A DNA stretch of 64,000 nucleotides. It comes from Ruania suaedae. Its GTDB lineage: Bacteria; Actinomycetota; Actinomycetes; Actinomycetales; Beutenbergiaceae. The notes under the pieces are model-generated. The model worked only from the letters and a program-made list of their open reading frames with translations, was not told the origin of the DNA and searched no databases. A program made the translations under genes and the position numbers. Location: contig NZ_CP088018.1 in NCBI RefSeq assembly GCF_021049265.1, positions 3,348,001 to 3,412,000 of the forward strand, given 5' to 3'. Each line of letters starts with the position of its first letter. The stretch's first letter is position 1. Shown here piece after piece: positions 1 to 64,000 of the stretch.

Positions 1-72
1 GTGGTACATCACCGCCACCTTCGTCAGCTGCCGTAGCTGGACGTCGATCGGCGGACCGTATCGTGAGGGCAT
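1..72 (-). CDS. SorC/DeoR-type sugar-binding transcriptional regulator, N-terminal fragment
   Basis: Only the first 24 codons are in the window; the rest lies beyond the left edge. The fragment reads MPSRYGPPIDVQLRQLTKVA followed by VMYH. The pattern of a Q/R-rich helix leading into V-x-x-MY resembles the start of the winged helix of SorC-family sugar-responsive repressors, whose next residues are normally a short EGLSQ-like turn. An AGGAGC Shine-Dalgarno sequence lies just upstream of the ATG. It is divergent from the SDR gene at 184, so it may control that gene. The family call rests on a very short piece. Confidence 0.5.
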   Translation of the reverse strand, partial: MPSRYGPPIDVQLRQLTKVAVMYH

Positions 73-183
73 CGCTGCTCCTTCCCCAAGTGGCTTGCAA
101 GTCTATTCGTAGTTGAATGAATTGCGCCAGCATCTGCCGCACCATTAGGCTCGCACCGTTCTCACCACGAAGGAGTGTCGACG

Positions 184-1014
184 ATGATCGTCGGAGTGAC
201 CGGCAGCTCGGGCAAGCTCGGCAGCGCCACCGTGACCCACCTGCGCGAGCACGGGAACGAAGTCATCGGCTTCGACCGATCGGGCGCCCCCGGCCCCGGC
301 TTCACCCAGGTCGACCTCGGCGACTACGGCCAGACTCTCGACGCGCTGCTCGGCGTCACCGCCCGCCACGGCGGCCTCGACGCGCTCGTCCACCTCGCCG
401 CCATCCCGGTCAACGGCATCGTCCCCGACGCCGCCACCTTCGACGCCAATGTCGGCGCCACCTTCCACACCCTCTTCGCCGCGCACCGCGCCGGCATCCG
501 CACCGTCGTCTTCGCCTCCAGCATCACCGCGATGGGCTTCCCCTTCGACGAGTCACCACCTTCACTCCCGGTGGACGAAACCTTCACCCGCGCGCACAAC
601 ACCTACGGCCTCGGCAAGGTGGCCGAGGAGGCGATCGCGGCCCAGCTCACCGGCTGGGGCGAGGGCACCTCGCTCACCGCCCTGCGCTTCACCAACGTGG
701 TCGCCCCCGATGAGTACGCCACCTTCGAACGCGCCGGCGAGCCTGGCTACCGGCGCGACCTGCTCGGCTCCTGGGTCGACTCCCGCGACGGCGCCCTCGC
801 CGTCCGGCTGGCCCTCGAAGCCGCCACGCCGGGCTTCCGCGTCTACAACGTCGCCCACCCCGAGTCCGGCACGCAGGCGCCCTCGCGTAAGGTTGCCGAG
901 CGCTGGTTCCCCGGCACCCCGGTGGCCGAGGACCTCGGTGAGTACGAGTCGCTGATGTCCGTGCGCAAGATCCAGCGCGAGCTCGGCTTCGCTCCCCAGC
1001 ACGACTGGCGCTGA
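184..1014 (+). CDS. NAD(P)-dependent epimerase/dehydratase (extended SDR)
   Basis: This 276-aa protein is an extended short-chain dehydrogenase. The N-terminus MIVGVTGSSGKLG carries the glycine-rich Rossmann motif, VHLAAIPVNG follows strand 4, and the YGLGK stretch supplies the catalytic Tyr-x3-Lys. Such enzymes oxidise or epimerise sugars and nucleotide sugars in the cytoplasm; the substrate cannot be read from sequence. I chose ATG 184 over GTG 175 because AGGAG at 171-175 overlaps the GTG but sits 8 nt from the ATG. It lies between a divergent SorC-type regulator and a downstream LacI regulator 28 nt away, which suggests a sugar-inducible oxidation step. D-erythronate dehydrogenases and uronate dehydrogenases are relatives, but nothing here proves either role. 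Confidence 0.8.
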   Translation: MIVGVTGSSGKLGSATVTHLREHGNEVIGFDRSGAPGPGFTQVDLGDYGQTLDALLGVTARHGGLDALVHLAAIPVNGIVPDAATFDANVGATFHTLFAAHRAGIRTVVFASSITAMGFPFDESPPSLPVDETFTRAHNTYGLGKVAEEAIAAQLTGWGEGTSLTALRFTNVVAPDEYATFERAGEPGYRRDLLGSWVDSRDGALAVRLALEAATPGFRVYNVAHPESGTQAPSRKVAERWFPGTPVAEDLGEYESLMSVRKIQRELGFAPQHDWR

Positions 1015-1042
1015 GTACCCTCGAGCACGTGGAGGACAGGGC

Positions 1043-2074
1043 GTGAGCAGGGTCGGCATCCGTGATGTCGCCCTTCATGCCGACGTCGCGACCGGCACCG
1101 TCTCGAACTACCTCAACCACCCCGAACGCGTCTCGCCCGAGACGGCGCGCCGTATCGCCGCCGCGATCGAGATCCTCGGCTTCGTGCCCAGCCAGGCCGG
1201 CCGGCAGTTGCGCTCGGGGACCAGCCGGCTGATCGGCTACCTCGCCCCCGACATCTCCAATCCCTACTTCACCGAGATCGCCGAGAGCGTCGAACGCGGC
1301 GCCGCCACCCGCAACGTCTCGGTGCTCTTCGCCGACTCCCACCGCAGCCGCGCCCGCGAGGACGCCTACCTCTCCGTCTTCGAGGAGCACCGCGTGCTCG
1401 GCCTGTTCGTCTCCTCGCACGAGCCGATCGAGGACAGGCTGGCGCAGGTGCGCCGGCGCGGGACGCCGTCGGTCCTCGTGGGCCAGCAGGCCCTCCACCC
1501 CGACCAGCCCTCGGTCTCCGTCGACGACGTCTCCGGCGGCCGGCAGGCCGCCGCCCACCTCATCGATCGCCGACGGCGCAGACTCGCCTTCGTCGGGGGC
1601 CCGCTCACCATCGCCCAGGTCGCCTCCCGCCTGACCGGGGCGAGCGCCGCCGTCAGCGGTGGCGGTGCCGGGCTGGAGATCATCGACACCGCCGACCGCA
1701 CCGTCGAGGCCGGGCGGCGGGTGGGTGCCCAGCTGCTCGACCGCGCCGCCGGCGCCCGCCCGGACGGGATCCTCGCCGTCAACGACCTGGTCGCACTCGG
1801 CCTCATGCAGACGCTCGTGCACGGGGGCGTGCGGGTGCCCGAGGACGTCGCGATCGTTGGCTACGACGACAACGAGTTCGCCGAGGCCTCCCTCATCCCG
1901 CTCACCAGCGTCCGCGGCCGGCACGAGGAGTTCGGGAGAAGCATGATCGACCTGCTGTTCGAGGCGATCGCCGGAGAGTTCTCCGGGCAGGTGCACCGCA
2001 CGTTCGAGCCGACGCTCGTGGTCCGCGCGAGCACGGCGGCGGGTGCCGGGACGTCGGGGCGCTCGGGTGACTGA
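1043..2074 (+). CDS. LacI-family transcriptional regulator
   Basis: This 343-aa protein has the standard LacI layout. An N-terminal helix-turn-helix and hinge (about residues 1-60; IRDVALHADVATGTVSNYLN) is followed by a periplasmic-binding-protein-like effector domain with the family motifs YLAPDISNPYF and AVNDLVALG. The start is GTG 1043, with GGAGG at 1031-1035. It follows the SDR gene by 28 nt on the same strand, so the two may be co-transcribed. The effector is presumably a sugar or sugar acid, but no matching operator was identified nearby. Tandem hairpins follow its stop codon. Confidence 0.88.
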   Translation: MSRVGIRDVALHADVATGTVSNYLNHPERVSPETARRIAAAIEILGFVPSQAGRQLRSGTSRLIGYLAPDISNPYFTEIAESVERGAATRNVSVLFADSHRSRAREDAYLSVFEEHRVLGLFVSSHEPIEDRLAQVRRRGTPSVLVGQQALHPDQPSVSVDDVSGGRQAAAHLIDRRRRRLAFVGGPLTIAQVASRLTGASAAVSGGGAGLEIIDTADRTVEAGRRVGAQLLDRAAGARPDGILAVNDLVALGLMQTLVHGGVRVPEDVAIVGYDDNEFAEASLIPLTSVRGRHEEFGRSMIDLLFEAIAGEFSGQVHRTFEPTLVVRASTAAGAGTSGRSGD

Positions 2075-2119
2075 GGCATCGGGGCATTCGGCAGGCGATG
2101 CCGGGACCAGTGTGGTCCC
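2075..2119. terminator. Two tandem hairpins after the LacI gene
   Basis: Two back-to-back inverted repeats start one base after the LacI stop. GGCATCG (2075-2081) pairs with CGATGCC (2096-2102), and GGGACCA (2103-2109) pairs with TGGTCCC (2113-2119) around a GTG loop. No U-tract follows. They may end the LacI transcript or sit in the leader of the small gene at 2128. Confidence 0.45.
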
Positions 2120-2127
2120 CTGTGTTC

Positions 2128-2358
2128 ATGAGAATCACGAGCATCCTCCGAGCAGCCCAGGGCGCGCTCCGATCGGAGAAGGGGCGCCGGACCGGTCGCT
2201 CCGTCACCGACAAGGTCGCCGGGCAGGCGCGCAAGGTGGCCGGCGACAAGCACGCCTCGAAGATCGACTCGGCGCAGCAGGCCGCGCACGACTACATCGA
2301 CAAGCAGGGCGGCCGCGGCACGGGCGAGCCCGGGTCCGGGCCCCCTCCGCGCGGCTGA
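2128..2358 (+). CDS. MT0933-like small antitoxin-family protein
   Basis: This is a 76-aa hydrophilic protein rich in Lys, Ala and Gln. The central block SVTDKVAGQARKVAGDK and the later AHDYIDKQGG resemble the actinobacterial MT0933/Rv0909 antitoxin-like family (roughly 60-90 aa). Despite the family name, no toxin gene adjoins it: the neighbour on the right is the convergent apnL gene, only 10 nt from its stop. ATG 2128 has no clear Shine-Dalgarno sequence. An in-frame ATG at 2098 overlaps the upstream hairpins and is less likely. The role is unknown. Confidence 0.6.
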   Translation: MRITSILRAAQGALRSEKGRRTGRSVTDKVAGQARKVAGDKHASKIDSAQQAAHDYIDKQGGRGTGEPGSGPPPRG

Positions 2359-2368
2359 GCACCACGCC

Positions 2369-4135
2369 TCACTCGAGCGTCTGCGCCACCCAGCACGACG
2401 CGCCCAGGACCTTCGTGACCGTCCCGCTGGGCGTCGTCACGCGCACCTCCTGCGCCACCGGGTGCAGGTTCGCCAGCAGCACCCTCGTCCGTACGCCGTC
2501 CGTGCTGCCAACCGCCCAGAGCAGCCCGTCGGGGCTGTCACCGCTGAGCAGCTGCGTCGTCGGGCCGCCGGCAAGACCGAGCAGCGCCTCGATGGCCTCC
2601 GCCACGGGGTACGGCGTGCCGTCGGCAGCCACCACCCCACGCGGGCCCCACTGTTCGAAGTAGCTGATCGAGGCGACGCCCGGCACCGCGAGCGCCGCGG
2701 CGCTGGCGATCGTCCAGGCCGCGAGCTCGGGAGCGTGCTGGCGCGCGTCGGTGGCGTCGGCGAGCGCCGGGCCGTAGCCCTCGGCCAGGTCCGTGCGGGT
2801 GGGTGAGGCGTGGTCATGGTCGGCGACGGCGTTGAACGGAGGGCGCAGGGTGACCGGGCCGATGTGCACGCCCGATCCAGCGGCGAGCGTCACCATCCGT
2901 CGCGCGAGGATCCGCTGCATCGCCACCGACTCCACCAGCTGCGGGGTGCCCAGGTCGTGGAAGAGCGGTGACATCGCCGCCGCCAGCCCGTCCAGGTCGC
3001 CAGGGAGCCGGTCCAGCCCGCGGTTGAGCTCGGTGAAGTGCGACCGGGCGCCGCCGACCACCGGCAGGTCCAGGCCGGCGGCCTCCAGTTCCCCCAGCAG
3101 GAGCGCGATGGTGGCCACATCCGAGACATGCCGCGGCGACCCGCCCGCGTAGGCACCCACCCGCAGCACAGTCTGCCCGACCAGGCCGGCGACGGCGGAG
3201 CGCACCTTCTCGGGGTGGTGCGGGTCCAGCACGAGCCGTACGTCCAGCGGGTGCCCGCTCCCGACGGCGCGCTCGAAGGCCGCCCGCCAGGTCGCCGTCC
3301 GTAGGTCGAGCTCGACCAGCAACGGCACGTCCGGCGCCAGGCCCGTCGACGCGGGAGCCGGGCCCGGTGCCGTGGCCGCGCCGAGCCCGAACTGCGGGAG
3401 AGGCCCGCCGGGGGTGAGGTCGATGACGGGCGGACCCTGCGCCGTCGTGGGCGGTGCCGGCGGGAGGCCGGCGGCTGGCCTCACGCTGAGCGTGAGGCGG
3501 TGCCGGATACGTTCCCCCGCACCGACCCGGTAGGGGAAGGGCAGGGAGAGGGGGCGGTTGTAGGTCTTGAAGGAGGCATCGGTCCAGTTGCGCTGGTCCT
3601 CCATCTCGAACACATCGCCGTCGAGCTCCAGTTGCGCCCGCAGCCCGCCCTGGTCCCAGGCCAGGCCGGCGATGTCGCGTGCGGGCTGATGGGGTGCGGG
3701 ATCGTCGGGGAACGTGGTGGGCGAGCGGGCGGCGTCGGGGTGGCGAACGGTGAGCGGTGTGCCGGCCAGGGCCGGCGGGTGGAGCACGATCAGCCCGGCG
3801 CGGTTGGTCCACAGCTCCTCGGCGGGCTCCAGCTCCACGGTGGCGGTGAGCCGGTCGCCGTCGATCTCGGCGTGCAGGGTGCCGGTGATCTGTGGCTCGG
3901 TGGCCTGGAGGCGGACCGTGACCGAGGCGTCGGTCATGTCCACCGAGGTCACCGACCACGGCACGCTCACCCAGTCGGCCACCCGGACGATCGCGCGGAT
4001 ACCGCGCAGCAGCACCTGCCCGTCCACGGAGATCTCGGCGAGCTCACCGTCGCGGATGAGCAGTGCCCACCGCCCGCTCGCGAACGAGCGGGTCGGTGGC
4101 CACCACGCAGACGGCGACGCGGGCCCGCCCGCCAT
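2369..4135 (-). CDS. apnL: Probable D-apionolactone lactonase (ApnL-like)
   Basis: This 588-aa cytoplasmic protein has no signal peptide. The N-terminal half is a beta-rich domain (for example AWWPPTRSFASGRWALLI and FEMEDQRNWTDASFKTYN), and the C-terminal half looks like a TIM barrel ending in a small beta domain. I recognise this as the family of D-apionate (apionolactone) lactonases defined in D-apiose catabolism. They open D-apionolactone to D-apionate. The ATG at 4135 overlaps the upstream gene's stop as ATGA, so translation is coupled. Longer in-frame extensions run into the upstream gene. The order oiaC-apnO-apnL supports the assignment more than any single residue does. A sequence or HMM comparison with characterised ApnL would decide it. 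Confidence 0.68.
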   Translation of the reverse strand: MAGGPASPSAWWPPTRSFASGRWALLIRDGELAEISVDGQVLLRGIRAIVRVADWVSVPWSVTSVDMTDASVTVRLQATEPQITGTLHAEIDGDRLTATVELEPAEELWTNRAGLIVLHPPALAGTPLTVRHPDAARSPTTFPDDPAPHQPARDIAGLAWDQGGLRAQLELDGDVFEMEDQRNWTDASFKTYNRPLSLPFPYRVGAGERIRHRLTLSVRPAAGLPPAPPTTAQGPPVIDLTPGGPLPQFGLGAATAPGPAPASTGLAPDVPLLVELDLRTATWRAAFERAVGSGHPLDVRLVLDPHHPEKVRSAVAGLVGQTVLRVGAYAGGSPRHVSDVATIALLLGELEAAGLDLPVVGGARSHFTELNRGLDRLPGDLDGLAAAMSPLFHDLGTPQLVESVAMQRILARRMVTLAAGSGVHIGPVTLRPPFNAVADHDHASPTRTDLAEGYGPALADATDARQHAPELAAWTIASAAALAVPGVASISYFEQWGPRGVVAADGTPYPVAEAIEALLGLAGGPTTQLLSGDSPDGLLWAVGSTDGVRTRVLLANLHPVAQEVRVTTPSGTVTKVLGASCWVAQTLE

Positions 4136-4992
4136 CAGCGCTCGATGGCGTCGAGGTGGAGCATGCGCGCGAGGTTCTTGTCGAGCTCGTCGTCGCGGAA
4201 GATCTTCTTCCAGTCCTCCTTGATGATCGACTCGCGGCCGTAGTCCATGGCGATCAGGCACGCGTCACTGAACGGGTTGTCCCCGCGCAGGCCGTTCGCG
4301 AGCGCCACCTGGGTGTGGCCGTAGAGGATGCTGCGCGCGGCGGCCTCGGGCACGCCCATGGTGTGCACGGCCTCCTGCAGTGCCTCGTTCAGCAGCTCGC
4401 CGATCATGCAGGCGACGGTCTCCACCAGGGTCGGCTCGAGCTGGGCGAGCTGCTTGACGGTGACCCAGTGCACGTCGACCACGGGGGCGTAGATGGCACG
4501 AACGGTGGTCTCCACCAGGGTCTTGACGGCGTCGTCCTCGGACTCGACGGCGGCGATCGCGTCCTGCGGGGCGGCGATGCCCCCGAAGGTGTCGGCCCAC
4601 TCCTCGGGGGTCTGGCGCTGCAGGAAGACCGAGGGGTGGCAGGGGTGGGCGACGGCCTGGATGACGTCCTCGCGGGTGGCGAGCAGGCCGGCGTAGGCGG
4701 CGGCCGGGTCGAGCGTGAGCACCACGGCGCCGGCGCGCATCTGCGGCACCAGGTCGGCGGTGACCGAGGCGAGGGCCAGGTCGGGCACGGCGAGGACCAC
4801 GATGTCGGCATCCTGGACCGCTGTCACGGCGTCCGTGAGCTCGCGGCCGGCCTCGAGGGTGCGCGCGCGCCCGCCCTCGGAGTTCTCCACGTACTTCACA
4901 GCATGGTCGGTGCGCACGAGGTTGTTGGAGACGCGCATCCCCATCTTCCCGCCGGCGCCGATGACGGCGATCGTGTACGTGTTCTCACTCAT
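4135..4992 (-). CDS. apnO: Probable D-apionate oxidoisomerase (ApnO-like)
   Basis: This 285-aa NAD-dependent enzyme begins with a Rossmann fold: IAVIGAGGKMG at residues 8-18 and VVLAVPDLAL near residue 75. An all-helical C-terminal domain of the phosphogluconate-dehydrogenase C-terminal type follows, ending RESIIKEDWKKIF. The combination matches D-apionate oxidoisomerase, which oxidises and rearranges D-apionate to 3-oxo-isoapionate. The start ATG at 4992 overlaps the upstream TGA in an ATGA, with AGGAG just upstream. It overlaps apnL by one base at its own stop. If the family call is wrong, it is still a 3-hydroxyacid-type dehydrogenase acting on a sugar acid. Confidence 0.7.
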   Translation of the reverse strand: MSENTYTIAVIGAGGKMGMRVSNNLVRTDHAVKYVENSEGGRARTLEAGRELTDAVTAVQDADIVVLAVPDLALASVTADLVPQMRAGAVVLTLDPAAAYAGLLATREDVIQAVAHPCHPSVFLQRQTPEEWADTFGGIAAPQDAIAAVESEDDAVKTLVETTVRAIYAPVVDVHWVTVKQLAQLEPTLVETVACMIGELLNEALQEAVHTMGVPEAAARSILYGHTQVALANGLRGDNPFSDACLIAMDYGRESIIKEDWKKIFRDDELDKNLARMLHLDAIER

Positions 4993-5783
4993 GTGGTGCT
5001 CCTCAGATAGTCGACGGCGGTCCGGGTCCATTCCCGTTCCGTGGCGATGGTGGTCTCGGGGTCGTCCTGCCAGGGCAGCCAGTGCTCGACGACCTCGTTG
5101 ATGCCCCGCTCGCGCGGGCGGACGGTGCGCAGCAGGTGCGGGTAGTCGTGCAGGCCCGCGCCCATCGGCGCGCCGCTGTAGGTGAAGCCCACCCAGCCGG
5201 GCTGGCGGGCGAAGGCGTAGTCCTTCGCGTGCACCGCGCGGGTGAGATCGGCGGCCTGCTCCACGCAGATCTGCGGATTCTCCAACCGGGCGACGACGTT
5301 GCCCGGGTCCAGGCACAGGCCCAGGTTCTCGCTGCCCACGCCCTCGACCAGGGCGAGCAGGTCGGTGGTGGGCAGCTGCTCGTAGGTCTCCAGGGCGAGG
5401 GTGACGCCGGCGGCCTCGACGGCGGGCATCGTCTCGGTCAGCCACTGGTGGGCCTGCTCCAGGGTGGGGCGGGAGTCCGGCCCGTAGATCATGCTCCGGA
5501 TGAGGGTGGCGTCGAAGACGGCGGCGATCTCGAGGAAGCGGGTCAGGTGCTCCGGCTCGATGCCCTTGGTGCCGAGCTCGATCACCAGGTCCAGGTCCTT
5601 GGCGGCCGCGGCGGCATCGGCGAGCTCGGCGTTGTCCATGTCTTCCAGCGGTGCGTAATCGCAGATCTGGTGCAGCCCCACGCCGAGGTCACGGGTGGCC
5701 TGGAAGGACTCCGTGAGCGTCATCGGCCGCGGGTTGCGGTCGGAGAGCTGCCAGAAGAAGGCATAGGTGCCGAGTCCGATCAT
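4989..5783 (-). CDS. oiaC: TIM-barrel sugar isomerase-like protein, probable 3-oxo-isoapionate decarboxylase (OiaC-like)
   Basis: This 264-aa protein has the xylose-isomerase-like TIM-barrel fold. Predicted metal-ligand regions are visible: LVIELGTKG, LALETYEQLP, GLCLDPGN and AVHAKDYAF, giving the Glu/Asp/His set typical of the fold. It is first in a three-gene coupled operon with apnO and apnL. In one known apionate route a TIM-barrel enzyme, OiaC, decarboxylates 3-oxo-isoapionate to L-erythrulose, and this gene is placed to do that. Kinase and isomerases for L-erythrulose are not in the window. The generic alternative is a sugar phosphate isomerase/epimerase of unknown substrate. Confidence 0.6.
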   Translation of the reverse strand: MIGLGTYAFFWQLSDRNPRPMTLTESFQATRDLGVGLHQICDYAPLEDMDNAELADAAAAAKDLDLVIELGTKGIEPEHLTRFLEIAAVFDATLIRSMIYGPDSRPTLEQAHQWLTETMPAVEAAGVTLALETYEQLPTTDLLALVEGVGSENLGLCLDPGNVVARLENPQICVEQAADLTRAVHAKDYAFARQPGWVGFTYSGAPMGAGLHDYPHLLRTVRPRERGINEVVEHWLPWQDDPETTIATEREWTRTAVDYLRSTT

Positions 5784-5792
5784 GAGCCCATT

Positions 5793-5845
5793 TTGGCGAA
5801 CCGGTTGACCAATTGCAAGAGCACGGGGCGTCGTGCCGGTAGCCT
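5793..5845. promoter_or_regulatory. Probable GntR/FadR operator and leaderless promoter between oiaC and its regulator
   Basis: A 20-bp near-palindrome at 5793-5812 has arms TTGG..AACC and GGTT..CCAA around a central CCGG. It lies 10 nt upstream of the oiaC start and 40 nt upstream of the gntR start, a typical site for a FadR-type dimer. TAGCCT at 5840-5845 fits a -10 hexamer 7 nt from the regulator's ATG at 5853, consistent with a leaderless mRNA. Operator use is inferred. Confidence 0.5.
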
Positions 5846-5852
5846 CGTGCCC

Positions 5853-6629
5853 ATGCCAGCCAGCGACCGTTCCGCCGAGATCACGGCGTCCCTGGGCTCA
5901 CTCCCGGGCACCACGCCGGTCTCGGAGGTGGCGCGGTTGCTGCTGGACCTGTTCACCGGCGGCTCGTTCGAGCCCGGCACCCGCCTGCCCGCCGAGCGCC
6001 AGCTCGCCACCACCCTCGGCGTGGGGCGCTCCGCGGTGCGCGAGGCGCTGGCCGCGCTGGAGATCCTCGGTATCGTGCACGTGCGGCCGGGTTCGGGCAC
6101 CTACCTGCGCGGCACCGCCAGCACGCTGCTCCCGCGGACCTTGCGGTGGGGGCTGCTGATCGGCGAGAAGAGCACCGCCGAGCTGCTCGAGCTGCGCTCG
6201 GGGCTGGAGACGCAGGTGGCCGAGCTCGCAGCGAACCGCGCCGGCGAGGAGGACCTGGCAGAGCTACGTGGCTCGCTGGACCGGATGCGCGAGCGCACCG
6301 GCGATCTGGCAGCGTTCGCGCGCGCCGACCACGACTTCCACGACCACCTCGCCGCCGCCTCGAAGAACGAGACGATCGTCGATCTGCTGCACGTGGTGCG
6401 CTCGCTGCTGCAGGTCTACGCCGACCGGGCCGTGCACGACGAGGCGTCGGCCCTGCTGGCCCTGAGCGAGCACGAGTCCGTGCTGGCGGCGATCACGGCG
6501 CAGGACGGCGGCGCTGCGGCTGCGGCGATGGCGGTGCACATGGCCACGGCGAACCGGCGCCTCGCCGAGGACCCGGGGGCGGGAGACCACCTGGACTCGC
6601 CGCCCCCGGGTGCGACAATGACTCCATGA
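5853..6629 (+). CDS. GntR-family regulator, FadR (FCD) subfamily
   Basis: This 258-aa protein has an N-terminal winged helix (about residues 20-90; GTRLPAERQLATTLGVGRSA). A helical FCD effector domain follows, with the metal/ligand pattern ARADHDFHDHLAAASKNETI and a later SEHESVLAAI. FCD regulators sense organic acids and sugar acids and usually repress. It is divergent from the apionate operon across 69 nt that contain a palindrome, so it most likely controls that operon, with D-apionate or a derivative as candidate inducer. Its stop overlaps the ATG of the holin-like gene. Confidence 0.87.
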   Translation: MPASDRSAEITASLGSLPGTTPVSEVARLLLDLFTGGSFEPGTRLPAERQLATTLGVGRSAVREALAALEILGIVHVRPGSGTYLRGTASTLLPRTLRWGLLIGEKSTAELLELRSGLETQVAELAANRAGEEDLAELRGSLDRMRERTGDLAAFARADHDFHDHLAAASKNETIVDLLHVVRSLLQVYADRAVHDEASALLALSEHESVLAAITAQDGGAAAAAMAVHMATANRRLAEDPGAGDHLDSPPPGATMTP

Positions 6630-7018
6630 GCTTCCTCATCAAGGTCCTCATCAACGGCATCGCCCTGTGGCTCACCTCGCTGTGGATCACGGGCGTCGAC
6701 TTCCGCACCGACGGCACCACGCTGAACACCGTGATCGTGATCGCCGCGGTCGCGCTGCTGTTCACAATCGTCAACGCGATCGTCAAACCGCTGGTGAAGT
6801 TGGTCTCGATCCTCTTCTACATCCTCACCCTGGGGCTGTTCTTCCTGGTGGTGAACGCGTTGATGCTGTTGCTGACCAGCTGGCTGACCGGGTTCACCGA
6901 CTACGGGCTCACCGTCGACGGCTTCTGGACGGCGGTGCTCGCCGGCCTGATCATCACGATCATCGCGGTCATCCTGACGCTGGTGCTGCCGGACGGGCGC
7001 AAGAAGGAGAGCCGCTGA
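6626..7018 (+). CDS. Phage holin family 4 / YvlD-like membrane protein
   Basis: This 130-aa protein is mostly four hydrophobic helices. The motif IVNAIVKPLVKLVSILF followed by LTLGLFFLVVNALMLLLTSW is characteristic of the YvlD (phage_holin_4_2) family, and the C-terminal tail is short and basic (GRKKESR). Family members are chromosomal membrane proteins, linked in Bacillus to envelope stress rather than phage lysis. ATG 6626 overlaps the gntR stop (ATGA), so it is co-translated with the regulator although no functional link is obvious. Confidence 0.85.
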   Translation: MSFLIKVLINGIALWLTSLWITGVDFRTDGTTLNTVIVIAAVALLFTIVNAIVKPLVKLVSILFYILTLGLFFLVVNALMLLLTSWLTGFTDYGLTVDGFWTAVLAGLIITIIAVILTLVLPDGRKKESR

Positions 7019-7036
7019 GCTCGATCGCGGTCCGGC

Positions 7037-7519
7037 TCAGGACTCCGAGCGCATCGACTCCACCCAGGCGTCGAGGTTCTGCTGCACCTCCTCGTCGGTG
7101 CGCGGCGTCGTGCGCGTCATGAGGGTCCAGCGCACGCCGTACGGGTCCTGGATGGAGGCGAAGCGGTCCCCGGTGACGGCGAAGTCGTCGGCCTTCTCGC
7201 GCACCCGGGCACCGTGCTGCTCGGCGAGCGCCAGCGTGGCGTCGACGTCGGGCACGTAGATCGCGAGGCTGAAGGCGGCATTGTCGCTGGTGGGGTCGTT
7301 GGCGACCGCACCGAAGACCGCGTTCGGGTCCATGACCGTCATGCGCCCCGTGCCGAGGTCGAGTTCGCAGTGCCACACGCCACCGTCGGGACCCTCCATC
7401 CTGGTGACGACGTGGGCACCGAACACGGTGGCGTAGAACTCGATCGCCTCACGTGCGGGCGAGACGACGAGGAGCGGTGACAGAGTGCTGTAGCCGGCAG
7501 GGCGATAAGAAGTATCCAT
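7037..7519 (-). CDS. VOC-superfamily (glyoxalase/PhnB-like) protein
   Basis: This 160-aa protein contains paired beta-alpha-beta-beta-beta modules. The first spans YSTLSPLLVVSPAREAIEF and GPDGGVWHCELDLG; the second runs from SLAIYVPDVDATLALAEQHG to SIQDPYGVRWTL. The latter ending is typical of PhnB-like VOC proteins. VOC members include glyoxalases, resistance proteins and dioxygenases; the substrate here is unknown. The gene is divergent from the AraC regulator with only 27 nt between starts, suggesting that regulator may control it. Confidence 0.82.
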   Translation of the reverse strand: MDTSYRPAGYSTLSPLLVVSPAREAIEFYATVFGAHVVTRMEGPDGGVWHCELDLGTGRMTVMDPNAVFGAVANDPTSDNAAFSLAIYVPDVDATLALAEQHGARVREKADDFAVTGDRFASIQDPYGVRWTLMTRTTPRTDEEVQQNLDAWVESMRSES

Positions 7520-7546
7520 GGCTCCAGCATCCAGAGGATCTGTTCG

Positions 7547-8446
7547 ATGACGCTTGGACATCCGCGACAACCTCCCCTCGGCCCGGAACCAACCGCGCGG
7601 GACGGTGCGGTGCTGTGGCCGGCTGCCGGCCAGGAGGTGTTCAGCAGCCAACGCCTCGCCCTTCCCGAATCGCTCGAGATCGTGGCCTCGCACTACTGGT
7701 CGGTGGCCTGGCGCCGCCCCACGACCGTCCCCTTCCGCCAGCAGGTGCTCGGCCACCCGGTCACCCACCTCACGGTCGAGGCCGCGGACGGCGGGCGACT
7801 TCACGGTATGCAACTGCCCGGCGCGCTCGTGCACGGTCTCGTCACCAGGGTCTTCACCATCGACCTCCCGGTGGCCGGCCGGGTTGCCGGCCTGGCCTTT
7901 CTGCCCGGGGGGATGGCTGCTCTGCTCGACGTCGATGTCCGCGACCTCAACAACCGCGTAGTCCCCGCCGAGGCGATCTTCGGAGAGTCCGTCGGCGACC
8001 TCGCCGCCCACGTGCTCGCCGAGCCCGACGACGGCGCCCGCCGCGACCTCTTCGCCGACGCTCTCGCCGAGCGTCTGGGTCCGCAGCGGGAACGGATCGC
8101 CCACGATTCCGGCTACCGCCTCACGCGTGAGGCGATCGCGTTGATGCGTTCCCGGCAACAGGTGACCCTCGCCCCGGTCGCCGAACAGTTGCACGTCTCC
8201 GGACGCACCCTGCAGCGCCTGTTCAGCCGGTACGTGGGCGCCTCACCCCTGTGGGTGCTGCGCCGGTACCGGCTCCAGGACGCCGTCGCTGCGCTCGATG
8301 CGGGCCGAGCTGGAAGCCTCGCGGAGCTGGCGGCCGCACTCGGGTTCGTCGATCACGGCCACTTCACGCGAGCATTCACCGCCGTCGTCGGCGTACCGCC
8401 GTCGCAGTACCGCCCCGCTCATGCAGGGGGTACGGAGCGAGCGTGA
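7547..8446 (+). CDS. AraC-family transcriptional regulator
   Basis: This 299-aa protein has an N-terminal sensor resembling the DUF6597-type domain of AraC regulators (SHYWSVAWRR, LHGMQLPGALV, GLAFLPGGMAALL). The C-terminal double HTH is about residues 190-290, with LAPVAEQLHVSGRTLQRLFSRYVG and the signature ALGFVDHGHFTRAFTAVVG near the end. It probably regulates the divergent VOC gene, whose start is 27 nt away. The ligand is unknown. GAGG upstream of ATG 7547 supports the start. Confidence 0.87.
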   Translation: MTLGHPRQPPLGPEPTARDGAVLWPAAGQEVFSSQRLALPESLEIVASHYWSVAWRRPTTVPFRQQVLGHPVTHLTVEAADGGRLHGMQLPGALVHGLVTRVFTIDLPVAGRVAGLAFLPGGMAALLDVDVRDLNNRVVPAEAIFGESVGDLAAHVLAEPDDGARRDLFADALAERLGPQRERIAHDSGYRLTREAIALMRSRQQVTLAPVAEQLHVSGRTLQRLFSRYVGASPLWVLRRYRLQDAVAALDAGRAGSLAELAAALGFVDHGHFTRAFTAVVGVPPSQYRPAHAGGTERA

Positions 8447-8475
8447 GTGGTCCTGGCCGGGAAGCCGGTAGCCGC

Positions 8476-10143
8476 TCACTCATCCCGCCTGATCTGGTAA
8501 TAGATCGTCTCCGTCGTCACCTCCCCCGTGGCCAGCACCTCGGCCGACTGCGCGCGCCAGCTCTCGATCGCCGGATCGGCACTGGCATCGATGAGCACGC
8601 CGGTGCGCGCGAAGGCCGGCAGGTCGTGAGACTCCCCGATGTGGTTGACCTCGCCGTCGGCCGCCAGCGGGGAGCCGGAGAGCGAGCGGATGACGTTCAC
8701 GCGGTTGCCGGCCACCGGGTTGGGCTCGTTCGCGAGATTCCCGACCACGTCCTCCTCGTGCTCGACATGCAGCACCGCCACCCCCTCGGGGGTGGGCAGC
8801 TGGCCGACCGGTCCGCCGAACGTCACGGCGGAGCGGATGTCGAAATCGGCGCGCACGGCCGGGTCGTTGGCCATGTTCATCACGATCATCCCGCCCTGGG
8901 AGTGACCGGTCAGCAGCACCGGCTCGTCCGGTTGCGCCCCCGCGGCCCGCAGCGCCTCGACGACGCCGTTCTGCGAGGCCGCCTCCTGCCCGGTGTAGAG
9001 GCGCAGGTTGGAGTTCCAGTCGAGCGGGTTGGGATTGCGGATCGCACCGGCCAGCCGGTCACCTGCCTGCTGCAGCACCGGCCCCGCCAGCGCGGGTGCA
9101 CCGGGCAGCACGCCCGGCACCAGCCGCGGCGCCGGGGCGTTCCGGGCCAGCGGTGCGAGCCCGGCCAGCGGGGTCATGGCCAGCCCCACCCCGAGTGCCC
9201 GCGGGACGAAGGGCACCGTCGCCGGCCGCGGATCGTCCCAGGAGGTCTCGGTGCCGGGCACGTAGACCTGCCAGGAGGCGTTGCCCTCCGTATCGGTGAC
9301 CCGGTCGAGGCGCACCGTCCCCTCCGGGAGGGCGTCGGAGATCCGCGGGACGCCGAGCCCGACCGCCATGTCGGCGGTCCCCGCCGCCGCCCTGGTCACC
9401 GGCACCCGCAGCCGGCCATTCACCACCTGTGGCGTGGGATAGACCCGCTGGATGGCCACCCCGGTTCCGGTGCCCAGCAGCAGCCCGGTGGTCCAGCTCA
9501 GCCCGGAGGCCAGCAGCACCGACCTGTTGACGTCCTCGAACCCGGGAACGACCCAGTCCAGCAGGGGTCCGCCGGTCGCGGTCCAGCTCATCTCCTGCAG
9601 GAAGTAGCCCATCCCCGCTCCGGTCGGCGTCAGCTGCCCACGCTCGGCCGCCAGGCCCATGTTCCCCGCCGCGATCGCTGCCAGCCGTGGCAGCGCCCAG
9701 GGCAGCACGTCCAGCCCGAGCAGCCAGGGCACCGGCCGGGCCGCACCGGTCAGCGAGCGCGGCAGCGTGAAGGCCGAGCCCTGGCGGACCTCGCCCTCGG
9801 CCCGCTCGTACTCCTGCCGGGCCAGCTCCAGGGCCTCGGCCAGGTCACCGGCCTCACGTGCCGCGGTCAGCAGGCTGCCCTTCGCGAAGCCGCACTGGGT
9901 CTGCGCATCCGCCCCGGTGCCGGCGGCCAGCGCCGTGGTGGCACGCACGGCATCCTGCGCGCTGCGCACCAGACCGTAGATCTCGTGCAGCCGGTCCTCG
10001 ACCGCGCGGGACTTCGCCGTCAGGGCCACCAGCTCGCCGGTGTCGGTGTCGATCGCCGTGCCGGAGACCACCAGCTGCTGAGCCGCCACTCGCCGCCAGT
10101 AGCCGTCCCGGGTGCCGTCCGGGACCTGGTCGATCCCACTCAT
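8476..10143 (-). CDS. Large alpha/beta hydrolase with N-terminal helical domain
   Basis: This 555-aa protein has a long N-terminal helical region (about residues 1-130, Ala/Glu-rich, heptad-like) resembling secretion-associated WXG100-type helices. The C-terminal alpha/beta-hydrolase domain carries the nucleophile elbow GHSQGG (Ser415). An acidic residue in HVEHEEDVVGN and a histidine in HIGESHDLP complete a likely triad. Hydrophobic stretches in the middle (GLLLGTGTGVAIQ; LAMTPLAGLAPLA) may be membrane-associated. There is no signal peptide. The ATG overlaps the stop of the small helical gene upstream (ATGA), so the pair is co-expressed. It may be an esterase/lipase exported by a type VII-like route, but that is speculative. 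Confidence 0.7.
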   Translation of the reverse strand: MSGIDQVPDGTRDGYWRRVAAQQLVVSGTAIDTDTGELVALTAKSRAVEDRLHEIYGLVRSAQDAVRATTALAAGTGADAQTQCGFAKGSLLTAAREAGDLAEALELARQEYERAEGEVRQGSAFTLPRSLTGAARPVPWLLGLDVLPWALPRLAAIAAGNMGLAAERGQLTPTGAGMGYFLQEMSWTATGGPLLDWVVPGFEDVNRSVLLASGLSWTTGLLLGTGTGVAIQRVYPTPQVVNGRLRVPVTRAAAGTADMAVGLGVPRISDALPEGTVRLDRVTDTEGNASWQVYVPGTETSWDDPRPATVPFVPRALGVGLAMTPLAGLAPLARNAPAPRLVPGVLPGAPALAGPVLQQAGDRLAGAIRNPNPLDWNSNLRLYTGQEAASQNGVVEALRAAGAQPDEPVLLTGHSQGGMIVMNMANDPAVRADFDIRSAVTFGGPVGQLPTPEGVAVLHVEHEEDVVGNLANEPNPVAGNRVNVIRSLSGSPLAADGEVNHIGESHDLPAFARTGVLIDASADPAIESWRAQSAEVLATGEVTTETIYYQIRRDE

Positions 10144-10445
10144 ACCGGAACCGGCGCGCCGGTCAGCAGCGCCTGACGGACGTGGTCGAGCGCGAGTTCG
10201 TGCCCCCGGGCGGAGGCCGTGGCGGCGTCGAGGACGTCCGCGGCGGACTCGATAGCACGCGCCAGGTCCCGCACCCGGCGGGTGTACTCCCGGGCCGCCG
10301 GCGAGCGCCAGTGATCGGGTTCGAGCGCCGCTGCGGCGGCGCTGACGTCGCGCGCCTGCGCGGCCGCGGTGGCCAGCGTCAGGGACGGGGTCAGGGTGGC
10401 GGGTGCATAGGGCAGGATCAGGGGCGATCGCACGGCTGGGTTCAT
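10140..10445 (-). CDS. Small helical protein coupled to the alpha/beta hydrolase
   Basis: This 101-aa protein is almost entirely helical and Ala-rich (SLTLATAAAQARDVSAAAAAL; ARAIESAADVLDAATASARG). Its size and composition resemble WXG100/ESX-type or DUF-type actinobacterial helical-hairpin proteins, but no clear W-x-G turn is present; EPDHWRSPAA is the nearest thing. The stop overlaps the hydrolase start, so the two form an operon. A secretion partner or chaperone role is a guess. Confidence 0.6.
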   Translation of the reverse strand: MNPAVRSPLILPYAPATLTPSLTLATAAAQARDVSAAAAALEPDHWRSPAAREYTRRVRDLARAIESAADVLDAATASARGHELALDHVRQALLTGAPVPV

Positions 10446-10568
10446 GGGCTCCTCCACGTCTCGCCCCGACGCTAGGCAGGCCCTGCCCTCCCCGGACGTG
10501 CCCTGCGGTGGGGCTGTGGACGGAGGTGCACCGGCCCGGCTCGCCCCCCGGCGGCGCTCCTCGGCACA

Positions 10569-11063
10569 ATGGCAGGCATGGGATACCGGATCAGCGTGGT
10601 GTGCACGGGCAACATCTGCCGCTCGCCGATGGGCGAGGCCGTCCTGGAAGACGCCTTCGCGGCGGCCGGACTGGCCGATGGCGTCGAGGTGGTCTCCGCC
10701 GGCACGGGGGCCTGGCACCTCGGCGATGATGCTGACGAGCGGACCCTCGCGGTGCTGGAGGCCCACGGTCACCGGTTCGAGGGGCACGTCGCCAGCCAGT
10801 TCTCGGCCGACGACTTCGCCGACCTCGATCTCGTCCTGGCCCTCGACCGCGGCCACGAACGGGACCTGCGCCGCCTCGCCCCGGACGAGAGCGCGCGCGC
10901 CAAGATCCGGCTGCTGCGCAGCTTCGACCCCGACGCACCGCACGGCGCCGAGGTCGCCGACCCCTACTACGGCGAACAGCAGGACTTCGAGACGGTCTAC
11001 GCGCAGGTGAGCTCCGCCGTCGAGGGCCTCGTCCGGTACGTACGCGAGACACGGGAGCGGTGA
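10569..11063 (+). CDS. Low-molecular-weight protein-tyrosine phosphatase
   Basis: This 164-aa enzyme has the P-loop CTGNICRS near the N-terminus (Cys12, Arg18) and the general-acid loop ADPYYGE near residue 140, both hallmarks of LMW-PTPs. The TGA overlaps the next gene's ATG (TGATG), coupling it to a fructosamine-kinase homologue. LMW-PTPs of this group can dephosphorylate ribulosamine-5-phosphate adducts on proteins, so a deglycation role fits the context better than phosphotyrosine signalling. An alternative start is ATG 10578; neither has a clear ribosome site. Confidence 0.88.
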   Translation: MAGMGYRISVVCTGNICRSPMGEAVLEDAFAAAGLADGVEVVSAGTGAWHLGDDADERTLAVLEAHGHRFEGHVASQFSADDFADLDLVLALDRGHERDLRRLAPDESARAKIRLLRSFDPDAPHGAEVADPYYGEQQDFETVYAQVSSAVEGLVRYVRETRER

Positions 11064-11827
11064 TGGAGACCTTCCGCAAGACCGACTTCCCGCAGCCGGA
11101 GGCCGCCCTCGCCGAGGCGGACGGGTTGCGATGGCTCGCAGCCGCCGACGGCGGAGCCCGGATCGCCGAGGTCCGTCACGCCGAGCCCGGGGTGCTCGAG
11201 CTCGAGCGGGTCGCCGACGGCCGCGGCTCACCGGCCCACGCGCGCGAGTTCGGGGCGGCGCTGGCGCGCACGCACGCCGCCGGGGCGCCCGCCTTCGGGT
11301 ATGTGCCGGGTGAGACCACCGGCTTCATGGCGGGTGCACCGATGCCGGGCAGCAGCACTACCGAGAGCTGGGGCGAGTTCTACGCCGAGGCGCGGGTGCT
11401 GCCGTTCCTGCGCCGCGCGCAGGCGAGCGGAGCGTTCGGCGAGCGGGACGTGGAGGTGATCTCCGCCGTCGCCGAGCGGTTGGCGGCCGGGGAGCTCGAC
11501 CACCCGCAGCCGGCACTGGTGGAGGGGGTGGCGCGGCTGCACGGGGATCTGTGGAGCGGGAACGTGCTGTGGTCGCCCGGCGGCGTCGTGCTGATCGACG
11601 CCACCGCGCACGGCGGGCACGCCGAGACCGACCTGGCGATGCTGGACCTGTTCGGCGCCCCGCACCTGGAGGAGATCCTCGCCGGCTATCAGGAGGTCTC
11701 GGCGCTGGCGGAGGGCTGGCGGGGCCGGGTCGCGCTGCATCAGCTCAACCCGCTGCTGGTGCACACGGTGCTGTTCGGCGGCGGGTACGCCCAGGCCGCA
11801 GTGTCGGCGGCCGGGCGTTACGTGTGA
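11063..11827 (+). CDS. Fructosamine/ketosamine-3-kinase family protein
   Basis: This 254-aa cytoplasmic kinase has an aminoglycoside-phosphotransferase-like fold. LHGDLWSGN contains the catalytic Asp and Asn, and LIDATAHGGHAETDLAM is the metal-binding loop of the fructosamine-kinase family. Bacterial members phosphorylate ribulosamines or erythrulosamines on glycated proteins at O3, making the adduct unstable and freeing the amine. ATG 11063 is coupled to the upstream phosphatase by TGATG. The usual N-terminal LxGGxxN-type motif is missing, so this homologue seems N-terminally short (254 versus about 290 aa). Confidence 0.85.
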   Translation: METFRKTDFPQPEAALAEADGLRWLAAADGGARIAEVRHAEPGVLELERVADGRGSPAHAREFGAALARTHAAGAPAFGYVPGETTGFMAGAPMPGSSTTESWGEFYAEARVLPFLRRAQASGAFGERDVEVISAVAERLAAGELDHPQPALVEGVARLHGDLWSGNVLWSPGGVVLIDATAHGGHAETDLAMLDLFGAPHLEEILAGYQEVSALAEGWRGRVALHQLNPLLVHTVLFGGGYAQAAVSAAGRYV

Positions 11828-11852
11828 ATCCATGTGAATCGGGCGATACCAT
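11823..11852 (+). promoter_or_regulatory. Direct-repeat operator candidate and leaderless promoter of the DeoR gene
   Basis: TGTGAATC occurs at 11823-11830 and again at 11833-11840, exactly one helical turn apart. A -10-like TACCAT (11847-11852) then lies 6 nt before the DeoR ATG at 11859. The first repeat contains the stop codon of the kinase gene. DeoR-family repressors often bind short direct repeats, so autoregulation is plausible. Confidence 0.4.
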
Positions 11853-11858
11853 CGGCCC

Positions 11859-12710
11859 ATGGCTGGTGATGGAGGCGCCCTGATCCCCGAGCAGCGGCGC
11901 GAGCGGCTCCTCGGCCTGCTGGAGCGGGAGATCGTGCTCTCGGTCCGCCAGCTCACCGACCTCCTGGGCGTCTCCCACATGACGGTCCGGCGCGACATCG
12001 CGACCCTGGAGGCCGAGGGGCGCGCCGTCTCCGTCGCCGGTGGGGTGCGCGCAGCCGGCCGGGTGCGCGCCGAGCCCAGCTACGCCGTCAAGGCCGTCAC
12101 GGACGTGGGCCTCAAGGCGGCCATCGCTCGTCAGGCCGCTGCTCACCTGCGGCCGGGGGCCACGCTCTTCCTGGACGCCGGCACGACCGTCGGTGCCCTG
12201 GTGCCGCACCTGCTGGAGGTCGGCGACCTGACGGTCGTGACGAACGACTTCACCACGCTGGCGCGTCTGATGGACACCGAGATCGCGCTCGTGCACGTCG
12301 GCGGGCGGGTGGAGTCACGCAACCGCTCCAGCGTCGGGCGGCTGGCCGCCGCCACCCTGGGCTCGCTCAACGTCGACGTCGCCTTCCTCAGCGCGAGCTC
12401 GTGGGACGGCGCCCGCGGGGTGACCACGCCCTCGGAGTCCAAGATCGAGCTCAAGCAGACCGCGCTGCGGGTCACCTCCGCGGCCGTCCTGCTCGCCGAC
12501 ACCACCAAGTACGGCACCTTCAGCGTGCACCGCGTGGCCGCGCTGGAGGACTTCGACGAGGTCATCACCGACGACGGCCTCGACGACTCGATCCGGCAGG
12601 ACCTGGCGGAGCGCGGCGTGCGCCTGACGACGGCGGCCGCCGAGCCGGCAGAGTCGGTTCCCTCCGGTCGGTCCGCTCAGCCCGTCGAGGCGGCCCAGGG
12701 CGTGCCGTAG
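11859..12710 (+). CDS. DeoR-family transcriptional regulator
   Basis: This 283-aa protein has an N-terminal DeoR winged helix (EQRRERLLGLLEREIVLSV; LLGVSHMTVRRDIATLE) and a C-terminal DeoRC sugar-phosphate sensor domain. Motifs in the latter are LFLDAGTTVGAL, TVVTNDF and LLADTTKYG. It is convergent with, and overlaps by 34 nt, the aldolase gene whose cluster it probably controls; the presumed effector is a phosphorylated acid sugar. The last 25 residues are a low-complexity tail outside the domain. Confidence 0.88.
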   Translation: MAGDGGALIPEQRRERLLGLLEREIVLSVRQLTDLLGVSHMTVRRDIATLEAEGRAVSVAGGVRAAGRVRAEPSYAVKAVTDVGLKAAIARQAAAHLRPGATLFLDAGTTVGALVPHLLEVGDLTVVTNDFTTLARLMDTEIALVHVGGRVESRNRSSVGRLAAATLGSLNVDVAFLSASSWDGARGVTTPSESKIELKQTALRVTSAAVLLADTTKYGTFSVHRVAALEDFDEVITDDGLDDSIRQDLAERGVRLTTAAAEPAESVPSGRSAQPVEAAQGVP

Positions 12711-13318
12711 CGGGCGGCGAGCCCGAGCAGGCGGTGCTCCTCGAGCACCCGGCCGCGACCGCCGAGCAGCATCGTCACCCGCGCCGCCTCCTCGATCTCG
12801 ACCGCGCCGGCGATCGCCTCCGCGAACGTGCCGCCGGCCACGACCGGCCCGTGGTTGGCGAGCAGCACGGCCCGCACCGGCTGGCTGAGGGCCTCGATCG
12901 CCTCCGCCTGCGCGCGGTCGCCCGGGTCGGCGTAGGGCACCAGCGGCACCTGCCCGAGCTTCATCGGCAGGTACGGGGTGTAGGGCGGCAGTGCGGTGCG
13001 CGCATCCCACGGTTCCAGGCAGGAGGCGGCCACGGCGTGGACGCTGTGAGTGTGCACCACCACGGCCGTGGCGCCATCGCGCCGGTACATGGCGCGGTGC
13101 AGCCACACCTCCTTGGAGGGCTTCGGGCCGCGGAGATGGCGCCCGTCGAGGTCGACCACGGACAGCGCGCTGGCCTCGAGCTCGTCCAGCGGGATCCCGC
13201 TCGGGGAGAGCAGGATCCTCTCCCCGTCCCTGGCGCTGAGGTTGCCGGAGGTGCCGGGCGAGAGGCCCGCGGCCACCAGCCGCCGGCCCGCCTCGACCAA
13301 GGACGGTGCGTCAGTCAT
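12677..13318 (-). CDS. Class II aldolase/adducin-family protein, OtnC-like
   Basis: This 213-aa protein matches the zinc-dependent class II aldolase fold. GLSPGTSGNLSARDG is the phosphate-binding loop, SKEVWLH holds the catalytic Glu, and VVVHTHSVHA holds the zinc histidines, with a later histidine in LLANHGPVV. Next to a DUF1537 kinase this is the OtnC/OtnK arrangement, in which the aldolase homologue decarboxylates 3-oxo-tetronate-4-phosphate to dihydroxyacetone phosphate. The substrate could equally be another 3-oxo acid-sugar phosphate. It overlaps the kinase gene by 8 nt. Confidence 0.82.
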   Translation of the reverse strand: MTDAPSLVEAGRRLVAAGLSPGTSGNLSARDGERILLSPSGIPLDELEASALSVVDLDGRHLRGPKPSKEVWLHRAMYRRDGATAVVVHTHSVHAVAASCLEPWDARTALPPYTPYLPMKLGQVPLVPYADPGDRAQAEAIEALSQPVRAVLLANHGPVVAGGTFAEAIAGAVEIEEAARVTMLLGGRGRVLEEHRLLGLAARYGTPWAASTG

Positions 13319-14564
13319 CGAGCACCTCCCAGGCCCGCGTGAGGAAGTCCGGACCGCCGAAGTTCCCGGACTTCAGGGCCAGGGCGAAGGTGCGCGGTTC
13401 GTCCCCAGCGCTGTGCACCTCGGCGCGCGACCAGCACACCCCGGCTGCGATCGGCGGGCCGATCTCCAGCACCTCCACCCCCAGCGCGGCGGCGACGCTG
13501 CCCGAGGTCTCCCCGCCGCCGATCACCAGCCGGCGGACGCCGTGGTCGGCGAGGGCGGCGGCGAGATGGCCGAAGAACTGCTCGAACCACTGGGCTTGGG
13601 CAGGATCGGCGTCGCCGCGGGGCCGGGCGGCATGCACCACCACCGGGGTGGGGCCGGCGAGCTCGAGGCAGCGCTGCGCCGTCGCGGTCGCCGCCTGCTC
13701 GGCGGGGGCGGTGGAGTACTCGATCGGCAGGACCGGTTGCCCGGCGGCCTCGGCGGCGCGCAGCTGCTCCCGGCTGGCCTCGGACTGACTTCCCACGAGA
13801 CTCACCGACGGGCCGTCCGCACTCACAGCCACCCCCGACGGCGGCCCGGTCACCGGCCAGGCCGTCACCAGCCCGGCGGCCCCCGTGGTCAGCGTCAGAT
13901 CCGCCGTGGCCTCGTGCACGCGTTCGAGATCGGCCTCCTCGACGGCGTCCATCACGATCGCTCGGGCGCCCGCCTCGGCCTGCTGCTCCAGGGCTGCCCG
14001 GGCGTCGCGGCGGACCTCGTCCAGGCCGACCCAGCCGACGGCGTGGCCGGTGGGATCGTCCAGCTGCGGCGCGAGCAGGAGGCGGACGTCGCTCTCGCGC
14101 ATCGGGTTCAGGGGATGGTCGCGCATCGCGGTCTCGGCCAGCGGGGTGCCGTGCACGCGCAGGATCGCGCCCTCGACGGTGCGGCCGGTGGCCGGGAACG
14201 AGGGGACGACCACCGTCCACGGCGCGCCGGTCTCGGCGAGCATCGCCTCCAGCACCGGGCCGATGTTGCCCTGGGGCGTGGAGTCGAAGGTGGAGCAGTA
14301 CTTGAACATGAACCGCTCCGCGCCGATCCGCCGCAGCGCACGGACGGCCGCGACGCTGCGCGTCACCGCCTCCTGCACGAGCGCCGACCGGATCGGCAGC
14401 GCCACCACGACGACGTCCGCCGCGCGCAGGTCACCGCGCGTCACGTCCGCGGGGACCCCGAGGCAGACCACGGCCCGCCGGCCGCGGCTCGCGGCGGCGA
14501 TCGCCAGGTCGGTGGCACCGGTGAGGTCGTCGGCGACGACGCCGACGCGGGAGCGAGTCGTCAT
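13311..14564 (-). CDS. Four-carbon acid sugar kinase (DUF1537/OtnK-DtnK family)
   Basis: This 417-aa protein has the two DUF1537 domains. The N-terminal substrate domain carries VGVVADDLTGATDLA and MFKYCSTFDSTPQGNIG, the family signature. The C-terminal nucleotide-binding domain carries RLVIGGGETSGSVAAALG and ALALKSGNFGGPDF. Members phosphorylate D-threonate, D-erythronate, 3-oxo-tetronates or, as OiaK, 3-oxo-isoapionate. Adjacency to an OtnC-like aldolase favours 3-oxo-tetronate 4-kinase. It is divergent from the SAF-domain oxidoreductase across 99 nt. Given the apionate operon 8 kb away, OiaK-like specificity should not be dismissed. Confidence 0.87.
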   Translation of the reverse strand: MTTRSRVGVVADDLTGATDLAIAAASRGRRAVVCLGVPADVTRGDLRAADVVVVALPIRSALVQEAVTRSVAAVRALRRIGAERFMFKYCSTFDSTPQGNIGPVLEAMLAETGAPWTVVVPSFPATGRTVEGAILRVHGTPLAETAMRDHPLNPMRESDVRLLLAPQLDDPTGHAVGWVGLDEVRRDARAALEQQAEAGARAIVMDAVEEADLERVHEATADLTLTTGAAGLVTAWPVTGPPSGVAVSADGPSVSLVGSQSEASREQLRAAEAAGQPVLPIEYSTAPAEQAATATAQRCLELAGPTPVVVHAARPRGDADPAQAQWFEQFFGHLAAALADHGVRRLVIGGGETSGSVAAALGVEVLEIGPPIAAGVCWSRAEVHSAGDEPRTFALALKSGNFGGPDFLTRAWEVLDD

Positions 14565-14582
14565 GTGACGAGACGATACAGC

Positions 14583-14602
14583 AGTTGACGATTGTGTTAA
14601 CT
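14583..14602. promoter_or_regulatory. Imperfect inverted repeat in the divergent kinase/oxidoreductase promoter
   Basis: AGTTGAC (14583-14589) and GTTAACT (14596-14602) form an inverted repeat with one mismatch and a 6-nt spacer. The local sequence is much more AT-rich than the surrounding genes. It lies between two divergent starts and is a candidate operator for the DeoR protein encoded nearby. Confidence 0.35.
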
Positions 14603-14663
14603 CACGGCTATTTTCGTTCTAATCTTCACAACCTTCTGATCGACGCAACGAGGCGAGGAACGT

Positions 14664-15956
14664 ATGGCCGATCCATCCGCACCGATCCGGGTAGCCGTGA
14701 GCGGCGCCGCCGGCGGGTTCGCGGGCACGCTGCTCCCCCACCTCGAGGAGCAGGCCGACCTCGAGGTGACCGTCCTCCTCGACCGGGACGTGGACGCCGC
14801 CCGGCGGCTCGCCGAACGCCATGGCGGCCCGCAGGTGCTCGCCGACCCGGCCGAGTTGGACCCGGGCCGCTACGACGTGCTCGTCGAGGCCACCGGTCAC
14901 ACCGCCACGGGCCACCGCAGCGCGGCGAGCGCCATCGCCGCCGGGCGCAGCGTGGTGATGGTGACCAAGGAGACGATGGCGACGACGGGCCCGGCACTCA
15001 CGCGGGCCGCGGCCGAGGCGGGCGTGCGACTGCTCAGCGCGGACGGCGACCAACCGGCGAACCTCGCCGCCCTGCTCGCCTGGGCACACGCTCGTGGCCT
15101 GCGGGTCGTCGCGGCCGGGAAGGCCGCCGAGTACGACGTGGTGCTGCACCCCGACGGATCCGTCGGCCACGACGCGGCCAGGGTGCCCGACCCCGGCCTG
15201 GCGCAGGCGTGGGGCCGCGGCGAGCGCACGGTCGCCGATGTGCTCGCCGCCCGCGCCGACGCCCTGCGCGGCCTTCCACTGCGCAGCGCCGCCGATGTGT
15301 GCGAGATGGTGCTGGCCTCGCACCTGACCGGCCTGCCTACCGACACCCCCGCCCTGCACTACCCGGCAGTGCGCCCGCACGAGCTCGCCGACGTCTACGC
15401 CGCCACCGAGGAGGGCGGGATCCGCACCGCTGCGCCCGTGCTCGACGTGGCCACCATGCTGCGCCGCGAGGACGAACCCAGTATCGCCGGCGGCGTCTTC
15501 GTGATCGCGCGAGTCCCGGACGCATCGACCGCGCAGGTGCTCGCCGGCAAGGGGCACGTGGTCAGCCGCGACGGGCGCTACCTGGCGGTGATCTGGCCGC
15601 ATCACCTGATGGGTCTGGAGACGGTGGCCACCATCCGGGCCGCCGCGGGTCGCGAGCAGGAGGGTCACCATGCGCCCCGCGAGCGCACGGGCCTCCCGCT
15701 CGCGGCGATGTACGGGGTGGCCGGTCACGACCTCAGCGCCGGCAGCCGGTTCGAGGTACGCGGTCACCACCACGAGATCGAGGGCCTCCAGGGGCGCATC
15801 AGCACCGGCCCGCATGAGGACCTGGCGCCCTTCTACCTGCTCGACGGCGCCGAGCTGCGCCACGATCTGCCGGCCGGCGAACCGGTCCGGCTCGGGAACA
15901 TCCGCGGCATCGACCCGGACCTGCTGGCCGCCGCAACGAAGGGAGAAGGCCGATGA
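14664..15956 (+). CDS. NAD(P)-dependent oxidoreductase with SAF domain (DXR-like/DRL-type)
   Basis: This 430-aa protein has an N-terminal Rossmann domain (VAVSGAAGGFAGTLLPHLEE) like homoserine dehydrogenase, then a central catalytic domain (ATGHTATGHRSAA; VVMVTKETMATTGPAL), and a C-terminal SAF-type domain (TGLPLAAMYGVAGHDLSAGS). This architecture is that of the DRL family, whose Brucella member makes methylerythritol phosphate from deoxyxylulose phosphate. Beside an acid-sugar kinase, an aldolase and a sugar importer, an oxidation or oxido-isomerisation of a sugar acid is more likely than isoprenoid synthesis. Its stop overlaps the SBP start (ATGA), tying it to the importer. Confidence 0.75.
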   Translation: MADPSAPIRVAVSGAAGGFAGTLLPHLEEQADLEVTVLLDRDVDAARRLAERHGGPQVLADPAELDPGRYDVLVEATGHTATGHRSAASAIAAGRSVVMVTKETMATTGPALTRAAAEAGVRLLSADGDQPANLAALLAWAHARGLRVVAAGKAAEYDVVLHPDGSVGHDAARVPDPGLAQAWGRGERTVADVLAARADALRGLPLRSAADVCEMVLASHLTGLPTDTPALHYPAVRPHELADVYAATEEGGIRTAAPVLDVATMLRREDEPSIAGGVFVIARVPDASTAQVLAGKGHVVSRDGRYLAVIWPHHLMGLETVATIRAAAGREQEGHHAPRERTGLPLAAMYGVAGHDLSAGSRFEVRGHHHEIEGLQGRISTGPHEDLAPFYLLDGAELRHDLPAGEPVRLGNIRGIDPDLLAAATKGEGR

Positions 15957-17266
15957 CGCATCCCATCCGACGACGAGACCTGCTGCTGGCGGGGCTCGGT
16001 GGTGCGCTGGCCGCACCGGCCCTGGCCGGGTGCGCCGGTTTCACCGGCACCGCCTCGCGTGGCGAGGGCATCCGGTTCTGGAACCTGTTCTCCGGTGGGG
16101 ACGGGGTGCTGCTGGACGGAATCGTGCAGGACATCGAGGAGGAGATCGGCCCGGTGCGCTCCACCGTGCTGGAGTGGGGTCAGCCCTACTACACCAAACT
16201 CGCCATGGCCTCCAAGGGCGGGCGGGGCCCGGACCTGGCGATCCTGCACCTCTCCCGCCTGCCCGGATATGCGCCCGGCGGGCTGCTCGAGCCGTTCGAC
16301 CTCGACCTGCTCGCCGAGCTCGGCATCCGGCCCGAGGACTTCGACCCGGGACTGTGGTCGCGCGGGGCGGTCGGCGAGGACCAACTGGCCATCCCGATGG
16401 ACACCCACCCGTTCATCACCTTCTACGACCGTGAGCTGGCCGACGCCGCTGGGCTGCTCACCAGCGAGGGAGTCCTCCGGGAGTTCTCCTCTGCCGAGGA
16501 CTTCCTCGACGGGCTCGACGAGCTCGGCGAGACCAGCGGCATGACGCCGCTGACATTCGGCCACATCAACCACGACTCCCAGGCGTGGCGGATCTTCTGG
16601 TCCCTGTTCGCCCAGACCGGTGCCGAGTTCGAGCTGAGCGAGAGCGGCGCGGAGATCGACATCGACGGCGTGGAGCAGGTGATGGAGCTCCTCGGCGCGA
16701 TGTTCGACGACGGCCGCGCCGAGCCCAACCTGCAGACCAATGCGGCGAAGTCGGAGTTCACCAACGGCCGCGCGGCGATGACCTTCTCCGGCGAGTGGGA
16801 GCTGGCCACCTTCCGCGACGTGGTCCCCAACCTCGGGGCCTCACCGTTCCCGACGATCCTGGGAGAACCGGCCGGCGCCTCGGACTCGCACGCCTTCGTG
16901 CTGCCGACCCAGCTCGCAGCCGACCCGGTCCTGCGCCGCCAGGCGCACGAGTTCGTCGCAGCCTTCCTGCAGGGGAGCCTGGACTGGGCCCAGGCCGGCC
17001 ACATCCCCGCCTACCGGCCGGTCACCGAGACCGAGGCCTACGCCGAGCTGGACCCCCAGCGCGACTACGTCAGTGCCGGTGAGATCGCGGCGCTCGATCC
17101 GCAGGCCTGGTTCACCGGCTCCGGCTCGGAGTTCCAGCGCCAGGCCGGCTTCTCGATTCAGAACGCGATCCTCGGACAGGATCCGGCGCAAGCAGCGCAG
17201 GATCTCGTCGCCTACGTCGAGGAGAAGGCGGCAGAACCCGACCCGACGAGAGGAACGACGTCGTGA
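15953..17266 (+). CDS. ABC sugar-importer substrate-binding lipoprotein (family 1)
   Basis: This 437-aa extracellular lipoprotein has a twin-arginine signal (IRRRDLLLAGLGG, residues 5-17) and a lipobox LAGC with Cys27. The mature part has the family 1 binding-protein features FWNLFSGGDG and FTNGRAAMTFSGEWEL. It delivers sugars to the two permeases encoded next. No ATPase gene is present, so a shared MsiK-type ATPase elsewhere is likely. Both ends overlap neighbours by 4 nt. Confidence 0.88.
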   Translation: MTHPIRRRDLLLAGLGGALAAPALAGCAGFTGTASRGEGIRFWNLFSGGDGVLLDGIVQDIEEEIGPVRSTVLEWGQPYYTKLAMASKGGRGPDLAILHLSRLPGYAPGGLLEPFDLDLLAELGIRPEDFDPGLWSRGAVGEDQLAIPMDTHPFITFYDRELADAAGLLTSEGVLREFSSAEDFLDGLDELGETSGMTPLTFGHINHDSQAWRIFWSLFAQTGAEFELSESGAEIDIDGVEQVMELLGAMFDDGRAEPNLQTNAAKSEFTNGRAAMTFSGEWELATFRDVVPNLGASPFPTILGEPAGASDSHAFVLPTQLAADPVLRRQAHEFVAAFLQGSLDWAQAGHIPAYRPVTETEAYAELDPQRDYVSAGEIAALDPQAWFTGSGSEFQRQAGFSIQNAILGQDPAQAAQDLVAYVEEKAAEPDPTRGTTS

Positions 17267-18210
17267 CACGCCTTGAGAGCACCACCGGTGCACCCGCCGC
17301 GACGCCGGGCACCGCGACAGGCCGCTCGGGTCGCGCGCGCGACCGGCGCGCATGGTCCGGTGCGTGGTTCGTGGTCCCCTTCGGGATCTTCTTCGTGCTG
17401 TTCCTGGTCTGGCCGATCGTCTACGGCTTCTGGCTCAGCCTCACCGACGCCTCCCTGGTGGCGAGCGAGGCACCGGGCTTCGTCGGGTTCTCCAACTACG
17501 CGAACGCGCTCTCGGACGCGGAGATGTGGCGCTCGCTGTGGCACACGATCGCGTTCACGGCCATCAGCACCGTTCCGCTGGTGCTGCTGGCCCTGGTGAT
17601 GGCGATCGCCGTGTACACCGGCATCCGCGGTCAGTGGCTGTGGCGGTTCGCGTTCTTCGCGCCCTACCTGCTGCCGGTGGCCACCGTGGCGATGGTCTGG
17701 ACCTGGTTGCTCGAGGAGAACCTGGGGCTGGTCAACCAGACCCTGGCCTCACTCGGCATCGCCGGGCCCGGGTGGCTCTCGGAGGAGACCCCCGCGATGG
17801 CCTCGGTGGTGATCGCCACGGTCTGGTGGACGGTGGGGTTCAACTTCCTGCTCTACCTGTCCTCGCTGCAGAGCATCCCGACGCACCTGTACGAGGCGGC
17901 CGCGATCGACGGAGCCGGGCCGATGCGCCGGATCTGGAGCATCATGATCCCGCAGCTACGCGGCATCACCAGCGTCGTGCTGGTGCTGCAGCTGCTCTCC
18001 TCGCTGAAGGTCTTCGACCAGATCTACCTGATGACCAAGGGCGGGCCGGACGGGGCGACCCGGTCCCTGCTGCTCTACGTCTACGACACCGGCTTCACCG
18101 GATACCGCCTGGGCTACAGCGCGGCCATCTCCTACATCTTCCTCGCGATGATCGTGATCGTCTCCATCGCCCAGGCCCGCATCGCGAGCCGGAAGGGACA
18201 GCAGTCGTGA
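17263..18210 (+). CDS. ABC sugar-importer permease, MalF-like
   Basis: This 315-aa membrane protein has about six helices. The first is FVVPFGIFFVLFLVWPIVYGF, written here in part as WFVVPFGIFFVLFLV. The EAA loop YEAAAIDGAGPMRRIWSI contacts the ATPase. It is a CUT1 carbohydrate permease of the MalF/UgpA type, coupled to the SBP gene upstream (GTGA) and to the partner permease downstream (GTGA). The N-terminal 25 residues are a flexible Thr/Ala/Pro-rich cytoplasmic tail. Confidence 0.88.
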   Translation: MTRLESTTGAPAATPGTATGRSGRARDRRAWSGAWFVVPFGIFFVLFLVWPIVYGFWLSLTDASLVASEAPGFVGFSNYANALSDAEMWRSLWHTIAFTAISTVPLVLLALVMAIAVYTGIRGQWLWRFAFFAPYLLPVATVAMVWTWLLEENLGLVNQTLASLGIAGPGWLSEETPAMASVVIATVWWTVGFNFLLYLSSLQSIPTHLYEAAAIDGAGPMRRIWSIMIPQLRGITSVVLVLQLLSSLKVFDQIYLMTKGGPDGATRSLLLYVYDTGFTGYRLGYSAAISYIFLAMIVIVSIAQARIASRKGQQS

Positions 18211-19133
18211 CCGCCTCCCCCGTCACCGAGACCACCCGCGTTCCGCAGCCGCGCCAGGTGCCCCGGCGGTTCCGGCTGAGCACGCCGCACGAGCGACTCG
18301 TGCTCGGCAGCTCCTGGGGCCCCCGGATCATCACCTGGGTCCTCCTGCTCACCCTCGCCGGCACCTGGCTGATCCCGCTGGCCTGGGCGGTGAACACCTC
18401 GCTGAAGACCGAGGCCGACGCCGGCGCCCTGCCGCTCTCGTGGCTGCCACCGAACGGCTTCACCCTCGACGCCTATGCGGACGTGCTCGCAGCGGGCAAC
18501 GTCCAGACCTGGTTCGTCAACAGCATCATCGTGGCAGTGATGGTCACGGTGCTGACGATGGTGATCTCCTCGCTGGCCGCCTACGCCTTCGCCCGGGTCC
18601 CCTTCCGTGGCCGGCGCACGATGTTCGCCCTCACCGTCGCCTCGATCATGGTCCCGCCGCAGATCCTGGTGGTGCCGCTGTTCCAGCAGATGGTGGACTG
18701 GCGCCTGGTGGACACCTACTGGTCGATCGCGCTGCCGCAGGTGATCGCGCCGATCATGGTCTTCATCCTGAAGAAGTTCTTCGACGGCATCCCCGGCGAG
18801 CTGGAGGACGCGGCGCGGATCGACGGCGCCGGCCGGCTGCGGGTCTTCCGCTCCATCGTGCTGCCGCTCTCCCGGCCGATCCTGGCCGCCGTCTCGATCT
18901 TCGTGTTCATCAACGCGTGGAACAACTTCCTGTGGCCGTTCATCGTCACCAGTGAGCCGGAGCTGATGACGCTGCCGGTCGGGCTGCCCAACGTGCTCAG
19001 CGCCTACGGGGAGGTCTACTCCCAGGAGATGGCCGTGGCCACGCTCGCCGGCCTGCCGCTGGTCATCGTGTTCATGCTGTTCCAGCGCCAGATCGTGCAG
19101 TCGGTGGCCACCACCGGCCTCGGCGGACAGTGA
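18207..19133 (+). CDS. ABC sugar-importer permease, MalG-like
   Basis: This 308-aa CUT1 permease has an N-terminal cytoplasmic tail, six predicted helices (ITWVLLLTLAGTWLIPLAWA first) and the EAA motif ELEDAARIDGAGRLRVFRSI. The GTG start at 18207 overlaps the MalF-like stop. A longer in-frame reading upstream is the shadow of the previous gene. Together with 15953 and 17263 it forms a heterodimeric importer. The downstream GH51 gene suggests arabino-oligosaccharides or a derived acid sugar as cargo. Confidence 0.87.
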   Translation: MTASPVTETTRVPQPRQVPRRFRLSTPHERLVLGSSWGPRIITWVLLLTLAGTWLIPLAWAVNTSLKTEADAGALPLSWLPPNGFTLDAYADVLAAGNVQTWFVNSIIVAVMVTVLTMVISSLAAYAFARVPFRGRRTMFALTVASIMVPPQILVVPLFQQMVDWRLVDTYWSIALPQVIAPIMVFILKKFFDGIPGELEDAARIDGAGRLRVFRSIVLPLSRPILAAVSIFVFINAWNNFLWPFIVTSEPELMTLPVGLPNVLSAYGEVYSQEMAVATLAGLPLVIVFMLFQRQIVQSVATTGLGGQ

Positions 19134-19188
19134 CCGCACCCACCCAGCTCAGCCCCACCCAGACCCACCCCCGGCCGGAGGAGACCTC

Positions 19189-20691
19189 ATGACCAGCACC
19201 GCCCGCGTCGTCGTCGACGAGGAGTACTCGATCGCCGAGATCGACCCCCGCATCTACGGATCGTTCGTGGAGCACATGGGCCGATGCGTCTACGACGGGC
19301 TCTACTCCCCCGACCACCCCACGGCCGATGCCGACGGCTTCCGCGGCGACGTCGCGGACGTGGTGCGCGAGCTCGGCCCGACGATCCTGCGCTACCCGGG
19401 CGGGAACTTCGTCTCCGGCTACGACTGGGAGGACGGCGTCGGGCCGCGCGAAGACCGCCCGGAGCGGCTCGACCTCGCCTGGCGCAGCTTCGAGAGCAAC
19501 CAGGTGGGCACGGACGAGTTCCTGCGCTGGTGCGGCCGGGTCGGGATCGAGCCGATGATGGCCGTGAACCTGGGCTCGCGCGGGATCCGCGAAGCGGTCG
19601 ACCTGCTCGAGTACTGCAACGGGCGGGGTGGCACGCCCGCCTCCGACCTGCGCCGTCGGAACGGGCAGGCCGACCCCTACGGGGTGCGGACCTGGTGCCT
19701 GGGCAACGAGATGGACGGCCCGTGGCAGATCGGGCACAAGAGTGCCGAGGACTACGGCAAGCTCGCCGCGCAGACCGCCGTCGCGATGAAGCGGGCCGAC
19801 CCGGGCATCGAGCTGGTCGCGTGCGGCACGTCGAAGCCGGTGATGCCGACCTTCGCCACCTGGGAGGCGCAGATGCTCGAGCACTGCTACCGCCACGTGG
19901 ACTACGTCTCGATGCACATGTACGTCGACCCCGACCTCTACCCCGACACCGCCAGCCTGCTCGCCGCCGGGGTCGAGATCGACGACTACATCGCCGCCGT
20001 GACCGCCAGCGTCGACTACGCGCGCGCCGCCGGCCGGCACTCGAAGCCGATGCCGCTCTCCTTCGACGAGTGGAACGTCTGGTACAACTCCCGTCCGCGC
20101 GATCTCGGGGACTGGCCGCACGCGCCCCGGTTGATCGAGGACACCTACACCCTGGCCGATGCCCTGGTGCTCGGCTCGTTCCTCACCTCGATCCTGCGCG
20201 CCTCGGACCGGGTGCGGATGGCGTGCCTGGCCCAGCTGGTGAACGTGATCGCACCGATCCGCACCGAGCCCGGGGGCGGGCAGGTGTGGCGCCAGCCCAC
20301 CTTCTACCCGTTCGCCCTGACGGCGCGCTACGGGCGCGGGACCGCCCTGCGGCCGGCGGTCACCTGCCCGCGGCTGAGCACCGCCGCCCACGACGACGTC
20401 CCCCAGCTCGACGTGGCCGCCACCAGGTCCGAGGACGAGATGGTCGTGTTCGTGGTGAACCGGTCGCTGGCGGAGGCGGCGAGCCTGGAGCTGGACGTGC
20501 GGGTGCGCGGACACCGCCCGGGGCGGGTCGAGCACACCGTGCTCGCCGGGCCCGACCCCGCCGCGGTGAACGGACCGGACGCACCGGACGCCGTCGTGCC
20601 GGTGGTGCGTGACGCCGTCGCGCTGCGCCCGGGCGAGGCCAGCGTCGAGCTGCCGCCGGCATCGTGGTCGATGCTGCGGCTGCTTCCCTGA
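19189..20691 (+). CDS. GH51 alpha-L-arabinofuranosidase
   Basis: This 500-aa cytoplasmic enzyme has no signal peptide. A GH51 (beta/alpha)8 barrel carries the acid/base Glu174 in LGNEMDG and the nucleophile Glu294 in SFDEWNVWYN, and is followed by a C-terminal beta-sandwich. IYGSFVEHMGRCVYDGLY near the start is the classic GH51 entrance sequence. It removes terminal arabinofuranose from imported arabinan or arabinoxylan oligosaccharides. It starts 55 nt after the permease gene with GGAGGAG just upstream, and is probably the last gene of the importer operon. Confidence 0.92.
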   Translation: MTSTARVVVDEEYSIAEIDPRIYGSFVEHMGRCVYDGLYSPDHPTADADGFRGDVADVVRELGPTILRYPGGNFVSGYDWEDGVGPREDRPERLDLAWRSFESNQVGTDEFLRWCGRVGIEPMMAVNLGSRGIREAVDLLEYCNGRGGTPASDLRRRNGQADPYGVRTWCLGNEMDGPWQIGHKSAEDYGKLAAQTAVAMKRADPGIELVACGTSKPVMPTFATWEAQMLEHCYRHVDYVSMHMYVDPDLYPDTASLLAAGVEIDDYIAAVTASVDYARAAGRHSKPMPLSFDEWNVWYNSRPRDLGDWPHAPRLIEDTYTLADALVLGSFLTSILRASDRVRMACLAQLVNVIAPIRTEPGGGQVWRQPTFYPFALTARYGRGTALRPAVTCPRLSTAAHDDVPQLDVAATRSEDEMVVFVVNRSLAEAASLELDVRVRGHRPGRVEHTVLAGPDPAAVNGPDAPDAVVPVVRDAVALRPGEASVELPPASWSMLRLLP

Positions 20692-20901
20692 GCAGCGGCG
20701 GGCGCGAAGATCTCACTCTCGCGTGTACGTCCACGCAGTCAGTGTTCGACGGCCCCGGCCCGAGGGTTAGTCACTCTTCTACATCTGCCTGCCGAGGCGA
20801 CTCCCCGGATCAGCCCCTACCGCACGAGCCGCGGCTGGGGCCCGTGCCCCAGGCCGCCTCGCACTCCTCACATTCGCTCAACTTGTGGAAGCACCGCGAC
20901 T

Positions 20902-20937
20902 ACTGTCGAAGGCATTGCCACACGGTAGACTCTTCTT
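20902..20937 (+). promoter_or_regulatory. Leaderless promoter of the kinase/HIRAN pair
   Basis: A -10-like TAGACT (20926-20931) ends 6 nt before the ATG at 20938, so transcription would start at or next to the A of the start codon. The -35 region is weak (around 20902-20908). The preceding 200 bases (20692-20900) hold no gene I can support. Confidence 0.45.
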
Positions 20938-21882
20938 ATGGAGATGCGCGGGGTGGTCGACATCTCCGAGTGGATCGCCGTTGATGAGGAGCCGGGCGGC
21001 GCGGAGGTAAAAACGTGGCTCGCACCCCGAACGGGGGATGATGAACGCTGGCTCTTCAAGCCAGTAAGGCGCGGCGACAAGGCCGTGAAAGGCGGCGGTG
21101 AGCCTGAAGTTTTCCTACAGGGGAACCCATGGGCGGAATCCATAGCTTACAGACTGGGGATTGCACTGGGCGTCCCCATGGCCCAGGCGGAACTCGCTAG
21201 GTGGGGCATCTTAGAGGGGAGCATATCTCGCGACGTCAGCCCTGAGGGCTGGAGCCTGCATAGCGGTTCGGTGAGACTCGCAGAGGTCGCTCCCGAGTAC
21301 GTGCCGCGCACCTCGAAAGACAAACGGCCCGACCGAGTTGGACACAGCCTTCCTCGAATTTTCGAGGCGCTGCACGGGGTAGCAGGACCTCTTGGCAGTC
21401 CGTACGAAGACTGGCCCGCGATTGACGTCTTCGCAGCTTTCCTGCTACTTGACGCACTGATCGCGAATCAGGATCGACATGAGGAAAATTGGGCAGTTCT
21501 CGACGGACCGGACGGAGAACTACACCTCTCGCCCGCGTTCGACCATGGCAGCTCACTCGGGGCTGGGATGGACGACATCGCGCGCAGGCGCATCCTCGAC
21601 ACTGACCGAGTCACAAGGTGGTGTGAGCGAGGTCGCGCTCTGAAGATCGAACGTGCCGAAGGCCGTGTGCGTAGACTCGTCGAACTCGCCAGTGACGCGT
21701 TCGACATGTGTCACCCGTCGAACCGGCGGTACTGGAGCGCACGGCTGACAAGTCTCGATCTCGGACATGTTGACGAGGTGATCGCGACGACGCCGCGCAT
21801 GTCAGAGGTTGCGCGTACGCTCGCGGGAGCGGTACTGAGGGTCAACAGGGAGAGGTTGCTGCAATGTCTAGCCAGGTCCTAG
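20938..21882 (+). CDS. HipA/HipT-like serine/threonine kinase
   Basis: This 314-aa protein matches the kinase core of HipA-family toxins. LFKP contains the ATP-binding Lys41, LIANQDRHEENWAVL carries catalytic Asp179 and Asn184, and PAFDHGSSLG carries the metal-binding Asp202. It lacks the N-terminal HipA subdomain 1 and is short, like the separately encoded HipT kinase of HipBST systems, which phosphorylates TrpRS. The classical glycine-loop with Ser autophosphorylation site is not obvious. Base composition is visibly lower in GC than neighbours, so the pair was probably acquired by transfer. It overlaps the HIRAN gene by 19 nt. Confidence 0.8.
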   Translation: MEMRGVVDISEWIAVDEEPGGAEVKTWLAPRTGDDERWLFKPVRRGDKAVKGGGEPEVFLQGNPWAESIAYRLGIALGVPMAQAELARWGILEGSISRDVSPEGWSLHSGSVRLAEVAPEYVPRTSKDKRPDRVGHSLPRIFEALHGVAGPLGSPYEDWPAIDVFAAFLLLDALIANQDRHEENWAVLDGPDGELHLSPAFDHGSSLGAGMDDIARRRILDTDRVTRWCERGRALKIERAEGRVRRLVELASDAFDMCHPSNRRYWSARLTSLDLGHVDEVIATTPRMSEVARTLAGAVLRVNRERLLQCLARS

Positions 21883-22631
21883 AGCAGCATCCGCAGCGAC
21901 AGTCCGCGCCGAGGCCGGTTGAACGGCTCGTAGTGACGCGCCGAAGCGGCCAAGGGCGCTACGCCTCCTTGGGCTTCTTGGAGGCCCGCGGCGAGACGTA
22001 CGAGTTCAGTTACCTGCGCTCAGCCGTGTCCAATCCTGAGTTCGTACCGCTTCCAGGCTTCTCGGATCCCCAACGACGCTACCGTGAATCCTACCTTTTT
22101 CCGCTCTTTGCGGAGCGGATGATGAGCCCGCGAAGGCCAGACCGACCCAGCTACTTACGGAAATTGGCGCTAGATCCTGATGCAGACGCCATGGAGATCC
22201 TGGCCCGTTCAGGCGGACGACGCAACGGCGACACCATCGAACTCTTCCGCGCGCCTTACCAAGACGATGACGGCCGCGTCCGTTCGGACTTTCTTGTCCA
22301 CGGGATTAGACACATGTCGCCGGGCGCATCGGAAGAGGTCGCGCGTTTGCAACGCGGCGAAAAGTTGTTGCTGCAAACGGAGCCCGAGAATGTGTACAGC
22401 CCTCACGCGATTGTCGTCGTGAGCAGCCGGAGCGTTAAGTTGGGATACGTGCCTGATCCTCTGGCTGGATTCGTAAGCAACCTCTGTGAGATCAGTGCGC
22501 CCTGTGCGGAAGTTCAGGTCGCCAATGGCGTCCATGTAGTGCCACACATGCGATTGCTCATTTCCGTGACAGCCGAAACTCCTCGCGGCTACCGGCCCCT
22601 GAGTGGTCCGGAATGGGAAACAGTATCTTGA
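21864..22631 (+). CDS. HIRAN-domain protein with HipS/HipA-N-like N-terminus
   Basis: This 255-aa protein has two parts. Residues about 22-115 (TRRSGQGRYASLGFLE; YEFSYLRSA; LFPLFAERMM) resemble HipA subdomain 1, the part encoded as the separate antitoxin HipS in HipBST loci. Residues about 143-235 (FLVHGIRHMSPGASEEV; NVYSPHAIVVVSSRSVKLGY) are a HIRAN domain, a fold that binds DNA 3' ends in HLTF-type proteins. GGGAGAGG lies upstream of ATG 21864. Overlap with the kinase implies paired expression, so it may be the cognate antitoxin or a DNA-damage sensor for the kinase. No HTH (HipB) gene is present. Confidence 0.7.
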   Translation: MSSQVLEQHPQRQSAPRPVERLVVTRRSGQGRYASLGFLEARGETYEFSYLRSAVSNPEFVPLPGFSDPQRRYRESYLFPLFAERMMSPRRPDRPSYLRKLALDPDADAMEILARSGGRRNGDTIELFRAPYQDDDGRVRSDFLVHGIRHMSPGASEEVARLQRGEKLLLQTEPENVYSPHAIVVVSSRSVKLGYVPDPLAGFVSNLCEISAPCAEVQVANGVHVVPHMRLLISVTAETPRGYRPLSGPEWETVS

Positions 22632-22742
22632 TCCGTCGGCAAGCGACTAGTCTGGATGCGACCGTTCGCCTGACTAGACCGAAGCACCAAGGTGCCTGAG
22701 GCTCCCGCACCGCCCGCGCGCCAGGGCCTGCCAGATTCTGGG

Positions 22743-24182
22743 ATGATGACCTACATGGAGCGCGTCCCCTTCGCCGAGTTGCCCGATATCGCCCTCGGCC
22801 CGTTGGACGGCCGCTACCGACGGGTGGTGGCCCCCCTGGTGGACCACCTCTCCGAGGCGGCGCTGAACCGGGCCCGGTTGCAGGTGGAGGTGGAGTGGCT
22901 GATCCACCTCACCACCACCCACGTGCTGCCCGGGGCACCCGACCTGAGCGAGCGCGAGATCGCCTACCTGCGCGAGGTCGTCGCCACGTTCGGGGCGGCG
23001 GAGATCGCCGAGCTCGGCGAGATCGAGGCCGAGACCCTGCACGACGTCAAGGCGATCGAGTACTTCCTCAAGCGCCGCCTCGCCGCGGCGCCGGACTCCC
23101 TCGGCGAGGACACGGTGCTCCCCCGCGTCAGCGAGATCGTGCACATCTTCTGCACCAGCGAGGACATCAACAATCTGTCCTACGCGCTGACGGTGCGCGA
23201 CGCCGTCGAGCAGGTGTGGCTGCCCGCCGCCCGCACGGTGACCGACGCCGTCGCCGACCTCGCCCGTGAGCACGCGGCCGTTCCCATGCTCGCCCGCACC
23301 CACGGCCAGTCCGCCACCCCGGTGACCCTGGGCAAGGAGCTGGCGGTGCTCGCCCACCGGCTGCGCCGGCAGATCCGCCGCATCGAGGGCGGCGAGTACC
23401 TGGGCAAGATCAACGGCGCGACCGGCACCTACGGCGCCCACAGCGTCTCCGTGCCCGGTGCGGACTGGCAGGAGGTGGCCCGCACGTTCGTCGAGCACCT
23501 CGGGCTCACCTGGAACCCGCTCACCACCCAGATCGAGAGCCACGACTGGCAGGCGGAGATCTACGCCGACGTCGCGCGGTTCAACCGCATCCTGCACAAC
23601 CTCGCCACCGACGTGTGGACCTACATCTCCCTCGGCTACTTCCGCCAGCGGCTCTCCGCGCAGGGCTCCACCGGGTCCTCGACCATGCCGCACAAGGTGA
23701 ACCCGATCCGGTTCGAGAACGCCGAGGCGAACCTGGAGATCTCCTGCTCGCTGCTGGACACGCTCTCGGCCACGCTGGTCACCTCCCGCCTGCAACGCGA
23801 CCTCACCGACTCCACCACCCAGCGCAACATCGGCGTCGCCTTCGGGCACTCGCTGCTCGCTCTGGACAACGTGCGCCGCGGGCTCGCCGGCCTGGACGTC
23901 GACGCCGCCACCATGGCTGCCGACCTCGACGCGAACTGGGAGGTGCTCGGCGAGGCGGTGCAGTCGGCGATGCGCGCCGCCGGGATCGCCGGGGCCCAGG
24001 GGATGGCCGACCCGTACGAGCGGCTCAAGGAGCTCACCCGCGGCCGGCGCGTGGACGGGCCCGCCATGCGGGAGTTCATCGCCGGGCTCGGCCTGCCCGA
24101 TGACGTCGAGGCCCGTCTGCTCGCGCTGGGACCGGCCGACTACGTCGGGCTGGCCCCCGAGCTCGTCGCGCATCTGGACTGA
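22743..24182 (+). CDS. purB: Adenylosuccinate lyase
   Basis: This enzyme (479 aa) of purine biosynthesis cleaves SAICAR to AICAR and adenylosuccinate to AMP. The fumarase/aspartase signature GSSTMPHKVNPI is intact with the catalytic serine loop, ARTHGQSATPVTLGKE carries the catalytic histidine, and LGPLDGRYR is the characteristic start. The length and the E. coli-type N-terminus (PLDGRY) place it in the longer PurB clade. Candidate starts are ATG 22743, 22746 or 22755; none has a clear ribosome site, so I took the first. The high GC returns here after the foreign pair upstream. Confidence 0.93.
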   Translation: MMTYMERVPFAELPDIALGPLDGRYRRVVAPLVDHLSEAALNRARLQVEVEWLIHLTTTHVLPGAPDLSEREIAYLREVVATFGAAEIAELGEIEAETLHDVKAIEYFLKRRLAAAPDSLGEDTVLPRVSEIVHIFCTSEDINNLSYALTVRDAVEQVWLPAARTVTDAVADLAREHAAVPMLARTHGQSATPVTLGKELAVLAHRLRRQIRRIEGGEYLGKINGATGTYGAHSVSVPGADWQEVARTFVEHLGLTWNPLTTQIESHDWQAEIYADVARFNRILHNLATDVWTYISLGYFRQRLSAQGSTGSSTMPHKVNPIRFENAEANLEISCSLLDTLSATLVTSRLQRDLTDSTTQRNIGVAFGHSLLALDNVRRGLAGLDVDAATMAADLDANWEVLGEAVQSAMRAAGIAGAQGMADPYERLKELTRGRRVDGPAMREFIAGLGLPDDVEARLLALGPADYVGLAPELVAHLD

Positions 24183-24254
24183 GCGGCCCGCTTCCCGCCG
24201 ACCGCAGAGGCCGGCGTGCCCGGGCCGCGGCCGAATGCCGACAGAAAGTGCGCC

Positions 24255-25436
24255 GTGGACCGCCGCCTCCTCCCCTCCCTCGTCGCAGCGAACCTCGTCC
24301 TCGCCATCATGTACGCGGCGGTGGCGGGCGTACTCGTGCCGGCTCAGATCGCCCGGGCCGAGCCGGAGAACAAGGAGGCCGTGCTCGCCGTCATCATGAC
24401 GGCGTCCTCCCTGCTCACCGTGCTGATGCGGCCCGTGCTCGGGGTGGCCACGGACCGCACCCGGAGCCGCTGGGGGCCGCGGTCCCCGTGGCTCGCCGGC
24501 GGGGCCGCCGGTGCTGCGATCGCCCTGGTGCTCCTCGGCCAGGCGAGCACGGCGGTGACCATCGGCCTCGGCTGGCTGATCGTCCAGCCGGCGCTGAACG
24601 CGATCGAGGCCCCGCTGGACGCCGTGCTCGCCGACCGCGTGCCGGCCGGCGAGCGACCACGGGTGTCGGCGTTCTTCGGTGCTGGCGCGGCCATCGGCCT
24701 CGCCGTCGGAGCCGGGGGCGCCGGTCTGCTGGTCGGATTCGACGGCATCCACGCGGCGCTGGCCGTGCTGCTGCTCGTCACCATGGTCGCCTTCGTGCTG
24801 CTGAACCCGGGACGCATCACCCGGCCGCGTGGCGCCTCCCTCCCCCTCCGGCTCGCCTGGCGCTCCCGCGCGCTCCGGATCGTCTTCGGTGGCCGGTTCG
24901 CGCTCGTCCTCGGTCAGCAGCTCGTGCTCGGCTACCTGCTCTACCTCGTCATGGATCGCACCGGCGCGCAGGTGGAGGAGGCGGGCCGGCTGGTCACGGT
25001 GCTCACCGGTGCCCACATCCTCGCCATCGTGGCCGGGGCGATGATCGCCTCGCGAGTGGTGGGGCCGCGGCGGGTCCCCTGGGTGCTGGTCGCCACCGGG
25101 CTGATCGCCCTCGGACTGGTGATCGCGCTCGTGTGGCCGGGGCTCGGCGGACTGATCGGCTACGCCGTCGTGGCGGGGGCGGGGCGCGGGCTGTACCTGA
25201 GCGCGGACCTGGCGCTCATGCTCGACCTGCTCCCCTCGCCGGCGGACGCCGGCCGTGATCTGGGCGTGCTGGGCCTGGCGACGATCCTGCCGCAGGTGCT
25301 CGCGCCCGCCCTCGCCGGGGCTGTCCTCGTCCTCACCGGCGGGCACTACTCGTGGCTGTTCATCCTGGCGCTGTTGGCGGTGACACTCTCCGGAGTCATC
25401 ATGGCGCGGCTGCTGCGCTTCCGGCGCACGCAATAG
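24255..25436 (+). CDS. MFS transporter
   Basis: This 393-aa protein is hydrophobic throughout, with about 12 predicted membrane helices. Typical MFS features are the loop between helices 2 and 3 (LGVATDRTRSRWGPRSPWL), which resembles the GxxxDRxGRR motif A of the GPH/drug-transporter type, and a charged central loop near RITRPRGASLPLR. The DRTRSRWGPRSPW version is close to MFS_2/GPH-like sugar transporters. The substrate is unknown. I chose GTG 24255; GTG 24216 in frame would add 13 residues. It ends in a strong bidirectional terminator. Confidence 0.8.
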   Translation: MDRRLLPSLVAANLVLAIMYAAVAGVLVPAQIARAEPENKEAVLAVIMTASSLLTVLMRPVLGVATDRTRSRWGPRSPWLAGGAAGAAIALVLLGQASTAVTIGLGWLIVQPALNAIEAPLDAVLADRVPAGERPRVSAFFGAGAAIGLAVGAGGAGLLVGFDGIHAALAVLLLVTMVAFVLLNPGRITRPRGASLPLRLAWRSRALRIVFGGRFALVLGQQLVLGYLLYLVMDRTGAQVEEAGRLVTVLTGAHILAIVAGAMIASRVVGPRRVPWVLVATGLIALGLVIALVWPGLGGLIGYAVVAGAGRGLYLSADLALMLDLLPSPADAGRDLGVLGLATILPQVLAPALAGAVLVLTGGHYSWLFILALLAVTLSGVIMARLLRFRRTQ

Positions 25437-25470
25437 AGCAGGTGCCCCGGCCTCGCCGGGGCACCCGCTC
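25436..25470. terminator. Bidirectional intrinsic terminator
   Basis: A perfect 11-bp stem GGTGCCCCGGC/GCCGGGGCACC (25441-25451 and 25455-25465) with a CTC loop lies between convergent genes. It is extended by GAGC/GCTC beyond one mismatch. It would end transcripts of the MFS gene and of the SBP operon from the right. Confidence 0.8.
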
Positions 25471-25494
25471 CTCACCGCATCGACCGTGGCACGG

Positions 25495-27150
25495 TCACTG
25501 GGACGCGTCGTAGGCCGCCTGGTAGATCTCCACGTAGCGGTCACTGCCGTTGGCCACCAGCTCGTCCTGGAAGGCCTGCCACGCGGCGTCGTCGTCGATG
25601 TCTCGCACACCGGTGACGAACTCGGCGCTGGCCTGCAGCACCAGGGACTCCACGTTGGTCTGGACGGTCGAGAGCTCGCTCGCATCCTCCTCCGGGACCC
25701 ACAGGTTCCAGTACGGGAAGGCCTCCTCGGGGCTGTTCTCCGCATAGGGCTGGGTGGCCTCGAAGAGCCGGCGCTCGTAGCCGGACAGGTCGTAGATGTC
25801 CTCCGGGACCACCTGGGACTGCCGGAACTCCTGGCTGCCGTAGTACTGCGCGAGCGGGCCCCAGGCGGAGTTGGTGTTCTCACTGGCCTCGGCCCCGCTC
25901 AGGCGGTGGCGCACGTACAGCGGGTCCAGCTCCTCGTTCAGCGCGACGTCACCCTCCTGGGCGTAGTCCCAGGCCACGCCCTCCTCGCCCCACTCGGCGC
26001 GCAGGTGGTTGTCGTAGTCGATCATCCAGTCCACGATCTCCACGAGCGTGGCCGCCTCCTCGTCGGTGGCGTTGTTGGTGACGACGAAGGTCGCACCGGC
26101 CGAGGACGAGCTGATCTGCGACGCGGGCGAGCCATTCGGACCCGTCAGCGGGGGCAGGGCGTCGTAGTCGGCGTCGCGCCCGTCCTCCTGGCCCACGGTG
26201 ACGAAGACGCCCGGGTGGCCGACGCTCGCGGCACCGAGGATCGGGTCACCGGCGACGTCGCCGAGGGCGAGCAGCGCATCCTGGTTCTGGGTGAAGGCGG
26301 CCTCGTCGATCAGGCCCTCCTCGAACAGCGAGTTCACGTAGGTCAGCCCCTCGCGCCATCCCTCGCGGGTGGGCTGCAGCGTCACCTCGTCGCCCTGCAG
26401 CGCCAGCGAGCCCGGGTCGGACCCGCTCGTGCTGGAGGTGGCCATGTAGACGAAGGGGTTCATCAGGAACGGCAGCACCGAGTTCGCCCCCGGCGAGCCG
26501 GACAGCGGCACCTCGTCGGCCTCGCCGTTCCCGTTGGGGTCCTGCTCCTTGAATGCGGTCAGCACCTCCCGCAGCTCCTCCGGCGTGCCCGGCTGCTCCA
26601 TCCCGACGGCGTCCAGCCAGGCCGTGTTCATCCACAGCTTCGAGGGGTAGGTGCAGTGGAAGCAGTCGTTCCACTGCGGCAGACCCCACACGTTCCCGTC
26701 CGGCGCGGTCGCCAGGGCCTCCCACTCGGGGGTGTCGGCCCAAGCGGCCTGCAGGTTCGGTGCGTTCTCCTCGAGCAGGTCGTTCAGCGGCCGGATCAGG
26801 CCCTGGTCGCCGAACTTGATGAGCTCGGCCTGGGTGAACTGGTCCACCCACGGGATCAGCAGGAAGGCGTCCGGGTAGTCGCCACTGGCCAGGGTGATCT
26901 GGCGCGATTCCGCGGCCGCCGCGGCGTCCCACGTGGTGGTCTCGAACTGCAGGTCGACGCCGAACTCCTCCTCCAGCAGCAGCGTGAAGGAGCTCGTGTT
27001 GAGGTCGCGGTCGGGGCCCTGCTGGCTGTAGATGGTCAGGACGCCGTCGTCGGTGGGCTCCTCCTCCCCGCCCGGGGCGCAGGCGCTGATCCCCAGCGCC
27101 AGGCCACCGGCGGCGAGAACAGCCGCGGCTCTGCGGTGCGTGCGTGTCAT
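25495..27150 (-). CDS. Oligosaccharide-binding lipoprotein (LplA/YtcQ-type family 1 SBP)
   Basis: This 551-aa lipoprotein has a signal peptide ending in GISAC (Cys24) and an acidic, Gly/Glu-rich linker. Its length and motifs (LTIYSQQGPDRD; GIRPLND-like GLIRPLNDLLEENAPN; GLPQWNDC) match the long binding proteins of YtcQ/LplA importers, which take up pectic (rhamnogalacturonan-type) oligosaccharides in Bacillus. It is last of three genes reading leftward with two permeases and is preceded by an intercistronic hairpin. No ATPase is encoded. Divergent transcription from the GH95 operon and shared operators tie it to that pathway. Confidence 0.88.
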   Translation of the reverse strand: MTRTHRRAAAVLAAGGLALGISACAPGGEEEPTDDGVLTIYSQQGPDRDLNTSSFTLLLEEEFGVDLQFETTTWDAAAAAESRQITLASGDYPDAFLLIPWVDQFTQAELIKFGDQGLIRPLNDLLEENAPNLQAAWADTPEWEALATAPDGNVWGLPQWNDCFHCTYPSKLWMNTAWLDAVGMEQPGTPEELREVLTAFKEQDPNGNGEADEVPLSGSPGANSVLPFLMNPFVYMATSSTSGSDPGSLALQGDEVTLQPTREGWREGLTYVNSLFEEGLIDEAAFTQNQDALLALGDVAGDPILGAASVGHPGVFVTVGQEDGRDADYDALPPLTGPNGSPASQISSSSAGATFVVTNNATDEEAATLVEIVDWMIDYDNHLRAEWGEEGVAWDYAQEGDVALNEELDPLYVRHRLSGAEASENTNSAWGPLAQYYGSQEFRQSQVVPEDIYDLSGYERRLFEATQPYAENSPEEAFPYWNLWVPEEDASELSTVQTNVESLVLQASAEFVTGVRDIDDDAAWQAFQDELVANGSDRYVEIYQAAYDASQ

Positions 27151-27178
27151 GTCGTGCCTCTCTTCGTCGTGAGGGAGT

Positions 27179-27196
27179 GCCACCGTCCTCGGTGGC
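27179..27196 (-). terminator. Intercistronic hairpin between permease and SBP genes
   Basis: GCCACCG (27179-27185) pairs with CGGTGGC (27190-27196) around a TCCT loop. It sits in the 62-nt gap upstream of the binding-protein gene. A stabilising or partial-termination hairpin at such a site often helps unequal expression of binding protein and permeases. Confidence 0.4.
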
Positions 27197-27212
27197 GGGG
27201 GGGTTGAGGAGG

Positions 27213-28160
27213 TCAGCCCTTGACCGCACCCAGGAGCAGGCCCCGGGTGAAGTAGCGGGCGACGAACGGATAGATGAGCATCATCGGAACCGTGGAGACC
27301 ACGATGAGCGAGTACTTCAGCAGGCTCGCCAGCTGTTGTCGTTCGATCGCGGCCGTGACGTCGGCTCCGGCGTCGGTGTTGAGGATGAGGATGTTGCGCA
27401 ACACCAGCTGGAGCGGATAGAGACTGTCGTCGCGCAGGTAGATGAGCGCATCGAAGTAGGAGTTCCACTGCACGATCGCGTACATCAGCGCAATCACCGC
27501 CAGCATCGGGGCGGACAGCGGCAGCACCACCTTCCACAGGATGCGCAGGTCGCTGGCGCCGTCGATCTCCCCCGCCTCGCGCAGCTCGTCCGGGATGGCG
27601 GTGCGGAAGTAGGTGATGGCCAGGATCGCCGGCCACACCGCCACCGCCTTGGGGATGAGCAGAGCCCAGCGGGTGTCGAGCATGCCCAGGTTCTGCACCA
27701 CGAGGTAGGTCGGGATCAGCCCGCCCGCGAAGAGCATCGTGAACACCACCGCGGCGGTGAGCACCTTCCTGCCCACGAAGTCGGCGCGCGAGAGCGGGTA
27801 GGCGAGCATGACGGTGAGCGTCACGCTGATCGCGGTGCCGGCGATCGTGTAGAAGAACGAGTTCGCGAAGCCGGTCAGGATCGTCGGGTTGGTCAGGACC
27901 ACCTCGTAGCCGCGCAGCGTGAAGTCGACCGGCCACAGGAACACCCGCCCGGCCGAGACCGCCTCGGGGCTGCTGAAGGAGCTGACCACGATGTACCACA
28001 GCGGCAGCAGCACCACGAGCAGGAAGGTCGTCAGCAGGATGTAGACGCCCACCAGGAACACCCGGTCGACCGGGGATTCGCGCACCCGCCGGCGGCGCCC
28101 GGGGCGGTCCGGACGGCTGGTGCGGCTGGTGCGGCTCGGCTTCGTCACGGCGGCGCTCAC
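27213..28160 (-). CDS. ABC oligosaccharide permease, YtcP-type
   Basis: This 315-aa CUT1 permease has a basic cytoplasmic tail (SRTSRPDRPGRRRRVRESP), then FLVGVYILLTTFLLVVLLPL as first membrane helix. The EAA loop is ELREAGEIDGASDLRILWKV, and the end is LLLGAVKG, both typical of the YtcP/LplC branch. The GTG start at 28160 overlaps the upstream permease stop (GTGA). Confidence 0.88.
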   Translation of the reverse strand: MSAAVTKPSRTSRTSRPDRPGRRRRVRESPVDRVFLVGVYILLTTFLLVVLLPLWYIVVSSFSSPEAVSAGRVFLWPVDFTLRGYEVVLTNPTILTGFANSFFYTIAGTAISVTLTVMLAYPLSRADFVGRKVLTAAVVFTMLFAGGLIPTYLVVQNLGMLDTRWALLIPKAVAVWPAILAITYFRTAIPDELREAGEIDGASDLRILWKVVLPLSAPMLAVIALMYAIVQWNSYFDALIYLRDDSLYPLQLVLRNILILNTDAGADVTAAIERQQLASLLKYSLIVVSTVPMMLIYPFVARYFTRGLLLGAVKG

Positions 28161-29164
28161 CACAGCCCCTTTCCTGTCACGCGCTTGGCGACGATGTTCA
28201 CGCCCACCAGCAGCACGAGGTTGATCACGGAGTTGAACAGGCCGATCGCGGTGGCCAGGCTGAAGTCGGCGTTCTGGATGCCGATCTTGTAGGTGTAGGT
28301 GGCGATGATCTCCGACTGCGAGAGGTTGAGCGGGTTCTGCAGCAGGAACGCCTTCTCGAAGCCGACCGCCATGATGGAACCGACCGAGAGGATCAGGACC
28401 ACCACGATGGTCGGGGTGATGCTCGGCAGGTCGACGTGCCAGATCTTCTGCAGCCGGTTCGCGCCGTCCACCTTCGCAGCCTCGTACAGGCCCGGGTCCA
28501 CGCCCGCGAGCGCCGCGAGGTAGATGACGGCGGAGTAGCCGGCGGTCTGCCACACCTCGCTCCACACGTACACGTGCCGGAAGAAGTCCGGCTGGGCCAG
28601 GTAGTCCGTGGCCGGTAGGCCGAAGAATCCGGTGAGCTCGCTGGCCAGGCCGATCCTCGGGGAGAGGATGAGGATCGCCATCGAGACCACGATCACGGTG
28701 GAGATGAAGTACGGGGCATAGGTGACCATCTGCACGGTCTTCTTGAAGAACCGGGCACGGATCTCGTTCAGCGCGAGCGCCAGGATGATCGGGATCGGGA
28801 AGCTGGCGATCAGCGCGTACAGGCTGAGCAGGAAGGTGTTGCTGACCACCGTGGTGAACATCGGGTTGTCGAAGAACCGCTGGAAGTACTCCAGCCCGGC
28901 CCACGGCGAACCCCAGATGCCCTGGACCACGTTGTAGTCCTTGAACGCGATGATGGCGTTGGCCATCGGGACGTACTGGAAGATCAGGAAGTACAGCAGC
29001 GGGGGGATGACGAGCAGGTAGAGCTGCCAGTGCCGGCGGATCGACCGGCGTAGCCGGCCCCGGCGGCCCCCGGCCCAGCGGCGCGCCGGCGGCGGCATGG
29101 CGACACCTCGCGTCGCGACCGGCGGCGGCGCCGCGCCGGCCGTGCCCAGACCGGTATGCACCAC
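28157..29164 (-). CDS. ABC oligosaccharide permease, YteP/LplB-type
   Basis: This 335-aa permease has its first membrane helix at LYLLVIPPLLYFLIFQYVPM and the diagnostic EAA loop YEAAKVDGANRLQKIWHVDL, with AFKDYNVVQGIWGSPWAGLE between, typical of the LplB/YteP branch. The GTG start at 29164 has AGGAG 7 nt upstream. It is first gene of the importer operon and sits about 80 nt from an operator-like site shared with the lacI gene at 36739. Confidence 0.88.
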   Translation of the reverse strand: MVHTGLGTAGAAPPPVATRGVAMPPPARRWAGGRRGRLRRSIRRHWQLYLLVIPPLLYFLIFQYVPMANAIIAFKDYNVVQGIWGSPWAGLEYFQRFFDNPMFTTVVSNTFLLSLYALIASFPIPIILALALNEIRARFFKKTVQMVTYAPYFISTVIVVSMAILILSPRIGLASELTGFFGLPATDYLAQPDFFRHVYVWSEVWQTAGYSAVIYLAALAGVDPGLYEAAKVDGANRLQKIWHVDLPSITPTIVVVLILSVGSIMAVGFEKAFLLQNPLNLSQSEIIATYTYKIGIQNADFSLATAIGLFNSVINLVLLVGVNIVAKRVTGKGLW

Positions 29165-29245
29165 TGGGTGACTCCTCTCGATGTGAACCGAGGGCGTGGC
29201 GCCTGCCGCTCAGGGCGCAGTTTGCGAACCATGACCTCGTCGTCC

Positions 29246-29260
29246 GGTGAATCGTTTCTC
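29246..29260. promoter_or_regulatory. Operator-like site A (importer side)
   Basis: The complementary strand reads AAACGATTCACC inside this stretch, identical over 12 bases to the site overlapping the lacI promoter at 37788-37799. It has a LacI-type CG-centred core. It lies upstream of the importer gene starting at 29164. Confidence 0.6.
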
Positions 29261-29344
29261 TGATGCTAGCCAGGCGCCGAACCGGAACGCAACCCACCGA
29301 GATCAAATCGAGACCTTGCGCCGAATAATCAGTCAATCTCAGGC

Positions 29345-29403
29345 TTGCCAGGCTCCCACTCCCACCGGCTATGGTGGTGCTCCTCGCATTAAAACGATTC
29401 TCC
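29345..29403 (+). promoter_or_regulatory. Promoter and operator-like site B of the GH95 operon
   Basis: TTGCCA (29345-29350) and TATGGT (29370-29375), 19 nt apart, form a plausible promoter. AAACGATTCTCC (29392-29403) is the third copy of the shared operator (11 of 12 bases) and lies just after the expected transcription start and before the ribosome site, where a LacI protein could block transcription. Confidence 0.55.
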
Positions 29404-29413
29404 CGAGGTGACA

Positions 29414-31930
29414 GTGTCGTCCACGTTCACGTTCGTGCAGCCGCCCCCTGAGCCGGCCACGGATCCCCGCGTCCACCAGCTCGCGTTCGCCGGCGCCGCC
29501 GCCGAGTGGGTCGAGGCGCTGCCCCTCGGCGACGGCCGCCTCGGGGCAATGGTCTTCGGCGGCGCCACCGAGGAGCTGATCTGGCTCAGCGAGGGCAGCG
29601 TGTGGTCCGGTCCGCCGGAGCGGCACCCCTCCCACCCGGTGACGGCGGAGGTCGCCCGGGAGGCGATCCGCACCTCCCGGGCCGCGCTCGCTGCCGGCGA
29701 CCCGGTCGGCGCCGAGCGTGCCCTGCTCGCCCTCCAGCACTCCTGGCCCCAGGCGTTCCAGCCGCTGGCGCGGTTGCGCCGCACCGTGGCCGCCGCCGCA
29801 GCGGAGCCCGCCCCCCAGGATCAGGTGTTGCCCGAGCACGATCACGCCGACACCGCCGAGGTGCACACCCGCGGCTTGGACCTGCGCTCGGCGACAGCCT
29901 GGACCCGCGCCGGTTCCGGGGCCGCCACCCTCGAGCAACGCGCGTTCGTGAGCGCTCCCCGCAACGTCATGGTCCTGCAGGTCAGCGGCACGGCGGACGA
30001 CTCGGCCCAGCCCGTCACCTTCACCCTCGACTCGCCGCTGCGGCTGGAGCGCAGCGGCGCCGAAGGCGAGGAGGCATGGGTGGTGCTGCGCGCCCCCGAC
30101 GACGTCGCCCCCGCGGTCCAGCGTGACCCGCACCCGGTCCGGTGGTCCGACGAACCCCGCGGGGTCCAGGCCGCCGTGGCGCTGCGGGCGGTCGGCGGCG
30201 AGGTCCGCACCCGCGCCACCGGGTCCGGGATCGTGGTGGAGGTCAGCGGCGAGGCCACCCTGCTGCTGGCGGTACGCACCACCTTCGTCCAACTCGGCGC
30301 CGACCCCACCGGCGATCTCGCCGAGGCGCTGGCCGGCGCTCGCGCCGCGTGCCGCGAGGCCGCCCGTGCCGGGGTCGAGGCGGTCCAGGCCGAGCACGTC
30401 CACGCTCACCGCGCCCTGTATGACCGGGCCGAGCTGACGCTCGGACGAGGCGGCGAGGATGCGGCCCTGCCGGCCCTGCCGGCGATCGACACGGCGATCG
30501 ACACCGACGCCCTGCTCGCCGCCGCCCAGGACGGCGAGAGCGCCCGCGCCGGCGCCGCACCGGAACTGACCGCCCTGCTGTTCCAGTACGGGCGCTACCT
30601 GCTGATCAGCAGCTCCCGACCAGGCGGCACCCCGGCGAACCTGCAGGGCGTGTGGAACCAGCGGATGCAACCGCCGTGGAGCTCGACCTTCACGATGAAC
30701 ATCAACACCGAGATGAACTACTGGCTCGCCGAGACCACGAGCCTGCCGGAGTGCGCCGAGCCGCTGTTCGACCTGGTCGAGGCCCTGGCCGAGCGGGGCC
30801 GTGAACCGGCCGATCGCATCTACGGCTCCTCTGGCTGGGTGGCCCACCACGCCAGCGACATCTGGGCGTTCGCCGACCCGATGGGCGATGGCACACATGA
30901 TCCGGCCTGGGCATTCTGGCCGTTCGCGGGCGTCTGGCTCACCTCCCACCTGACCGACCGGCTCGCCTTCCACCACGACGACGCCCTCGCCCGGCGCTTC
31001 TGGCCCACCCTGCGGGGCGCGGCCCGGTTCGTGCTCGACTGGCTCGAGCCCCGCCCGGACGGCACCCTCGGCACCAGCCCCTCGACGTCGCCCGAGAACC
31101 GGTACGTGGTCGACGGCGAAGCCTCCTCCTCCGTGGCCACCGACGCCACCATGGACCTGGAGCTGGCGCGCCAGCTGTTGCGCTCCCTGCTGCGTATCGC
31201 CGAGCAGTACGGGCTGACCGACGAGGCGCTCCTGCACGAAGCCGCCGAGGCGCTGCCGCGGATCGCCCCGATCGGCACCGACTCGGCCGGGCTGCTGCGC
31301 GAGTGGGCGCAGGTGGAGGAGATGGTCGATCCCCGGCACCGCCACATCGCCCACCTCGTCGGGGTGCACCCGAGCGACGTCCCGCCGGCACCCGGGCAGG
31401 CCGCGGCCGCGAGCCGCAGCCTGGACGCCCGCGGCGACGAGGGCACCGGATGGTCGCTGGCGTGGAAGATGGCCATGCGCGCCCGCCTCCACCAGGCCGA
31501 CGGCGTGGGCCGGCTACTCGACCTGTTCATGCGCCGCGCCGTGGACGTCACGCCCAAGCCCGGCGGCGGGCGGTGGCGCGGAGGCCTGTACCGCAACCTG
31601 TTCTCCGCCCACCCGCCGTTCCAGATCGACGGCAACTTCGGCATCGTCGCCGCACTCGCCGAGACCCTGCTGCACTCCCACGCCGGTGGCCTCGACCTGC
31701 TCCCCGCCCTACCGGCGGACCTGCCCGACGGCGCCGTGCGCGGCCTACGCGCCCGCACCGGGATCGCCGTCGACCTGCGCTGGTCCGGCGGCACCCTCCG
31801 GACAGCAACGCTTCGTTCCGACCACCACACCACGCAGACGGTGACGGTGCGCTACCGCTCGACCGCCCAGGATCTCCAGCTCCACCCGGGCCAGACGGTG
31901 CACCTGACCACCGAGGAGACCCGCTCATGA
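29414..31930 (+). CDS. GH95-family glycosidase (alpha-L-fucosidase/galactosidase type)
   Basis: This enzyme (838 aa) lacks a signal peptide and so acts inside the cell on imported oligosaccharides. The opening [20 protein letters not shown], followed by an N-terminal beta-sandwich domain, and the (alpha/alpha)6 barrel with [20 protein letters not shown] and [15 protein letters not shown], are GH95 hallmarks. The Asn-x-Asn pair that activates water in GH95 is present. GH95 removes alpha-1,2-L-fucose or alpha-L-galactose. I chose GTG 29414 because GAGG at 29405-29408 is 5 nt away and overlaps the alternative GTG 29408. It leads a six-gene operon. Confidence 0.85.
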
Positions 31931-33126
31931 CCGCATCCCCCACCATCGACCCGCTCGAGGGCTACCTCGTGCTCGACTTCAGCCAGTTCCTCGCCGGACC
32001 GGTGGCCGCCCTGCGGCTCGCCGACCTGGGCGCCCGGGTGGTCAAGATCGAGCGCCCCGGCACCGGCGACATCGGCCGCGGTCTGGCCTTCGCCGGCGCC
32101 CGCGCCGGCAGCGACACCGTCTCCTTCCATGCGATGAACCGCGGGAAGGAGAGCCTGGCCGCGGACCTGAAGAACCCTGAGGACCTGGCGATCGTGCGCC
32201 GGCTCGTGGAACAGGCCGACGTCGTCGTGGAGAACTTCCGCCCCGGGGTGATGGAACGCCTCGGCCTGGACTACGAGAGCGTCCGGGCCACCAACCCGGG
32301 GGTGGTCTACGGCTCGATCACCGGCTACGGGGAGGAGGGGCCTTGGCGCGACCGGCCCGGTCAGGACCTGCTCGCGCAGTCGATCGCCGGCCTGCCCTGG
32401 CTGCAGGCCGACCCCGAGCCCAGCCCGATGGGCATCGCCATCGCCGACCACCTCGCCTCCTGCCACCTGGCGCACGGCATCACCGCGCTGCTGCTGCGGC
32501 GCGCCCGCACCGGCATCGGCGGGCACGTGCGGACCTCCCTGCTGGAGGCGATGGTCGACCTGCAGTTCGAGATGCTCTCGGTGCGCCTGACCGAACCGGG
32601 GGCGCTGACCCAGCCCGTCCGCGGCCCGCACAGTGCGCACAGCTATCTGCCCGCTCCCTACGGGGTCTACCCGACGGCGGACGGTTACCTCTCGATCGCG
32701 ATGAACCCCGTCCCCCGGATCGGTGAGCTGCTGGAGCTGCGGGAGCTGGTGGCGATGACCGACCCGCAGACCTGGTGGGAGCAGCGCTCGCGGATCGAGA
32801 CCCTGATCGCGGACCGGCTGCGCACCGATACCACCGAGACCTGGCTGAGGATCCTGGACGAGGCCGACATCTGGTGCGCGCCGCTGCACACGGTCGACGA
32901 GCTGGTCGAGCACGAGGGCTTCCGCCGGATCGACATGGTCCAGACCCTGCAACGCTCCGAGGCCGACGGCACCCGCACCGAGGTCACCACCACCCGGATG
33001 CCGCTGCGTATCGACGGGGTGCGCCCGCGCTCCGCCAGTGCCGCTCCCTCCCTCGGCGCGGACAGCGAGCGCCTGCGGGACGAGCTCGCCCCCCACGCCG
33101 AGCAGGCCGCGGAGCGCGCGTCATGA
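31927..33126 (+). CDS. Class III (CaiB/BaiF) CoA-transferase
   Basis: This 399-aa protein is a family III CoA-transferase. [23 protein letters not shown] is its start region (quoted here in part: [13 protein letters not shown]). [26 protein letters not shown] and the catalytic Asp region [18 protein letters not shown] are conserved. Such enzymes move CoA between carboxylic acids. Finding one directly coupled (ATGA) to a sugar hydrolase is unusual. With MaoC and an amidohydrolase downstream it suggests that a sugar-derived acid is activated as a CoA thioester. Confidence 0.9.
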
Positions 33127-34259
33127 CCCTCACGCTGCGGGGGATGACGTGGGACCACGAACGCGGCCTGAACAGTGTGGTCGCAGCATCGGCCGCTTAT
33201 CGTTCGCGTGCCTACGCAGATGCCGGCCACGACGTCGAGGTGGTCTGGGAGAAGCGCTCGCTGCAGGCCTTCGCCGACCAGGGCCTGGAGTCGATGGCGT
33301 CCGAGTTCGACCTGCTCGTCATCGATCACCCCCACATCCCCCACGCCGCCCATGCCGGCCTGCTCGCCCCGCTTCCCGACGGCGAAGGCCCGGCCGCCTT
33401 CGTCGGCCGCAGCTACCAGAGCTACCGGTGGCAGGGAGCCCAGTACGGGATGGCGATCGACGCCGCGGCGCAGGTGGCCGCCTACCGGCCGGACCTGCTG
33501 ACCGAGCCGCCGCGCACGTGGGATGAGGTGCTTGAGCTGGCGGGCGAGGGCGTGGTGCTGTGGCCGTGCAAGCCCATCGACGCCTTCGCCTCCACGTTCA
33601 CCCTCACCTCCGCACTGCAGGGTGAGGACGCCGGGCAGCACGGCCGCTTCGGTGAGCCGGACGCCTTCGCCGAGGCGTGGCGGACGCTGGGCCGGCTGCG
33701 CGATCTGGTTCCGCAGGAGTGCCTGGCCGAGAACCCGATCCAGGTCTGCGAGCGGCTCGCCGGCAGCGACCGCTGGTGCTACGCGCCGCTGTTGTACGGC
33801 TACAGCAACTACGCCCGGCCGGGGTTCCGCGAGCATCGGCTGGCCTGGACCGACATCCCGGAGATCGACGGCGAGCCGCGCGGGTCGATGCTGGGCGGGG
33901 CCGGCCTGTCGGTCTCGGCGCGCTCGAGCCACCTCGCCGAGGCGGTGGCGTTCGCGACCTGGGCCGGCACCGGTGAGGTGCAGCGCGGCGTCTACGCCCA
34001 CGCCGGCGGGCAACCGGGGCACGTGGCCGCCTGGGAGGACCAGGAGCTGAACGCGCTGACCGCCGGATTCTTCACCGGCACCCGCCGCACGCTGGAGCTG
34101 GCGAGCCTGCGCCCGCAGCATCCCGGGTACATGGACGTGCAGAACGCCGCGAGCGCGCGGGTGCACCGGGCGCTGGTCAAGCGGGAGGGGCCCGCCGGTC
34201 TGCTGGCGGACCTGGACGAGATGGTCGCGACGCTGGGAGCACAGCATGCAGGTGGCTGA
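33123..34259 (+). CDS. Solute-binding-protein-like protein without a signal peptide
   Basis: This 378-aa protein has the family 1 extracellular-binding-protein fold (FDLLVIDHPHIPHAAHAGLL; GRSYQSYRWQGAQYGMAID; CYAPLLYGYSNYARPG), but its N-terminus [16 protein letters not shown] has no signal peptide or lipobox. No transport genes flank it. It is embedded between the CoA-transferase and MaoC genes, with a 4-nt overlap at its start and 14-nt overlap at its end. It may be a cytoplasmic enzyme or carrier built on the binding-protein fold. The function is unknown. An early-start artefact is unlikely because the ATGA overlap fixes the start. Confidence 0.7.
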   Translation: MTLTLRGMTWDHERGLNSVVAASAAYRSRAYADAGHDVEVVWEKRSLQAFADQGLESMASEFDLLVIDHPHIPHAAHAGLLAPLPDGEGPAAFVGRSYQSYRWQGAQYGMAIDAAAQVAAYRPDLLTEPPRTWDEVLELAGEGVVLWPCKPIDAFASTFTLTSALQGEDAGQHGRFGEPDAFAEAWRTLGRLRDLVPQECLAENPIQVCERLAGSDRWCYAPLLYGYSNYARPGFREHRLAWTDIPEIDGEPRGSMLGGAGLSVSARSSHLAEAVAFATWAGTGEVQRGVYAHAGGQPGHVAAWEDQELNALTAGFFTGTRRTLELASLRPQHPGYMDVQNAASARVHRALVKREGPAGLLADLDEMVATLGAQHAGG

Positions 34260-34704
34260 CAGGTATCTGGAGGACTTCGCCGTCGGGGAGGTGCGCCGCA
34301 CGCTCGGGCGCACGGTGACCGAGGCGGACGTGGTCCTGCACGCCGGCCAGTCCGGTGACTTCTTCCCCCACCACATGGACGAACGGTGGTGCGTGGAGGA
34401 GGCCGGCCTGGGCGGGCGCATCGCGCACGGCACGCTGATCATCGCGATCGCCGTCGGGATGACCGCCGGGGACGTGAACCCCCAGGCGATGAGCTACGGC
34501 TACGACCGGATCCGCTTCATCAAGCCGGTGCTGATCGGCGACACCATCACGGTCACCGCGGAGATCACCGAGGTGACCGATCATCCACGCCGGCCCGAGC
34601 TGGGCAGGGTGGACGAGCGGGTGACCGTGACCAACCAGCGGGGCGATACCGTGCTGTCGTTGGTGCACCTGTACGTCGTGACGAAGCGAGGCTCTGAGCA
34701 GTGA
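34246..34704 (+). CDS. MaoC-like (R)-specific enoyl-CoA hydratase/dehydratase
   Basis: This 152-aa hot-dog-fold protein carries the MaoC catalytic block DVVLHAGQSGDFFPHHMDE (Asp and His dyad) and GGRIAHGTLI. It hydrates or dehydrates 2-enoyl-CoA-type thioesters, so it fits as the step after CoA activation. It overlaps the SBP-like gene by 14 nt, and its stop overlaps the amidohydrolase GTG (GTGA). Confidence 0.88.
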   Translation: MQVADRYLEDFAVGEVRRTLGRTVTEADVVLHAGQSGDFFPHHMDERWCVEEAGLGGRIAHGTLIIAIAVGMTAGDVNPQAMSYGYDRIRFIKPVLIGDTITVTAEITEVTDHPRRPELGRVDERVTVTNQRGDTVLSLVHLYVVTKRGSEQ

Positions 34705-35528
34705 TCGACGCCCACCTGCATGTCTGGGACCACGCCCGCTCCCCCTACGCCTGGCTCGCCGGGGCCCCGGAGGTGTTGCAGCGCAACCACCTCATCGACG
34801 AGGCGCGCGGCGCGCTGGCGCCCTGGGGCGCCGATCGGGCGGTGCTGGTGCAGGCCGACGAGACACTCGCCGAGACCGACTACCTGCTCGAGCTGGTGGC
34901 CGCCGACCCGCTGGTGGTGGGCGCCGTCGTCTACCTGCCGCTGGCGGACCCGGACACAGTCGCCGAGCAGCTGGAAGCCGGCCGCGCGGGCGTGGTCGGC
35001 GTGCGCAACCTCACCCACGACCGGCCCGACCCGGACTGGATCCTCGGCGCCGAGCAGCGCCGCAGCCTGCAGCTGATCGAGGAGGCCGGACTGCCTCTGG
35101 ACTACGTGGCGACGCTGCCGCGCCACCGCGAGAACCTGCTCACCCTGGCCCAGGAGCATCCGGGTCTGACGTTCGTGCTGGATCATCTCGGCACACCGCC
35201 AGCCGAGCAGGGCGAGGCCTGGCAGCAGTGGCAGGACCAGCTCGCGAGCCTGGCCGCCCGGCCGAACGTCGTCGCGAAGGTCTCCGGGATCTACGGCGCC
35301 GACGGGCCTGTCGCACCGGAGCACATGCGTGCGGTGCTCGCCACGGCACTGGCGACGTTCGGCGCCGACCGGCTGCTGGTGGGCAGCGACTGGCCGGTGT
35401 GCACCGCGTTCGGCGGGGCCGAGGCCACGTTGCGGGTGCTGCTGGCCGAGGTCGACCGCCTGCCCGAGGGGCAGCGCCACGCGCTGCGGGAGAGGACGGC
35501 GGCGCGCGTCTACGGTCTCGACCGGTGA
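34701..35528 (+). CDS. Amidohydrolase 2 family, lactonase-like (COG3618)
   Basis: This 275-aa protein starts MIDAHLHVWDHARSPYAWL, the HxH metal motif of the L-fuconolactonase/2-pyrone-dicarboxylate lactonase group. FVLDHLGTPP and LLVGSDWPVCTAFGG provide the later His and Asp ligands. In sugar loci these enzymes usually open aldonolactones such as L-fucono-1,4-lactone, which agrees with a GH95 gene in the operon. The GTG start is coupled to the MaoC gene. Confidence 0.87.
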   Translation: MIDAHLHVWDHARSPYAWLAGAPEVLQRNHLIDEARGALAPWGADRAVLVQADETLAETDYLLELVAADPLVVGAVVYLPLADPDTVAEQLEAGRAGVVGVRNLTHDRPDPDWILGAEQRRSLQLIEEAGLPLDYVATLPRHRENLLTLAQEHPGLTFVLDHLGTPPAEQGEAWQQWQDQLASLAARPNVVAKVSGIYGADGPVAPEHMRAVLATALATFGADRLLVGSDWPVCTAFGGAEATLRVLLAEVDRLPEGQRHALRERTAARVYGLDR

Positions 35529-36652
35529 ACGTCCCCGCCACCGAGAACGTCCCACGGCCGGAGCACGTGCCGGACCCGGCCTACCTGGCCGGGCCACCGG
35601 CACGGGCGCTGCCGATCGTCGTCATCGGGGCAGGCGGGATCGCCCGGGACGCCCACCTGCCCGCCTACCGCAAGGCACGGATGCCGGTGGCCGCCGTCGT
35701 GGATCTGGACGCGGGCCGTGCCCGCGATCTGGCGGCGGATTACGACATCCCGGCCACCTATGAGCGGCTGGAGGACGCCGTCGCCGAGCACGGCAGCGAC
35801 GCCGTCTACGACGTGGCCGTGATGCCGGATGCGTTCGAGTCGATCCTGACGGCCCTGCCCGACGGCGCGGCGGTGCAGCTGCAGAAGCCGCTCGGCTACA
35901 CCTATGCCGAGGCGAGCGCGCTGGTGACGCTCTGCGAGCGCAAGCAGCTGCGGGCCGCCGTCAACACCCAGCTGCGGTTCGCCCCGCACGTGGCGACCGC
36001 CCGCCGGCTGATCGCGGACGGCGCGATCGGGGAGCTGATCGATCTCGAGGCGCTCGTGCGGGTGGAGACGCCGTGGGAGCTGTTCCCGAGCGTGTTCGCG
36101 CTCGAGCGCATGGAGATGCCGATGCACTCGGTGCACTACGTGGACCTGGTGCGCTCCTTCGTCGGTGATCCGAGCGGGGTGAGCGCGGTGACCCTGCCCC
36201 ACCCGCACAAGGAGCTGGCCAGCACCCGCAGTGCGTACCTGCTGCACTACGCCGACCGGCCGCTGCGCGTGACGATCAGCACCAACCACGACCATGCCTA
36301 CGGCCCCGCGCACCAGGAGGCGGCCGTACTCTGGCACGGCACCGAGGGGGCGATCCGCACCGAGTTGGGGCTGCTGCTGGACTACCCGCGCGGCGGGCCC
36401 GACCTGCTCGAGATCACCGACGGCGGCGACTGGCGCGAGATCGAGGTCGAGGGGTCCTGGTTCCCGGACGCGTTCATCGGCTCGATGGGGGCCCTGCAGC
36501 GCTACGCGACCGGCGAATCCGCCACCCTGCCGACGTCGGCGGGTGATGTGCTGCGGACGATGGCCGTGCTGGAGGCCGCGCACGAGGCCGGCCGCTCCGG
36601 GGGGCACCCGCTGCCCGGGATGCTTCCCGGCCCCCAGGGGCCGAGTATTTGA
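35525..36652 (+). CDS. Gfo/Idh/MocA-family sugar dehydrogenase
   Basis: This 375-aa oxidoreductase has an N-terminal NAD(P) domain with VVIGAGGIARDAHLPAYRKA and LQKPLGYTYAEA (the EKP-type catalytic Lys motif, here QKP). A C-terminal alpha/beta domain includes MHSVHYVDLVRSF, which has the usual catalytic His region. It probably oxidises the free sugar to a lactone for the upstream amidohydrolase. It is the last gene of the operon (GTGA coupling). An unusual 30-residue Pro-rich N-terminus precedes the Rossmann fold. Confidence 0.87.
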   Translation: MNVPATENVPRPEHVPDPAYLAGPPARALPIVVIGAGGIARDAHLPAYRKARMPVAAVVDLDAGRARDLAADYDIPATYERLEDAVAEHGSDAVYDVAVMPDAFESILTALPDGAAVQLQKPLGYTYAEASALVTLCERKQLRAAVNTQLRFAPHVATARRLIADGAIGELIDLEALVRVETPWELFPSVFALERMEMPMHSVHYVDLVRSFVGDPSGVSAVTLPHPHKELASTRSAYLLHYADRPLRVTISTNHDHAYGPAHQEAAVLWHGTEGAIRTELGLLLDYPRGGPDLLEITDGGDWREIEVEGSWFPDAFIGSMGALQRYATGESATLPTSAGDVLRTMAVLEAAHEAGRSGGHPLPGMLPGPQGPSI

Positions 36653-36738
36653 CCCGGACTCGGGTTCGACCCTGAATTCCAGGCCCCTCCATCGGCGCTT
36701 GGGTCGGTCGTCGCCCGGCCCAGCCATCGGGTGTGGCC

Positions 36739-37752
36739 TCAGGTACCGCCGACCGCCGCCGTGGACGCCCGCCGCACCAGCTCCGGCGCCGGGTCGTCCA
36801 CCACCCGGCTGATCGGCCCGGTCGCGTCGCCGCTCAGCAGCAGCTCCACCGCCGTCGACCCCAGCGCCCCCATCGGCAGCCGCACCGTGGTCAGCGCCGG
36901 TGAGCAGGTGATGGCGGGCCAGATGTCGTGAATCGCGACTACCGAGAGCTCCTCCGGTACCCGGATCCCCATCTGGGCCGCCTCGGTGAGTGCCCCGATC
37001 CCGGCGTTGACGTTGCCGACCACCAGCGCGGTGGGCCGGGGCTCCCGCCCGAGCAGCAGCCGGACGGCGTCCCGCGCCGAACGATAGGTGTAACCCAGTG
37101 TCGTGAGGTGCTCCCGGGCGAGCGTCAGACCCGCCTCGGCGAGCTCCTTCTCCACCCCTTCCTGACGGCGGCTGCTGGTGTCGGAGGCAGGGACGCCGCC
37201 GACGTAACCGATCGTCCGGTGCCCGAGCTCGAGCAGGTGGCGCGTGGCGAGCGCCCCGGCGGCGACGTCGTCGAGGCCGATGGTGCGCACCCCCTCGACC
37301 GGCCCGGAGTTGATCATCACGGTGTGCTCGGGGTGGGTCAGGGCCCGGGCCACCAGTTCGGTGGGGGCGCTGTCATCCTTCTGCAACAGCACACCGTCCA
37401 CCAGCCGCTCGTTGAGCAGCCGGTTGAAGCCCTCGCTGCCCGGTTGCATCCGCGGGCTGGAGGCGAGCAGCACCGAGTAGGAGTGGTCCAGCGCCCGGGT
37501 CTCCACGCCGTTGACCAGGTCGGTGAAGGTCGCGTTCGTCACGTCCGGGACCACGAGGGCGAGCAGGTGGGAGCGGGCCCGGCGCAGCGACCGGCCGGCC
37601 GAGTTCGGCGCGTAGCGCAACAGCCGCGCCGACTCCACCACGCGATCACGGGTCTCGGGCCGGATGCGGATGGTGGGATCGGAGTTGAGCACGCGCGAGA
37701 CCACCGAGACCGACACCCCGGCGTGAGCGGCCACATCGCGCAACGTCACCAT
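36739..37752 (-). CDS. LacI-family regulator of the GH95/importer locus
   Basis: This 337-aa protein has the LacI HTH and hinge (TLRDVAAHAGVSVSVVSRVL) and a sugar-binding core (LVVPDVTNATF; TIGYVGGVPAS; VPEELSVVAIHD). It is convergent with the GH95 operon. The promoter of its own gene overlaps a 12-bp site that recurs in the importer/GH95 divergent region, so I infer autorepression and control of both operons. A -10-like TACGAT ends 6 nt before ATG 37752, fitting a leaderless mRNA; GTG 37749 is an alternative start. Confidence 0.88.
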   Translation of the reverse strand: MVTLRDVAAHAGVSVSVVSRVLNSDPTIRIRPETRDRVVESARLLRYAPNSAGRSLRRARSHLLALVVPDVTNATFTDLVNGVETRALDHSYSVLLASSPRMQPGSEGFNRLLNERLVDGVLLQKDDSAPTELVARALTHPEHTVMINSGPVEGVRTIGLDDVAAGALATRHLLELGHRTIGYVGGVPASDTSSRRQEGVEKELAEAGLTLAREHLTTLGYTYRSARDAVRLLLGREPRPTALVVGNVNAGIGALTEAAQMGIRVPEELSVVAIHDIWPAITCSPALTTVRLPMGALGSTAVELLLSGDATGPISRVVDDPAPELVRRASTAAVGGT

Positions 37753-37758
37753 GCTCCG

Positions 37759-37799
37759 ATCGTAGTGGCGACCGGACGGGCCCGCACAAACGATTCACC
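37759..37799 (-). promoter_or_regulatory. lacI promoter with overlapping operator-like site C
   Basis: On the minus strand, TTGTGC (37784-37789) and TACGAT (37759-37764), 19 nt apart, form the promoter. AAACGATTCACC at 37788-37799 overlaps the -35 element. This identical 12-mer is found on the importer side of the divergent promoter at 29246-29260. Confidence 0.6.
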
Positions 37800-37876
37800 A
37801 CCGTCTCCGGCCCGAACCTGCGCCACGAGGAAAAAGACGGCACCGATGTCGGCGGAGAAGCCTAAGCTGATCTCTC

Positions 37877-39943
37877 GTGCACGACTTCCCGCCGGACGTG
37901 GCGCCCTACCCCACCCGCCCCGAGGCCACCGCCTCGGTCCGCGGCGCGTTCCCGGACACCCGCAGCCCCGCCCGGTTCCTGTTCTGGCTGCTCGGCAAGC
38001 AGGCCTACGCCATGGTGGGCATGTTCGTCACCGGCATGCTGGTCTTCCTGCCCGGAGCGGCGGGACCGTACTTCGTGGGCCGCGCCGTCGACGAGGGCAT
38101 CACCGCCGGTTCCTGGGACGGGCTGCTGACCTGGTCGATGATCCTGCTCGGGATCATCGCCGTCGGGGCCTCGGTCGGGGTGCTGATGCACACCTACGCC
38201 GTGCACGGCTGGTTGCACGCGCTCTACCGCACCACCAAGCTCGTCACCCGCAAGACCACCCAGATGGGCCACGTGCTTCCGCAGCGGTTGCCGACCGGGG
38301 AGATCCTCTCGGTCTCCTCCTCCGACTCCGACAAGTACGGCGCCCTCAGCGAGGTGGTGGGCCGTGCCGCAGCCGCCCTGTTCGCCTACTTCGTGGTCGT
38401 CGCCCTGGTGCTGAGCACCTCGGTTCCGCTGGGGCTGCTGACCCTGGCCGCCGGCCCGGTGCTGGTGTTCGTGGCGACCCCGCTGCTGCGACCGCTGCAC
38501 CGGCGCCAGGCCACCGAGCGCAGCCGCTCCTCCGAGCTGACCTCCCTGGCCACCGACATCGTCGCGGGGCTGCGGATCCTGCGCGGCATCGGCGGGGAGC
38601 GCACCTTCGGGCGCAACTACGCCCGCCAGTCCCAGCTGGTGCGCAAAGCCGGGGTGGCCGCCGGGATCTGGCAGGGCGCCGTCGAGGCGGTGGGCACCCT
38701 GTTCTCCGGGCTCTTCCTGGTCATGCTCACCTGGTTCGGCACCCGGCTGGTCGCCCGCGGGGAGCTGCAGGTGGGCGAGCTGATCAGTTTCTTCGGCTAC
38801 GCGGTGTTCATGGTCGTGCCGATCTACACGTTCTTCGAGCTGGTCCAGAAGTGGGTGCAGTCCCTGGTCTCGGCGCGCAAGACCATCGCCCTGCTGGAGC
38901 AGCAGCCGCCCTGGGAGGAGCCCGAGACCACCGCGACGCTGCCCGCCCACGCGCCGATCCACGACGAGGCCACGGGCTTCACCGCGCACCCGGGCGAGCT
39001 GACGGTCGTGGTCTCGGACCTCCCGGACGACAGCGCCGCCCTGGCCGACCGGCTCGGGCGGTACCTGCCCACCGAGGCCGAACCGGTCAGCGCCGAGCTC
39101 GAGGAGGGCGTCAAGGGCCGGCGGGCGAAGCAGACCCGCGCCGAACGGCTCGCCGCCCGGCGCGCGCAGGCCGAACGGGACGCCGCCCGCGCACGACGGC
39201 GGTGGGGCGTCACGGTCGGGGGCGTCGACCTCTCCCAGGCTCGCCTGAGCGAGGTCCGCGAGCGCATCCTGGTCTCCGATACTGCGGCGATGGTCTTCGG
39301 CGGCACCCTGCAGCAGGCGCTCGACCCACACGGCCGGCTCACGCGGGCGCAGGCGGAGCAGGCGATGCTGGTCGCCTCCGCCGAGGACGTCTACGACGCC
39401 CTGCCCGGCGGCTGGCAAGGACACCTGGACGAGCGAGGGCGGGGCCTGTCCGGCGGGCAGCGGCAGCGGCTGGTGCTGGCCCGCGCGGTGGCGGCCGATC
39501 CGGAGGTGCTGGTGCTGGTGGAGCCGACCTCCGCCGTCGACGCCCACACCGAGGCCCGGATCGCCGAGCGCCTCAGCGCCCACCGGCGGGAGCGGACCAC
39601 GATCATCACCTCCGTATCGCCGCTGCTGCTGCACCACGCCGACCGGGTGGTGCTGCTGGCCGGGGGCACCGTGGCGGCCGAGGGCACCCATGCCGGGCTG
39701 CTGGCGTCCAGCGCCGCCTACCGCCGGGTGGTGGTGCGCAGCATGGAGGACGAGCCGGAGCCACTGGGGGACGCCGAGGCCCCCGAGGCTCCTGACGCCC
39801 CCGGTACCGCAGAGGCCCCGAGCCATCACGAGCACGTCCCCGACGGCGCCCACGGCACCGGACCGCTGCACCTGGGCAGCCCCGGTCATCCCGACACCCA
39901 GGCCATCATCCGTGAGGGCACGCAGGAGGTGCGCGATGTCTGA
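37877..39943 (+). CDS. ABC exporter half-transporter with degenerate nucleotide site
   Basis: This 688-aa protein has an exporter-type membrane domain (about residues 40-320) followed by an ATPase domain that lacks a Walker A loop: HPGELTVVVSDLPDDSA stands where GxxGxGKST should be. The Walker B Asp is Val548 (LVLVEPTSAVD), and there is no H-loop His (TIITSVSPLLL). The signature motif LSGGQRQR (residues 524-531) is perfect. It therefore cannot bind ATP canonically but can complete its partner's site. It overlaps the partner gene by 8 nt and has a charged insertion (about residues 405-445, Arg/Ala-rich). The cargo is unknown. Confidence 0.85.
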   Translation: MHDFPPDVAPYPTRPEATASVRGAFPDTRSPARFLFWLLGKQAYAMVGMFVTGMLVFLPGAAGPYFVGRAVDEGITAGSWDGLLTWSMILLGIIAVGASVGVLMHTYAVHGWLHALYRTTKLVTRKTTQMGHVLPQRLPTGEILSVSSSDSDKYGALSEVVGRAAAALFAYFVVVALVLSTSVPLGLLTLAAGPVLVFVATPLLRPLHRRQATERSRSSELTSLATDIVAGLRILRGIGGERTFGRNYARQSQLVRKAGVAAGIWQGAVEAVGTLFSGLFLVMLTWFGTRLVARGELQVGELISFFGYAVFMVVPIYTFFELVQKWVQSLVSARKTIALLEQQPPWEEPETTATLPAHAPIHDEATGFTAHPGELTVVVSDLPDDSAALADRLGRYLPTEAEPVSAELEEGVKGRRAKQTRAERLAARRAQAERDAARARRRWGVTVGGVDLSQARLSEVRERILVSDTAAMVFGGTLQQALDPHGRLTRAQAEQAMLVASAEDVYDALPGGWQGHLDERGRGLSGGQRQRLVLARAVAADPEVLVLVEPTSAVDAHTEARIAERLSAHRRERTTIITSVSPLLLHHADRVVLLAGGTVAAEGTHAGLLASSAAYRRVVVRSMEDEPEPLGDAEAPEAPDAPGTAEAPSHHEHVPDGAHGTGPLHLGSPGHPDTQAIIREGTQEVRDV

Positions 39944-41894
39944 GCACGACCACGGCACCGGCGCCGGCACCGACCCCGCGGCCGCCCTGCCCGGATCGGC
40001 GCAGACCTGGGCCGAGTCGAGCCCGGGTCCGGCGGTGCCCGACGAGCTGCGCCCGCCCCGCACCGGCCCCGTCCGCGAGCGCCTGGCAGCCTGGCGACGC
40101 CGGCACCTGCTGCGCGAACGCCGCGCCCACGAGACGTTTGAGAGCTCGCGCCACCCTGAACGCGGGCTGCCGGTGGCCACCGGGCCTGTCGTCTGGGCGT
40201 TCCTCAAGGAGCTGCTCGCCGGGCGCCGCCGGATCCTCATCGGCCTGTTGGTGCTGCACGCCCTCGCCGCGGTGGCGGGGCTGGTGGTGCCGCAGATCCT
40301 GCGGCGCCTGGTCGACAACGCTGCTGCCGGCACCACGGCGATGGCCACCCTCAACTCCCTAGCTCTGGCGGTGGCCGGGGTGGTGGTGGTGCAGGCCACG
40401 CTGACCTTCGCCGCGCGGGCGATCTCGGCTGTCTTCGGCCAGGACCTGCTCGCCGCCGCCCGCGAGTACGTGGTCCACACGGTGCTGCGACTGCCGCTGA
40501 GCACCGTGGAGGGCGCCAGCACGGGCGACCTGGTCACGCGGGTGACCCGCGATGTGGGCACGATGAGCGAGAGTGTGCGCTGGGGACTGCCCCAGGCGGT
40601 GGTGGCACTGGTGACGGTGATCCTCACCCTCGGCGCGATGGTCTACAACTCCCCGCTGCTGTCCCTGCCCTTGCTGCTGTCGGTGCCAGCGCTGGCCTTC
40701 GCGGTCACCCGCTACCTCAAGCGCGCCCCGGCCGGCTACATCACCGAGGGCAAGACCTACTCCGACATCAACTCCACGCTCACCGAGACCGTCGAGGGCG
40801 CACGCACTGTGGAGGCCTTCGGACTCGGGGACCGGCGCCGCGCGCTGGGCGACGAGGACATCGAGGTCTCGGCGCAGGCCGAGCGGTACACGATGAGCCT
40901 GCGGAACCTGCTGTTCATCGTGATCGACTTCGCCTACAACTCCCCGCTGGTGTGGACGTTGCTGCTCGGCGGAGTCGGCTACGCGAACGGCTGGGTGAGC
41001 CTGGGGCAGCTGACCGCCGCGATCCTCTACATCCAGGCCGTCGTCGAACCGCTCGACCGGCTGATCGCCAACGTCGACCGGCTGCAGGTAGGCGTGGCCT
41101 CGACCACCCGTCTGCTCGGGATCGCCGCGGTCCCGCAGGACCGCGAGCCGGGCGAGGCCGTCCCCGAGGGCATCACCCTGACCGGCACCGACCTTCGGTT
41201 CGCCTACCGCGAGGGCCACGACGTCCTGCACGGGGTGGACATGGACCTGCAGCCCGGCGAACGGCTCGCGATCGTCGGCCCGAGCGGGTCCGGCAAGTCC
41301 ACTCTCGGGCGGCTGCTGGCGGGTATCAACGGCCCCCGCACCGGCTCGGTCACGGTGGGCGGCGTGGAGCTGCTGGAGCTGCCGCTGGACCGGTTGCGTA
41401 CCGAAGTCGCGTTGGTCACCCAGGAGCACCACGTCTTCGTGGGATCAGTGCGGGACAACGTCACCCTGGCACGGGAGGACTCCGACGACGACGCCGTGGC
41501 TGAGGCGCTGGGCGCCACCGGTGCCTGGGAGTGGGTCCAGCGGCTGCCGGAGGGCCTGGACACGCTGGTGGGCTCGGGGAAGGTCCGGCTCACCCCCGCC
41601 CAGGCGCAGCAGATCGCCCTGGCCCGGTTGGTGGTGGCCGATCCGCACACGCTGGTGCTGGACGAGGCCACCAGCCTGATCGACCCCCGCACCGCCCGCA
41701 CGCTCGAGGGATCGATGTCGGCGCTGATGGAGGGCCGGGCGGTGGTGGCGATCGCGCACCGGCTGCACACCGCGCACGACGCCGACCGGATCGCGGTGGT
41801 GATCGATGGCCGGATCGCCGAACTCGGCAGTCACGAGGAGCTGATGGCTGCCGACGGGGCGTATGCGTCCTTGTGGCGGGCCTGGACGTCCTGA
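39936..41894 (+). CDS. ABC exporter half-transporter with intact Walker motifs
   Basis: This 652-aa partner of the preceding subunit has an exporter membrane domain at about residues 90-390 after a long cytoplasmic N-terminus. The ATPase domain has an intact Walker A GPSGSGKST (Lys454), Walker B LVLDEATS (Asp576, Glu577) and H-loop His608, but its signature is degenerate: LTPAQAQQ (from residue 552) instead of LSGGQ. Combined with the partner, one complete ATP site and one completely dead site result. It ends at a strong terminator. Confidence 0.88.
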   Translation: MSEHDHGTGAGTDPAAALPGSAQTWAESSPGPAVPDELRPPRTGPVRERLAAWRRRHLLRERRAHETFESSRHPERGLPVATGPVVWAFLKELLAGRRRILIGLLVLHALAAVAGLVVPQILRRLVDNAAAGTTAMATLNSLALAVAGVVVVQATLTFAARAISAVFGQDLLAAAREYVVHTVLRLPLSTVEGASTGDLVTRVTRDVGTMSESVRWGLPQAVVALVTVILTLGAMVYNSPLLSLPLLLSVPALAFAVTRYLKRAPAGYITEGKTYSDINSTLTETVEGARTVEAFGLGDRRRALGDEDIEVSAQAERYTMSLRNLLFIVIDFAYNSPLVWTLLLGGVGYANGWVSLGQLTAAILYIQAVVEPLDRLIANVDRLQVGVASTTRLLGIAAVPQDREPGEAVPEGITLTGTDLRFAYREGHDVLHGVDMDLQPGERLAIVGPSGSGKSTLGRLLAGINGPRTGSVTVGGVELLELPLDRLRTEVALVTQEHHVFVGSVRDNVTLAREDSDDDAVAEALGATGAWEWVQRLPEGLDTLVGSGKVRLTPAQAQQIALARLVVADPHTLVLDEATSLIDPRTARTLEGSMSALMEGRAVVAIAHRLHTAHDADRIAVVIDGRIAELGSHEELMAADGAYASLWRAWTS

Positions 41895-41916
41895 CGCCGA
41901 GCACTCCATGCTCCTG

Positions 41917-41968
41917 AAGAGGGCGGGCATGATCGATTCGTGATCGAGTCGCCCTCTTTGCTTGTTTT
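41917..41968 (+). terminator. Intrinsic terminator of the ABC exporter operon
   Basis: AAGAGGGCG (41917-41925) pairs with CGCCCTCTT (41950-41958) around a 24-nt loop and is followed by the T-rich TTGCTTGTTTT. The loop contains two copies of TGATCGA, and a third follows at 41969. Confidence 0.7.
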
Positions 41969-42026
41969 GATCGATATGGCGTGATTGCATTCATGGTCGT
42001 AGATCAAGGCAGAGCAAAGGAGCCCC

Positions 42027-45000
42027 ATGCACTCGATGCCGAGCGCACCTGCACCGATCCCCGGTGCCGCGCCCGCCGCCCCCGCACTGCGGAGGCGAAC
42101 CGCCGGTCTGGTGATCGGCGCCCTCGTCGGTTCGGCGCTGATCGCAGCACCCGCTGCCGCAGCGCCGTTCGACCCGGTGACCGCAGCCGCGTACCTCGGT
42201 GCCGACAGCGCCGAGGACACCTCGCTACCGGAGACCGTCTCGGACGGCAGCACCGACCACGAGGTCACCTGGGACATCGGCGCGGACACCTTCGCGCTGC
42301 CGTACAGCACCGTCGAGGTCAGCGGCACGGCCGACGGCGAGCCCGTGACCGCCGTCGTGGAGGTCGTCCCCCCGGCCGAGTACCCGCTGACGTACTTCGT
42401 CGACGCCGGCCACGCCGGCGACTCGCAGAACCAGTGGTGGTCGGCCGACAGCGTCGACTCCCCCGCCCACACCGCCGTGGAAACCCTGAGCACGCTGCGC
42501 AACGAGGTGCCGGACCAGCGCTTCGCCGACGACGCGACCTGGGGCTACACCTACGACCTGCCCACCGACTACAAGCTCACCGTGCCCGGCGGCGACCCCG
42601 CGGCCGGCACCGACCTGTCGACCTTCGGCAAGTACGAGATCGGCGCCCGCACCAACAGCGACCACATCGACTACCGCCTCGACCTGGACCCGGGCACCTA
42701 CACGCTGACCAGCGGCTTCTACGAGTTCTACGCCGCCGGGCAGTCCAGGAACCGCCAGATCGACCCGACCCTGAGCTACCAGCTCGACGGCGCGGACGAG
42801 TCCCAGACCCTCGGCCGCGTGGCGGTGAGCACAGCCGCCAACAGCCCCGAGCCGATCCAGGACACCAGCGCCTTCACGATCCCCGACGGCGCCACGGAGG
42901 TCTCCCTGACCTACCAGCAGACCGGTGGCGAAGCCCCGGTGCTGAGCTGGTTCGCCATCGCCGAGGGCGACGCCGAGGATGTCATCGAGGGCGCCGTCGA
43001 CGCCGTGCCCGAGTACGTCGACGTGGCCATCGACGCCGCCGACATCGCGGCCGACAACGTCAACGGCCTCACCTTCAAGGGCTTCGGCACCCTGACGGCC
43101 AACAGCACCAGTGCCGTGCTGCTGGACTACAAGGCCGAGCACCCCGAGGCCTACGCCGAGATGATCCGGATCCTGTTCGCCGGTGAGCACCCGATCATGA
43201 ACCACGTCAAGATCGAGATGGGCAACGACCGCAACAACTCCACCGGCTCCGACGTGGCCACCATGCGCACCGAGGACGAGCCGGCGAACGTCACCCGCCA
43301 CCCGGGCTTCCAGCTGGCTGCCGACGCCCTCGCGGTCAACCCCGACCTGCAGGTCTCCATCCTCCGCTGGAACGCACCGGCCTGGGTGGACGGCAACGAC
43401 GACATCTACACCTGGTACAAGAACACGATCCTGGCGGCCTACCGCGAGTACGGCTACATGGTCGACTACGTCAACCCGGGCGTGAACGAGCACCAGGCCG
43501 ACCTGGCGTGGACCGAGGAGTACGCCGAGCGCCTCGCCACCGACACCACCGGCTACGTCAGCGACGACCCCACCCTGGCGGGGTTCCGCGACGGCGAGGC
43601 CGACCTGTTCCACCAGATCCAGACCGTGATCTCCGACGAGGTCGGCATCGGCACGTTCGGAGACGAGATCATCGCCGACGCCGACCTGCGCGAGGCGGTG
43701 GGCGCGGCGGCGTACCACTACAACACCAACGACGACGGCAACGGCAACTTCACCCGCCTCGCCGAGGAGTTCGACATGCAGGTGTGGAACAGCGAGGCCC
43801 AGGCCACGTTCTCCAACACCGCCTTCCGCCCGAACAACAACACCGCGGACCCGACCGTGCCCGGCACCGGGATCGGCGGGGCGTACAGCTCGCTGGAGAT
43901 GGCCAACACCATCGTCAAGGGCTTCGTGAACTCGCGCCGGACCCACTTCATCTACCAGCCGGCGATCGGCTCGTTCTACGAGGGCGGGCAGTACTCCTTC
44001 AAGGAGCTCGTCAGCGCCCGCGATCCGTGGTCGGGGTGGATGCACTACGACGCAGGCCTGGCCGTGCTGCAGCACTTCTCCAACTTCGCCGTGACCGGCT
44101 GGGAGAACGCCGACAACACCGCTGGTATCTGGCGGGCCATGCCGGAGGCCAGCGCGTCCGGAGCCACCGGCACCAACCCGGTGGTCGGGCGCAATGGTGA
44201 CCCGAACTACCTCACCCTCGCCGCTCCGGACGGCTCCGACTTCTCCACCGTCATCGTCAACGACTCCGAGGAGACCCTCACCTACCGCCTCAGCCCGGAG
44301 GGCTTCGGCCTCGACGGCGCACCGCTGGCGGTGTGGGAGACCCGCGCCGCCGAGGACGGCGAGGCCTTCAACGCGAACTACAAGGAGCGTCGGGCGGACG
44401 CCACGTCCGACGGCGGAGCCTACGTCGTCGAGGTGGCACCCTTCTCCATGACCACGGTGACGTCCCTGGACGTGACCGGTGACGAGGGCTGGACCGACCC
44501 GCTGCCCGTCGAGGGGGAGCGCACCGTGCTGGGTGAGGGCTCCGAGGACGGCGTGCTGTGGGCCGACGACTTCGACTACACCGACCGCACCGTCCCGCAG
44601 CTGACCGCCGAGGGCCAGGTCGGCACCGGGACCGACCCGTTCGTGGAGGCCCGCGGCGGCGAGACCGGCGCGATCCCGCTCTACACCTGGGACCGCAACG
44701 GCGCCTTCGAGGCCTACCTGGACGGCGAGGAGTGGGTGCTGCGCCAGCAGCTCGACCGCGAGGCGACCGGAGTGGGTGGCGCCTGGAACGGTGGTGACCC
44801 GATCACCGCGATCGGTGACCGCCGGTGGACCAACTACCGCGCCACGGTCGACGTGCGCTTCGAGCGGGAGACGACCGAGGGCAACTACGCCGCCGTCGGC
44901 GCCCGTTCCAGCGGCGGCGACAACTCCCAGAGCCTGGGGACCACGCCGTACGTGCTGCGGCTGGACCGTGACGGTGACTGGCAGTTCCTGCGGATGGGCT

Positions 45001-47270
45001 CGGTGGCCGATTCCGGTTCCGTCGGGTCCGCCGAGGATGTCGGCGAGGCCTGGCACGAGCTGTCCCTGCAGGTGGCCGGCGATCAGATCACCGGCTGGAT
45101 CAACGGCGAGCAGGTGCTCGACTGGACCGACCCGGCGCCCATCCGCTCCGGGTGGGTCGATCTGGCCAGCGGCTTCCACCACACCCAGTTCGACAACCTG
45201 TCCATCGAGCCGGTCGACTCCTACCTGCCCTACTACGGGGAGTACCTGGACGACCTGGAGATGACCGACCTGAGCGACCCGCCGGGCACGCAGCTGGTCT
45301 ACTCCGGCAGCTGGGACCACGCCGTGACGGCGAGCATGTACGAGTACCAGCGCACCACCTCGCGCACCTCCGAGCCGGGCGCCACGGTGGCGTACACCTT
45401 CACCGGGTCCGGACTGGACGTGCTGGGCCAGAACAACGGATCGGCGCGGTTCGAGGTGCGGGTGGACGGTGAGCTCGTCGAGGCCGCCGCCGGCACGCAG
45501 GCCAGCGGTCAGTTCGAGCAGATGTACTCGCTTCGGGGACTGCCTCACGAGGAGCACACGGTCAGCCTGGAGCTCGTCTCCGGGTCGTTGACCGTCGACG
45601 CGGTCGCGGTGCACACCGAGACCCCGGCCGAGCCCGCGAGCACGCAAGGTCTGGCCGAGCTGCTCACGCGCGCCGAGCAGATCGAGCGGTCGGACGACTT
45701 CACCGACGCCGGCTGGGAGGCGCTGCAGCACGCGATCTCCTCCGCGCAGGCCGCGGTGTCCGACCCGGCCGGATACGGTCTGGGAGCCGAGGGCGCCGCC
45801 CAGCTCGCTGACCGGCTGCGGGCCGCGCAGGCCCCCCTGTGGGACCAGATCGACTCGGTCGAGGACGTACGGGTGGCCACGCTCGTGGGCATCCAGCCCG
45901 AGCTGCCGGAGACGGTGACGGTCACGCTCACCGATGAGAGCACGCGGGAGATCACCGTCGAGTGGCCCGCCGAGGTCGACGTCTCCCAGGCATGGGATGG
46001 CGTCACGGTGAACGGTCAGTACGGCGGAGCGAGCATTCCCGCCACGGTCGAGGTGATTCCCTCGGGCGTGGTGGCCTTCGCCGACATCAACGGCACCGAG
46101 GCCTCGCTCGGATCCACCTCGCCGTCGTGGGAGGTCATCGCTGACGCGGCGGGCGATCTGATCAATGAGACCCCCGACCAGCCGTTCGACGGCGACTGGG
46201 GTCACGCGGGCCAGAACGCCGGCGGCTCGGCCGAGGTCAGCTTCAAGGCGCCGGTGGACGGCGTCCACAGCAAGCTGACCACCACCGGCATGTACACCTC
46301 GAACGCCGAGGGCTCGCAGCTGTCGTACACATTCACCCTGCCTGCGGGTGAGTACGAACTCGCGGCCGGGAGCCACTCCTGGTGGGCGGACAACGCCCGC
46401 ACCGCGGACGTCGTGCTCAGCTACGACGGCGAGGAGCAGGTGGTCGACTCGGTGACCCTGGACTCCGGCTCCCCGAGTGCGCTGCTGGAGTACGACGTCG
46501 AGCTGGAGGCCGACGGTCCCGTGACGCTGACGCTGCGCAACACCAGCAGCCAGTCCCCGATGCTGAGCTGGGTGGGTGTGGCCGAGGCCGAGCCTGCGCT
46601 GACCGGCATCGAGGTCACGAGCGCTCCCGACCAGGTGGAGTACGCCCAGGGCGAGGAGCTCGACCTGACCGGGCTCGAGGTCACCGCCTCTTACTCCGAC
46701 GGCGTGGAGACGGTGCTGGACAACGACGCGCTGGCGATCACCGGGTACGACTCGCAGACCCTCGGCGTGCAGGAGATCGGCGTGCTCTACACCGAGACCG
46801 CGCCGCCGCTGCACACCCGGGCGGTCGGCGACGTCGCCTCCACCACGTTCGAGGTGACCGTGGTCGAGCAGTCCGACGGTTCGGACGGCGGTAGTGATGG
46901 CGGATCGGACGGCGGGGCCGATGGTTCCGACGGCGCAGCTGACGGTGGTTCGGACGGCTCCGACGCCGGCTCCGACGGCGCAGCTGACGGTGGTTCGGAC
47001 GGTTCCGACGCCGGCTCCGACAGCGGGGCCGATGGTTCTGACGCCGGTTCCGACGGCGGCACTGACGGCTCCGACGCCGGCTCCGATGATTCGGTCGGCT
47101 CCGATGCAGACTCCGACAGCGATCCGTCCGACGACCAGACCGACGACCAAGCCGGCGAAGGCGAGCTGCCCGTCAGCGGCGCCGCCGTGGGTGGCCTCAT
47201 CGCTCTGGCCCTGGCCCTGCTGGTCGCCGGCGCACTGCTCATCGTGCGGCGTCACCGCAGCATCGCCTGA
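42027..47270 (+). CDS. Giant cell-wall-anchored GH59-like glycosidase
   Basis: This 1747-aa surface protein has a signal peptide (cleavage near residue 46) and an N-terminal carbohydrate-binding-type domain. The catalytic region (about 340-835) resembles GH59 galactocerebrosidase-type beta-galactosidases, with candidate catalytic Glu488 in NPGVNEHQAD and Glu590 in VWNSEAQATF. A LamG-like beta-sandwich (850-1060), a FIVAR-like helical bundle, further Ig-like and binding domains, a Ser/Gly/Asp stalk and a sorting signal LPVSG (1714-1718) with membrane helix and RRHRS tail follow. It probably cleaves beta-galactosides of plant polymers at the cell surface. AAAGGAG precedes the ATG. Confidence 0.8.
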   Translation: MHSMPSAPAPIPGAAPAAPALRRRTAGLVIGALVGSALIAAPAAAAPFDPVTAAAYLGADSAEDTSLPETVSDGSTDHEVTWDIGADTFALPYSTVEVSGTADGEPVTAVVEVVPPAEYPLTYFVDAGHAGDSQNQWWSADSVDSPAHTAVETLSTLRNEVPDQRFADDATWGYTYDLPTDYKLTVPGGDPAAGTDLSTFGKYEIGARTNSDHIDYRLDLDPGTYTLTSGFYEFYAAGQSRNRQIDPTLSYQLDGADESQTLGRVAVSTAANSPEPIQDTSAFTIPDGATEVSLTYQQTGGEAPVLSWFAIAEGDAEDVIEGAVDAVPEYVDVAIDAADIAADNVNGLTFKGFGTLTANSTSAVLLDYKAEHPEAYAEMIRILFAGEHPIMNHVKIEMGNDRNNSTGSDVATMRTEDEPANVTRHPGFQLAADALAVNPDLQVSILRWNAPAWVDGNDDIYTWYKNTILAAYREYGYMVDYVNPGVNEHQADLAWTEEYAERLATDTTGYVSDDPTLAGFRDGEADLFHQIQTVISDEVGIGTFGDEIIADADLREAVGAAAYHYNTNDDGNGNFTRLAEEFDMQVWNSEAQATFSNTAFRPNNNTADPTVPGTGIGGAYSSLEMANTIVKGFVNSRRTHFIYQPAIGSFYEGGQYSFKELVSARDPWSGWMHYDAGLAVLQHFSNFAVTGWENADNTAGIWRAMPEASASGATGTNPVVGRNGDPNYLTLAAPDGSDFSTVIVNDSEETLTYRLSPEGFGLDGAPLAVWETRAAEDGEAFNANYKERRADATSDGGAYVVEVAPFSMTTVTSLDVTGDEGWTDPLPVEGERTVLGEGSEDGVLWADDFDYTDRTVPQLTAEGQVGTGTDPFVEARGGETGAIPLYTWDRNGAFEAYLDGEEWVLRQQLDREATGVGGAWNGGDPITAIGDRRWTNYRATVDVRFERETTEGNYAAVGARSSGGDNSQSLGTTPYVLRLDRDGDWQFLRMGSVADSGSVGSAEDVGEAWHELSLQVAGDQITGWINGEQVLDWTDPAPIRSGWVDLASGFHHTQFDNLSIEPVDSYLPYYGEYLDDLEMTDLSDPPGTQLVYSGSWDHAVTASMYEYQRTTSRTSEPGATVAYTFTGSGLDVLGQNNGSARFEVRVDGELVEAAAGTQASGQFEQMYSLRGLPHEEHTVSLELVSGSLTVDAVAVHTETPAEPASTQGLAELLTRAEQIERSDDFTDAGWEALQHAISSAQAAVSDPAGYGLGAEGAAQLADRLRAAQAPLWDQIDSVEDVRVATLVGIQPELPETVTVTLTDESTREITVEWPAEVDVSQAWDGVTVNGQYGGASIPATVEVIPSGVVAFADINGTEASLGSTSPSWEVIADAAGDLINETPDQPFDGDWGHAGQNAGGSAEVSFKAPVDGVHSKLTTTGMYTSNAEGSQLSYTFTLPAGEYELAAGSHSWWADNARTADVVLSYDGEEQVVDSVTLDSGSPSALLEYDVELEADGPVTLTLRNTSSQSPMLSWVGVAEAEPALTGIEVTSAPDQVEYAQGEELDLTGLEVTASYSDGVETVLDNDALAITGYDSQTLGVQEIGVLYTETAPPLHTRAVGDVASTTFEVTVVEQSDGSDGGSDGGSDGGADGSDGAADGGSDGSDAGSDGAADGGSDGSDAGSDSGADGSDAGSDGGTDGSDAGSDDSVGSDADSDSDPSDDQTDDQAGEGELPVSGAAVGGLIALALALLVAGALLIVRRHRSIA
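46929..47018 (+). repeat. Tandem 45-bp repeat in the stalk of the GH59-like protein
   Basis: Two 45-bp copies (46929-46973 and 46974-47018) differ at one base and encode DGAADGGSDGSDAGS twice. They are the clearest part of a low-complexity Ser/Gly/Asp stalk (46875-47156) that spaces the enzyme from the wall. Confidence 0.8.
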
Positions 47271-47274
47271 TCCC

Positions 47275-47312
47275 GACTCGGCCCGGGTCCTGATCTGGAC
47301 CCGGGCCGAGTC
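47275..47312. terminator. Perfect 16-bp hairpin between the two surface glycosidase genes
   Basis: GACTCGGCCCGGGTCC (47275-47290) pairs perfectly with 47297-47312 around a 6-nt loop, starting 4 nt after the GH59-like stop. No long U-tract follows, but the stem is very stable and should end or attenuate the transcript. Confidence 0.7.
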
Positions 47313-47397
47313 CGGCCTGCCTCTCCCCTGCCTTCCCTGTGCCCTGCTCCGGGGCACCCCGCGGCCCAGCGCCGCACCCGACCCCAGAAAGTCCCCC

Positions 47398-50300
47398 ATG
47401 AACGCTCTCGCGACCACCAGGCCATCCCGCCGCCGCACCGCCCGTCGCGCCCTCGGCGCCGGGACCCTGCTCGCCCTCGTCGCCACCCTGTGGACCGGGT
47501 CCGCCCAGGCCCAGGGCGCACCCGAGATCGCCGCCGAGCCGGCGATCCCTGCCCCGGACGGTTCGGTCTGGACCGACGTCGACGGAAACCCGATCAAGGC
47601 CCACGGCGGTTCCGTGGTCGAGGTGGACGAGGAGGTCGTCGGGCTCGACATCACCGGTGACGGCACCCTCGATCAGCAGGTCTACCTCTGGTACGGCGAG
47701 GACAAGACGAACGCGACCCGGCCGGTCGACGGTGTCCGCGGGTACTGGTCGACCGACCTCGTCTCCTGGCACGACATGGGCCTGGTGCTCCCCAGCCACC
47801 AGCACTTCACGCTGCAGGTCAACGACGAGGGCACCGCCGTCGAGGTCGACCCGGAGCGGGTCGAGGAGATCAAGGCGACGGCGAACCTCACCGCGCCGAC
47901 GCCCGAGATCTCCCAGGAGGACATCGACGACGCCCGTGCGTTCATCGAGCCCTATGTCACCGCCTGGGCCGACGAGGACGCCGGGATCGCGGCGGAGTAC
48001 GACGAGGAGAACCTCGCGAACGCCAGTTACCGCCTCAACGGCAACATCAACATCATGGAACGCCCCAAGATGCTCTACAACGAGCTCACCGGGAAGTTCG
48101 TCATCATCTACCACGCCGACGGTCCGCTCGCGAGCAGCCCCGACCTGATCGACTGGGTGCGCGACGGCGGCCGGCGGGAGAATCAGGACATCGGCTCGAG
48201 GTACTCGCGCGCCGAGGTCGGCTTCGCCACCTCCGACACCCCGTGGGGTCCCTTCACCCTGGTGAACACCACCAAGATGAACTGGGCCGAGGATGTGCCG
48301 AACGCCGGCCGCGAGGGCGACTCACGGGACATGACCGTCTTCCAGGACGCGGGCGAGCGTACGGTCGATCCCGCTGCCGACGACGCCTACGTCGTCTACT
48401 CCTCCGAGATGAACAAGTGGATGTACGTCTCCCGGCTGAACGCCGAGTACACCGGACCCCTGGCCGAGGGCAGTGACGCGGAGCTCGGTGAGGACTTCAG
48501 CAACCGGGTACTTCCCGACTTCAGCCGCGAGGCCTCCAGCGTGCTGAAGTACGACGGCTACTACTACATGATCACCTCCGGTACCGACGGCTGGGCCTCG
48601 ACTCCGGTGGTGGCCTACCGGTCTCCGTCGATGATCACCGACACCGAGGCCGTCGTCGGGAACAACAACGGCCACCCCACCAGCGGCCAATGGGAACGCA
48701 TCGAGATCGCCAACCCCTGCGTGGGCCTGGCCTCCCGGGACGACGTCGGGACGGCGAGCCCGGCGCGCTGCTTCGACTCCCAGCCCACCTTCGCCATCGC
48801 CGTCGACCAGGAGGCGGGACAGTTCATCTACATGGGCGACCGGTGGATCACCGAGTCCAACGGCTCGGCCGGCGAGCGGTCCCGCTACGTGTGGGCGCCG
48901 ATCCAGGTGGACACCGAGGCCCGTTCGGTCACGGTGGAGAACGTCGGGTCGTTCGACCCGCGGAACGAGAGCCTGTACTACCCACTGGAGCCCGCTGAGC
49001 CGCTGGTGTTCCGGGTCGAGCCCGGCGACGGGAGCGACTTCGACCCCACCTTCGACGTGAGCGCCGGCGACCGGAGCTTCTCCGATGTCACCGCCGACTG
49101 GGATCTGGCCGGTGCGGACTTCTTGACCCCGGGCACCTACCGGATCTCCGGTCACGTGAGCGGCAAGGGCGGGACCGCCGACCTCGACGAACGCTACGTG
49201 GAGGCGGCCGTCGTGGTCGGGGACGTGATGGACGCGTGCCGGCTGCCCGGCACCACCGTCTCAGCCTCGTTCCACCAGACCGACTGGGGCACGTTCCCCG
49301 CCGCGAACGCGTGCGACGGCGACGAGTCGACCTCCTGGTCGACCTGGGCGTCCAACTCGGGTCACCCCAGCGAGGCGACGTTCACGAGCGAGTTCGCGCG
49401 TCCGCTGCTGGTGGGCGAGGTGGGCCTGACCAACGTCGAGGGCGCCCCGAGCGGGGTCACCGTGGAGTACCGCGACGCCGTGACGGGCGAGTGGTCCGCC
49501 ACCAGCGCCGCTACCGTGGCGCCGGCCGAGAACGGCGAGCAGACCTCGATCGAGTTCGAGCCGGTGACAGCCACCGGGATCCGGCTCGTGATCGACACCC
49601 CGGGCTCCTACCTGAAGATCTCCGAGGTGATGATTCCGGCAGCCCAACCGCTCTCCGACGACGCCACCCTGCGTGAGCTCACGCTCGACGGCCTCGCGGT
49701 CGAGGGGTTCGACCCCGACGTCTCCTCCTACGAGGTGCTCGTGCAGGGATCGGCCTATCCGACCCTCGCCGCGACCGCGGCCGCATCGGCGTCGGTGACG
49801 ATCACCCAGCCGGCGCAGGCCGACGGCGTGGGCTCGGTGGCCGTCGTCGCCGAGGACGGGACCGAGTCGATCTACACCGTGGAGGTGGCGCGCCAGGCGG
49901 TGGTCGAGGACGTCACGCTCGACGGGGCAGCTCGTGCCGGTGCCGAGACGGCAGCGCAGGTGACGGTGGACCCGGCCGACGCAGCCCTCGGCTACCAGTG
50001 GTACCTGGACGAGGAGCCCCTCGACGGTGCCACCGCGGCGACCTACACCCCGGCTCCGGACGAGGCCGGCGGTGCATTGAGCGTCGAGGTCTCCGCCACG
50101 GCCGCCGGTTTCGTCGATGCGCTCACCCTCCGGTCGGAGTCGGTGGTCATCGAGGCCGCGGAGACGGACGAGGATCCGGGCACCGACCCGGGCACGGACC
50201 CGAGCCCCACCGATCCCGGCGAGGACACCCAGAGCGGGGACGACCCGATCGAGGACGACGTCGCCGACGGCGCCACCGGCGACAGTGACAGCGAGGACGA

Positions 50301-50406
50301 GCTGGCAACGACGGGGGCAACCGTAGGCGCTATCGCCGTCCTGGCACTCGCGCTGTTGCTCGCCGGCGCACTGCTGATCGTGCGACGTCACCGCAGCATC
50401 GGCTGA
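47398..50406 (+). CDS. Cell-wall-anchored GH43-like beta-propeller glycosidase
   Basis: This 1002-aa secreted protein has a signal peptide (RRRTARRALGAGTLLALVAT, cleaved near SAQAQG). A five-bladed propeller region follows (VYLWYGEDKTNATR; RGYWSTDLVSWHDMGLVL; RPKMLYNELTGKFVIIYHAD; KYDGYYYMITSGTDGW), typical of GH43 subfamilies acting on beta-galactans. An F5/8-type (CBM32-like) domain with YPLEP and STWASNSGHPSEATF, a cadherin-like beta-sandwich and an Ig-like domain come next. A sorting signal LATTG (969-973) and the same LLIVRRHRSI tail as the upstream protein end it. It probably works with the GH59-like enzyme on arabinogalactan or galactan side chains. Confidence 0.82.
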   Translation: MNALATTRPSRRRTARRALGAGTLLALVATLWTGSAQAQGAPEIAAEPAIPAPDGSVWTDVDGNPIKAHGGSVVEVDEEVVGLDITGDGTLDQQVYLWYGEDKTNATRPVDGVRGYWSTDLVSWHDMGLVLPSHQHFTLQVNDEGTAVEVDPERVEEIKATANLTAPTPEISQEDIDDARAFIEPYVTAWADEDAGIAAEYDEENLANASYRLNGNINIMERPKMLYNELTGKFVIIYHADGPLASSPDLIDWVRDGGRRENQDIGSRYSRAEVGFATSDTPWGPFTLVNTTKMNWAEDVPNAGREGDSRDMTVFQDAGERTVDPAADDAYVVYSSEMNKWMYVSRLNAEYTGPLAEGSDAELGEDFSNRVLPDFSREASSVLKYDGYYYMITSGTDGWASTPVVAYRSPSMITDTEAVVGNNNGHPTSGQWERIEIANPCVGLASRDDVGTASPARCFDSQPTFAIAVDQEAGQFIYMGDRWITESNGSAGERSRYVWAPIQVDTEARSVTVENVGSFDPRNESLYYPLEPAEPLVFRVEPGDGSDFDPTFDVSAGDRSFSDVTADWDLAGADFLTPGTYRISGHVSGKGGTADLDERYVEAAVVVGDVMDACRLPGTTVSASFHQTDWGTFPAANACDGDESTSWSTWASNSGHPSEATFTSEFARPLLVGEVGLTNVEGAPSGVTVEYRDAVTGEWSATSAATVAPAENGEQTSIEFEPVTATGIRLVIDTPGSYLKISEVMIPAAQPLSDDATLRELTLDGLAVEGFDPDVSSYEVLVQGSAYPTLAATAAASASVTITQPAQADGVGSVAVVAEDGTESIYTVEVARQAVVEDVTLDGAARAGAETAAQVTVDPADAALGYQWYLDEEPLDGATAATYTPAPDEAGGALSVEVSATAAGFVDALTLRSESVVIEAAETDEDPGTDPGTDPSPTDPGEDTQSGDDPIEDDVADGATGDSDSEDELATTGATVGAIAVLALALLLAGALLIVRRHRSIG

Positions 50407-50416
50407 GCTGCGACGG

Positions 50417-50491
50417 GACACCATCGACGGGTATACCGCCAACCAGCGCTCCCTACGCACTGGATGGCGGTATACCCGTCGTTGTGGTGTC
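50417..50491. repeat. Long imperfect inverted repeat downstream of the GH43-like gene
   Basis: A perfect 17-bp stem (50425-50441 with 50465-50481; each arm contains GTATAC) is extended by GACACCA (50417-50423) and TGGTGTC (50485-50491) across a small bulge. The loop is 23 nt. It could be a bidirectional terminator between convergent genes. Its size and symmetry also resemble the end of a lost mobile element. Confidence 0.6.
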
Positions 50492-50522
50492 AGAGGTGGT
50501 CGAGCCGACGCAGTAGCGGCCC
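50490..50522 (-). pseudogene. Remnant of a second ppx 3' end
   Basis: Thirty of 33 bases match the last codons and stop of ppx at 51546-51578. Read on the minus strand it still spells LLRRLDHL and a stop, and ALDRGP before it loosely matches ppx ALREGA. Nothing upstream is coding, so it is a broken duplicate, not a gene. Confidence 0.7.
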
Positions 50523-50572
50523 CCGGTCCAGAGCAGTGGTTCAGGAGACGCCGGAGAGCACGTGGGTGACCT

Positions 50573-51355
50573 TCATGCGTGGGTTCGGTGAGGCGAGAGT
50601 TGGCGGAACGCACCCTTGAGGCCCACGACGAGAGCGAGCATGACGGCTGCCGCCGCCAGCGCGGCACTCGTCGTGGCGAGCGGCTCGTCCTGCTGAGCGA
50701 GACCGAGCACTGAGAAATTCACGCCGAGATGCACGATGACCGCGGGAATCATCCGTTGCCACAGACTGCCGATGAAGATCGACGTGATGGTGAGGCTCAT
50801 GAGCGTTGCGGTGACCGCGAACACGAGGACTGGGAGAGGGCCGAGCGACCAGTATCCGAGATGAGTGGAGCCGAAGAGAAACCCCGCGACAGCCGACACG
50901 ACCGAGGGACGGGCAAACCTCTCGCCGGCTCGCTGCACAAGACCCCGCCACCCGACTTCCTCGCACAGGACCCCGATCGTCTGCAGGCCCAGAAACACAC
51001 CGACCGGCACCACAAGATCGCTCGGGGGCCATGTGGGCGTGCGTCCCGACACGAGCATCAAGCATCCGGCGAAAGCAAGCACAGCCAGCCCCGCGATCGA
51101 GGCGGCACCGAGAACGCGACGCGCGGTCGCGCGAGGCCACCAGCTGCCCAGCCACGCCGGACGAATGAGGACGATCGCGCATGCGAGCGCGGGCGCGAAC
51201 ATCACGAGCGACACGACGTCGTAGGGAACACCGAGCGCACTCTGTGCCCACGGAGCGATCGCCGCGGACGCTACCAGGAGCACCGACCACGTGGTGAGCA
51301 ACAGGACCGGACGCTGACGGGGGCCCGCCGGTGGGGCGGTGGTCTCGACGGGCAC
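50573..51355 (-). CDS. CPBP-family intramembrane metalloprotease (Abi/CAAX-like)
   Basis: This 260-aa membrane protein has several helices and the CPBP motifs: CEEVGWRGLVQR (the EExxxR motif), FGSTHLGYW (second histidine motif) and HLGVNFSV near the C-terminus. Relatives include CAAX proteases and bacteriocin-immunity proteins. I took GTG 51355 as start; longer readings reach back into non-coding sequence. The gene lies between two copies of the ppx 3' end, so it may have arrived by insertion. The substrate is unknown. Confidence 0.78.
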   Translation of the reverse strand: MPVETTAPPAGPRQRPVLLLTTWSVLLVASAAIAPWAQSALGVPYDVVSLVMFAPALACAIVLIRPAWLGSWWPRATARRVLGAASIAGLAVLAFAGCLMLVSGRTPTWPPSDLVVPVGVFLGLQTIGVLCEEVGWRGLVQRAGERFARPSVVSAVAGFLFGSTHLGYWSLGPLPVLVFAVTATLMSLTITSIFIGSLWQRMIPAVIVHLGVNFSVLGLAQQDEPLATTSAALAAAAVMLALVVGLKGAFRQLSPHRTHA

Positions 51356-51501
51356 GAGGTACAGGCTAGCGCGGCGGCAGTCGCAGTCCTTCCCATCCCG
51401 CTGCATGCCAGGGCCGGCGCCGTGGTGACGCGCTCCACGCCATCCCTTGATGGGCCCCGAGTGGACTCTCATCGGACGCACTGCCGGGCGGGGCCGGGTC
51501 T

Positions 51502-51517
51502 GTGCCACATCTGGCAC
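51502..51517 (-). terminator. Weak hairpin downstream of ppx
   Basis: GTGCCA (51502-51507) pairs with TGGCAC (51512-51517) around CATC, about 30 nt past the ppx stop. It is the only structure seen in the 190-nt gap 51356-51545. Confidence 0.3.
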
Positions 51518-51545
51518 GCTCCGCGTTCTGCTTGTCAGTGGCGAT

Positions 51546-52469
51546 TCAGAGGTGATCGAGCCGACGCAGCAGCGCCCCCTCGCGCAGCGCCCAGGGGCAG
51601 ATCTCGATCCGCTCGACCTCCAACGCACGCAGCGTCTCCACCGCCACCACCGCTCCGGCGACGATCTGGTAGGTCCGCTCCGGGGTGACGCCCGGCAGCT
51701 CCATCCGCTGCTCCGCGGGAATCTTCGCCAGCCGCGGTACCCAGTCCTCGAGCTGGCTGGTGCTCATCTGCCAGCGCTCATCCGGCCCGTAGCCGTTGAC
51801 CGACATGCCGGCGAGCCGGGCCAGCGATCGGAAGGTCTTCGATGTGGCCACCACATGATCGGGCGCCGAACGGGCGCTCACCCGCGCCACCAGCGGCTTG
51901 AGCTGGCTGCGGATGGCCGAGCGCAGTGCCTTGAGCTCCTTCTTCTTCGGCGGGTCGCTCTCCAGGTACGCCCGGGTGAGGCGCCCGGCTCCGAGCGGGA
52001 CCGACTCCGAGACGTCGGGAATCTCGTCGATCCCCGCCGCCACCTCGAGCGAGCCGCCGCCGATATCGAGCACGAGGAGCTGGCCGGCGCCCCAGCCATA
52101 CCAGCGCCGGGCGGCGAGAAAGGTCAGCTCGGCCTCCTCGGCTCCGGAGAGCACCTGCAGGTCACCGTCGAGGCGGGAGCGGATCTCTGCCAGGATCTCC
52201 TCACCGTTGGTCGCCTCCCGGATCGCGGAGGTCACGATCACGAGCGTCTCGTCCACCGCGTGGGTGCGGGTGACCTCCATCAGCCCGTCCACGGCCTCGA
52301 GCAGTGCCGCCTTACCCTCGCCGACGATCTCCCCCTCGTCGGAGAGGTAGCGCATCAGCCGCATCGAGACCCGCTCGTCCACCTCCGGGATCGGCCGGGC
52401 GCCACGGACGACGTCGAAGACGAGCAGGTGGATGGTGTTCGAGCCGATGTCGAGGACGCCCAGTCGCAT
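51546..52469 (-). CDS. ppx: Ppx/GppA-family phosphatase (exopolyphosphatase)
   Basis: This 307-aa protein starts MRLGVLDIGSNTIHLLV, the ASKHA-fold phosphate-1 loop, and has IVTSAIREATNG and LLVLDIGGGSLEVA for the later loops. It is the short two-domain actinobacterial form without the C-terminal HD domain. It hydrolyses terminal phosphates of polyphosphate or pppGpp, so it affects the stringent response. The last 11 codons are duplicated 1 kb downstream. ATG 52469 is the first start inside the fold. Confidence 0.88.
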   Translation of the reverse strand: MRLGVLDIGSNTIHLLVFDVVRGARPIPEVDERVSMRLMRYLSDEGEIVGEGKAALLEAVDGLMEVTRTHAVDETLVIVTSAIREATNGEEILAEIRSRLDGDLQVLSGAEEAELTFLAARRWYGWGAGQLLVLDIGGGSLEVAAGIDEIPDVSESVPLGAGRLTRAYLESDPPKKKELKALRSAIRSQLKPLVARVSARSAPDHVVATSKTFRSLARLAGMSVNGYGPDERWQMSTSQLEDWVPRLAKIPAEQRMELPGVTPERTYQIVAGAVVAVETLRALEVERIEICPWALREGALLRRLDHL

Positions 52470-52510
52470 TCCGCCATCGTAGGAGGCCCGGCGCCCGCGG
52501 CGGCCCACAT

Positions 52511-52550
52511 GCGGACGGGTCCCACCCCGATCGAGGTGGGACCCGTCCGC
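52511..52550 (-). terminator. Terminator of the secreted beta-helix gene
   Basis: A perfect 16-bp stem (52511-52526 with 52535-52550) with an 8-nt loop lies 10 nt past the stop of the gene at 52561 and upstream of ppx. It insulates the two genes. Confidence 0.75.
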
Positions 52551-52560
52551 GCGCACGTGA

Positions 52561-53544
52561 TCAGCCGAGGTCGGCTGCGCCGGCCTGCTCGGCCTCCGCC
52601 CGCGCCTCGCCCTGGCGCTCGGCGACCCGCTCCTGCAACGCCTGATCACGCGACTGCGCCGGCCCGGCCGACCGACCCGAGCGCTCCATCAGCGACACCG
52701 CCGCCTCCTCGGCGCTCTCCCCTACGACGCCCCCGCGAGCCATCACACCGTCGCCGATGACGGCGGCCGGGTCGTTCTCGGCCACCCGCAACCGGCCGTT
52801 GATGATCACGTCGTCGACGTAGACCCCGCCGGTGTTGCCCTCCGCGACGACGTTGCCACCCACGTAGGAGCCGCCTTCGCACGGGAAACCCGGACCATCG
52901 GCACCGATCTGCACCGTCCCGGCGTTGTCGCGCAGCACCGCCACGCCCTGCACGCTGGCCTGGCACAGCAGCGACCCCGCCGAGGCGGTCTGCACCCGCA
53001 CATCACCATCGACAAAGCTGGCGTAGACGTCGGTGTAACGCGAATCGCGCGAGTTCACCGACCCGGTGATCTGCGACTGATCCACGAACACCTCACCACC
53101 CCGCGCCACCAGATCCGCGCCCAGGTCACTCTCGAGCACCAGCGCGAAGGTGTAGTCGGAGGAGTTCTCCCGCACCAGCACCCGCTCGCTGACCTCGCTG
53201 CGCTCGATCAACCCGCCGAAGGCATCCACCAGCCGCACCTCACCGGCCACCGAGGAGTCGGTCAGCTCCACATAGGCATCCGCCGCGCCCACCACCCGGC
53301 CCTCGAAGGTCGCCTCGGAAGCGATCAGATCCGCACCCTGGGCCACCCGCACATCACCGGCGACCGTGGTCCCCGACAGCAGACAGGTCTGGCCCGAGGG
53401 GACCACCAGATCACCCGGCACGGTCACCGCACCGCCTTCACCCACACACCGCGTGGTCAGCGCCGCACTGGCCGGCATCGCCGTCAGCATCGTCGTCGAC
53501 GCCAGGGCAACCGCACCCAGCGCACCAGCAAGAATCCGCTTCAT
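52561..53544 (-). CDS. Secreted beta-helix-like protein of unknown function
   Basis: This 327-aa protein has a signal peptide ending AMPASAA. The body is a run of short beta-repeats of the type V-x-G-x-V-x-V with alternating hydrophobics (TVAGDVRVAQGADLIAS; SQITGSVNSR; YVGGNVVAEGNTGGVYVDD), consistent with a right-handed beta-helix or bactofilin-like polymer. Cys residues flank the helix (TTRCVG; QTCLL). The final 45 residues are a charged Glu/Ala/Arg helix. GAGGAG precedes ATG 53544. I do not recognise a specific function; a surface scaffold is one possibility. Confidence 0.7.
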   Translation of the reverse strand: MKRILAGALGAVALASTTMLTAMPASAALTTRCVGEGGAVTVPGDLVVPSGQTCLLSGTTVAGDVRVAQGADLIASEATFEGRVVGAADAYVELTDSSVAGEVRLVDAFGGLIERSEVSERVLVRENSSDYTFALVLESDLGADLVARGGEVFVDQSQITGSVNSRDSRYTDVYASFVDGDVRVQTASAGSLLCQASVQGVAVLRDNAGTVQIGADGPGFPCEGGSYVGGNVVAEGNTGGVYVDDVIINGRLRVAENDPAAVIGDGVMARGGVVGESAEEAAVSLMERSGRSAGPAQSRDQALQERVAERQGEARAEAEQAGAADLG

Positions 53545-53663
53545 CGTCTCTCCTCGTGTGGAACGTCGTCGGTCCAAGGACTGGTCGCTCACCTCGGTCA
53601 GGTCGACCTAACCAAAGATGTGGTCCATCCCACAAGGGTCACGGAACTCTCACGCGATCCCGT

Positions 53664-54776
53664 TCATGCACCGGATGCGCCGCGCTCCGCTCGCCGCCCC
53701 CGCACCACAGCCAGAACCACCAGAGCGATGAACACCCCCGCTCCACCCAGCCCCACCAGCACCGGCCCGGCCGGCAGACCCAGGATCTCGCGCATCCGGA
53801 CCACGTGTGCGACCTCGCGGTGGTCGCCTGCCTCCGGGGCCGGCGCGAAGGTGAAGTCCGAGACGATCTGCTCCCCGGGATCGGTGAAGCGCTGGTCGAA
53901 CACAGTGAGGTAGGCGCCCTCGGTCGCCAGCCAGGAAAGGGTCTCGTCGCCCGCCTCCTGCTCGAGCGGCCCCGCATACCGGCGCTCTCCCGTGGCGTCG
54001 TCCCAGGTGGGGTCGGTGCGCTGCACCTGCTGGTCGGTCACCACATAGGTGCGCACGAACTGCTCCTGGGTGGCCGCGGCCGAGATGCGCATCGGGTAGA
54101 GCAGCGCCATCGAGTCGAACGTCAGGTGCAGCGGCTGGATCTCGCCGTCCAGCGCCTGCGAGTCCGGGTCGATACGCACCGCCACGTAGAACCACCCCTC
54201 GGACACGTAGGGAAGCAGGGCCTCGGCGACGGCGTCACCCATGACGTAGTCGTGCGCGTCCAGCCACTCGGAGAGCCCGTCCGCATCGCTGGCCGAGAGC
54301 ACACTCACCTCGAGCGGACCCAGCGTCACGGAGCTCATGACGTCGACCGTCGACCCCGCCGCCGACGCCTCGTCAGCAGAGGCGCCACCGGCGCCGCTCT
54401 CCGGCCACCAGCGGTAGTCCACCTCCACCCGGGGGGCGATCATCTGCTCGAGGCGTGCGAAGACCGCCGGATCGGCGAGCTCGACCTCCGCGGGCGAGGG
54501 CGTGGGGATCAGCAGGGCCCCCTCCGGTGCCTGGGAGAGCATGTCCAGCTGGAGGACGATCTGCTCGGTCTCGCCGTCCCACGCGACGACCGCCTCCTCC
54601 CGGCCGACAGCGATGTCGTAACCCTCCTCGGCCACGGCCGCGCCGCAGCCGCAGGCCTCGGCGGGCTCGGGCACGAGCACCAGCCCGGACGTGAGGCCGA
54701 GCGCGAGGCCGGCCGTGGCGACGGTCCGACGAATGAGAGAGCTGCCGCGAGTGCGGGGGCCCCGGAGCGTCGTCAT
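53664..54776 (-). CDS. DUF2330-family membrane-anchored secreted protein
   Basis: This 370-aa protein has a signal peptide and then ACGCG, the cysteine cluster typical of the start of DUF2330 proteins. GREEAVVAWDGETEQIVLQL and GALLIPTPSPAEVEL are the family's conserved blocks. A C-terminal helix (VLVGLGGAGVFIALVVLAV) with RGRRAER tail anchors it. The family's role is unknown. It stands alone, with no operon partner. Confidence 0.82.
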   Translation of the reverse strand: MTTLRGPRTRGSSLIRRTVATAGLALGLTSGLVLVPEPAEACGCGAAVAEEGYDIAVGREEAVVAWDGETEQIVLQLDMLSQAPEGALLIPTPSPAEVELADPAVFARLEQMIAPRVEVDYRWWPESGAGGASADEASAAGSTVDVMSSVTLGPLEVSVLSASDADGLSEWLDAHDYVMGDAVAEALLPYVSEGWFYVAVRIDPDSQALDGEIQPLHLTFDSMALLYPMRISAAATQEQFVRTYVVTDQQVQRTDPTWDDATGERRYAGPLEQEAGDETLSWLATEGAYLTVFDQRFTDPGEQIVSDFTFAPAPEAGDHREVAHVVRMREILGLPAGPVLVGLGGAGVFIALVVLAVVRGRRAERGASGA

Positions 54777-54913
54777 ACGTTTTACGGTAGGGCAGCGATC
54801 GGCGCGAAACCGGGCTCGATGCCATATCGAGACCTTGCCCGAGGCGATCGTGACCATTCCGTTGTCCGCCCTGCACAGGACCTGCACAGCGAGCCCCGCG
54901 TCGTGACAGACGA

Positions 54914-54928
54914 TACCCACCGGGGGTA
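54914..54928 (+). promoter_or_regulatory. CsoR-type operator upstream of csoR
   Basis: TACCC (54914-54918) and GGGTA (54924-54928) form an inverted repeat with C/G-rich centre, the pattern of CsoR copper operators. It lies about 40 nt before the csoR start. Confidence 0.6.
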
Positions 54929-54969
54929 CCATGAGGCGTGACCAAGCGGCGATGCAGGGGAGCACTCCG

Positions 54970-55296
54970 ATGACCGAGCAGACCATGGCGCCCGACGCCC
55001 CCGTCGAGGCGACCTCCCACGGGTACACCCCGGAGAAGGAGGCCTACCTCAAGCGACTGCGGCGGGTGGAGGGCCAGGTGCGAGGGATCGCCCGAATGGT
55101 CGAGAGCGATACCTACTGCATCGACGTGCTCACGCAGATCTCCGCCGTCACGAAGGCCTTGCAGGCCGTCGCCCTCGGGCTGCTCGACGATCACCTCGCG
55201 CACTGCGTGGTCGACGCGGCCCGGCGTTCTCCCGAGGAGGGCGCGGAGAAGGTCGAGGAAGCCAGCGCCGCCATCGCCCGGCTCGTCCGTTCCTGA
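54970..55296 (+). CDS. csoR: CsoR-family copper-sensing repressor
   Basis: This 108-aa helical repressor has the Cu(I) ligands Cys50, His75 and Cys79. Their spacing (25 and 4 residues) is identical to that of M. tuberculosis CsoR (Cys36, His61, Cys65). RLRRVEGQVRGIARMV is the conserved DNA-binding helix. I chose ATG 54970 because GGGGAG lies 7 nt upstream; ATG 54931 and 54952 are in-frame alternatives. It precedes copZ by 16 nt and an operator-like repeat precedes it, so it likely autoregulates. Confidence 0.92.
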   Translation: MTEQTMAPDAPVEATSHGYTPEKEAYLKRLRRVEGQVRGIARMVESDTYCIDVLTQISAVTKALQAVALGLLDDHLAHCVVDAARRSPEEGAEKVEEASAAIARLVRS

Positions 55297-55312
55297 AATC
55301 GAGAGGATCCCC

Positions 55313-55534
55313 ATGACCACCACCACGATCGAGGTCACCGGCATGACGTGCGGCAACTGCGTCGCCCACGTCACCGAGGAACTCCAGGAGATCGACGGCG
55401 TCACCGACGTCAGCGTCGACCTCCGGGCCGGCACCCCCTCGCCGGTGACCCTCACCTCCAGCACCTCGCTCGAGGAGGCCGCCATCCGGGCCGCCGTCGA
55501 CGAGGCCGGCTACGAGGTCACCGCCATCCGCTGA
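55313..55534 (+). CDS. copZ: Copper chaperone CopZ-like heavy-metal-associated protein
   Basis: This 73-aa single HMA domain has the metal site GMTCGNC (Cys13, Cys16) and the ferredoxin-like pattern of the family. It shuttles Cu(I) in the cytoplasm. It is in an operon with csoR and should be induced by copper. Unusually no CopA ATPase follows; a strong terminator ends the unit. Confidence 0.92.
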   Translation: MTTTTIEVTGMTCGNCVAHVTEELQEIDGVTDVSVDLRAGTPSPVTLTSSTSLEEAAIRAAVDEAGYEVTAIR

Positions 55535-55551
55535 CCTCCACCACACATGCA

Positions 55552-55582
55552 GGCGCCCGGTGCGATGGTCGCACCGGGCGCC
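55552..55582. terminator. Bidirectional terminator between copZ and hsp20
   Basis: A perfect 14-bp stem GGCGCCCGGTGCGA/TCGCACCGGGCGCC with a TGG loop lies between two convergent genes. Confidence 0.8.
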
Positions 55583-55600
55583 CGTGGGTGAGGCCGGCCG

Positions 55601-56014
55601 TCAGGCCGACTCGACCTGCGGCGTCGTCGCGGCGTCGCTGGTCTGCACCTCGATCTTGCGCGGCTTGGCGCGCTCGGCCACGGGGATCCGCAACGTCAGC
55701 ACACCGTGCGCGTAGTTCGCGCTGATCGCCTCGGCGTCCAGACCCTCGCCGAGGGTGAGCTGGCGCCGGTAGGAGCCCGAGGGGCGCTCCTGGGCGAGCC
55801 ATTTGCCGCCGTCGGGCTGGGCGACGGTGCGCTCGGCCTGCACGGTGAGCACATTGCCGTCGACGTCGAGATCGATCGAGTCGGGCGCGACGCCCGGCAG
55901 ATCGATGTCGACGACGAACTCGTCCCCGGCGCGGTACAGATCCATCGGCATCCACCGCGGGCCGCGGCCGGAGAGGCGGTCGAAGTCGCGGAAGGGATCG
56001 AACATCAGGTTCAT
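55601..56014 (-). CDS. Small heat-shock protein, Hsp20/alpha-crystallin family
   Basis: This 137-aa holdase begins FDPFRDFDRLSG and has the alpha-crystallin domain from MPMDLYRAGDEFVVDIDLPG to YAHGVLTLRIPV, the conserved A-x-x-x-n-G-v-L motif. A C-terminal I-x-V follows. It binds unfolding proteins under stress. AGGAGG precedes the ATG. Its upstream region (56015-56312) is gene-free; no HAIR or CIRCE palindrome was recognised with confidence. Confidence 0.9.
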   Translation of the reverse strand: MNLMFDPFRDFDRLSGRGPRWMPMDLYRAGDEFVVDIDLPGVAPDSIDLDVDGNVLTVQAERTVAQPDGGKWLAQERPSGSYRRQLTLGEGLDAEAISANYAHGVLTLRIPVAERAKPRKIEVQTSDAATTPQVESA

Positions 56015-56177
56015 CGCAGTCCTCCTGTGGTCGGTGGCCTGTGGGGCCAAGGGCACTCGGCGGGAGATCCGCCGTACACCCCGTCCAACGGCGACGGCGG
56101 CCCTCCTGTTCCCAGAGTTGAGTCGCCTTCGCTCAAGGTGAACATCGAGGCGAACACCAAGGCGTCCACGACCGGAC

Positions 56178-56235
56178 CGACACGGCTCCGTCAGTCTGCG
56201 GCACCGTCGCCCCGCAGACTGACGCTCCCGTGTCG
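56178..56235. other. Strong bipartite hairpin upstream of the BNR gene
   Basis: Outer arms CGACACGG/CCGTGTCG (56178-56185, 56228-56235) and inner arms CGTCAGTCTGCGG/CCGCAGACTGACG (56189-56201, 56212-56224) pair perfectly, separated by matching CTC/CTC unpaired triplets. It lies 78 nt before the BNR gene. It may be a structured leader or a leftover terminator. Confidence 0.6.
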
Positions 56236-56312
56236 ATCCGGGCAGCGCACCGGCGGCACCACCTCCGGTAACCGCTATCCAGGCGGCGTCCCGCCTGGCA
56301 GAATCACCCTCC

Positions 56313-57629
56313 ATGGCTTCAGAGCAGATCCAGACGGTCCAGATCCAGACCTTCAACGACAACGGCGCCTGGTGCTGGTTCCAGGACGAGCGCTCCCTGA
56401 TCGATCCCGTCGCACAGACGATGCTGATCGGCTCCGTCGCCGCATCCGAGGGGCCGGGCGGCCAGAACCGCTCCGGCAACATCGAGCTGGCCGTGGTGGA
56501 CCTGAGCACCGGTGCCTCCGAGATCGTGGTGCTGCACGCCAACCTCGAGGCGGACGACCACAACGATCCGGCGCTGTGGATCCGCCCGGACGGCCGCTAC
56601 CTGGCGATGTACACCAAGCACAAGACTGACAACTTCCAGCGCTGGCGCATCTCCACCCGCCCGCACGATGCCACCGAATGGGGCCCGGAGCGCACCTTCG
56701 ACTGGACCGAGCTGACCGAGGGCCGCGGCGCCACCTACTCCAACCTGCACTACCTCGCCGAGGAGGGCCGCCTGTACGCCTTCGCCCGGGCGGTCAACGA
56801 CGACCCCTCGATCCTCATCAGCGACGACCACGGCGAGACCTTCCGCTACGGCGGCAAGCTGCTGACCCGCCCGAAGATCGGCTACGTCAACGGCTACACG
56901 CGCTACGCCTCCAACGGCATCGACCGCATCGACCTCATCACCACCGACCACCACCCGCGCGACTACGACAACTCGATCTACCACGGCTACATCGCCGCCG
57001 GCGCCCTGCACGACTCGGCCGGCACGGTCATGGACGCCGAGGTCCTCTCCCCCGCGGCGCCCTCGCAGGTGGAGCTGACCACGCTGCTGGCCACCGGCAC
57101 CACGCTGACCGACTCGCCGCTGACCCACGCCTGGACCACCGACATCCGGCAGGGCCGGGGCACCCAGGCGGGCCACCTGGCGGCCGTGCTCACCGCCCGC
57201 GCCCACGATCAGCCGGAGAACAGCAACTACGCCGACCACCGCTTCGTCTACGCCCGTCACGACGGCGCAGCCTGGCGGGTCCGCGAGCTCGCCCCCGCCG
57301 GGGCGAACCTGCTCCCACACGAGCAGGACTACACCGGCCTGGTCTCGATCGATCCCTACGACCTGGACTCGCTGTACCTGTCCGCCCCGGTCGACCCGCG
57401 TGACGGCGCCGCCCTGGCACACCACGAGATCTTCCACGGACGCACCACCGACGGCGGAGCCACCTGGTCCTGGACGCCCGTCACCGAGGACTCGGGCGCC
57501 GACAACCTGCGCCCGATCGTGGTCCCCGGCGATCCCACCACCCTCGCCGTCACCTGGTTCCGTGGCTCGATGACGGCGTCGCAGCACTACGACTGCGCGG
57601 TGGTCGGCTTCCTCACGACTCGACCTTGA
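56313..57629 (+). CDS. BNR_4-type beta-propeller protein (possible polysaccharide lyase or glycosidase)
   Basis: This 438-aa cytoplasmic propeller protein has FNDNGAWCWFQDERSLI near its start, the hallmark of the BNR_4 family, and Asp-box-like turns (ISDDHGETFRY; TTDGGATWSW). BNR_4 proteins include rhamnosyl-glucuronate hydrolases and lyases (GH145/PL42-type), so a pectin- or gum-directed activity is possible. There is no signal peptide. It stands alone between hsp20 and putP; its end overlaps putP by 17 nt on the opposite strand. Confidence 0.72.
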   Translation: MASEQIQTVQIQTFNDNGAWCWFQDERSLIDPVAQTMLIGSVAASEGPGGQNRSGNIELAVVDLSTGASEIVVLHANLEADDHNDPALWIRPDGRYLAMYTKHKTDNFQRWRISTRPHDATEWGPERTFDWTELTEGRGATYSNLHYLAEEGRLYAFARAVNDDPSILISDDHGETFRYGGKLLTRPKIGYVNGYTRYASNGIDRIDLITTDHHPRDYDNSIYHGYIAAGALHDSAGTVMDAEVLSPAAPSQVELTTLLATGTTLTDSPLTHAWTTDIRQGRGTQAGHLAAVLTARAHDQPENSNYADHRFVYARHDGAAWRVRELAPAGANLLPHEQDYTGLVSIDPYDLDSLYLSAPVDPRDGAALAHHEIFHGRTTDGGATWSWTPVTEDSGADNLRPIVVPGDPTTLAVTWFRGSMTASQHYDCAVVGFLTTRP

Positions 57630-59112
57630 CGTCGCCGGCCAGCAGCTCGTCGGTCTCGGCGAACTCGCGGTCGATGTTGTCGTTGCGCAGGTAGGTCACC
57701 TTGCTCACCACCACCGCGACCAGCAGGCAGCCGAGGAATCCGGGCAGGAGCTCGTAGATACCGGTGCCCAGGAAGCCCCAGGTGAACACGATGACGGCGC
57801 CGGTGGCCATCCCGGCCAGCGCACCCCAGTGGGTGAGGTTGCGCCAGAACAGGCTCAACAGCACGATCGGACCGAACGCGGAGCCGAACCCGGCCCAGGC
57901 GAAGGAGACCAGGCCCAGGATCGTGTCGTTGGGGACCAGCGCCATCAACGCCGCCACGACCGCGACCAGGAGCACGCACGCACGGCCCAGCACCGTCAGG
58001 TGCCTCGGCGAGGGGGCATCCCGGCGGACCACCTTGTACAGATCCTCGACCAGCGCGGAGGAGCACACCACCAGCTGACTCGAGATGGTGCTCATGATCG
58101 CTGCGAGCACCGCCGCGAGGACGAAACCGGCCACGAGGGGGTGCAGCAGCAGCTGGGCCATCACCAGCACGACCGTCTCGGGATTGTCGAGGCTGTTCCC
58201 GGTCTGCTCGAAGTAGGCCACACCCACCAGGCCGCAGACCACGGCACCGATCATCGACAGCGCCATCCAGGTCATCCCGATGCGCCGGGCCGAGGTGGCC
58301 GCCTGCGGGCTCGGCAGGGCCATGAAACGCACGATGATGTGCGGCTGGCCGAAGTAGCCCAGACCCCAGGCGAGGGAGGAGATGATCCCGATGAGCACGC
58401 CGCCGGTCACGGCGGCGCCGCCGAAGACCTGGAGATGATCGGGTCCGGCCGCGGCGAGCGCCGGTCCCATCTCGGCGAAACCGCCCAGGCTGACGATGGC
58501 CAGCGCCGGGACCACCAGCAGTGCCGTCATCATCATCAGGCCCTGCGCCACGTCGGTCAGCGACGCACCGAGGAACCCGCCGAACAGGGTGTAGCTCAAG
58601 GTGACCGCAGCCACCAGCGCGAGGCCGAGGTGGTAGTTGGACCCGAAAGAGCTCTCGAAGAACACCCCGCCGGCCACCATGCCGGAGTTGATGTAGAGGG
58701 TGAAGAACACCAGGATGATCAGGCTCGAGACGATGCGCAGCAGCCGGGAGGAGTCCTTGAGGCGGTTCTCCAGGAAGCTGGGGATCGTGATCGAGTTGTT
58801 CGAGACCTCGGTGTAGGCGCGCAGCCGCGGTGCCACGAACTTCCAGTTCAGGTAGGCGCCGATCGTCAGACCCACCGCGATCCAGGCATCGATGAGGCCG
58901 GAGACGTAGATCGCCCCCGGCAATCCCATCACCAGCCAGCCCGACATGTCGGAGGCGCCGGCGCTGAGCGCCGCCGCCCAGGGCGGCAGGTTGCGCCCGG
59001 CGAGCATGTAGTCCTCGTGGTCCTTGGTGTTGCGGGCCGCGAAGACGCCGATCGCGATCATGCCGGCGAAATAGAGGGCCAGTGCGATGTACAGATACGT
59101 CTGATCGGACAT
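57613..59112 (-). CDS. putP: Sodium/proline symporter
   Basis: This 499-aa SSS-family transporter has about 13 membrane helices. Its N-terminus (FAARNTKDHEDYMLAGRNLPPW) is followed by ALSAGASDMSGWLVMGLPGA, the Na+/proline site of PutP, and GLGYFGQPHIIVRFMA is also PutP-specific. It imports proline for the PutA enzyme encoded 30 nt upstream in the same direction. AGGA precedes the ATG. Confidence 0.93.
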   Translation of the reverse strand: MSDQTYLYIALALYFAGMIAIGVFAARNTKDHEDYMLAGRNLPPWAAALSAGASDMSGWLVMGLPGAIYVSGLIDAWIAVGLTIGAYLNWKFVAPRLRAYTEVSNNSITIPSFLENRLKDSSRLLRIVSSLIILVFFTLYINSGMVAGGVFFESSFGSNYHLGLALVAAVTLSYTLFGGFLGASLTDVAQGLMMMTALLVVPALAIVSLGGFAEMGPALAAAGPDHLQVFGGAAVTGGVLIGIISSLAWGLGYFGQPHIIVRFMALPSPQAATSARRIGMTWMALSMIGAVVCGLVGVAYFEQTGNSLDNPETVVLVMAQLLLHPLVAGFVLAAVLAAIMSTISSQLVVCSSALVEDLYKVVRRDAPSPRHLTVLGRACVLLVAVVAALMALVPNDTILGLVSFAWAGFGSAFGPIVLLSLFWRNLTHWGALAGMATGAVIVFTWGFLGTGIYELLPGFLGCLLVAVVVSKVTYLRNDNIDREFAETDELLAGDVKVES

Positions 59113-59142
59113 CGTCGTCCTTTCATGGGGTTGTAGCTGAGA

Positions 59143-62100
59143 CTACGCGGGCTGCGTGGTCACCGTCGGGATGTCGTAGCGCCGGATGGTGCCGAACCGG
59201 TGAGCGGTGATCGAGACCGCCTGCTCCTTCAGGAAGGTCAGCAGCTCGATCCGGCCTGCGGAGACCACCTCGTGGGTGTACAGCGCCACGGCCGGCGATC
59301 CCTGGGTGAGCGAGGCCAGCTCGACGGCGGAGCCACCGATCAGGCGGATCCTCCCGCCCGTCTCGGCCAGGTCACGTGCGTGCGCGGCCCAGGCTGCGCC
59401 GTCGGCGATCCGGAGGTCGGCCACCTGGGCGACGTAGTCCGCCACCGGCGGTGGCAGGGGCGCGGCCGCGCTGACGGTGACCGGCGCACCCGAGCGCGCG
59501 CCAGCGGCCACCACCCGCAGGAGCTCGACGTGCCGCTCACTCTCGAAGCGCACGGTGACCGGCTCCGGGTGGTAGCGAAAGGCGTTCTGTTCACTGGCGA
59601 GCCCGGTCGCGTCGCGCACGATGCCGAACTCGCCGGCCCAGGCCGCCTCGTCGGTGGTGAGGGCCCCCGCCAGCCAGTCACGATCGGCGGCCGGCAGATC
59701 CGCGGCGGCATCCAGGGCCCGGCGGCTGATGGCGTCGGATGCCCCGGAGACCGACACGGGGGCGTCGGTCCAGGCGCCGAAACCGGTGAGGTAGTTCGGC
59801 CCGCCGGCCTTGGTGCCCGCCCCGACCGAGGCCTTCTTCCAGCCGCCGAAGGGCTGGCGCTGCACGATCGCGCCGGTGATGCCGCGGTTGACGTAGACGT
59901 TGCCGGCCTGCACCTGGGCCAGCCAGGTCTCGATCTCGGCCGGGTCGAGCGAGTGCAGCCCGCTGGTGAGTCCGTACTCGATCCGGTTCACGAGGTCGAT
60001 GGCCTCGGGGAGCGAGGCCGCCGTCATGACGCCCAGGACGGGGCCGAAGTACTCGGTGAGATGGAAGGGCGAGCCCGCCCGGACGCCCTCGCGGACCCCG
60101 GGGCGCCACAGCGCACCGGCGTCGTCGAGGCGCTGCGGCTCCACCAGCCACCGCTCCCCCGGCTCGAGGGTGGTGAGCGCGTGCAGGAGCTTGCCCTCCG
60201 CGGGCCCGATCAGCGGGCCGACCTGGGTCTGCTCCTGCCACGGCTGGCCCACCGGCATCGAGGTGACGGCGTCGAGGAGCTGGCGCCGGAAACGCTCGGA
60301 GGTCGCCACGCTGCCCACCAGGATCACCAGCGAGGCGGCCGAGCACTTCTGGCCCGCGTGCCCGAAGGCCGAGGCCGCCACGTCCCGTGCGGCCAGGTCG
60401 AGGTCGGCGCTGGGGGTGACGATGAGGGCGTTCTTCCCACTGGTCTCGGCGAGCAGCGGCAGGTCGGGCCGGATCGCGCGGAACCGCTCGGCGGTCTCGT
60501 ACCCCCCGGTGAGGATCACCCGGTCGACCCCCTCGTGGCCGATCAGCCGGGACCCCAGGTCGCCCTCGGAGAGCTGCACGTGGCGCAGCACCTCCCGCGG
60601 CACCCCGGCCTCCCACAGTGCCTCGACCATGACCGCACCGCTGCGCCGGGCCTGGGGGGCGGGCTTGATGATCACGGCGGACCCGGCCGCGAGCGCCGCC
60701 AGGGTGGAGCCGGCAGGGATGGCCACCGGGAAGTTCCACGGCGGCGTGACCACCGTCAGGCGATCGGGCACGAAGGTGGCGCCCTCCACCGCGTCCAGCT
60801 CGCGGCCGCGCTCGGCGTAGTAGTGGGCGAAATCGATGGCCTCGCTCACCTCGGGGTCGCCCTGGGCGAGCACCTTGCCGCACTCCGAGCCCATCACCTC
60901 GAGCAGATCGGCGCGGCGGGCCTCGAGCACGTCACCGGCGCGGTGGAGGATCTCGGCCCGCCGCTCCGCTCCGAGCGCGCGCCAGGCCTCGCCGGCCTCG
61001 ATGGCCCCGTCGATCACCTGCTGCAGCTGATCGGGGGTCTCGATCTGCGACCCCTCGACCGTGTCTGTGCCGAGCGTGCTGCACGGCATCCGGGCGCGGA
61101 TCGCCTCGCCCCAGGCGCGGTTGGCCGCGATCGCGGGATCGGTGTCGGGAGTATTGACGAAACGGCGCGGGGAGTCGTGGCTGGGGGCCACGGGCTGGGA
61201 GCGGTCCTGGTTCCGGTGGGGCTGCGGCACCTCGGTGGGGATGGTGGCGATGGAGTCGAGGAAGCGCTGCTTCTCCCGCTCGAACAGATCCGGTGTGTCC
61301 AGATCGAAGACGGCGGACATGAAGTTCTCGGGCGAGGCGCCCTCCTCGAGGCGTCGCACGAGGTAGGCGATCGCCACATCGAACTCGCGCGGGTGCACCA
61401 CCGGGGTGTAGAGCAGCAGCTGCCCGACGTCCGCGCGCACGGCGGCCGCCTGGGCGGTGGCCATGCCGAGCAGCATCTCCAGCTCCAGGCCGTCGGTGAC
61501 GCCGCGCCGCTGGGCCAGCAACCACGCCAGGGCGATGTCGAAGAGGTTGTGGCCCGCGAGACCGACGTGCACGGCACCGATGTGATCGGGCCGCAGGGCG
61601 TAGTCGAGCACAGCCTTGTAGGAGGAGTCGGTCTCCTGCTTGCTGCCCCAGGTGGCCAGCGGCCAGCCGTGGCTCTCGGCGTCCACGCGCTCCATCGGCA
61701 GGTTGGCGCCCTTGACCACGCGCACCTTGATCGGGGCACCACCGCGGGCTACGCGCTCAGCGGCCCAGGTCTGCAGGCGCATCATCAGACCCAGCGCGTC
61801 CGGTAGGTACGCCTGGAGCACGATGCCGGCCTCGAGGTCGCACAGGTCCTCGGTGTCCAGCAGGGTGGTGAACACCGCCTCGGTGAGGTCGAGGTCCTTG
61901 TACTCCTCCATGTCGAGGTTGATGAACGTCCCACCCGCGTCCCGGGCCTGCCGGAAGAGGGGCAGCAGCGAGTCCACGGCGTGGGTGACGGCGTCGTCGA
62001 AGGACCAGGGGCTGTGCGGGGCCACGGTCGAGGAGACCTTGATCGAGACGTAGTCGACGTCCGGGCGGGCGAGTAGCCGGGCGGTCCCCGCCACCCGGCG

Positions 62101-62610
62101 CCGGGCCTCCTCGTCCCCGAGGATCGCCTCACCGAGCAGGTTGATGTTGAGGCGGACCCCGTGCTCCTTGCCTGCGAGGGTGGCGATGGCCCGACCGAGC
62201 CTGCGGTCACCGGCGTCGACGATGAGGTGGCGCACCATCCGGCGCAGCACCGCGCGAGCAGCCGGCACCACCACCCCCGGGGCCACGCGGCCGGCAAGAC
62301 CCCCGGCGCGGATCGCCGCGCGCAGGTGCCAGGGCAACAGGCGCGGGGTGAGCGGCACCAGGCCGCGTAGCGCCCGGGCGGCCACGCGGTTGTCCTCCGG
62401 CCGGATGACGTCGTCGACGAAACCCAGGGTGAACGCCAGGCCGTTCTCGTCCCGCAGGATCGTGGCCAGGCGCTGAGCCGCCGGGTCGACCGGATGGTCG
62501 GTACTGTTCGCCAGCCACCGCCGCACCAGGGCGATGGCATCCTGCGCCAGGGCGTCATCGATCGCCGCCGCCGGCTCCGTCGGCCTCGTCGGCTCCACCG
62601 TCTCGCCCAC
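59143..62610 (-). CDS. putA: Bifunctional proline dehydrogenase / glutamate-semialdehyde dehydrogenase
   Basis: This 1155-aa enzyme oxidises proline to glutamate in two steps. The N-terminal FAD barrel (about 30-480) has LNINLLGEAILG and INLDMEEYKDLDLT. The C-terminal aldehyde dehydrogenase (about 540-1000) has AETSGKNALIV, the catalytic-Cys loop FGHAGQKCSAASL and NRGITGAIVQRQPFGGWK. A final domain of about 150 residues follows. There is no N-terminal ribbon-helix-helix, so it cannot self-repress. The GTG start has GGAGGAGG upstream. It forms an operon with putP. Confidence 0.94.
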   Translation of the reverse strand: MGETVEPTRPTEPAAAIDDALAQDAIALVRRWLANSTDHPVDPAAQRLATILRDENGLAFTLGFVDDVIRPEDNRVAARALRGLVPLTPRLLPWHLRAAIRAGGLAGRVAPGVVVPAARAVLRRMVRHLIVDAGDRRLGRAIATLAGKEHGVRLNINLLGEAILGDEEARRRVAGTARLLARPDVDYVSIKVSSTVAPHSPWSFDDAVTHAVDSLLPLFRQARDAGGTFINLDMEEYKDLDLTEAVFTTLLDTEDLCDLEAGIVLQAYLPDALGLMMRLQTWAAERVARGGAPIKVRVVKGANLPMERVDAESHGWPLATWGSKQETDSSYKAVLDYALRPDHIGAVHVGLAGHNLFDIALAWLLAQRRGVTDGLELEMLLGMATAQAAAVRADVGQLLLYTPVVHPREFDVAIAYLVRRLEEGASPENFMSAVFDLDTPDLFEREKQRFLDSIATIPTEVPQPHRNQDRSQPVAPSHDSPRRFVNTPDTDPAIAANRAWGEAIRARMPCSTLGTDTVEGSQIETPDQLQQVIDGAIEAGEAWRALGAERRAEILHRAGDVLEARRADLLEVMGSECGKVLAQGDPEVSEAIDFAHYYAERGRELDAVEGATFVPDRLTVVTPPWNFPVAIPAGSTLAALAAGSAVIIKPAPQARRSGAVMVEALWEAGVPREVLRHVQLSEGDLGSRLIGHEGVDRVILTGGYETAERFRAIRPDLPLLAETSGKNALIVTPSADLDLAARDVAASAFGHAGQKCSAASLVILVGSVATSERFRRQLLDAVTSMPVGQPWQEQTQVGPLIGPAEGKLLHALTTLEPGERWLVEPQRLDDAGALWRPGVREGVRAGSPFHLTEYFGPVLGVMTAASLPEAIDLVNRIEYGLTSGLHSLDPAEIETWLAQVQAGNVYVNRGITGAIVQRQPFGGWKKASVGAGTKAGGPNYLTGFGAWTDAPVSVSGASDAISRRALDAAADLPAADRDWLAGALTTDEAAWAGEFGIVRDATGLASEQNAFRYHPEPVTVRFESERHVELLRVVAAGARSGAPVTVSAAAPLPPPVADYVAQVADLRIADGAAWAAHARDLAETGGRIRLIGGSAVELASLTQGSPAVALYTHEVVSAGRIELLTFLKEQAVSITAHRFGTIRRYDIPTVTTQPA

Positions 62611-62692
62611 CGGTCCTCCTCCGCTCTGTCGATCGACTCAGTGTGGTGGTGAGGGACCTGTGAATAAAAGTGATAGTTTCCGAACTTGTCTG

Positions 62693-62707
62693 TTCGATTT
62701 CATCGAA
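62693..62707. promoter_or_regulatory. Palindrome between putA and the LysR gene
   Basis: TTCGAT and ATCGAA (62693-62698, 62702-62707) form a perfect inverted repeat with a TTC centre in an AT-rich 109-nt gap between divergent genes. It is a candidate LysR binding site. Confidence 0.45.
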
Positions 62708-62719
62708 ACGACGGGGCAT

Positions 62720-63631
62720 ATGACCATGTGGGACTCCGGCCGGCTGCGGTTGCTGCGTGAGCTACAACTGCGCGGCACGGTCACGGCCGTGGCCCAGACG
62801 CTGAACTTCAGCGTCTCGACCGTCTCACACCAGCTCGCCCGGTTGGAGCGCGAGGTCGGCGAGAAGCTGCTGGAGCCGGACGGCCGGCGGGTCCGGCTGA
62901 CGGCGCAGGGCCGGGTGATCGCCGAGCACGCTGCGCGGATGATGGACGCCGAGGAGGCGGCTCGGGGCGCCCTGGAGGCATTGGAGCCCGGTCCGGAGAC
63001 CGTCCGGGTGGCGTCCTTGGAGACCGCAGCCCGCGCCCTGCTGCCGCGGGCGCTCGACGCGCTGGCGGTCTCCCGACCCCAGCTGCGGGTCGAGGTGGCC
63101 GTGGTGCCGCCGGAGGTGGGCCTGTTCGAGCTGGAGGCGCGCCACTTCGACCTGACGATCGCCGAGGAGTACCCGGGTTCGACCCGACGGCTGCGCCCGG
63201 GCCTGGACCGGGTGAGCCTCGGCACGGACCCGGTGCGCCTGTGCGCGGATGCCGCCACCACGGCAACCCGATTGGAGGACATGGCGGATCAGCCCTGGGT
63301 GATGGAGCCGCCGGGCGCGATCGTGCGCGACTGGGGGATCCAGCAGTGCCGGGCCGCGGGGATCGAACCGGATGTGCGCTACGAGGCCACCGACCTCACG
63401 GTGCACATCCGGCTGATCGCCGCAGGCCACGCTGTCGGGATCCTGCCCGATCTGGTGTGGGCCGGCTACTCGGCCGAACTGGCGCTGATCGACCTTCCCG
63501 GCAACCCGCACCGCGAGCTGTTCACCTCCGCCCGCCCGGGATCACGGGAGCGACCCGCGGTGCAGGCCGTGCACGACGCGCTGGCCCGGGCGCTGCGCTC
63601 ACCGGCGGCCCACCCGGCCTCGCGCCGGTAG
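62720..63631 (+). CDS. LysR-family regulator, probably of proline utilisation
   Basis: This 303-aa protein has the LysR winged helix (LRLLRELQLRGTVTAVAQTLNFSVSTV, quoted as two overlapping parts in the region 10-36) and a periplasmic-binding-like effector domain with VAVVPPEVGLFELE and ILPDLVWAGYS. It is divergent from putA across 109 nt with a palindrome, so it most likely controls putA-putP, perhaps sensing proline. The start ATG at 62720 has GGGG upstream; ATG 62726 is an alternative. Confidence 0.85.
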   Translation: MTMWDSGRLRLLRELQLRGTVTAVAQTLNFSVSTVSHQLARLEREVGEKLLEPDGRRVRLTAQGRVIAEHAARMMDAEEAARGALEALEPGPETVRVASLETAARALLPRALDALAVSRPQLRVEVAVVPPEVGLFELEARHFDLTIAEEYPGSTRRLRPGLDRVSLGTDPVRLCADAATTATRLEDMADQPWVMEPPGAIVRDWGIQQCRAAGIEPDVRYEATDLTVHIRLIAAGHAVGILPDLVWAGYSAELALIDLPGNPHRELFTSARPGSRERPAVQAVHDALARALRSPAAHPASRR

Positions 63632-63640
63632 CCGCGAGGG

Positions 63641-64000
63641 TCAGCCCTTCACGGCTCCGGCGGTCAGGCCCTGCACGATCCACTTGCTGGCGAGTGCGAA
63701 CATCACCATGGTCGGCAGGATCGTCAGCACGGCGGCAGCCGACATCGATCCCCAGTCGATGTTGAAGGTGGAGATGAAGCCGTTCAGCGCCGCCGGGATC
63801 GTCCGGTTCGACTCCGCGTGCATCAGCACCACGGACAGGAACAGCTCGTTCCAGGAGTTCACGAAGTTGAAGATGAACGCCGCGATGATCCCTGGTGTCA
63901 TCACCGGCACGATCACCCGGAACAGCGCTCCCAGCCGGGAGCACCCGTCGATCATCGCCGCCTCTTCCAGCGCATCGGGCACGTTCTGGAAGAAGCCGCG
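63641..64000 (-). CDS. ABC sugar permease (MalG-like), C-terminal part
   Basis: The last 119 codons are in the window and the start lies beyond the right edge. The segment shows the EAA loop ALEEAAMIDGCSRLGALFRV and the final helix, ending KWIVQGLTAGAVKG, typical of CUT1 permeases. It is convergent with the LysR gene, 9 nt away, and probably belongs to another sugar importer. Confidence 0.88.
   Translation of the reverse strand, partial: RGFFQNVPDALEEAAMIDGCSRLGALFRVIVPVMTPGIIAAFIFNFVNSWNELFLSVVLMHAESNRTIPAALNGFISTFNIDWGSMSAAAVLTILPTMVMFALASKWIVQGLTAGAVKG

Follow-up and report, generated by a model that had tools for sequence, protein, structure and literature searches.

Why so many ABC exporters retain a nucleotide-binding site that is catalytically silent is an open question in the field. 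The degenerate subunits of the heterodimers TM287/288, TmrAB and BmrCD retain a nucleotide-binding Walker A. For the actinobacterial type I heterodimer MsRv1273c/72c of Mycobacterium smegmatis, which has one degenerate site, a recent answer is that ATP remains at that site as a glue, held by the Walker A and A-loop of MsRv1273c, for a partial dimer described there as indispensable (PMC12038006). Yeast Pdr5 is described as altered at all four motifs of its site 1 (Walker A Lys, Walker B Glu, H-loop His and the opposite signature), with ATP occupying this deviant site in the published structure (PMC8421411, PMC7756269) and with a Walker A that persists apart from one Lys-to-Cys change (PMC7756269). 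The E. coli importer DppBCDF, also built on a heterodimeric NBD pair, is described in a one-nucleotide state that does not switch, the DppA-bound form having two nucleotides (PMC12136057). Among the titles and abstract openings listed by searches of the open-access PMC literature, we found no description of an exporter subunit without a P-loop.

Two half-transporters with complementary nucleotide-binding motifs

The locus lies in a window of 64,000 nucleotides from Ruania suaedae, the whole stretch of DNA that was analysed, and comprises two genes (Table 1), the ATG of the second overlapping the first by 8 nt. Both products carry ABC_membrane followed by ABC_tran above the curated cut-offs, and both have an exporter-like fold. 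In subunit 1, PF00664 scores 95.5 bits (cut-off 28; residues 60–315) and PF00005 scores 30.6 bits (cut-off 25), the latter as a partial match confined to residues 504–552 and to the C-terminal part of the domain (model positions 96–137 of 137); subunit 2 reaches 114.5 and 83.5 bits against the same cut-offs. The start assigned to subunit 1, (M/V)xDFPP, is kept in the aligned near relatives L006, L008 and L009.

Table 1. Features of the exporter pair, in window coordinates.
Feature	Position	Strand	Basis
Subunit 1, half-transporter, 688 aa, NBD without P-loop	37877..39943	+	ORF; Pfam
Subunit 1 former Walker A region, residues 374–396 (ELTVVVSDLPDDSAALADRLGRY)	38996..39064	+	Alignment, counts, model, dN/dS
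Subunit 1 charged insert, residues 401–444	39077..39208	+	Mostly predicted helix (414–440, model)
Subunit 1 intact signature LSGGQ, for the live site	39446..39460	+	SGG in 147/147
Subunit 1 Walker B VLVLVE, Asp to Val, Glu kept	39506..39523	+	Sequence, relatives
Subunit 1 H-loop position, Val580	39614..39616	+	His in 0/146 readable relatives
GGAGG, likely ribosome-binding site of subunit 2	39925..39929	+	6 nt before ATG 39936
Subunit 2, half-transporter, 652 aa, nucleotide-binding motifs complete, signature degenerate	39936..41894	+	ORF, Pfam, alignment
Subunit 2 Walker A GPSGSGKST	41277..41303	+	Lys in 144/144 readable partners
Subunit 2 degenerate signature LTPAQAQQ	41589..41612	+	SGG in 0/116 complete partners
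Subunit 2 Walker B Asp-Glu, D576 and E577	41661..41666	+	DE in 117/117 readable partners
Subunit 2 H-loop His, H608	41757..41759	+	His in 116/116 readable partners

An earlier note on this DNA had read subunit 1 as lacking Walker A, the Walker B Asp and the H-loop His while keeping a perfect LSGGQ, and subunit 2 as having every nucleotide-binding motif but the signature LTPAQAQQ; the motifs in the ORFs, and for subunit 2 also the alignment, bear this out. Subunit 2 carries Y424, GPSGSGKST, Q496, D576/E577 and H608. In subunit 1, the signature reads LSGGQRQR, the H-loop context is TSVSPLL with V580 where His is expected, and the A-loop is absent, as are the N-terminal strands that carry it. Its Walker B is VLVLVEPTSAVD, with V548 in the Asp position and the catalytic-type Glu (E549) retained. 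Set against the classical degenerate site, the pair has the changed signature (LTPAQAQQ) but not the changed Glu, and it is the Asp, P-loop and H-loop His that are lost. The phrase “completely degenerate half-sites” overstates the case for subunit 1, as E549 is kept. The whole P-loop is indeed gone, but not by deletion, since SDLPDDSAA of subunit 1 aligns with GPSGSGKST of subunit 2 and replaces it residue for residue at unchanged length. A search through the whole of subunit 1 found no second P-loop.

The P-loop-less pattern is conserved across a family

We assembled 148 distinct subunit-1 ORFs, the window's included, one of which has a gap at the Walker A Lys, leaving 147 readable at this position. 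The Lys occurs in none of the 147, and an A-loop aromatic in 1/148; signature and H-loop counts are equally uniform (Table 1). No relative has regained a P-loop or H-loop His, and the Walker B Asp survives in 15/146. Of the 146 readable members, 130 keep the Walker B Glu, an observation that a simply dead site does not explain. Among the partners, the QQ of the subunit 2 signature is nearly invariant. All 89 loci with both NBDs complete show the complementary motif pattern, in identical gene order, such that the proposal of one full ATP site and one dead site holds, at the level of sequence, in every one of them. The first search for relatives gave 27 readable loci, counting that of the window, none of them with a P-loop; a 28th locus, L013, yielded no frame with a signature. 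A candidate hidden P-loop in locus L064 (a regular-expression match to GLVSAGKS) was rejected, as it sits in the TM6–NBD linker. The long charged insert of subunit 1 was rejected as a genus-specific feature, being found in 32/147 relatives, which make up the window's own branch.

Within the host genome, which gives 97 ABC_tran matches, subunit 1 is the only one counted above the cut-off that has neither the Walker A portion of the model nor an N-terminal companion match in its frame, and 25/25 ABC frames in 19 other stretches of this genome carry G-x4-G-K-[ST]. By score, 136 of the 296 genomes sampled from the class contain the family; a tblastn search of plasmids returned five records, all from Streptomyces, Nonomuraea or Arthrobacter. 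One contig, labelled a Spirochaetaceae MAG (L101), also has a family locus and may be misbinned. Family membership is partly circular, because members were both found and classed by profiles of P-loop-less proteins, the TMD-only tree described below serving as an independent check. The P-loop-less pair is a conserved and widespread design, neither an error nor a local oddity.

Relationship to classical heterodimers

Among P-loop-bearing heterodimers, the closest are degenerate exporters of the ordinary kind, in which the Walker A Lys and the A-loop aromatic are each kept in 48/48 ORFs, agreeing with the earlier view that subunit 1 goes beyond the usual degenerate site. As in TM287/288, TmrAB and BmrCD, Walker A is kept in 24/24 of the classical LSGGQ subunits found, and the classical arrangement, with Walker A and A-loop in both NBDs, is absent from the subunit 1 family. 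Trees built on the full length, the TMD and the NBD each place the subunit-1 type in one clade. The TMD-only tree joins the two subunits of the family in one group (97 + 5 others, 0.891), which argues against each of them being derived from one member of a classical pair; two P-loop-bearing exporters of the window's own genome lie nearer, in the full tree, to subunit 1 than do the classical LSGGQ subunits (0.928). This actinobacterial family probably arose by divergence from ordinary heterodimers in which one site is degenerate.

Structure models of both subunits, computed as monomers, find their best fold matches in chains from heterodimers that have a degenerate site, and the pair shares its fold and subunit logic with TM287/288, TmrAB and BmrCD. 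For subunit 1 the best Foldseek match is the TM287 chain, 3qf4_A (E 7.4e-29), and ATP-bound entries are present among its matches; in the VIA comparison, where a family missing from the list carries no weight, it reaches Z 26.9 to 9iqg_A over 553 residues. Subunit 2 matches 9iqg_B (E 1.5e-31). MsRv1273c/72c is among the best folds of both, subunit 1 resembling chain A, which on chain length is presumably MsRv1273c, and subunit 2 resembling chain B; unlike that system, subunit 1 here lacks the Walker A and A-loop that hold ATP. No named NCBIfam model reached its own cut-off among the best 25 of 51 for subunit 1 or the best 25 of 125 for subunit 2. The lanthipeptide exporters RamA/RamB and AmfA/AmfB were considered as a tentative lead, on which literature searches yielded nothing of use. 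Membership of the PDR family was rejected, as we find two half-transporter genes with the TMD ahead of the NBD, in contrast to the single full-length, ABCG-like chain of Pdr5 and its yeast relatives, which has its NBDs first.

The former P-loop is modelled as an acidic helix cap

The former P-loops of the family share a pattern, S-x-x-P-[DE]-[DE], with Pro in the fourth column in 130/147 members and Asp or Glu in the next in 115/147, and a conserved helix follows (R 90%, L 88%, G 86%, R 80%). In the subunit 1 model, a strand (residues 375–380) leads to a helix (383–393) with the former P-loop at its N-cap, the predicted structure indicating that the loop has turned into an acidic cap. Against this, Lys or Arg is found somewhere within the nine P-loop columns in 45/147 members. 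The summed motif charge is about −2.0 for the dead site, as against about +2.9 for the live site and about +1.3 for a classical degenerate site.

A probable one-ATP exporter and its alternatives

The reading that we favour, and consider probable, is that the two subunits form an obligate heterodimeric type I exporter, which uses one ATP per dimer and cycle and has a nucleotide-free, protein-only dead site. Site 2 would be assembled from the Walker A and B motifs and the A-, Q- and H-loops of subunit 2 together with the LSGGQ, X-loop and D-loop of subunit 1, and would bind and hydrolyse the one ATP of each cycle. Site 1 would place the former P-loop of subunit 1 opposite the former signature of subunit 2; the phosphate ligands appear to be gone from both sides, the site seems to have turned acidic, and, judged by its motifs, it would be dead for ATP binding. 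Most likely it is nucleotide-free, and it may function as a contact or hinge made of protein alone.

The strongest competitor, which we nevertheless think unlikely, holds that site 1 binds a nucleotide or other anion non-canonically, via residues outside the classical motifs, which would make the family an extreme case of the degenerate exporters already known. Pdr5, in which ATP is described at site 1 despite four altered motifs (PMC8421411, PMC7756269), offers a precedent, and conservation of E549, and of the arginines in the helix that follows the former P-loop, fits this reading. The precedent is incomplete: all four site-1 motifs are altered in both systems, yet Pdr5 is described as retaining its Walker A with a single Lys-to-Cys change (PMC7756269), whereas in subunit 1 the whole loop and A-loop have been replaced or lost, and at Walker B it is the Glu that is reported as changed in Pdr5, versus an Asp lost and a Glu kept here. 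Subunit 1 has lost the Gly-rich loop and the A-loop strands, its partner the signature arginines, and acids have been added.

Less probable again is neutral erosion, in which site 1, once superfluous, fell into decay and left a sequence that serves no function today. The nine former P-loop columns are indeed more variable across the family than the NBD median (2.1 vs 1.69 bits). This is countered by the shared pattern of the loop and the conservation of the next helix, and by residues 374–396, whose dN/dS falls below that of both NBD halves in 6/6 close species pairs; the TMD lies lower still in 1/6, the region tested being only 23 codons. An ATP-gated regulator or channel after the manner of SUR or CFTR, which likewise have asymmetric ATP sites, is very improbable, given exporter-like folds, the catalytic Glu and His of the live site in all readable partners, and no recurring partner gene beside the pair among the flanking clusters listed. 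Sequencing error or a pseudogene can be set aside, because relatives from many genomes show the identical pattern, in open frames and with dN/dS well below 1 across the TMD and both NBD halves.

If the one-ATP exporter is the correct reading, evolution appears to have stripped ATP from the silent site in a whole family that, by score, is common in its class. In this sense the pair offers a test case, supplied by nature, for whether pumps of this kind require ATP at the silent site, and its relatives are ready-made single-site exporters on which to test models of stoichiometry, coupling and the hinge. DppBCDF, an importer, offers a partial parallel in that its heterodimeric NBDs are described with a single nucleotide bound (PMC12136057). 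More tentatively, and somewhat short of an even bet, a large exporter class may run on one nucleotide per NBD dimer, with a charge-inverted, self-capped clamp replacing the “ATP glue”; nucleotide at the degenerate site would then be dispensable for alternating access.

Genomic neighbourhood

When the flanking ORFs of 90 loci were clustered, the top two clusters, of 53 and 39 loci, consisted of antisense frames that we judge to be shadows of the pair itself; the others among the 25 clusters listed comprise at most 12 loci each, and no recurring neighbour hints at a substrate. The divergent LacI gene (36739–37752) has a close match in 1/9 loci (six from the same genus, three more distant), and is for this reason not taken as the pair's regulator. 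In the same nine loci, the downstream GH59 gene has a match in four. The annotation of one relative (H2) reads just “ABC transporter ATP-binding protein”.

Complementary motif loss in the exporter pair

The two neighbouring half-transporters divide the nucleotide-binding motifs between them. Subunit 1 has no Walker A, its SDLPDDSAA aligning to GPSGSGKST over nine residues of equal length; its Walker B reads VLVLVE, Val580 stands at the H-loop position, and it lacks the A-loop strands but has LSGGQRQR as its signature. Subunit 2, whose gene begins at ATG 39936 after a GGAGG and shares 8 nt with the subunit 1 gene, carries Y424, GPSGSGKST, Q496, D576-E577 and H608, with LTPAQAQQ as its signature. 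These residues bear out the earlier note, which had described subunit 1 as stripped of Walker A, the Walker B Asp and the H-loop His around a perfect LSGGQ, and subunit 2 as having all of these but LTPAQAQQ as its signature. Its description of the half-sites as completely degenerate stands for those losses but passes over Glu549, retained in subunit 1; likewise, the whole P-loop motif of subunit 1 is gone as it claimed, but was substituted without change of length rather than excised. Subunit 1 has its leading fold matches in TM287, MsRv1273c and TmrAB chain B, and subunit 2 in MsRv1272c, in agreement with the assignment to the exporter class. Like subunit 1 with its charged insert, 32/147 relatives, which form the window's own branch, have a long insert, most others being without it.

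Features of the exporter pair and its surroundings (window positions)
Feature	Position	Strand	Description
LacI-family regulator gene	36739-37752	-	upstream of pair, divergent
Subunit 1 gene	37877-39943	+	half-transporter: ABC_membrane domain + NBD
Charged insert in subunit 1 NBD	39077-39208	+	mostly one helix by prediction
Subunit 1 C-terminal tail	39743-39930	+	rich in Asp, Glu, Pro and His; disorder predicted (pLDDT below 50)
Subunit 2 gene	39936-41894	+	half-transporter: ABC_membrane domain + NBD
GH59 protein gene, 1747 aa	42027-47270	+	downstream of pair

Conservation and sampling of the family

We aligned 148 subunit-1-type and 146 subunit-2-type ORFs (duplicates removed, the window's included) to one joint NBD model. 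Among subunit-1-type ORFs the Walker A Lys occurs in 0/147 with a letter in that column, the H-loop His in 0/146, the Q-loop Gln in 1/147 and the A-loop aromatic in 1/148 (column missing in 144), and SGG in 147/147; where Walker B is readable (146), 15 retain the Asp and 130 the Glu. Gaps aside, the subunit-2 type invariably keeps the A-loop Tyr (146/146), Walker A Lys (144/144), Gln (141/141), Walker B DE (117/117) and His (116/116), and among the 116 whose NBD is complete none has SGG. The check on orthologues proposed in the earlier note thus came out in its favour, the complementary pattern being kept at 89/89 loci with both NBDs complete, all 89 having subunit 1 before subunit 2 on the same strand.

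Within the host genome (3.56 Mb; 97 ABC_tran matches in all), subunit 1 is the sole above-cut-off match with neither the Walker A-bearing N-terminal part of the model nor an N-terminal companion in frame, and 25/25 ABC frames in 19 other stretches fetched from that genome have a P-loop. A first search of 39 relatives gave matches in 27; the P-loop is absent in 27/27 readable loci, the window's own included, a 28th locus giving no usable frame. Scanning an 84,980-species collection yielded at least 569 encoded relatives, of which the best 80 were taken; all of these are titled Actinomycetota except one MAG labelled Spirochaetaceae, whose contig (L101) holds the full pair and is possibly misbinned. 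An even draw across the phylum gave matches at E <= 1e-70 in 54 of 396 genomes, a set that takes in classical exporters (ordinary heterodimers with one degenerate site) close to the threshold; a draw from the class gave matches at E <= 1e-85 in 136/296, counted by score rather than by individual reading. In the sequences read, classical exporters do not exceed 285 bits and family scores begin at 270, all members except the lowest reaching at least 288.

Relatives were sought with a profile of P-loop-less members, supplemented in the 84,980-species scan by the peptides SAVDAHTE and R[IV]LRG[IV]GGE, and membership required a higher score for the subunit-1 profile than for the partner's; search and rule favour the P-loop-less family by design. 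As an independent check on this bias, a tree of the TMDs only still holds the subunit-1 proteins as one clade (0.988).

Heterodimeric exporters with a degenerate site are already known. A whole family that has lost both P-loop and A-loop, and in which the two faces of the site are inverted in charge, did not come up in searches of open-access papers, and no solved chain looks family-like by sequence against the family profile (best, full-length P-gp at 334 bits; TM287 has 247; most family members reach at least 500 bits, though with a related profile, not that used on the solved chains).

Remodelling of the dead site

The former P-loop has the consensus S-A-x-P-[DE]-[DE]-[SA]-A, with Pro fourth in 130/147, D/E next in 115 and D/E again in 93. 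The predicted model of subunit 1 (mean pLDDT 88.2, 58 sequences) places a strand over residues 375-380 and starts a helix at 383, on which basis we interpret the loop that would normally wrap phosphates as resembling an acidic helix N-cap. The nine P-loop columns average a charge of -1.9 in subunit 1 and +1 in its partner; for the eight signature columns the averages are -0.05 in the partner and +1.9 in subunit 1. Adding the means puts the dead site (former P-loop of subunit 1 facing the former signature of subunit 2) at about -2.0 and the live site (motifs of subunit 2 facing LSGGQ of subunit 1) at about +2.9; for the degenerate site of classical pairs the sum is about +1.3. Both Q-R-Q-R arginines are gone from the partner's signature helix, mostly replaced by Ala, also by Gln.

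Across six close species pairs, by a simple counting method and over only 23 codons, residues 374-396 of subunit 1 have dN/dS of 0 to 0.19, lower than 345-400 (0.13-0.48, a region containing them) and 445-620 (0.06-0.23) in 6/6 pairs, and than the TMD (0.07-0.28) in 5/6. The C-terminal tail evolves fast in most pairs (0.19-0.71). Family-wide, the nine former P-loop columns are more variable than the NBD median (2.1 vs 1.69 bits), and 45/147 have Lys or Arg somewhere among them; only the helix that follows is less variable (1.07 bits).

Origin of the family

The nearest P-loop-bearing relatives are 48 ORFs from 25 loci, mostly paired classical heterodimers, with Walker A Lys and A-loop aromatic in 48/48; 24 are LSGGQ subunits (Walker B DD in 18, DE in 6), and the signatures of the other 24 are mostly of LSAGE or LSAGQ type. 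FastTree trees of 158 sampled proteins (61 subunit-1, 36 subunit-2, 48 classical, 13 from the window's own genome) recover each family subunit type as a single clade (1.0) with both full sequences and NBDs. Subunit 1 joins the LSGGQ subunits (84/85 plus 3 others, 0.985, full tree; 84/85 plus 2 others, 0.968, NBD tree), its immediate neighbours in the full tree being two own-genome P-loop-bearing exporters (in L030 and L038; 0.928), and subunit 2 joins the remaining classical subunits with lower support (0.748, full tree; 0.791, NBD tree). In the TMD-only tree, by contrast, both subunits of the family fall into one group (97 plus 5 others, 0.891). A single loss of the P-loop in the subunit-1 family is therefore well supported; an origin from a classical degenerate heterodimer is likely, though the trees disagree on it.

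One clade of 11 members, which by its sequence features is probably Streptomyces, retains Walker B DE; at least two further branches of the family have lost the Asp. In one branch subunit 1 reads HD at Walker B, and its partner has Gly for the D-loop Asp in 3/3 pairs scored (partner ORFs L159-L168 have D-loops like DEATAEAGS vs DEATSLID), so the dead site seems to have eroded further there.

Implications for mechanism

By motif logic the heterodimer is obligate, since a complete ATP site arises only from subunit 1 and subunit 2 together. The live site would bind and hydrolyse one ATP. In published accounts, degenerate-site ATP is described as glue, the partial dimer being considered indispensable (PMC12038006), Pdr5, termed the most extreme case, still has ATP in its deviant site (PMC8421411; also PMC7756269), and in DppBCDF a single bound nucleotide is insufficient for switching (PMC12136057). 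Unlike both the glue model and Pdr5 as described there, the dead site here would be a protein-only contact.

Neighbouring genes

No neighbour gene common to the family loci was found; the LacI gene is matched in only 1/9 related loci and the GH59 gene in 4/9. The 1747-aa protein combines the catalytic and C-terminal domains of GH59 (galactocerebrosidase-like) with Ig-like domains, and by eye its end shows repeats rich in Ser, Asp and Gly, a motif resembling LPVSG and a membrane helix, by which it is perhaps wall-anchored.
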